Made by a program: the position numbers and the translations under genes
DNA from: Thermoplasmata archaeon
GTDB lineage: Archaea; Thermoplasmatota; Thermoplasmata; Thermoplasmatales; Thermoplasmataceae
Reading direction: 5' to 3'
Assembly: GCA_021792045.1 (NCBI GenBank)
Contig: JAJYVJ010000021.1
Coordinates: 1 to 18,501, forward strand
DNA: 18,501 bases
The notes under the pieces: generated by a model
Databases searched by the model: none
What the model was told of the DNA's origin: nothing
What the model saw: only the letters and a program-made list of their open reading frames with translations
In this document: piece after piece, positions 1 to 18,501 of the stretch
Position numbering within the stretch: the stretch's first letter is position 1
How the letters are laid out: each line of letters begins with the position of its first letter

Positions 1-20
1 GAGTCAAAAGTCACGAAAAG

Positions 21-31
21 GTAAATATATT
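21..31 (+). promoter_or_regulatory. Promoter TATA box of tRNA-Glu
   Basis: The AT-rich sequence GTAAATATATT ends about 21 bases before the first base of the tRNA. This is close to where an archaeal TATA box sits relative to a tRNA transcription start. It is the only such motif in the short upstream stretch that is visible. Confidence 0.5.
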
Positions 32-52
32 CTCAACCGTTTAACCGTAAGC

Positions 53-127
53 GCTCCGATGGTGTAGTCCGGCCAAGCATTTCGGCCTTTCAAGCCGACG
101 ACCCGGGTCCAAATCCCGGTCGGAGCA
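53..127 (+). tRNA. tRNA-Glu (anticodon UUC)
   Basis: The sequence folds into a full cloverleaf. The acceptor stem is GCTCCGA paired with TCGGAGC. The anticodon stem TCGGC/GCCGA encloses the loop CTTTCAA, so the anticodon is UUC and reads GAA/GAG codons. The T-arm is CCGGG-TCCAAAT-CCCGG. Position 127 (A) is the discriminator base, and CCA is not encoded. No intron is seen. The gene is directly followed by accessory DNA, and the 3' halves of tRNA genes are common integration targets in archaea. I found no second copy of its 3' end in the window, so integration here is only an inference. Confidence 0.94.
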
Positions 128-190
128 CTTTATTAAAAGTTCAGTGCTCTACGGCTTCTGCAATCGACCTCTCTGATTATGTTATTGATA

Positions 191-1120
191 TCAGATGCCG
201 AGAAGTTCGTCTATTAAGTCCCTTTCAGCGCCAAGATTCGAAAGGTCTATTGCTATCTCCAGAAGCGTTTCGTGGATTTTTTTAAGAATGTTTGGGAACC
301 CCCCTCTCACTTTCAGGTTATGAAGGGTGCTAATTGCCTTCCTAAGTTCTCCCTTATCTGTTATGCCTTTAAAGGACAGCAACAACTTCTTCAGCTTTTC
401 TTCTATTTGTTCGCCAGTTTCAAGAGCAAGTGCCTCAGAGATAAAGAGGTAAACGAACTGTGTACTAACGCTACCTTTTTCTTTTAACTTTCTTGTAAAG
501 CTTTTAATTTTTTTGTTGTCTTTATTCTCAGGGTTGGTACTTCGCAATCGCTCACACAATATAATGGTCTCAGAAATAAAGAGGTCAAATAGGGTGGTGG
601 AGGCTTGCACTGAATTCTGAACGATATACGCATTCATGGAACTTTGGCACATCTGAAAAAAGTCCGGCATCTTGGAAAGCTTATCGAAATCTGAATATTG
701 TGGATTGTAACTCTCATACTTCCCATTTATCAGGTCTAGCAAGAGTAAGCAGGTATTCCGGCTAGCACTCTTACCCTTTTTGCGCAAAAGATCATCGATC
801 TTTCCCCTTACCTCAGATGGGTCTGATTTCAAAACATATACCGGAATCCGCAGATCCGTAGTGTGGTTCTTCCAGTGTTCCCATGGATATGCACTTGGAT
901 CGGGGGCCCAGTTCAACAACCTGCGCTCTGGTTTTGTCATCGTCCTGACCTTTCCCTGGGTTTGCAGCGCTTTAAGAATTCTCTGCACTGTACGTTTCTC
1001 CACTTTCAGCTGGATTGATAGTTCCTTGGCAGTTTTTTGCCCGATCAACGACGATAAAATTCTCTGTTCTGTGATATTTGTTGTCGTTAAATTTGCATAA
1101 TTGTCGTTATTTGTGTCCAT
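191..1120 (-). CDS. Winged-helix DNA-binding protein, 309 aa, function unknown
   Basis: The N-terminus (about residues 16-66) reads as a winged helix-turn-helix. It has a helix rich in I/L, then KELSIQLKVEKRTVQRILKAL as the turn-recognition helix region and a short wing (GKVRTMT), as in MarR/ArsR-like and RecX-like archaeal regulators. The remaining 240 residues are mostly charged helices with no motif I recognise, perhaps a dimerisation or partner-binding domain. It is soluble, with no membrane segment. The gene converges on the tRNA and is transcribed away from the AbrB-like gene. The start at 1120 is supported by a TATA-like box (1139-1147) about 23 bases upstream, which implies a leaderless mRNA. 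It may be a regulator or partition-like protein of the neighbouring element. The protein is clearly real; its role is unknown. Confidence 0.85.
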   Translation of the reverse strand: MDTNNDNYANLTTTNITEQRILSSLIGQKTAKELSIQLKVEKRTVQRILKALQTQGKVRTMTKPERRLLNWAPDPSAYPWEHWKNHTTDLRIPVYVLKSDPSEVRGKIDDLLRKKGKSASRNTCLLLLDLINGKYESYNPQYSDFDKLSKMPDFFQMCQSSMNAYIVQNSVQASTTLFDLFISETIILCERLRSTNPENKDNKKIKSFTRKLKEKGSVSTQFVYLFISEALALETGEQIEEKLKKLLLSFKGITDKGELRKAISTLHNLKVRGGFPNILKKIHETLLEIAIDLSNLGAERDLIDELLGI

Positions 1121-1138
1121 ATTTATACTTCTATTGTC

Positions 1139-1163
1139 GTATAATAGCTGTTAGTATATAAAT
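1139..1163. promoter_or_regulatory. Divergent promoter pair (TATA boxes)
   Basis: Two TATA-like boxes lie back to back in the 64-base gap between divergent genes. TATATAAAT (1155-1163, plus strand) is 22-30 bases before the ATG at 1185. GTATAATAG (1139-1147, read as CTATTATAC on the minus strand) is about 19-27 bases before the ATG at 1120. Both distances fit leaderless archaeal transcripts. The two boxes are only 7 bases apart, so binding at one promoter could hinder the other. Either DNA-binding neighbour could regulate both. Confidence 0.6.
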
Positions 1164-1184
1164 CATACGTAACGATCTACAATC

Positions 1185-1352
1185 ATGGATATTGATCTAG
1201 GAAATCGAAAACTGCTTGTGAAATCAAAGGAGGGTGCGCTGCTAAACGTTCCGGTCATTTGGTTGAAAAGCCAGGGCTTGAAGGTCGGGAATATGGTTTC
1301 GGTCAGAATTGAGAGCAACGGAGACCTTGTAATGAGTAAGGTGAATAGATGA
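1185..1352 (+). CDS. AbrB/SpoVT-like small DNA-binding protein, 55 aa
   Basis: The short protein begins MDIDLGNRKLL, continues through LNVPVIWLKSQGLKVGNMVSV and ends with a beta strand (RIESNGDLVMSK). This has the swapped-hairpin AbrB pattern: a strand, a short helix with 'P..W/F', 'GLK.GD.V.V' and a final strand 'G.LVI.K'. Family members bind DNA as dimers and act as transition-state regulators, antitoxins or plasmid copy-control proteins. At 55 residues it is a single complete AbrB domain with nothing added. The start is supported by a TATA box 22-30 bases upstream (leaderless). The last codons overlap the next start (ATGA). The family call is from pattern, not from a search. Confidence 0.72.
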   Translation: MDIDLGNRKLLVKSKEGALLNVPVIWLKSQGLKVGNMVSVRIESNGDLVMSKVNR

Positions 1353-1456
1353 GCTGGGCCAAAGTTTTTGAATTATGGGGTCAGTTCACAGAAAACTCTG
1401 CGGGCCCCGACACAAATGGAACTAATAAGAAATATAAAAAGAGGGGCAAAAAATGA
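1349..1456 (+). CDS. Small basic orphan protein, 35 aa
   Basis: The ATG overlaps the AbrB stop codon in an ATGA junction. The 35-residue product starts MSWAKVFELWGQFTEN and ends in a lysine-rich tail (KKYKKRGKK). I recognise no family. The short length makes a chance reading frame possible. The tight coupling to the gene before it, and another ATGA at its own end (a 13-codon frame, 1453-1494), argue for a real translated unit. Confidence 0.42.
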   Translation: MSWAKVFELWGQFTENSAGPDTNGTNKKYKKRGKK

Positions 1457-1490
1457 AGATAATCGCCAAGAATTTGCATGAGGCGATTGC

Positions 1491-1931
1491 GTGAGTAATA
1501 ACCCAAAGATGATAATACCATTCCAACCACCGCTGGATTTACAGACGTTCCTCTTACTTACAAGGTTCGCCTCTTATCGTTTTCGCTCACAGAGTGCTGA
1601 GTTCATGAGGTTGAATGCGATCTTGACTGCTTCTTGTCGGTACCGTGAAACATACCCTGAGATATCACAGAGACGCACTGACTTGACTATATCTCGGACA
1701 GAGAAATGCGGCATTGGTAATTTTTATAAAAAAATGAAAATGCATGCTCAATTGAGCATCCTGAGCATAGTAATTGCTATGCTAATGTATATGGAATATA
1801 CTATAATAGGGGGTTTGGGGGCGTGGATGATTGGAAGTTCAGTCAAACCTCCTTTTGGTGTTTTTATCCGTGCATCAAGATTTCAGCCGGTGCATCTTTC
1901 CACGTGGAAAAGCTGTCCGGAGGAGTACTGA
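1491..1931 (+). CDS. Doubtful ORF, possibly only a 65-aa membrane peptide from 1734
   Basis: A GTG-started frame of 146 codons runs from an overlap with the preceding mini-frame to a TGATG overlap with the next gene. The first half (Arg/Ser/Thr-rich) does not read like a natural protein. From ATG 1734 the product has one strongly hydrophobic stretch (about residues 6-34 of that version, 'ILSIVIAMLMYMEYTIIGGLGAWMIG' region), so a short single-pass membrane protein from 1734 is as likely. A palindrome pair (1744-1782) lies inside this hydrophobic stretch. No family is recognised. It could also be leader DNA or decayed coding DNA ahead of the gene at 1931. Confidence 0.33.
   Translation: MSNNPKMIIPFQPPLDLQTFLLLTRFASYRFRSQSAEFMRLNAILTASCRYRETYPEISQRRTDLTISRTEKCGIGNFYKKMKMHAQLSILSIVIAMLMYMEYTIIGGLGAWMIGSSVKPPFGVFIRASRFQPVHLSTWKSCPEEY
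1744..1782. repeat. Perfect 16-bp palindrome plus second inverted repeat
   Basis: ATGCTCAATTGAGCAT (1744-1759) is a perfect palindrome. It is followed at once by GCATAG (1765-1770) and CTATGC (1777-1782), inverted around TAATTG. The word GAGCAT occurs twice (1754-1759 and 1764-1769) and its reverse complement ATGCTC once, so the sites are related. Operators bound by small dimeric regulators such as the AbrB-like protein look like this, but an RNA hairpin is also possible. Confidence 0.6.
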
Positions 1932-2920
1932 TGGTATTACGCAGGTTTTATTTTAAGGCAGAAGATTATCGCAAATATGCTGATTTCAGCCATTATGATG
2001 GTGAACTCGATACGACGGCAAGTGTGTACATTGCTCGGCCCGTGCTTGCAGCGTTTAACCGTTTCCGCCGCCTGACCACTGGTATTAGCATAGTGATGTC
2101 AAGTGGTGAGGAACTGGATCACTGGAATGGCAACGCCCTTACCCCGTTTGCAAGAGCCCTTGCGAATACGCTCGCAATAAAATACTGGTTACCTCGTGTG
2201 GGTCAGAATGTCTTTGAGAATGCCGTCTGGAACTCTCCTGGTATGGCGGGTGTATTTGATCTTCACGTGGATTCACTGTTTAGACGCACTGATCCCAGAT
2301 CAAGCCGCTCGAGTATCCGCATGGCCGCCACGACGAGAGGCATGTTCACGGCCCCATTCAAGGATCTGGAAATTTTTCCTCTTGGGTTTTCATACCCATA
2401 CTGCCTGACTCGCTATCTACTGGATGAAGGTGCCATCACAAGCACCATGGTTTTAGAGTTTAGGAGTGATGTTGCTCGCTGGGACGATGTGATTGACTCC
2501 ACATTGGAAAGAATACGTACGATCATAGCCACTGGAGGCGGCTACATTCCCCTGAACGAAAAAATAACCAGGCAACGTGAGTTTCAGAGCGAGGTGGACA
2601 TTTTTTACAATAGCAGTTTCGCTGCTGTTGCAAAGGTGCGCAGGGCAAAGTTTGATATTATAGACAAGCTCACGCAACCGATCGACAATTCCTACACAGC
2701 ATACTCTGGCTCTTCAGTTGGATTCGTAATCACGGTTGAAAAACCAACGCAACCAAAGCAAAAGGAAGACCTCGCCACGTTGATGAAAGAATTCCAATTC
2801 AGTGAGGCAAAAGTAGATGATCTCGGGCCCTTCAAGTATTTTATTCGCGAATGGGTAGATGAAAACAAAGGTTTACAGGTTTTGCATTTCCTAAAGGTCA
2901 TGCGGGCGAATATTTACTGA
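1931..2920 (+). CDS. Orphan protein of 329 aa, element-borne, function unknown
   Basis: I chose the ATG at 1931 because GGAGGAG (1919-1925) sits just upstream and because sequence ahead of it in the same frame does not look coding. The product has good archaeal codon use and mixed alpha/beta character, with no membrane segment or signal peptide. Visible landmarks are the aromatic-rich start (LRRFYFKAEDYRKYADFSHY), a central Arg/Ser-rich stretch around residues 115-130, and a C-terminal half with regular charged helices. I do not recognise a family. Its place between an AbrB-like regulator and a Cys-rich protein, in a chain of coupled genes, suggests a core gene of a plasmid or virus, perhaps structural. 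At its end the frame of the next gene is already open (see 2863-2979). Confidence 0.75.
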   Translation: MVLRRFYFKAEDYRKYADFSHYDGELDTTASVYIARPVLAAFNRFRRLTTGISIVMSSGEELDHWNGNALTPFARALANTLAIKYWLPRVGQNVFENAVWNSPGMAGVFDLHVDSLFRRTDPRSSRSSIRMAATTRGMFTAPFKDLEIFPLGFSYPYCLTRYLLDEGAITSTMVLEFRSDVARWDDVIDSTLERIRTIIATGGGYIPLNEKITRQREFQSEVDIFYNSSFAAVAKVRRAKFDIIDKLTQPIDNSYTAYSGSSVGFVITVEKPTQPKQKEDLATLMKEFQFSEAKVDDLGPFKYFIREWVDENKGLQVLHFLKVMRANIY

Positions 2921-2979
2921 CCGAGGATCAGCAGAAGCAGGTAAGGCGATACATCCAGAATCTCACGGAGGATGAACAA

Positions 2980-3300
2980 ATGCCCTATGAGTCGTGCCCG
3001 TTCTATGGCAGGTGTGAAAACCCCATATGCCCAATTGATCCACTCAGGGATAAAAGAATATGGTATTCCGATGAGGGGCTGTGCATCAATCCTGAGTACA
3101 AAGGCGATAAGGCAGTCATCAGCCAGAAGAAGATAGCCAAGAAGCATGCCCAGGGATATTTCACCCATGCCATGCTGAACCGCGATATCATCGTGAAGAA
3201 GGGCATCAGGGGCATTGATCCCGACATACCGGAGTCGTCAGTGCACGAAAGAGGGCAGTATGCCATCAATTCCCTGTATGCTCAGAGAGAGGAGGCATGA
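2980..3300 (+). CDS. Cysteine-rich N-terminal small protein, 106 aa
   Basis: The N-terminus carries four cysteines, C6, C12, C17 and C35 (CPFYGRCENPIC then GLC). The spacing suits binding a zinc ion or an iron-sulphur cluster. The rest is a basic/charged helical tail (KKIAKKHAQGYF, then VHERGQYAINSLYAQREEA). I know no family with this exact pattern. GGAGGA (2968-2973) precedes the ATG by 6 bases. The stop overlaps the next start as ATGA. The frame is open for about 38 codons before this ATG with coding-like content but no usable start codon, so the gene may once have been longer or fused to its neighbour. Confidence 0.72.
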   Translation: MPYESCPFYGRCENPICPIDPLRDKRIWYSDEGLCINPEYKGDKAVISQKKIAKKHAQGYFTHAMLNRDIIVKKGIRGIDPDIPESSVHERGQYAINSLYAQREEA

Positions 3301-3407
3301 TCGGCGCCCACCCAGAAATAACACAGGAGCAGAGGGAGAAAATGAGGTCCCAAGGGATGCAACGATCTGGAGCCCTGGAAAGATATCGGAATGGCATGAG
3401 AAAATGA
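3297..3407 (+). CDS. Small charged orphan protein, 36 aa
   Basis: The ATG is inside the previous stop codon (ATGA). The product is rich in Glu, Gln, Arg and Met (EITQEQREKMRSQGM) and likely helical, with a basic C-terminus. Codon use (GAG, CAG, AGG) matches the genes before it. No family is recognised. Short length limits certainty; coupling at both ends supports it. Confidence 0.45.
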   Translation: MIGAHPEITQEQREKMRSQGMQRSGALERYRNGMRK

Positions 3408-3526
3408 AGTCTTACTACTTCAGTTCGGGTCAAGAAAGAGGTTTTCCTACTTCATTTCAGGAGGTAAAAGGGTTGCAAGGCAGAATCATACAGCGTATGC
3501 CTTTCTTACCTGAAATACCAAACTAA
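3404..3526 (+). CDS. Small orphan protein, 40 aa, end of coupled gene chain
   Basis: It again starts inside the previous stop codon (ATGA). The 40-residue product begins MKSYYFSSGQERGF and ends MPFLPEIPN. No motif is recognised. It is the last member of the chain. Just past its stop another frame carries coding-like sequence without a start, so the end of this gene may itself be frameshifted. Confidence 0.36.
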   Translation: MKSYYFSSGQERGFPTSFQEVKGLQGRIIQRMPFLPEIPN

Positions 3527-3609
3527 AGAAGGTATACCCCGATTCCGATCATAGAGAGATCCGCTTGAAGAAACTTCGTGACCGGGAAAAGCTGGGTCTT
3601 TCCATTTAG
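3527..3609 (+). pseudogene. Possible decayed coding remnant
   Basis: From a TGA near 3509 a frame different from the 3404 gene stays open to a TAG at 3607-3609. It reads KKVYPDSDHREIRLKKLRD and then REKLGLSI, which looks like the charged helical end of a real protein. It has no ATG or GTG start. It may be the shifted end of the gene before it, or the tail of a deleted gene. Confidence 0.28.
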
Positions 3610-3637
3610 CGCTGACCGGTACAGGGTGCCGGCCCCA

Positions 3638-3651
3638 TTTTTTGTATTTTT
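3638..3651 (+). terminator. T-rich terminator candidate
   Basis: Two T-runs (T6 at 3638-3643 and T5 at 3647-3651) follow a GC-rich patch (GGTGCCGGCCCC). Archaeal RNA polymerase stops on such U-tracts. It would end the small-gene chain that starts at 1185. Another T7 lies at 3792-3798 inside the repeat block. Confidence 0.35.
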
Positions 3652-3745
3652 GCCCTATAACCCTTACCAGTATCTGCAAATTCGTTTAGCGTGTTTTTTG
3701 TCCTTGGAGGAGGTGCCATGCATGACAATTCCATACGGTAAACCT

Positions 3746-3949
3746 TGTACTGATATGACTGTACTGTACTGAATGTACTGGCTAGAGACCGTTTTTTTGA
3801 CCGGAGAGCCTACAGAATAGCGGATTACATCTGTACTGAATGTTTTGTACTGAATGATGCCAGTACAACCGGTGTTCTGTACTGAATTGTACTGGATGCA
3901 CTATAAATACGCAGAATAGGGCATAAATGTGTACTGGATAACTGTACTG
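3746..3949 (+). repeat. TGTACTG iteron-like direct repeats (10 copies + 1 inverted)
   Basis: The 7-mer TGTACTG starts at 3746, 3760, 3765, 3774, 3832, 3846, 3878, 3888, 3930 and 3943, all on the same strand. One inverted copy (CAGTACA) lies at 3861-3867. Most copies continue with A or G, giving TGTACTGA/GG. Several pairs start 14 bases apart (3746/3760/3774 and 3832/3846), others 10 or 13, so many lie more than one helical turn apart on a similar face. The block stops just before the ATG of the helix-turn-helix stub at 3952. The last two copies sit between its TATA box and its start. Such arrays are typical of plasmid replication origins and copy-control or partition sites bound by a plasmid-coded protein. 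Confidence 0.85.
3901..3909 (+). promoter_or_regulatory. TATA box for the HTH stub
   Basis: CTATAAATA is a good archaeal TATA box, 43 bases before the ATG at 3952. It would start the RNA near 3930, at one of the TGTACTG copies, leaving a leader of about 20 bases. The weaker CATAAATG (3922-3929) is a second candidate that would give a leaderless RNA. Repeat copies overlapping the start suggest autorepression. Confidence 0.45.
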
Positions 3950-3951
3950 TA

Positions 3952-4062
3952 ATGGCTAAAGACCAGATCACGGCAGATCAGAAAGATCAGATACAGCGGT
4001 TATGGGTGGACGGTACGCCATACAGGGAGATCGCCGACATTGTAGGGTGGTATTGCGTCTAA
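3952..4062 (+). pseudogene. Helix-turn-helix stub, 36 codons, probably truncated
   Basis: The product MAKDQITADQKDQIQRL followed by WVDGTPYREIADIVGW matches the start of a resolvase/transposase-type or phage-type helix-turn-helix: a first helix, 'G.SYREIA..VG' as the turn and the start of the recognition helix. It then breaks off at TAA after only two or three residues (YCV). HTH domains of this kind normally run on for at least 10 residues through the recognition helix, so the gene looks cut or shifted. It follows the TGTACTG block directly, as iteron-binding Rep or regulator genes do. Downstream, another frame (4072-4156) reads KKIILPESFILIDILNDNA and continues to TAA, possibly part of a lost body. 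Confidence 0.5.
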
Positions 4063-4677
4063 GATAATGCGGAACAAAGAAAATAATTCTGCCTGAAAGC
4101 TTCATACTCATTGATATCCTGAACGATAATGCCATAGCAGTTGCCTATGTGACCTAACCCTGAAGGAGATCCTTTAAAAAAATATCTTTGCATGGCAAAC
4201 AAAAATATTTTTGGCGTTTGGCAAAAATATAATGCGGTTTTTCAGTGCGCCAGTACTGATTATATGGCATCCAGAAGCAAAACAAAAATATAATTTTGCT
4301 TGCGGATATTTTTGCCGGATATTTTGGGTGCATATATTTGCAGTATTCCCTAAGCCCAGACGTGGAATTTTAGCGAAAATATTTTTGTTTTTTTGTTTGT
4401 TTGCATATTTTTGCCCTTAATCATGACCCCCTTATAGTGGTTACATGGGTCAAAAAATCCCACTTAACCCTTGCATCTCGTCCAGGGATCATGAGCCAAA
4501 CTCTCCCGGAATATCTTTGCAAACAAAAATATCTCTTTTCAGGTTAGATCGGAGATAGAAAAATGATGGTGATTAAGGCAAATTACCCTGCACATAGAGA
4601 ACCTGATTCGCCTTTTTAAATTGCTTTGCGGATAAAACAATAAAAGAAAATTGTGTTGGATTTTAGAGACACTACGG
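4063..4677. other. Gene-free AT-rich stretch
   Basis: I see no convincing gene here. It holds the CAAAAATAT repeat block (4182-4532), T-rich tracts (such as 4381-4403), an 8-base palindrome CAGTACTG (4251-4258) that shares its core with the upstream TGTACTG repeats, and an 18-codon frame at 4562 with no support. High AT content and clustered short repeats fit an origin or unwinding region better than a coding one. Confidence 0.6.
4182..4532. repeat. CAAAAATAT repeat family, both orientations
   Basis: Exact copies of CAAAAATAT lie at 4200-4208, 4222-4230, 4283-4291 and 4524-4532. Exact inverted copies (ATATTTTTG) lie at 4205-4213, 4306-4314, 4379-4387 and 4405-4413. The first pair overlaps to form the perfect palindrome CAAAAATATTTTTG (4200-4213). 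Near-copies ATATCTTTGC (4182-4191 and 4511-4520), ATATTTTG (4319-4326) and ATATTTGC (4334-4341) lie among them. Many are flanked by GC or GG (GCAAAAATAT). The set is too regular for AT-rich DNA alone and may be protein-binding sites. Confidence 0.7.
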
Positions 4678-4842
4678 TTATTCTTCCCACTCTATTGCGA
4701 CCTTGATTTTCTTGGGCTCTTTCTTGAAGACAGATTTCTTCACATAAAGAGTTCCAATTACAGGGTTGTCGCCAGCCTCCTGGAATCTGTAGGTGTTCTT
4801 TGTGTCTCTCTCGAACTGGAATTCTATCTCCTTCTTGACCAT
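4678..4842 (-). CDS. Small conserved-looking orphan protein, 54 aa
   Basis: On the minus strand an ATG at 4842 opens 54 codons with clear coding character: MVKKEIEFQFERDTKNTYRF, then a GDNPVIGTLYVKKSVF stretch and a VAIEWEE end. The alternating pattern predicts a small all-beta or alpha/beta fold with basic loops. I cannot name a family. Similar 'GTLYVKKS.F..P..I.V.I' proteins occur as uncharacterised genes in archaea, which is a memory and not a search result. A weak TATA-like CATTATTA (around 4864-4871) lies about 26 bases upstream. It is divergent from the defence operon, and its promoter shares the 4843-4938 gap. Confidence 0.72.
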   Translation of the reverse strand: MVKKEIEFQFERDTKNTYRFQEAGDNPVIGTLYVKKSVFKKEPKKIKVAIEWEE

Positions 4843-4902
4843 TAATAGTTATCTCATCTGGAGGTAATAATGCTTCTCTAAATCTTGGTAACGAATATTT
4901 AT

Positions 4903-4919
4903 GGGAAAAACCTTAAAAG
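4903..4919 (+). promoter_or_regulatory. Promoter of the defence operon
   Basis: GGGAAAAACC followed by CTTAAAAG looks like a purine-rich BRE plus TATA-like box 20-27 bases before the ATG at 4939. This implies a leaderless mRNA for the first gene of the 4.9-13.0 kb operon. A second AT-rich box (ATATTTAT, 4895-4902) is farther upstream. Confidence 0.4.
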
Positions 4920-4938
4920 AATTAGGCATGCAACCTAC

Positions 4939-5106
4939 ATGAAATGTCCCAGGTGCAACTACGAGATATCATCTTCTCCGGTGAAGAAATGGAATTTCAA
5001 TGTTTACGAGGTAAGCAGGTTTTTTTGCAGTAACTGCAACAGCAAATTCAATTTGTATGAGGGGCCGGAAGGGAAGAGTTATACTATCCCAAAGAGGGAG
5101 GGATGA
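4939..5106 (+). CDS. Zinc-ribbon protein, 55 aa, first gene of defence operon
   Basis: The protein has two CxxC knuckles, CPRC at residues 3-6 and CSNC at about 31-34, the hallmark of a zinc ribbon. Between them lies a strand-rich segment, and the tail is basic. I chose ATG 4939 because the first knuckle directly follows it and a TATA-like box is about 20-27 bases upstream. An in-frame TTG at 4885 would add 18 unconvincing residues. The stop is 3 bases before the methylase start, so the two are co-transcribed and probably work together. Small zinc ribbons may bind nucleic acid or a large partner. Its function in a restriction-type system is unknown. Confidence 0.78.
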   Translation: MKCPRCNYEISSSPVKKWNFNVYEVSRFFCSNCNSKFNLYEGPEGKSYTIPKREG

Positions 5107-5109
5107 TGC

Positions 5110-8100
5110 GTGGCAGTTCAGAAATTCGGGAAGGAGTTCTGGATTGACCTGTTTAAAAGCATAGGTTATCCCGTTAATCTCCAGGAGTTCCCACTGAGTC
5201 TTATAAGGGAGCAGAAGATTTTACCGCCAAATACCAATCCATTGGGAGTATACCGGGTTTTTAGCAATGGATTAGTAGATGTAATAGTAACTGAAGTAAA
5301 GGAGGGTGAATTCTCAAGAGGAAGATGTGTCAACCTTGCGCGATCCTGGAAGAAAAACAATCTCCTGAGTCCCGTCATGATAATGACGAACTCCAAGGAC
5401 TCATACGTCAGCATACTTCCTGGAACTAGTTTCAACTCGGAGGCTAAAGTGCTTTATTTGTCTGATCAGCTCTACTATACCGATAAACTGGTTCTGGAGT
5501 CATTGAAAAATGACCCGGACAAGGTGGTTCTGTTAAAGCGCTATAACGAGGAATTCTTCCCATACCAGAAAGTGAGGGACGAATTCTTCACCGGTTACAG
5601 TAAAATGTTTCAGGAACTTCAGGAATCGTTGATATCTCATCTCGGGCTACAAACAAGATCGTTTTCGCAGAAGTTTCTTGGCAGGCTCATGTTTCTCTAT
5701 TTTCTCCAGAAAAAGGGCTGGCTGAAAAATGATAAACATTTTGTCGACTCCATTCAGGGGTATGAACAGCTCAGCGACATATACTATAACGGACTTAACA
5801 CAGGAAAATTGGAAGGTATACCATTTCTAAATGGCTCACTCTTTGACAGGGAAGACTATCTCAGCGATGAAAAAGAGGCTGAAATCTCAGAAATTCTCAA
5901 TGATATGTTCTTAAAAGCGAGAAAATTCTTCAATAACTATAATTTCACTGTTGATGAGACCTCTCCACTGGAGGTAGAGGTAAGCATTGATCCCGCACTT
6001 ATTGGTACTGTTTTCGAAAATCTGCTGCTTGAAAAGGAACGTGGAAAGAAGGGCACGTTTTATACGCCAAAGAATGAGACCTCATTCATTTGCAGGCGCG
6101 CCCTGGTAAAATACCTTGGTTTGGAAGATGGATTTTCTGCTGATGAGAAGGAGGTCAGTGATGGAATACAGACTCATCTGGAAACCCTGAGAAAGACAAA
6201 GAAAATAGATGAGATCAGGGAATTGAAAGACAAACTTCTGAAAGTAAAGGTTGTTGACCCGGCTGTTGGATCTGGAGGTTTTCTAGTGATAATGATGCAA
6301 GAGATAGTTTCAACCATCATAGAGTTAGATGCAATCGCAGGGTGGAAATCAGATTCCTATGAATACAAGAAGGAGGTTCACAGAAATCTCTTTGGCTTTG
6401 ATATTGAACCAGAAGCTGTTGAAATAGCGAGGCTCAGGCTTTGGCTTTCCATGATTATAGATCAGGAAGTACCCGTTCCTCTTCCAAATCTGGAATTCAA
6501 AATCGTAGACATACCGGACTCCTTGCAGCTTGAGAGTTTCCAGAAAAAGATCGAGTCTGAAATAGAGGAGGAAAGAGACCTTCTGGGTAAATTAATAGAA
6601 CAGTATTCAAATGAGCATGATCACGAAAACAAAGTCAACCTGAAACAGAGAATCGCTCTCCACACCAGAAATTTGTCAAAATACGGTCTCAATCCAAATG
6701 TAATTGAGAGTTACATGGTAGACCAAGCGGATATCGTGGTTATGAACCCTCCCTATGTGAGACAGGAATCCATTGATCCAGAAAGGAAGAAATATTACAT
6801 CGATACGTACAAGTTTGACAAGAAGTCTGACATTTATGTATACTTCTTCCAGAGGGCACTTCGGCTTCTAAAGCCTAATGGTGTTGTAACGGCCATAACA
6901 TCAGACAAATGGCTCGAAACCTCGTACGGAATAAAGCTTCAAGAACACCTTAAAAGTAGATTAATCTCAGTATACGGGCAGAGGAACAGGTCTTTTGAAG
7001 CTGACGTGAATACAGTAATAACTGTATACAGCAACGAGATGCAACAGATGCCAGTGAATTTTGTGTATCTCGAAAGCTATGGTTCAAGGGTAGTAAGGCG
7101 TAAAATTTCGTTGGAGAGACGGGATCTTAAACCCGGCAAATGGTTCTATCTTCGTGCGCCACAGATGTTCATGGAGAAGATATACCCGAAGCTGACACAC
7201 AGGCTTGGGGATTTCGCTGAAATAAAGTTTGGTATTAAAACAGGTGCAAACGATTTCTTCTACATTAAGGACGTTTCGGCATCGTATGAGGCGGATTATC
7301 TTGCAAATCCCAAGAAGTTTGAGGACTGGGTTGTCAGTGCAAAGAACGAGAAGGAGTTGAAGGAACAGGGCCTGATTTACATTGAGAATGAGGGGGGACA
7401 GAGATTCGTCATAAACCGATCTGATACAAAACCCCTTGTTAGAACAACGAAGGAGATAAAGACATACTCTGTAAAGGAGATGGGTAAATTATGTTTGTAT
7501 ACCAAGATTCCAGGTGAGATGACCAAGAAATATATTAAGTGGGGTCAAGAACAACGTATAAATATCAAGGGCCGAAAGGACCCAGTTATAGGTTACAACA
7601 ATGTGCCATCGGTATCTGGAAGAAGAAACTGGTATTCTTTGAATGATCTAGAACCTGCGAATATAATACTGCCGATGTACGTGATGGATAGATTCTTTGT
7701 CCCGAAATCAGACGATCCCGTAATTTGTGATCATACACTTTATACAATAACATCGAAAGTAAAAGGAATCGAGTCATACCTGAATTCCACAATGTTCTAC
7801 TTGACAATGGAACTATACCTGAGGAGATTAGGTGGAGGCGGAGGTGTAGGTGAGATAATGGTAGACGATTATGAACAGATGCCTGTTCCTGATTTGCAGA
7901 AAATAGATCTAACGACAATAAAAGTAATGTTTGAAAGATATGTAAAAAGATATTTTGAAGAAGTTAAGATGGAGGATAGAAGACAACTTGATGGTGAAAT
8001 ATTGAAATTACTATCTATAGAAAACTCCCTCCTTGATGAATTTTATAAAGAATTTATTGAACTAGTCGATGACCGCCTTATCAAGGCAGACAGAGGATTG

Positions 8101-8136
8101 AAATCGCTGGAGATAAACAATGACGAAGATAATTGA
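5110..8136 (+). CDS. Eco57I/PglX-like N6-adenine DNA methylase with specificity domain, 1008 aa
   Basis: This is a large class-I adenine-N6 methyltransferase. Key motifs are TFYTP at 316-320 (upstream helix seen in type I/IIG methylases), SAM-binding motif I DPAVGSGGF at 383-391, FGFDIEP at 428-434, and catalytic NPPY at 546-549 (adenine N6). The C-terminal part (about 690-1000) resembles a target-recognition domain, with FGIKTGANDFFY around 707-718 and the Gly-rich GGGGGVGEI before 'MPVPDL' near 925, as in type IIG/PglX enzymes. The first 290 residues do not show a clear PD-(D/E)xK nuclease; E62/K64 after D57 is only a weak hint. It likely marks host DNA. The GTG start has GGGAGG upstream (5097-5102), and the next gene overlaps by 17 bases. 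Cleavage is probably supplied by the next protein. Confidence 0.93.
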   Translation: MAVQKFGKEFWIDLFKSIGYPVNLQEFPLSLIREQKILPPNTNPLGVYRVFSNGLVDVIVTEVKEGEFSRGRCVNLARSWKKNNLLSPVMIMTNSKDSYVSILPGTSFNSEAKVLYLSDQLYYTDKLVLESLKNDPDKVVLLKRYNEEFFPYQKVRDEFFTGYSKMFQELQESLISHLGLQTRSFSQKFLGRLMFLYFLQKKGWLKNDKHFVDSIQGYEQLSDIYYNGLNTGKLEGIPFLNGSLFDREDYLSDEKEAEISEILNDMFLKARKFFNNYNFTVDETSPLEVEVSIDPALIGTVFENLLLEKERGKKGTFYTPKNETSFICRRALVKYLGLEDGFSADEKEVSDGIQTHLETLRKTKKIDEIRELKDKLLKVKVVDPAVGSGGFLVIMMQEIVSTIIELDAIAGWKSDSYEYKKEVHRNLFGFDIEPEAVEIARLRLWLSMIIDQEVPVPLPNLEFKIVDIPDSLQLESFQKKIESEIEEERDLLGKLIEQYSNEHDHENKVNLKQRIALHTRNLSKYGLNPNVIESYMVDQADIVVMNPPYVRQESIDPERKKYYIDTYKFDKKSDIYVYFFQRALRLLKPNGVVTAITSDKWLETSYGIKLQEHLKSRLISVYGQRNRSFEADVNTVITVYSNEMQQMPVNFVYLESYGSRVVRRKISLERRDLKPGKWFYLRAPQMFMEKIYPKLTHRLGDFAEIKFGIKTGANDFFYIKDVSASYEADYLANPKKFEDWVVSAKNEKELKEQGLIYIENEGGQRFVINRSDTKPLVRTTKEIKTYSVKEMGKLCLYTKIPGEMTKKYIKWGQEQRINIKGRKDPVIGYNNVPSVSGRRNWYSLNDLEPANIILPMYVMDRFFVPKSDDPVICDHTLYTITSKVKGIESYLNSTMFYLTMELYLRRLGGGGGVGEIMVDDYEQMPVPDLQKIDLTTIKVMFERYVKRYFEEVKMEDRRQLDGEILKLLSIENSLLDEFYKEFIELVDDRLIKADRGLKSLEINNDEDN

Positions 8137-11100
8137 TAATTCAAAAAAGTCACTTGCCTCAACTCTCAGAGATGAGATGAGACATGTAGACGAGCTTGCC
8201 ATAGCTTCTGCATATTTTAATCTCGAAGGATACAGGAACATCAGGGAAGCCCTGAAGGATAAACCTCTCAAGCTTTTACTGGGAAGGGAACCTTCCGAGA
8301 GCCTCAAATTTGAGGAAGAGGTAATAAAGAACCTTGAATCATTCGATGAGAAATTCAAGTCAGAACAGGGTGATGTTCTCTCCAATGAGGTAATGAAAAA
8401 CGAGGATGACGAAAGCTACTTCTCATCGCTACACGATGCGGATAAATATTTCAAGAGACCTGAAGTAGAAATAAGAAAGGTGAAAGGCAGATTCTTTCAC
8501 GGAAAGGCTTACATGGGTGCGCGTCCTTCATTTTTAGATATAGTAAACGGCTTCGCCACAGTGGGCTCCAGCAATTTTACTGGTGGCGGATTGGCGGGAA
8601 ACAGGGAGCTCAACATGCTTACAACCGACAGGGAAGGCGTAACTGAACTAATAAACTGGTTCTTGAGTCTGTGGAAAGAGGACAATTCCGTTGATTTCAA
8701 AAATGAGTTCCTTCAACTCCTTGAGAATTACGTCACTACACACAGCCCTTATGAAGTACTGGCAAAGGCCCTTTACGAAGTGTACCGCCCGCAAATCGAC
8801 GAGGCTAAAACAAATAACCTCATGAAAACGCTGTTCCCCCATCAGATACTTTCCACGATACAGGCATCAAGAATACTGAGTGCGTATAATGGAGTCATCA
8901 TAGCAGATTCTACCGGCTTGGGAAAGACCAGAGTAGGGATTAATCTGACTCAGATGGCCATAAACGAGGGAAAAAATCCACTTCTCATAGCTCCAAAGAG
9001 TGCCCTGGATACTACATGGAAAGACGAAATGGACAAGACACATGTACATATAGACTCTATTTCCTCTGAGTATCTTTCAAGCCATCCAGATCAGACTGTA
9101 AAGGAATACGCTGAGAAGGACTTCATAATCATAGATGAAGCCCATTATTTCAGGTCACAGTCATCGAACAGGTATGGTGCTTTGCGCGACCTGATGGCAA
9201 CTGGCGGCAAGCAAATTGTTCTGCTTACGGCAACACCAATAAACAATAGCCTTATGGATCTCTACGCACTTCTTTCTTTATACCTGAGGGACGATGCAAT
9301 ATCCGACGTAAGCCCATCCCTTAAAGGTTATTTCTCCATGCAGCAGAAGTTGTGGATCAACGAACAGCCGGTAGACATGGATCCAATCCTTCGCAGATTC
9401 GTTGTAAGAACTTCCAGGGAACTTGCAAAGGCCCTGAGCAAGAACCGTTTGAATTTCCCTGTAAGGAAACTGGACACTGATCCAAGAAACAGGTACAGTA
9501 CGAAGATAGACTATGAAAAGATAGGCGGTCTTTTCGATTCCATGAGTTTTGTGTATTACGATTATGCCATCGACAAGCTTGGTGATAAACTTAAACTTCC
9601 CGACGGAACGCCAATATCTGCCTCGGTTATGTATGAGAAGAGGGAATCACTCAAGTCGCTCGTAAAGGTGGTTATAAGGATAAATTTTTTCAAACGACTT
9701 GAGAGTAGCCTCCATGCATTTAAAGTAACGATGGAAACCCTTAGGAGATACATAGAAATGTCAAAGGACTACGCCAGCAAGGAAGGCTATTTTGTCCCTC
9801 CAAAAATGAAGGGCGATCTTACTGAAATGTATGACGAGGATGAGGAATGGAATCCACCAAATCCAGAAGAAATGTTCTCCGGCAAGTATAAAGAGCTTCT
9901 GGACAAGTGCAAACTTGACAAAGGAGAGAGAGACGAGTTCATTAAAAAATGCAACGAAGACATTGATGTGATTAAATCAATACTATCCGAACTTCCAAGC
10001 GAAGATGAGAAACTAAAGCAGACCATAGATAGAGTGAAAAGTATAGACCTTGATGGAAACAACGGTGTTATATTGTTCACGCAGTATTCAGCAACGGCTG
10101 AATACTTATATGAGAATTTAAGAAAAGTGGTTAAGGATGATATCATGCTCACCACTGGGTCTCAATGCAAGGATAGAACAGGTCATTCAAGGGATAAAAC
10201 AACCGTGATAAAGGATTTCATGAAGAATGGTGGTTACATTGTCAGCACCGATGTCCTAAGTGAAAGCCAGAACCTGCAGAATGCACAGTATGTTGTAGAT
10301 TATGATTTTCCGTGGAATCCTGTCGTTCTCATACAGAGGGCAGGAAGGATAGACCGGATTGGTTCGCCACACGAAGAGGTGTTCCTTATAAACATCCTGC
10401 CTGTGAATGGCAATGAGGAAGATCCAAAGAGCCTTTCCCATTTCCTAAGCGTAATGAGAAAATTGTACAAGCGGATTGATTTGATCAGCAATGTTATAGG
10501 AATAGATTCCACGACCCTTGGCGAAGATGCATCACCAAGAGACTTTGGGATACAGGAAGCCATTGCGAGAAATGACCCAAAGGTCCTTGATGTGTTAATG
10601 GAAAAAGTAGAGCAGTTTACCAAAGACCCCATAGAAACACTTGCAGCGATCATCAACAATAAAGGGGAGAAATGGCTGCAGGATCTGCCCATAGGGATTG
10701 GCGCATATAAGCATTCAAACAGGAACGGCCTCTTCATACTATTTAGGGATGGTGGAAGTTATTACTGGATATTGAAATTCTTTGATGGAGGGGGGGAAAC
10801 TATACAGAACCCCAATGAAATCATAAACCTCCTGTTGGATGGTGATTATGACAACAAGGGTGAGATAATCGATTACAAGGAGATGATGACACAGTTTAAG
10901 GATCTAAAATCGTGGTTGAAAAACAAAATTGAAAGCGAAAGAATGGTAAGGGATATTCAACAAGGCAGGAAAATTGGTACAACGAAGCAGGAAAGAGAAA
11001 TTTACGAAGCGTTGCAGAAGTCCGGCCCAGAAGGAATTAGACTGTCAGCAATATTCAACAGTGCAAGGGCAAGGCAGACAGTGGTTACAACCCTATACAA

Positions 11101-11254
11101 GACGATGAAAGACGGTAATCTGCTTGATAAGGCTCGTGAAGTGCTGAAATCATACGATTCGTCCGGTAATAGTATACCCAATGATAGGGGAGTTGAAACA
11201 GACCTAAAGAGAGTTTGCTGGTGCTGGATAAAGAAGTCGGGACTGGAAAAGTAA
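8120..11254 (+). CDS. PLD-nuclease / SNF2 helicase fusion, 1044 aa
   Basis: An N-terminal phospholipase-D domain (about 1-190) shows HGK at 127-129 and GSSNFT at 149-154, the HxK...GSxN signature of PLD nucleases. One HxK copy means it would work as a dimer. A full SNF2-family helicase follows: Walker A STGLGKT (264-270), DEAH (339-342), LTATPINN (369-376), motif IV ILFTQYS (651-657), TDVLSESQNLQ (710-720) and RAGRIDRIG (740-748). The C-terminus (about 955-1010) looks like a winged helix. It likely translocates along DNA and cuts it when methylation is missing. The ATG lies inside the methylase gene (17-base overlap, with GGAG upstream), so translation is coupled. DISARM also joins a helicase, a PLD protein and a methylase, but there the PLD is separate and a DUF1998 gene is present; none is seen here. 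Confidence 0.92.
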   Translation: MTKIIDNSKKSLASTLRDEMRHVDELAIASAYFNLEGYRNIREALKDKPLKLLLGREPSESLKFEEEVIKNLESFDEKFKSEQGDVLSNEVMKNEDDESYFSSLHDADKYFKRPEVEIRKVKGRFFHGKAYMGARPSFLDIVNGFATVGSSNFTGGGLAGNRELNMLTTDREGVTELINWFLSLWKEDNSVDFKNEFLQLLENYVTTHSPYEVLAKALYEVYRPQIDEAKTNNLMKTLFPHQILSTIQASRILSAYNGVIIADSTGLGKTRVGINLTQMAINEGKNPLLIAPKSALDTTWKDEMDKTHVHIDSISSEYLSSHPDQTVKEYAEKDFIIIDEAHYFRSQSSNRYGALRDLMATGGKQIVLLTATPINNSLMDLYALLSLYLRDDAISDVSPSLKGYFSMQQKLWINEQPVDMDPILRRFVVRTSRELAKALSKNRLNFPVRKLDTDPRNRYSTKIDYEKIGGLFDSMSFVYYDYAIDKLGDKLKLPDGTPISASVMYEKRESLKSLVKVVIRINFFKRLESSLHAFKVTMETLRRYIEMSKDYASKEGYFVPPKMKGDLTEMYDEDEEWNPPNPEEMFSGKYKELLDKCKLDKGERDEFIKKCNEDIDVIKSILSELPSEDEKLKQTIDRVKSIDLDGNNGVILFTQYSATAEYLYENLRKVVKDDIMLTTGSQCKDRTGHSRDKTTVIKDFMKNGGYIVSTDVLSESQNLQNAQYVVDYDFPWNPVVLIQRAGRIDRIGSPHEEVFLINILPVNGNEEDPKSLSHFLSVMRKLYKRIDLISNVIGIDSTTLGEDASPRDFGIQEAIARNDPKVLDVLMEKVEQFTKDPIETLAAIINNKGEKWLQDLPIGIGAYKHSNRNGLFILFRDGGSYYWILKFFDGGGETIQNPNEIINLLLDGDYDNKGEIIDYKEMMTQFKDLKSWLKNKIESERMVRDIQQGRKIGTTKQEREIYEALQKSGPEGIRLSAIFNSARARQTVVTTLYKTMKDGNLLDKAREVLKSYDSSGNSIPNDRGVETDLKRVCWCWIKKSGLEK

Positions 11255-11255
11255 C

Positions 11256-11402
11256 ATGAGCAAAATAAGAGAAAAAGTGAATGATTTAGGAGTTGTCGAT
11301 ATCTGGACATTGCTATGTAAAAATTCAAGAATTCAAAAATATCCGATAATGTTCAAGGGGAGTATTTGTTATGTGTTTGCCTGTGCATGGTACTTCAGAT
11401 AA
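11256..11402 (+). CDS. Small orphan protein, 48 aa, after the helicase
   Basis: An ATG one base after the helicase stop opens 48 codons. The first half is charged/helical (MSKIREKVNDLGVVDIWTLL) and the second half holds three cysteines and a hydrophobic run (GSICYVFACAWYF). No family is recognised. It could be a real small operon gene, or the start of a gene cut off later, since the region up to 11417 holds nothing else. The position argues for translation; the odd C-terminus argues against an intact protein. Confidence 0.42.
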   Translation: MSKIREKVNDLGVVDIWTLLCKNSRIQKYPIMFKGSICYVFACAWYFR

Positions 11403-11417
11403 GGTGATGATTGCGGG

Positions 11418-12212
11418 TTGTCGTTAAAGGTTGTTAATGCAGAGACCGACTTGGGAAAGGTTGGTAGAGGCGGATCAAATGCACGCTTCGTCCTGTGTGA
11501 CGATGGTGTAGAATATATAGTCAAGTATATGAAGAACCAAGGACAAAGGTTGTTCATTAATGAGTTGGTAGGGGCTCTTTCAGGAAATCTGATGGATTGT
11601 GCTGTTCCTGAATTCAGTTTGGTTCATTTTGATCAAGAATTTATCAACGCTTCACAGGACTTAAAAAATCAAGATATTAAAGGGGGAGTCTTCCCCGGCG
11701 TTTCGAGGATTAAAGATGCCGTTGACCTATGTAGCAATCAATCTATTCCTTCAGATTTGGCGAACATGCACAAACTCCCATACATCGTAATATTTGATAA
11801 CTGGGTCATAAACAAAGACAGGAATAATTGTGGAAATCTCATTATTTCATTTTCAAATGGGTTGAAGAATTATTACCAGATAGACAACGGTCACATCCTC
11901 GGGGGACCACAATGGAGCGTTGACTCGCTTGTGAGAATAGGAAGTGGCTCTGAGTTTCAACCTCTCTTTGCATCTATAGCAGATAACATTAAGGAAGGTA
12001 GCTTTGTTTCTAAAGCTTTGGTGTCGTTGGAAGCGGTGGATGATAATTCTATACAGGACTTAGTTTCAGGGATTCCAGCGGAATGGGCGGATGAAGCAGA
12101 GGTTATCAAAAAACAGATTAATATTTTTCTAAGGCAAAGGAGAAATATGGTACGAAGTATTATCATGGACAACAAGAGCAAGTTTAGGTATTGTGAATGG
12201 GGGGGGTTATAA
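11418..12212 (+). CDS. HipA-like Ser/Thr kinase (short form), 264 aa
   Basis: The sequence follows the kinase core of HipA. A Gly/Ser-rich loop (GRGGSNARF) comes first, then EYIVKYMKN with the ATP-binding lysine (about K36), an NEL helix (48-50), the catalytic loop INKDRNNCGN (131-140, like DRHxxN of HipA) and the metal-binding IDNGH (155-159). It lacks the N-terminal HipA domain of the 440-residue E. coli toxin. It matches the short kinases usually encoded next to DUF3037 proteins, as here. HipA kinases phosphorylate translation factors such as glutamyl-tRNA synthetase. The target here is unknown. The only in-frame start is TTG 11418, with AAGGTGAT (11401-11408) upstream. The next gene begins right after the stop (no gap). 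Confidence 0.82.
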   Translation: MSLKVVNAETDLGKVGRGGSNARFVLCDDGVEYIVKYMKNQGQRLFINELVGALSGNLMDCAVPEFSLVHFDQEFINASQDLKNQDIKGGVFPGVSRIKDAVDLCSNQSIPSDLANMHKLPYIVIFDNWVINKDRNNCGNLIISFSNGLKNYYQIDNGHILGGPQWSVDSLVRIGSGSEFQPLFASIADNIKEGSFVSKALVSLEAVDDNSIQDLVSGIPAEWADEAEVIKKQINIFLRQRRNMVRSIIMDNKSKFRYCEWGGL

Positions 12213-12770
12213 ATGAGTTTATGCGAATACGTTGTGGTCAGGTATGTTCAGGACGAGATAAGAAAAGAGCCGGTCAACATAGGGATAATATTAAGAGATT
12301 CTAATTCCGGTTCAATATCTACGAAATTCTACAAGAGTATGAACCAGTTGCTAATCAGGAAGCCCGACGCTAACGTGGATCTGATAGGTGAATACATAGA
12401 GTCGATTCAGGCAATAAAGTCGATTGGCCAAGAATTCCTTAAAGATATATCAGAAAACTTCAGCCATCAAATTCAGTTTTCCGAGGTGATGGGAACAAAA
12501 TGCTCAAGGGCGGAAGATCAGGTGAAAATACTATACAAAAGGTTCGTAAGTATCGAAGAAATACCCCAAGTGAAAATCATTAGCAAATTAAAATCCATGG
12601 AGTCTAATAAATCTAACAACAAATCTTTTCACCGTATATTTAAGATGGGAATTGATCAGTCTCCTTCGAAAATAGCCAAAAACAAACAATCTCAGAAATT
12701 ATTAAAAGACACCAAGAATATAAGAGCGGTGGTCCGCTATTATGATGATTTGAAAATAGATCAGAGGTGA
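12213..12770 (+). CDS. DUF3037 family protein, partner of HipA-like kinase, 185 aa
   Basis: The N-terminus EYVVVRYVQDEIRKEPVNIG followed by IILRD is the DUF3037 signature (a strand, 'RYV.D..R.E.VNIG..L'). The remaining residues are charged helices, with many lysines near the end. In known genomes the family lies beside short HipA-like kinase genes, so it is probably a partner: inhibitor, substrate or sensor. That role is inferred. The ATG follows the kinase stop directly, so the two are translated together. The length fits a minimal family member. It is soluble with no membrane segment. Confidence 0.8.
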   Translation: MSLCEYVVVRYVQDEIRKEPVNIGIILRDSNSGSISTKFYKSMNQLLIRKPDANVDLIGEYIESIQAIKSIGQEFLKDISENFSHQIQFSEVMGTKCSRAEDQVKILYKRFVSIEEIPQVKIISKLKSMESNKSNNKSFHRIFKMGIDQSPSKIAKNKQSQKLLKDTKNIRAVVRYYDDLKIDQR

Positions 12771-12803
12771 AAGAATATCCCATCCGTTCAAAAAAAAGAG
12801 GAT

Positions 12804-12995
12804 TTGCTATCAAAACTAGAAAAAAGAACATTAAAGCAAAATGAAGCAGCTGAACTTAGAACAATTCTGGAAAAAGAGAGAAAGGAAGCTGCAACTTTAG
12901 GTGATATAGTGGCTGTCATAATAATCGGAATACTCATTGCCGCTGTCATTTCTCTCTTGACGGATTTGATATCAGAAAATGACGATCAAGATTAG
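12804..12995 (+). CDS. Small coiled-coil / membrane protein, 63 aa
   Basis: The first half is a charged helix with heptad character (LEKRTLKQNEAAELRTILEK). The second half is a single membrane helix (about residues 34-53, VAVIIIGILIAAVISLLTDL), ending with an acidic tail (SENDDQD). It lies in the same frame as the DUF3037 gene, 33 bases past its stop. TTG 12804 is the only normal start codon, with AGAGG close in front, so the true start is unsure. Membrane-anchored small proteins at the end of defence operons are often effectors or anchors; that is a guess here. A T-run terminator follows at 13002. Confidence 0.6.
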   Translation: MLSKLEKRTLKQNEAAELRTILEKERKEAATLGDIVAVIIIGILIAAVISLLTDLISENDDQD

Positions 12996-13001
12996 GGAGA
13001 G

Positions 13002-13007
13002 TTTTTT
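13002..13007 (+). terminator. T6 terminator after the defence operon
   Basis: A T6 run lies 6 bases after the membrane-protein stop and before a new promoter, which fits U-tract termination in archaea and separates two transcription units. Confidence 0.4.
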
Positions 13008-13021
13008 GGACAACTTAATAT

Positions 13022-13033
13022 GATAAATAAATA
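13022..13033 (+). promoter_or_regulatory. TATA box of the OLD-like ATPase unit
   Basis: GATAAATAAATA lies 17-28 bases before the ATG at 13050, right for a leaderless transcript. It marks the start of a separate operon (ATPase + Toprim). Confidence 0.55.
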
Positions 13034-13049
13034 TCCATGATTTGAATAA

Positions 13050-14330
13050 ATGAAAATCGATGAAGTATCCATTGAAAATTTCAAGGGAATAGATTCTCTA
13101 AGATTTGAACCAAGACTTCTAAATGTTATAGTGGGAAGAAATAATACAGGAAAAACTTCAATTCTAGAAGCACTTGCAATTGCCATGGATCCAGATTTTA
13201 TAAAGAGAAATTATCCTGAATTTCCATCTTCCATAATTAACTACTTGGTTAACACTAGCAGAATTTCAGTTTCTTTCTCCAATAAAACAAAGCATACTAA
13301 TGACGTATTAATCGAGAAGGTAGATGCCCAAGTTATTGTTGATAAAATGGCAAATTCTGTTTTGGAAAACATTAAGAGTTTTCAAGCAGAATTAGGAAAG
13401 CCATCGAGTTCCTCCAGATACCTATCGAATAGATTCGTATTATTATCGGACTTAGCAAGAGATGATATTGCAAAATTTCAAGAATCTATCCAAACAGTTC
13501 TTGCTGATCAGTTGACCCCTGAGATCGTGAAGAGACTAAGTCAAGAATGTGTCGCAATAAAAGTCGGTAATGAAGAAAATCTCTTCTTTGGAGAAGAATT
13601 TAGGTCTTATCAGGAACGCTTGACATTAGCAGTTTTTGAAAACTTATATAAGAAGAGATACGGGGCAGAAAAGGACATATTAAGACGTCTAGTTCTAGGT
13701 TTACGATATAGAAGTGCACCAATCTTAGCGACCGATAAAACTAATGAACGAAAGCGTGGTCCAGAAATCGTGTATGTTAAAGAGCCAATGCAATATCTCA
13801 AAAGGACTCTAGGCAAGGAACAAGGTATACAAGAGCTTGCCCTAAAGATAGAAGAGATACTTAAAAAGGATAAAATAGTTCCAAACCTAATAAGATTCGA
13901 TTTTACTGAGGTTGTGTTTGAAACTGTTCAAGGTAGAAAGTCTGTTAAATTTAATAGGATGGGCGAAGGTTTCCAAACCCTTGTAGCCGTTTTATCAATT
14001 TTAAGATCTATCGAGAATCCCCAGACAATTTTTCTGATAGAGGAACCAGAAGTGCATATGCACCCTGGATATGTAAGTGAGTTAGTTAAATATTTAGCAC
14101 AGATATCCGCTTCACTAAACGTTCAACTTTTCATAACAACTCACAGTTATGATCTAATACAATCTTTGATTGAGGGAGATTATTCCAGCGATTTGAAGGA
14201 ATATCTCAGAGAAAATCTCTTATTGCTAAGATTGACAAAGACTGATGATTTAGTAATAGGAGAGAGTCTTTTTTACGAAGAAGCACAGAGTAATATTTCC
14301 AATCTTCAGTTGGACTTAAGGGGAATATGA
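13050..14330 (+). CDS. OLD/RecF-like AAA (ABC-type) ATPase, 426 aa
   Basis: This is a DNA-repair-type ABC ATPase of the AAA_15/AAA_21 group. It starts with MKIDEVSIENFKGI, has Walker A GRNNTGKT (29-36), a signature-like region NRMGEGFQTL (302-311), Walker B IFLIEEPEVHMHP (327-339) and the H-loop TTHSYD (363-368). It lacks the long coiled coil of SMC proteins, and its 426 residues fit the ATPase half of an OLD nuclease without the Toprim domain. That domain is encoded by the next gene with no gap. Such ATPases sense invading DNA or phage proteins and switch on their nuclease partner (split OLD, Gabija- or PARIS-like logic). The gene has its own TATA box and is more AT-rich than the upstream operon, suggesting separate acquisition. 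Confidence 0.9.
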   Translation: MKIDEVSIENFKGIDSLRFEPRLLNVIVGRNNTGKTSILEALAIAMDPDFIKRNYPEFPSSIINYLVNTSRISVSFSNKTKHTNDVLIEKVDAQVIVDKMANSVLENIKSFQAELGKPSSSSRYLSNRFVLLSDLARDDIAKFQESIQTVLADQLTPEIVKRLSQECVAIKVGNEENLFFGEEFRSYQERLTLAVFENLYKKRYGAEKDILRRLVLGLRYRSAPILATDKTNERKRGPEIVYVKEPMQYLKRTLGKEQGIQELALKIEEILKKDKIVPNLIRFDFTEVVFETVQGRKSVKFNRMGEGFQTLVAVLSILRSIENPQTIFLIEEPEVHMHPGYVSELVKYLAQISASLNVQLFITTHSYDLIQSLIEGDYSSDLKEYLRENLLLLRLTKTDDLVIGESLFYEEAQSNISNLQLDLRGI

Positions 14331-14939
14331 TTGAAAGCACTTATATTGGTGGAGGGTCCACATGATAGAGTTTTTCTAAGTGAAGTTATAAATAGAACAG
14401 CCCCCTCAAACATTTCCACATTTTTTTATCCTAATAGCGGCACAAAACCTGAAAAGAAGGATCAAGAAACTGTTTTATTGAGAAAATTTTCTGGAAATTC
14501 TCATCCATATAACTTACTTATAAAAGAAGAGGGGGGACATTATTTCGTGATAAATTTATTTGTTAATTTAGCAGTTAATTTTTTAATGAGATATCCTGAT
14601 ATTTCTCTAACTGTATTGTTCGATCATGATAGGAGAAATCCGGAAGAAGAGATAAAGAAGATTAAAAACGACCTAAAAGCGAAAACCTCGGGAAAAATAG
14701 GATTTGAACCTATTTCTCCAAAGAGATTAATCACTGATGGGCTCCACAGGAATGACTTCTCCTTGTTCCGGTATAATGGGAGCAAGATACGGAAAGTTAC
14801 CTCGTTTTCCTTTGTCGGTTTTGATGTGTCATTAGAATACGCGGTCTCAAAATTTTGTGATAAGCCTGTAAAGGAAATAAATCAAGAAGACACCATGTCT
14901 TTTGCTTCGAGAGTGAACTTTAAAGATTTGATACCTTAA
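14331..14939 (+). CDS. Toprim-domain partner of the OLD-like ATPase, 202 aa
   Basis: The N-terminus ALILVEGPHDRVFL holds the Toprim glutamate (E8 in VEG). VLFDHDRRN (about 95-103) carries the DxD metal-binding motif. These mark a Toprim catalytic domain as found in OLD nucleases, topoisomerases and AriB/DUF4435 or DUF3226 proteins. The rest is poorly conserved, with a basic middle. It starts with TTG immediately after the ATPase stop (no gap), so the pair is translated together and most likely forms one ATPase-nuclease complex. I cannot tell whether it belongs to the DUF4435 (PARIS-like) or another branch. The product could cut DNA or RNA, including tRNA as reported for PARIS; that is speculative here. 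Confidence 0.78.
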   Translation: MKALILVEGPHDRVFLSEVINRTAPSNISTFFYPNSGTKPEKKDQETVLLRKFSGNSHPYNLLIKEEGGHYFVINLFVNLAVNFLMRYPDISLTVLFDHDRRNPEEEIKKIKNDLKAKTSGKIGFEPISPKRLITDGLHRNDFSLFRYNGSKIRKVTSFSFVGFDVSLEYAVSKFCDKPVKEINQEDTMSFASRVNFKDLIP

Positions 14940-15010
14940 CGCCTCAATTTTCTAGGGTATCATTCTTAACGTTTCAATAGTCCATATTTTACCAGTTTTA
15001 TAAAGCAAGA

Positions 15011-15020
15011 ATTTATTATA
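15011..15020 (+). promoter_or_regulatory. TATA box of the six-helix membrane protein gene
   Basis: ATTTATTATA lies 27-36 bases before the ATG at 15047, in a 107-base gap with no gene. A second AT box (TTTATAAAG, 14997-15005) is upstream. Confidence 0.45.
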
Positions 15021-15046
15021 TTATCTGGGTTAGGGCAATCGCTGAG

Positions 15047-15679
15047 ATGAAGTTTAAAGACGTACTAAACGGGCTGTTGAAGAACAAAGCGAGATTTCAC
15101 TCATTTGTCTGGGGCTTTGCAGCGGCTTTACTCCTTGTCTTACCAGGGAGTTTTATTATCTCGTATTATAGATTGGCTTATTTCTCAGTCCCAATTGCAG
15201 AATATGTAGGCGTTATAATTTTTATCGGATCTGTAGGCGTTTATTTTGGTCAGTTTTGGAAAAATGATGATGAAAGTGTGGCAAGCGTCTTTGGGTTTTT
15301 GTTAGTCTTAATGATAACGTTCATCATTTTTTCATATCAGCAAGCTTTAGTTGATGGTATTTTGGTAGTGAGCTTTCTCTTTGGTTTCGAGTTTGTTGTA
15401 TCGGGGCGATATGATAAAACCGATAAAATGAACATGTCACTAAGGAAGTTTCTTTCAAAAACAAGTTGGTATTTGTTTAGCTTGGAGCTGATGGTTTCTT
15501 TTGAGCTGCCATTATTTGATAAGATTATCAGTTATAAGATTGTGAGCCCAACTGAGTTAGGTTTTGTTTTAGGACTTGCTGTCTTATACATCTTGTTTGT
15601 GCTTTATGTTCATTATTATATTGACAGACAATCGGTAAGAGAAGGTTCAGAAGTAAATACAGAGTTATATAACGATTGA
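15047..15679 (+). CDS. Six-helix membrane protein, 210 aa, unknown
   Basis: Hydrophobic segments lie at about residues 19-40, 50-68, 78-96, 101-119, 139-157 and 169-190, with charged loops between them and a charged C-terminal tail (YIDRQSVREGSEVNTELYND). The N-terminus is basic and cytoplasmic by the positive-inside rule. I recognise no transporter or enzyme motif. It has its own promoter and lies between two nuclease modules of the island, so it may be a membrane effector of a neighbouring system or an unrelated passenger. Codon and base use match the AT-rich genes around it. The gene is clearly real; its function is unknown. Confidence 0.78.
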   Translation: MKFKDVLNGLLKNKARFHSFVWGFAAALLLVLPGSFIISYYRLAYFSVPIAEYVGVIIFIGSVGVYFGQFWKNDDESVASVFGFLLVLMITFIIFSYQQALVDGILVVSFLFGFEFVVSGRYDKTDKMNMSLRKFLSKTSWYLFSLELMVSFELPLFDKIISYKIVSPTELGFVLGLAVLYILFVLYVHYYIDRQSVREGSEVNTELYND

Positions 15680-15754
15680 GAAGGTAAGGAGGAGGATTGA
15701 AATAATCTGTATGAGGATACTGCGATTTTAAGGCAAATTCTGCCAGGAAGTGCA

Positions 15755-15768
15755 AAAAAATAATAACT
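15755..15768 (+). promoter_or_regulatory. TATA-like box of the GmrSD-type gene
   Basis: AAAAAATAATAACT lies about 20-33 bases before the ATG at 15788, consistent with a leaderless transcript. The element is A-rich and therefore only moderately convincing. Confidence 0.4.
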
Positions 15769-15787
15769 TCCAATAAGTAAGGTTAAA

Positions 15788-17608
15788 ATGGACAATCTGA
15801 CTAATTTGCAGGACCTCTTTAAAAGCTCCGTTTTCAGGGTTCCAGATTATCAGCGCGGCTATGCGTGGAAAACCCAAAATGTCGATGATCTGCTCGAAGA
15901 TTTAGAGACTTTGGAAGTTGGGGCAAAGCACTATACTGGCACGTTGGTGCTTAAAAAAGGAGAAGAACTCCAGGGGCTTGGCCATGTAATAAAACAATAC
16001 GATCTTGTCGATGGGCAGCAGAGGCTTACCACCCTTGTAATTCTTTTAAAAAATATTGTAAGAATCATGGAATCCAAAAAGAAGAGTGAGGAAGATGATA
16101 TTGTAATTAAGAATCTGACGCAGTCTTACCTATGGGAAAAGGGAAAGGGAGGAGAAATCTTTAAGCTTAAACTAGAAAAAGAGAATGATCTTTTTTTCGT
16201 TAACAGTATTTTGAACGGTCGCGATATGAAGGAGTTAAATCTCTCTCACGGCAACTTAGTAAGTGCAGACAAGAGAATACACAATTACTTGATCAAAAAA
16301 GCCTCGGATGGGACCTTTCTGGATAATCTTGTGAACAAAATAACAAATTCACTAATGTTTACAGTCTATGTTATCACTGATGATTACGAAGTTGGGGTAA
16401 TTTTTGAAACAATGAATGACAGGGGAATACAACTTTCAGAGCTTGAAAAAGTTAAGAATTTTCTACTTTATTTGACGGGTAGAGTGGCAGGGGCAGGTGA
16501 ACCGAGGGGTGATACCTCTAATTACATAAATACCTCATGGTCACACATCTTGAGAAACTTATATTTGCCCGGAAATAAAAATATGTCAGAAGACCAACTA
16601 TTGAGGGTTAGTGCCATCTTAATGTTTTATGATGAGTTGGAAAGTATAAGAGAGAATGGAAAAGTAATAGAAAGTGTAAATACACAATTGGGAAGCCAGT
16701 ATCGCTTGATAAAGAAACATCTTACAGAACTACTTAAGCTTGACAAGGAGAAATGCCATGAAGAAATTAGGGAAGTAGTAAATCATCTTGAAAAACTTTC
16801 TGAAAAGTACCGTGATATCAAGGTTCCAGAGGATCCTAACTCTTTTTCTGACATCACTGATAAGGTATTAAAGGATAGAATCAAGAATGCTTGTATCCGT
16901 TATGATAGAATGGGGAGTCTTGCGTCATTTTTGCCACTGTTGCTGGCGATTTACTATAAGTATTCTTCACAGCCAGATGTTATGGCAGATTTATTTGAAT
17001 TAATGGAGAAAGGAATTTTTATCATTTATGGACTTTCTGACCGTAGGTCGAATGCTGCTGAAAGCACACTTTATACCATGGCCTATGAAGTTTACAACGA
17101 TAAACTCAGATCAGATGGCGTATCCAGTCAGGTTAGAAATTTAGTAAAAGATTATTCTGACGAATTTAGGAAAGCGCTTCAAGAAGATAAGGGCTTTTAT
17201 GAGTGGGGCTGGCTCAAGTATTTTCTCTATGAGTATGAAATTTGGCGCTGTAAAAAAATTAACAAAGGGAGCCCATCTTTTACATGGCAACAGCTTAAAA
17301 GGAAAGACTTAGAAGAGACTGTAGAGCACATATTACCCAAAACTTATCCTGAAAGAGTACCTTATTGGACAAGCAGATTCTCACGGGAGGACCATAAAAG
17401 AAACCTTGATAGGATTGGTAACCTCACCCTCACAGACCAGAATCTATATCTTTCCAACAAACCTTTCGACGATAAGAAAGAACTTTACAAGAACTCCAGC
17501 TGGCAGATTGAGCGGGATCTGATTAACTTTAAAGAGTGGAATGAGGAGTCTATTAATAAAAGAGAAGAAGAATTAGTGAAATTTGCACAAGATAGGTGGA
17601 AAATATAG
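15788..17608 (+). CDS. GmrSD-type restriction endonuclease (DUF262 + DUF1524/HNH in one chain), 606 aa
   Basis: The N-terminal DUF262 (ParB-like NTPase) domain shows FRVPDYQRGYAWK (16-28), DGQQRLTTL (75-83) and FETMNDRGIQLSELEKVKNF (206-225). The C-terminal DUF1524 His-Me/HNH nuclease has VEHILPK (512-518) and NLDRIGNLTL (539-548) with the N-rich end NLYLSNKPFDDKK. These are the signatures of GmrS and GmrD, the type IV enzyme that cuts modified phage DNA (such as glucosylated hydroxymethylcytosine) using NTP. In E. coli GmrS and GmrD are separate; here both lie in one 606-residue chain, as in many other homologues. All motif residues I look for are present, so it should be active. It is a single-gene unit with its own promoter. 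Confidence 0.92.
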   Translation: MDNLTNLQDLFKSSVFRVPDYQRGYAWKTQNVDDLLEDLETLEVGAKHYTGTLVLKKGEELQGLGHVIKQYDLVDGQQRLTTLVILLKNIVRIMESKKKSEEDDIVIKNLTQSYLWEKGKGGEIFKLKLEKENDLFFVNSILNGRDMKELNLSHGNLVSADKRIHNYLIKKASDGTFLDNLVNKITNSLMFTVYVITDDYEVGVIFETMNDRGIQLSELEKVKNFLLYLTGRVAGAGEPRGDTSNYINTSWSHILRNLYLPGNKNMSEDQLLRVSAILMFYDELESIRENGKVIESVNTQLGSQYRLIKKHLTELLKLDKEKCHEEIREVVNHLEKLSEKYRDIKVPEDPNSFSDITDKVLKDRIKNACIRYDRMGSLASFLPLLLAIYYKYSSQPDVMADLFELMEKGIFIIYGLSDRRSNAAESTLYTMAYEVYNDKLRSDGVSSQVRNLVKDYSDEFRKALQEDKGFYEWGWLKYFLYEYEIWRCKKINKGSPSFTWQQLKRKDLEETVEHILPKTYPERVPYWTSRFSREDHKRNLDRIGNLTLTDQNLYLSNKPFDDKKELYKNSSWQIERDLINFKEWNEESINKREEELVKFAQDRWKI

Positions 17609-17836
17609 AGAAAATAGAATATCATTAGAATTATTTTTAATTGATAAAAATTTGCAATAATAAAGAAGTAAAGCGTGACTTTACATCTATCTTATTTTTG
17701 TTGAATGTGCAGTATGAAACTACAGTCTTAATATGAATTAGATATTCGGTGTATTGCTACTGTTAGCAACTCGAACCTATGTCCGTTACACCTCATAAAT
17801 GGAGGTACAACATTTGATCATCTATCTATTTACCAC
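17609..17836. other. Convergent gap with T-runs, no gene
   Basis: I see no gene in this AT-rich gap between a plus-strand and a minus-strand gene. Two T5 runs (about 17631-17635 and 17695-17699) could stop the GmrSD transcript. No repeat or structured RNA is evident. Confidence 0.5.
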
Positions 17837-18064
17837 CTATTGATACGCATAATCGACAAGAGATCCTAGGATAATCATAGAGAATGCGGAATTTAATATT
17901 GAGCCGGAAATTAGAAACAATAATATTGTCATATAAAAATAATTAGAAAAACCAGAAATTATGTAAATGAAAGCAACTAACATTGTAAGAAAGAAATAAA
18001 CAGCAGACAATAACATGAAACCAGCGAAGTCCTCGAAGTGCCCTGCTTTTTTTATAAGGCTCAA
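17837..18064 (-). CDS. Small membrane protein, 75 aa, unknown
   Basis: On the minus strand, TTG 18064 opens 75 codons for two hydrophobic helices (about 15-37 and 42-67), with a basic start (SLIKKAGHFED) and a short polar end. The AGG-containing GAAAGG lies 7 bases before the TTG. It follows the 18088-18387 gene by 23 bases on the same strand, so the two probably share an operon. It could be a hairpin membrane protein, holin-like or an accessory subunit. No family is recognised, and its AT-rich codon use differs from its upstream partner. Confidence 0.6.
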   Translation of the reverse strand: MSLIKKAGHFEDFAGFMLLSAVYFFLTMLVAFIYIISGFSNYFYMTILLFLISGSILNSAFSMIILGSLVDYAYQ

Positions 18065-18087
18065 TGTTTGCCTTTCAGGTAATATAA

Positions 18088-18387
18088 CTATACTTTTGCG
18101 ATTTGACCTCCAATTACACCCATTGTGGACTTGTATGGTTTCCCGATGGATTCCAGCAGCGCATCCAGGAACTCTTTTCCGCCTTTCTCCATCGCCTTCA
18201 GCAGATCAGCCAGAATCCTCATGGCCATAGACCTGAATCTCAGACCGGGTGTACCTTTCCCGATTTTCAGTTGGGACTCCATGGAACGTATGGCAGAGAT
18301 TTCGAGAAGCAGCTCACCCAGGGGACTCAGCTTTGCCGTACCAAGCAAGCTTTCATGCGTCCTCTGGTAGAGATATAAATTGCCCAT
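18088..18387 (-). CDS. Orphan helical protein, 99 aa
   Basis: The minus-strand ATG at 18387 starts a 99-codon gene with clear codon bias (AGG, CTG, GGC). The product is nearly all helical: HESLLGTAKLSPLGELLLEI, then a basic patch (RFRSMAMRILADLLKAMEKG) and a C-terminal GVIGGQIAKV tail. No known motif is seen. Overlapping plus-strand frames lack coding character. A TATA-like box lies 24-35 bases upstream. It may be part of the host backbone or a further accessory gene, since base composition is higher in G+C than the defence island next to it. Confidence 0.68.
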   Translation of the reverse strand: MGNLYLYQRTHESLLGTAKLSPLGELLLEISAIRSMESQLKIGKGTPGLRFRSMAMRILADLLKAMEKGGKEFLDALLESIGKPYKSTMGVIGGQIAKV

Positions 18388-18410
18388 ATTGCTGTCCAGT
18401 CTGGATATTG

Positions 18411-18422
18411 AGGATATATCTT
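18411..18422 (-). promoter_or_regulatory. TATA box for the minus-strand pair
   Basis: On the minus strand the sequence reads AAGATATATCCT, 24-35 bases before the ATG at 18387. This is the expected place for an archaeal TATA box with a short or no leader. Confidence 0.45.
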
Positions 18423-18501
18423 TAGAAGTACCAATAGATAGTCAGGGTCGTGCGGATATTATAGTCAAAGTCCGAACAGGAGATCTCAAGAAATCCCTGC
18501 T

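Follow-up and report, generated by a model that had tools for sequence, protein, structure and literature searches.

A HipAD-type kinase trio possibly appended as a backup to an archaeal methylase and PLD-SNF2 helicase core

Pairs of a kinase and a DUF3037 protein are known as a stand-alone defence module (PMC12548924, PMC13092281). For Retron-Sda1, deletion of the kinase was reported to abolish defence and deletion of DUF3037 to be toxic, the toxicity being independent of the reverse transcriptase (PMC12548924). DS-6 was renamed HipAD, and a catalytic mutant of its kinase, DS-6A, was reported to have lost defence (PMC13092281). Among restriction-type systems, type-2 BREX-related (BR) systems are described as combining an N6-methylase with an HKD(PLD)-SNF2 helicase, which is proposed to be their nuclease effector, and backup nuclease effectors (among them HEPN, OLD/TOPRIM and GmrSD) have been proposed beside BREX and BREX-related systems (PMC12839542). 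According to the same paper, the main text of which contains no mention of HipA, PARIS detects anti-restriction proteins, for instance DNA mimics, and senses Ocr.

Gene order and the methylase-helicase core

The window, that is, the whole 18,501-nt stretch analysed (contig JAJYVJ010000021.1 of a Thermoplasmata archaeon), carried six genes of interest on the + strand, encoding a zinc-ribbon protein, a methylase, a PLD-SNF2 helicase, a HipA_2 kinase, a DUF3037 protein and a membrane peptide. Coordinates and Pfam matches agreed with the same-strand run of these six products described in the original prediction, which had counted seven genes. Only six were found. The sole notable frame in the gap between helicase and kinase, one of 48 aa at 11256-11402, was rejected as a seventh gene because each of the three frames is broken in the aligned part of a second locus, L041; it also gave no match to PADLOC or NCBIfam models. 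The gaps had been described as mostly of 0-33 bases, and this held for the other junctions but not for that from helicase to kinase, which measured 163 bp.

The first gene (4939-5106) encodes a 55-aa protein whose zinc-ribbon matches were all under the Pfam cut-offs. This protein could also be read from TTG 4885. Homologues on the same strand directly 5' of the methylase were found in the relative loci L014, L044, L045 and L046, and none was found in L001. The second gene (5110-8136, start GTG) encodes a 1008-aa adenine-specific DNA methylase of the Eco57I/PglX/MmeI type. Its fold was that of PglX/BrxX according to a fold search that barely covered residues 1-150; the structure of BrxX has been solved in complex with Ocr. 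The third gene (8120-11254) encodes a 1044-aa PLD-SNF2 helicase, a predicted nuclease-translocase, with Pfam matches to SNF2 (2.7e-17) and PLDc_2 (1e-8) and PADLOC matches to C3a139 HKD+Snf2 (6.5e-47) and HmaA (4.1e-20); DrmD-like models matched it as well. Residues H127, K129, S151, E163, K269 and D339-H342 were invariant in 36 sequences. The N6-methylase motifs and the nuclease motif were both kept, as is characteristic of a restriction-modification core, and the pair likely constitutes such a core.

The methylase abutted the helicase upstream in 16 of the 17 relative loci long enough to show this. Among named relatives, a Thermoplasmata MAG came closest to the core (helicase, 88%), and no helicase relative was found on viral contigs. 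Relatives with 26-28% identity were present on plasmids, five of which were opened. In three of these, annotated accessory genes separate the methylase from the helicase (DUF262; nucleotidyltransferase and SLATT; AbiEii type), and the same interval contained two hypothetical proteins in one of the remaining plasmids and nothing in the other.

Genes behind the helicase were surveyed using mechanically called ORFs of at least 70 aa. A same-strand gene lay within 100 bp of the helicase in 4 of 17 relative loci, and the other 13 had none. In L046, a HEPN/PDC-M34B protein overlapped the helicase end by about 35 bases, and in L007 a DUF553 transglutaminase-like protein followed. The corresponding genes of L013 and L014 had no clear family, with an HNH protein next in L014, and the gene behind the helicase of L044 lay on the opposite strand. 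In the window, the genes next to the six encode an AAA_15/OLD-type ATPase, a TOPRIM-like protein, a protein of no family and a GmrSD protein; the nearest PADLOC models were AriA (PARIS) and PDC-M38A for the ATPase and HEC-06 for the GmrSD protein. The cluster fits the backup-effector idea, which is itself not new, with a kinase as the effector.

The kinase, DUF3037 protein and membrane peptide

The kinase gene (11418-12212, start TTG) encodes the HipA component of a HipAD-type pair, with a HipA_2 Pfam match above the cut-off (3.2e-15) and a PADLOC match to PDC-M66A (1.4e-8). Residues K36, D134, R135 and D156 were invariant in nine sequences, and K36, D134 and D156 are presumably the catalytic residues. 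A nine-row kinase profile found the solved HipA-family toxin 4pu3 (0.0013). A PDB search with the single kinase sequence gave weak or unrelated matches, and an AlphaFold model built on four sequences (pLDDT 34.3) fell short of the quality needed for a fold search. No kinase relative was found on viral contigs. The protein cluster of the kinase represents 23 contigs and that of the helicase 3, a difference that may mean that some kinase copies occur apart from this helicase.

The DUF3037 gene (12213-12770) adjoins the kinase gene and encodes a predicted antitoxin of 185 aa, with matches to Pfam (3.6e-10) and to PDC-M66B (4.5e-9). The latter match was confined to the first third of the model, positions 1-87 of 281, and the C-terminal part of full-length HipD/DS-6B (HipD, 275 aa) was absent. 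Because there was no C-terminal part beyond DUF3037, the pair was named a HipAD-type variant and not HipAD proper. In Escherichia phage PhiR5_1, a pair annotated as HipA toxin and HipD antitoxin lies beside cI and matches PDC-M66A/B, like the window pair. Copies of the phage pair with at least 95% identity were present in 283 of 5426 E. coli genomes (282 at at least 99%). Four bacterial HipA_2 loci were opened, and two of them had DUF3037, both beside phage genes; no DUF3037 was seen in the other two, the first of which was judged by annotation. Plasmids gave no DUF3037 match. By analogy with the described pairs, we infer that the window kinase is toxic and held by DUF3037.

The third gene of the trio (12777-12995) encodes a putative single-pass membrane peptide (hydropathy 3.11 over 19 residues), which would have 72 aa if started at ATC 12777 and 63 aa if started at TTG 12804. 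Its frame is that of DUF3037, with no further stop between the DUF3037 TGA and the peptide in either the window or L041. The Shine-Dalgarno sequence GAGGTGA (12764-12770, + strand) overlaps the end of the DUF3037 gene and lies 6 nt ahead of an isoleucine codon, ATC 12777 in the window and ATA in L041, where the same 7-base match and spacing were found. TTG 12804 is preceded at 2 nt by a 4-base match, which has no equivalent in L041. On these signals, the simplest reading is that the peptide would begin at a non-ATG isoleucine codon; it is also possible that readthrough of the TGA yields a DUF3037-membrane fusion. Among the 77 genomes of the family, the peptide was found in genome G001 only, apart from one marginal match (E 0.0036) within a 395-aa frame.

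The second locus with the trio was found in G001, which is MAG LSA5.bin89. Its contig C4 carried an intact methylase-helicase pair followed by other genes, and a second helicase (L002) lay at the edge of a contig. The three trio genes (kinase, DUF3037, membrane peptide) were located apart from the C4 pair on contig C30, where they form L041. Positions 11144-13015 of the window corresponded to 1750-3630 of L041 with 81.6% identity, and the shared block thus begins within the helicase gene. In the helicase 3' stretch, 75 of 104 aligned bases were identical, with a local score of 53 compared with at most 30 in 300 shuffles. This stretch of L041 is not an open helicase end; it resembles a decayed end of the window helicase, and its scores against five other helicase ends were 16-20, that is, at shuffle level. 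Because the likeness was to the window helicase only, a shared block with a helicase end is seen, and a former full gene is unproven. The leader between helicase and kinase (11255-11417, + strand) was conserved, with identity at 101 of the 125 aligned bases and a local score of 104 versus at most 30 in 300 shuffles, yet the reading frame was closed in L041, and the leader is probably non-coding. The membrane peptides of the two loci were 87% identical. The dN/dS values were 0.16 for the kinase, 0.18 for DUF3037 and 0.12 for the membrane peptide, with dS of 0.53-0.69; all three genes are under purifying selection in this comparison, which is a small sample of two loci. The simplest reading of the alignment is that the trio sat behind such a helicase in an ancestor of both loci and probably outlived helicase loss in one. 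Alternatively, a block including the helicase end was possibly transferred.

Transcription and translation signals were compared with consensus sequences, matches to which are not proof. A BRE/TATA-like site at 4905-4919 (+ strand) agreed at 10 of 11 consensus positions, was among the 3 best of 8,386 scanned positions and is a candidate promoter for a leaderless transcript from the zinc-ribbon ATG. Its location favours ATG 4939 over TTG 4885 as a leaderless start. No Shine-Dalgarno match preceded ATG 4939, a pattern fitting a leaderless first gene. Such matches were found for the methylase (5 bases), the helicase (4 bases) and the kinase (7 bases, AGGTGAT at 11402-11408 on the + strand, spacing 9), and the DUF3037 gene had only a 4-base match 16 nt away. 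The L041 kinase had no Shine-Dalgarno match. A T6 tract at 13002-13007 (+ strand), near the edge of the shared block at 13015, is a candidate archaeal terminator, and T6 also follows the membrane peptide in L041, at 3616. A strong internal promoter or terminator near 11255-11417, which the original prediction had named as evidence against itself, was not seen: no site in 11150-11418 scored above 8 of 11 BRE/TATA positions, and 11255-11417 contained no T-run of at least 5 and no entry in the + strand terminator-like scan. A sigma-70 promoter scan is unsuited to an archaeon and was therefore not used for promoters. No inverted repeats that might serve as an operator were found in the kinase leader of the window, and tRNA was the sole match in an Rfam scan of the window. 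The gap had no good promoter or terminator match, and a 7-base Shine-Dalgarno sequence before the kinase is consistent with a cistron further down an operon, so that a single shared transcript is plausible. Judging from these signals, it would start at about 4930, driven by the candidate promoter at 4905, and end with the T tract at 13002-13007, and in the window the kinase is likely co-transcribed with the core. The kinase could also have its own promoter inside the 163-bp gap.

Distribution of the kinase pair and its possible role

The occurrence of the kinase pair in genomes with related helicases was studied. The first HipA_2 search covered 13 of 16 loci in 12 genomes (L016 was left out), and HipA_2 was present in 1 of the 12. 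The second set comprised seven helicase-bearing genomes, among them those of L004 and L006, and HipA_2 was found in 0 of these 7. Across whole assemblies, HipA_2 was therefore present in 1 of 19 helicase-family genomes and DUF3037 in 1 of 19, the same genome, although many surveyed genomes were draft assemblies without completeness figures, so that single absences are not proof. The control genome, Bacteroides ihuae, was matched in each family search. In the class of G001 (250 genomes), HipA_2 was found in 1 genome and DUF3037 in 2, with one of the two matches falling below the cut-off; the helicase model matched 19 genomes at E ≤ 1e-50, 8 of them above 700 bits. The kinase was found in 1 of the 77 family genomes, and HipA_2 in 1 of 349 genomes of the phylum of G002. 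Genome G200 contained a helicase start 92% identical to that of the window over 418 residues, up to the contig end, and its assembly had neither a HipA_2 nor a DUF3037 match. In the 17 relative loci where 1.3 kb or more follows the helicase, tblastn detected neither the kinase nor DUF3037. The second archaeon with HipA_2, G508, had no DUF3037 match, and three ORFs neighbouring its kinase encode an FkbM methyltransferase, a protein with no family over the cut-off and a cupredoxin. A fixed compound system, as originally predicted, is thus contradicted by 18 of 19 helicase-family genomes, which had neither HipA_2 nor DUF3037, a pattern that the prediction had itself named as contrary evidence. 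The kinase pair also did not recur directly behind the methylase and helicase, since in the nineteenth genome the kinase lay on C30 and the intact pair on C4. As the kinase pair occurred in 1 of 19 genomes, the kinase is probably not a fixed part of one compound system but an optional backup.

The reading that we favour, with a probability of roughly 0.55, is that of a methylase and PLD-SNF2 core to which a HipAD-type trio was appended as an optional growth-arrest backup. According to this model, the methylase would mark self DNA, and the PLD-SNF2 protein would translocate on and cut unmarked DNA. DUF3037 would restrain the toxic kinase, and the membrane peptide may tether or regulate the two. 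The kinase would be released by infection, or when the core fails or is inhibited, and would then phosphorylate a host protein, so that growth would stop. We hypothesize a two-stage response, cutting and then a growth halt. Against an appended backup, the trio is intact in L041 with no intact helicase beside it. A more elaborate form of the proposal, which we regard as improbable, would place a swap-in slot behind the helicase of archaeal PLD-SNF2 pairs, occupied in the window by a membrane-tied HipAD variant whose peptide is made via the isoleucine start or readthrough; envelope infection or core loss would free the kinase.

The retention of the trio in L041 would also be expected if the two units were unrelated neighbours, that is, an autonomous HipAD-type toxin-antitoxin trio and a restriction pair lying side by side in a defence island but functionally unconnected. 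The trio has its own conserved leader and T-tract end, its kinase pair is missing from 18 of 19 helicase-bearing genomes, and further defence families (the PARIS-like OLD ATPase, the TOPRIM-like protein and GmrSD) lie next door. However, the junction from helicase end to kinase is common to two loci whose trio genes differ at dS 0.53-0.69, and the strong kinase Shine-Dalgarno sequence follows a gap without a good promoter or terminator match. We consider independent neighbours a real, if tentative, possibility. The common junction, together with the compact same-strand order, might also be cited for the earlier reading of an obligate compound system requiring all six proteins, but helicases without the kinase in 18 of 19 genomes and, in G001, the placement of the intact methylase-helicase pair on one contig and of the trio on another make it very improbable. 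A guard or addiction role, as a special form overlapping the appended cassette, would have the toxin pair prevent loss of the restriction genes or sense anti-restriction proteins such as DNA mimics. PARIS-like genes lie immediately downstream of the trio, the methylase fold is that of BrxX, solved bound to Ocr, and PARIS is described as sensing Ocr (PMC12839542). Persistence of the G001 trio beside no intact helicase is unexpected for a strict guard, and such a role is considered unlikely.

Comparison with known systems

The locus resembles BREX and DISARM in its methylase, which has a PglX/BrxX fold, and in its helicase, which matches DrmD-like models. The DUF1998 protein of DISARM is DrmB. 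Among the fifteen Pfam-scanned window ORFs (10 + 1 + 4, the longer ones of the window), no PglZ, BrxC, DUF1998 or DUF499 family was found; the absence of the first three had been predicted, and it separates the locus from BREX (PglZ and BrxC) and from DISARM (DUF1998). The type-2 BR systems likewise have the methylase and PLD-SNF2 helicase, but the scanned window ORFs were without their DUF499 ATPase and without DUF3780, and the window methylase was without a DUF1156 match. As for Hma, which has an HmaA helicase with methylase and ATPase partners, the window helicase matched HmaA (4.1e-20), and for the methylase the best 25 of 54 PADLOC rows were covered. The archaeal Eco57I-methylase and PLD-SNF2 pair, for example that of L044, has the same order, overlap and upstream zinc ribbon and 72-73% identity, but lacks the kinase trio.

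With HipAD, DS-6 and PADLOC PDC-M66, the window shares the same two families in the same order and adjacency, with the catalytic residues kept. It differs from phage HipAD in the size of the DUF3037 protein (185 aa versus 275 aa for HipD) and in the kinase (22% identity to phage HipA), and it adds a third gene (the membrane peptide), an archaeal host and a position behind a restriction core. Genes packed closely on one strand of a defence island can pass for one system even where the comparison of genomes indicates an optional cassette. The locus provides one case of a kinase in place of a nuclease as the likely backup effector beside a restriction core, and it adds an archaeal (Thermoplasmata-related) HipA_2/DUF3037 toxin-antitoxin case in which a third gene is kept in both loci.

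Reading frame of the membrane peptide and N-terminus of the methylase

From the TGA of the DUF3037 gene (12213-12770), the membrane-peptide frame (12768-12995) was found to continue in frame and stop-free, both in the window and in L041, the locus in MAG LSA5.bin89 that carries a second copy of the kinase/DUF3037/membrane-peptide trio. In both loci alike, a strong Shine-Dalgarno sequence precedes an isoleucine codon in this frame. Judging from the sequence, it is possible that the peptide is produced from a non-ATG start or by readthrough of the DUF3037 stop.

The structure of the methylase's N-terminal domain (residues 1-150; 5110-5560) was predicted with high confidence. Fold matches barely reached these residues, and the BrxX alignment began at residue 154.

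Genes at the helicase in relative loci and a phage HipA-HipD pair

In L046, from a genome in the class of LSA5.bin89, a toxin-type HEPN gene (Swt1-like, PDC-M34B; 10766-11740) overlaps the helicase end, the position matching that of the window's kinase. In the relative locus L003, an OLD ATPase with a TOPRIM domain (7989-10004) lies between methylase and helicase. Matches to the methylase-helicase pair of Thermogymnomonas acidicola (L015, 5868-12114) were fragmented into many pieces with shifting frames, which may reflect either decay or sequencing error.

In Escherichia phage PhiR5_1, which has lambda-type early genes, a HipA-HipD pair (L061, 4950-6523) adjoins cI. A survey of 5426 E. coli genomes found close copies of this pair in 283, every copy being chromosomal.

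Flanks of the defence genes

Left of the cluster, ORFs of 365, 106 and 103 aa (1823-3526) had no Pfam family in the Pfam scan. A tRNA-Glu gene (53-128) at the window edge lies less than 5 kb from the defence genes; tRNA genes are common integration sites.

The island holds one more defence gene, encoding a GmrSD (DUF262/HNH) protein (15788-17608; PADLOC HEC-06, 1e-63). Immediately after the cluster, PADLOC matched an OLD-type AAA_15 ATPase and a TOPRIM-like protein (13050-14939). The ATPase, encoded first, matched AriA (3.3e-28) and PDC-M38A (2.1e-27), and the TOPRIM-like protein matched PDC-M38B (0.0069). These similarities suggest a PARIS-like or PDC-M38-like pair.
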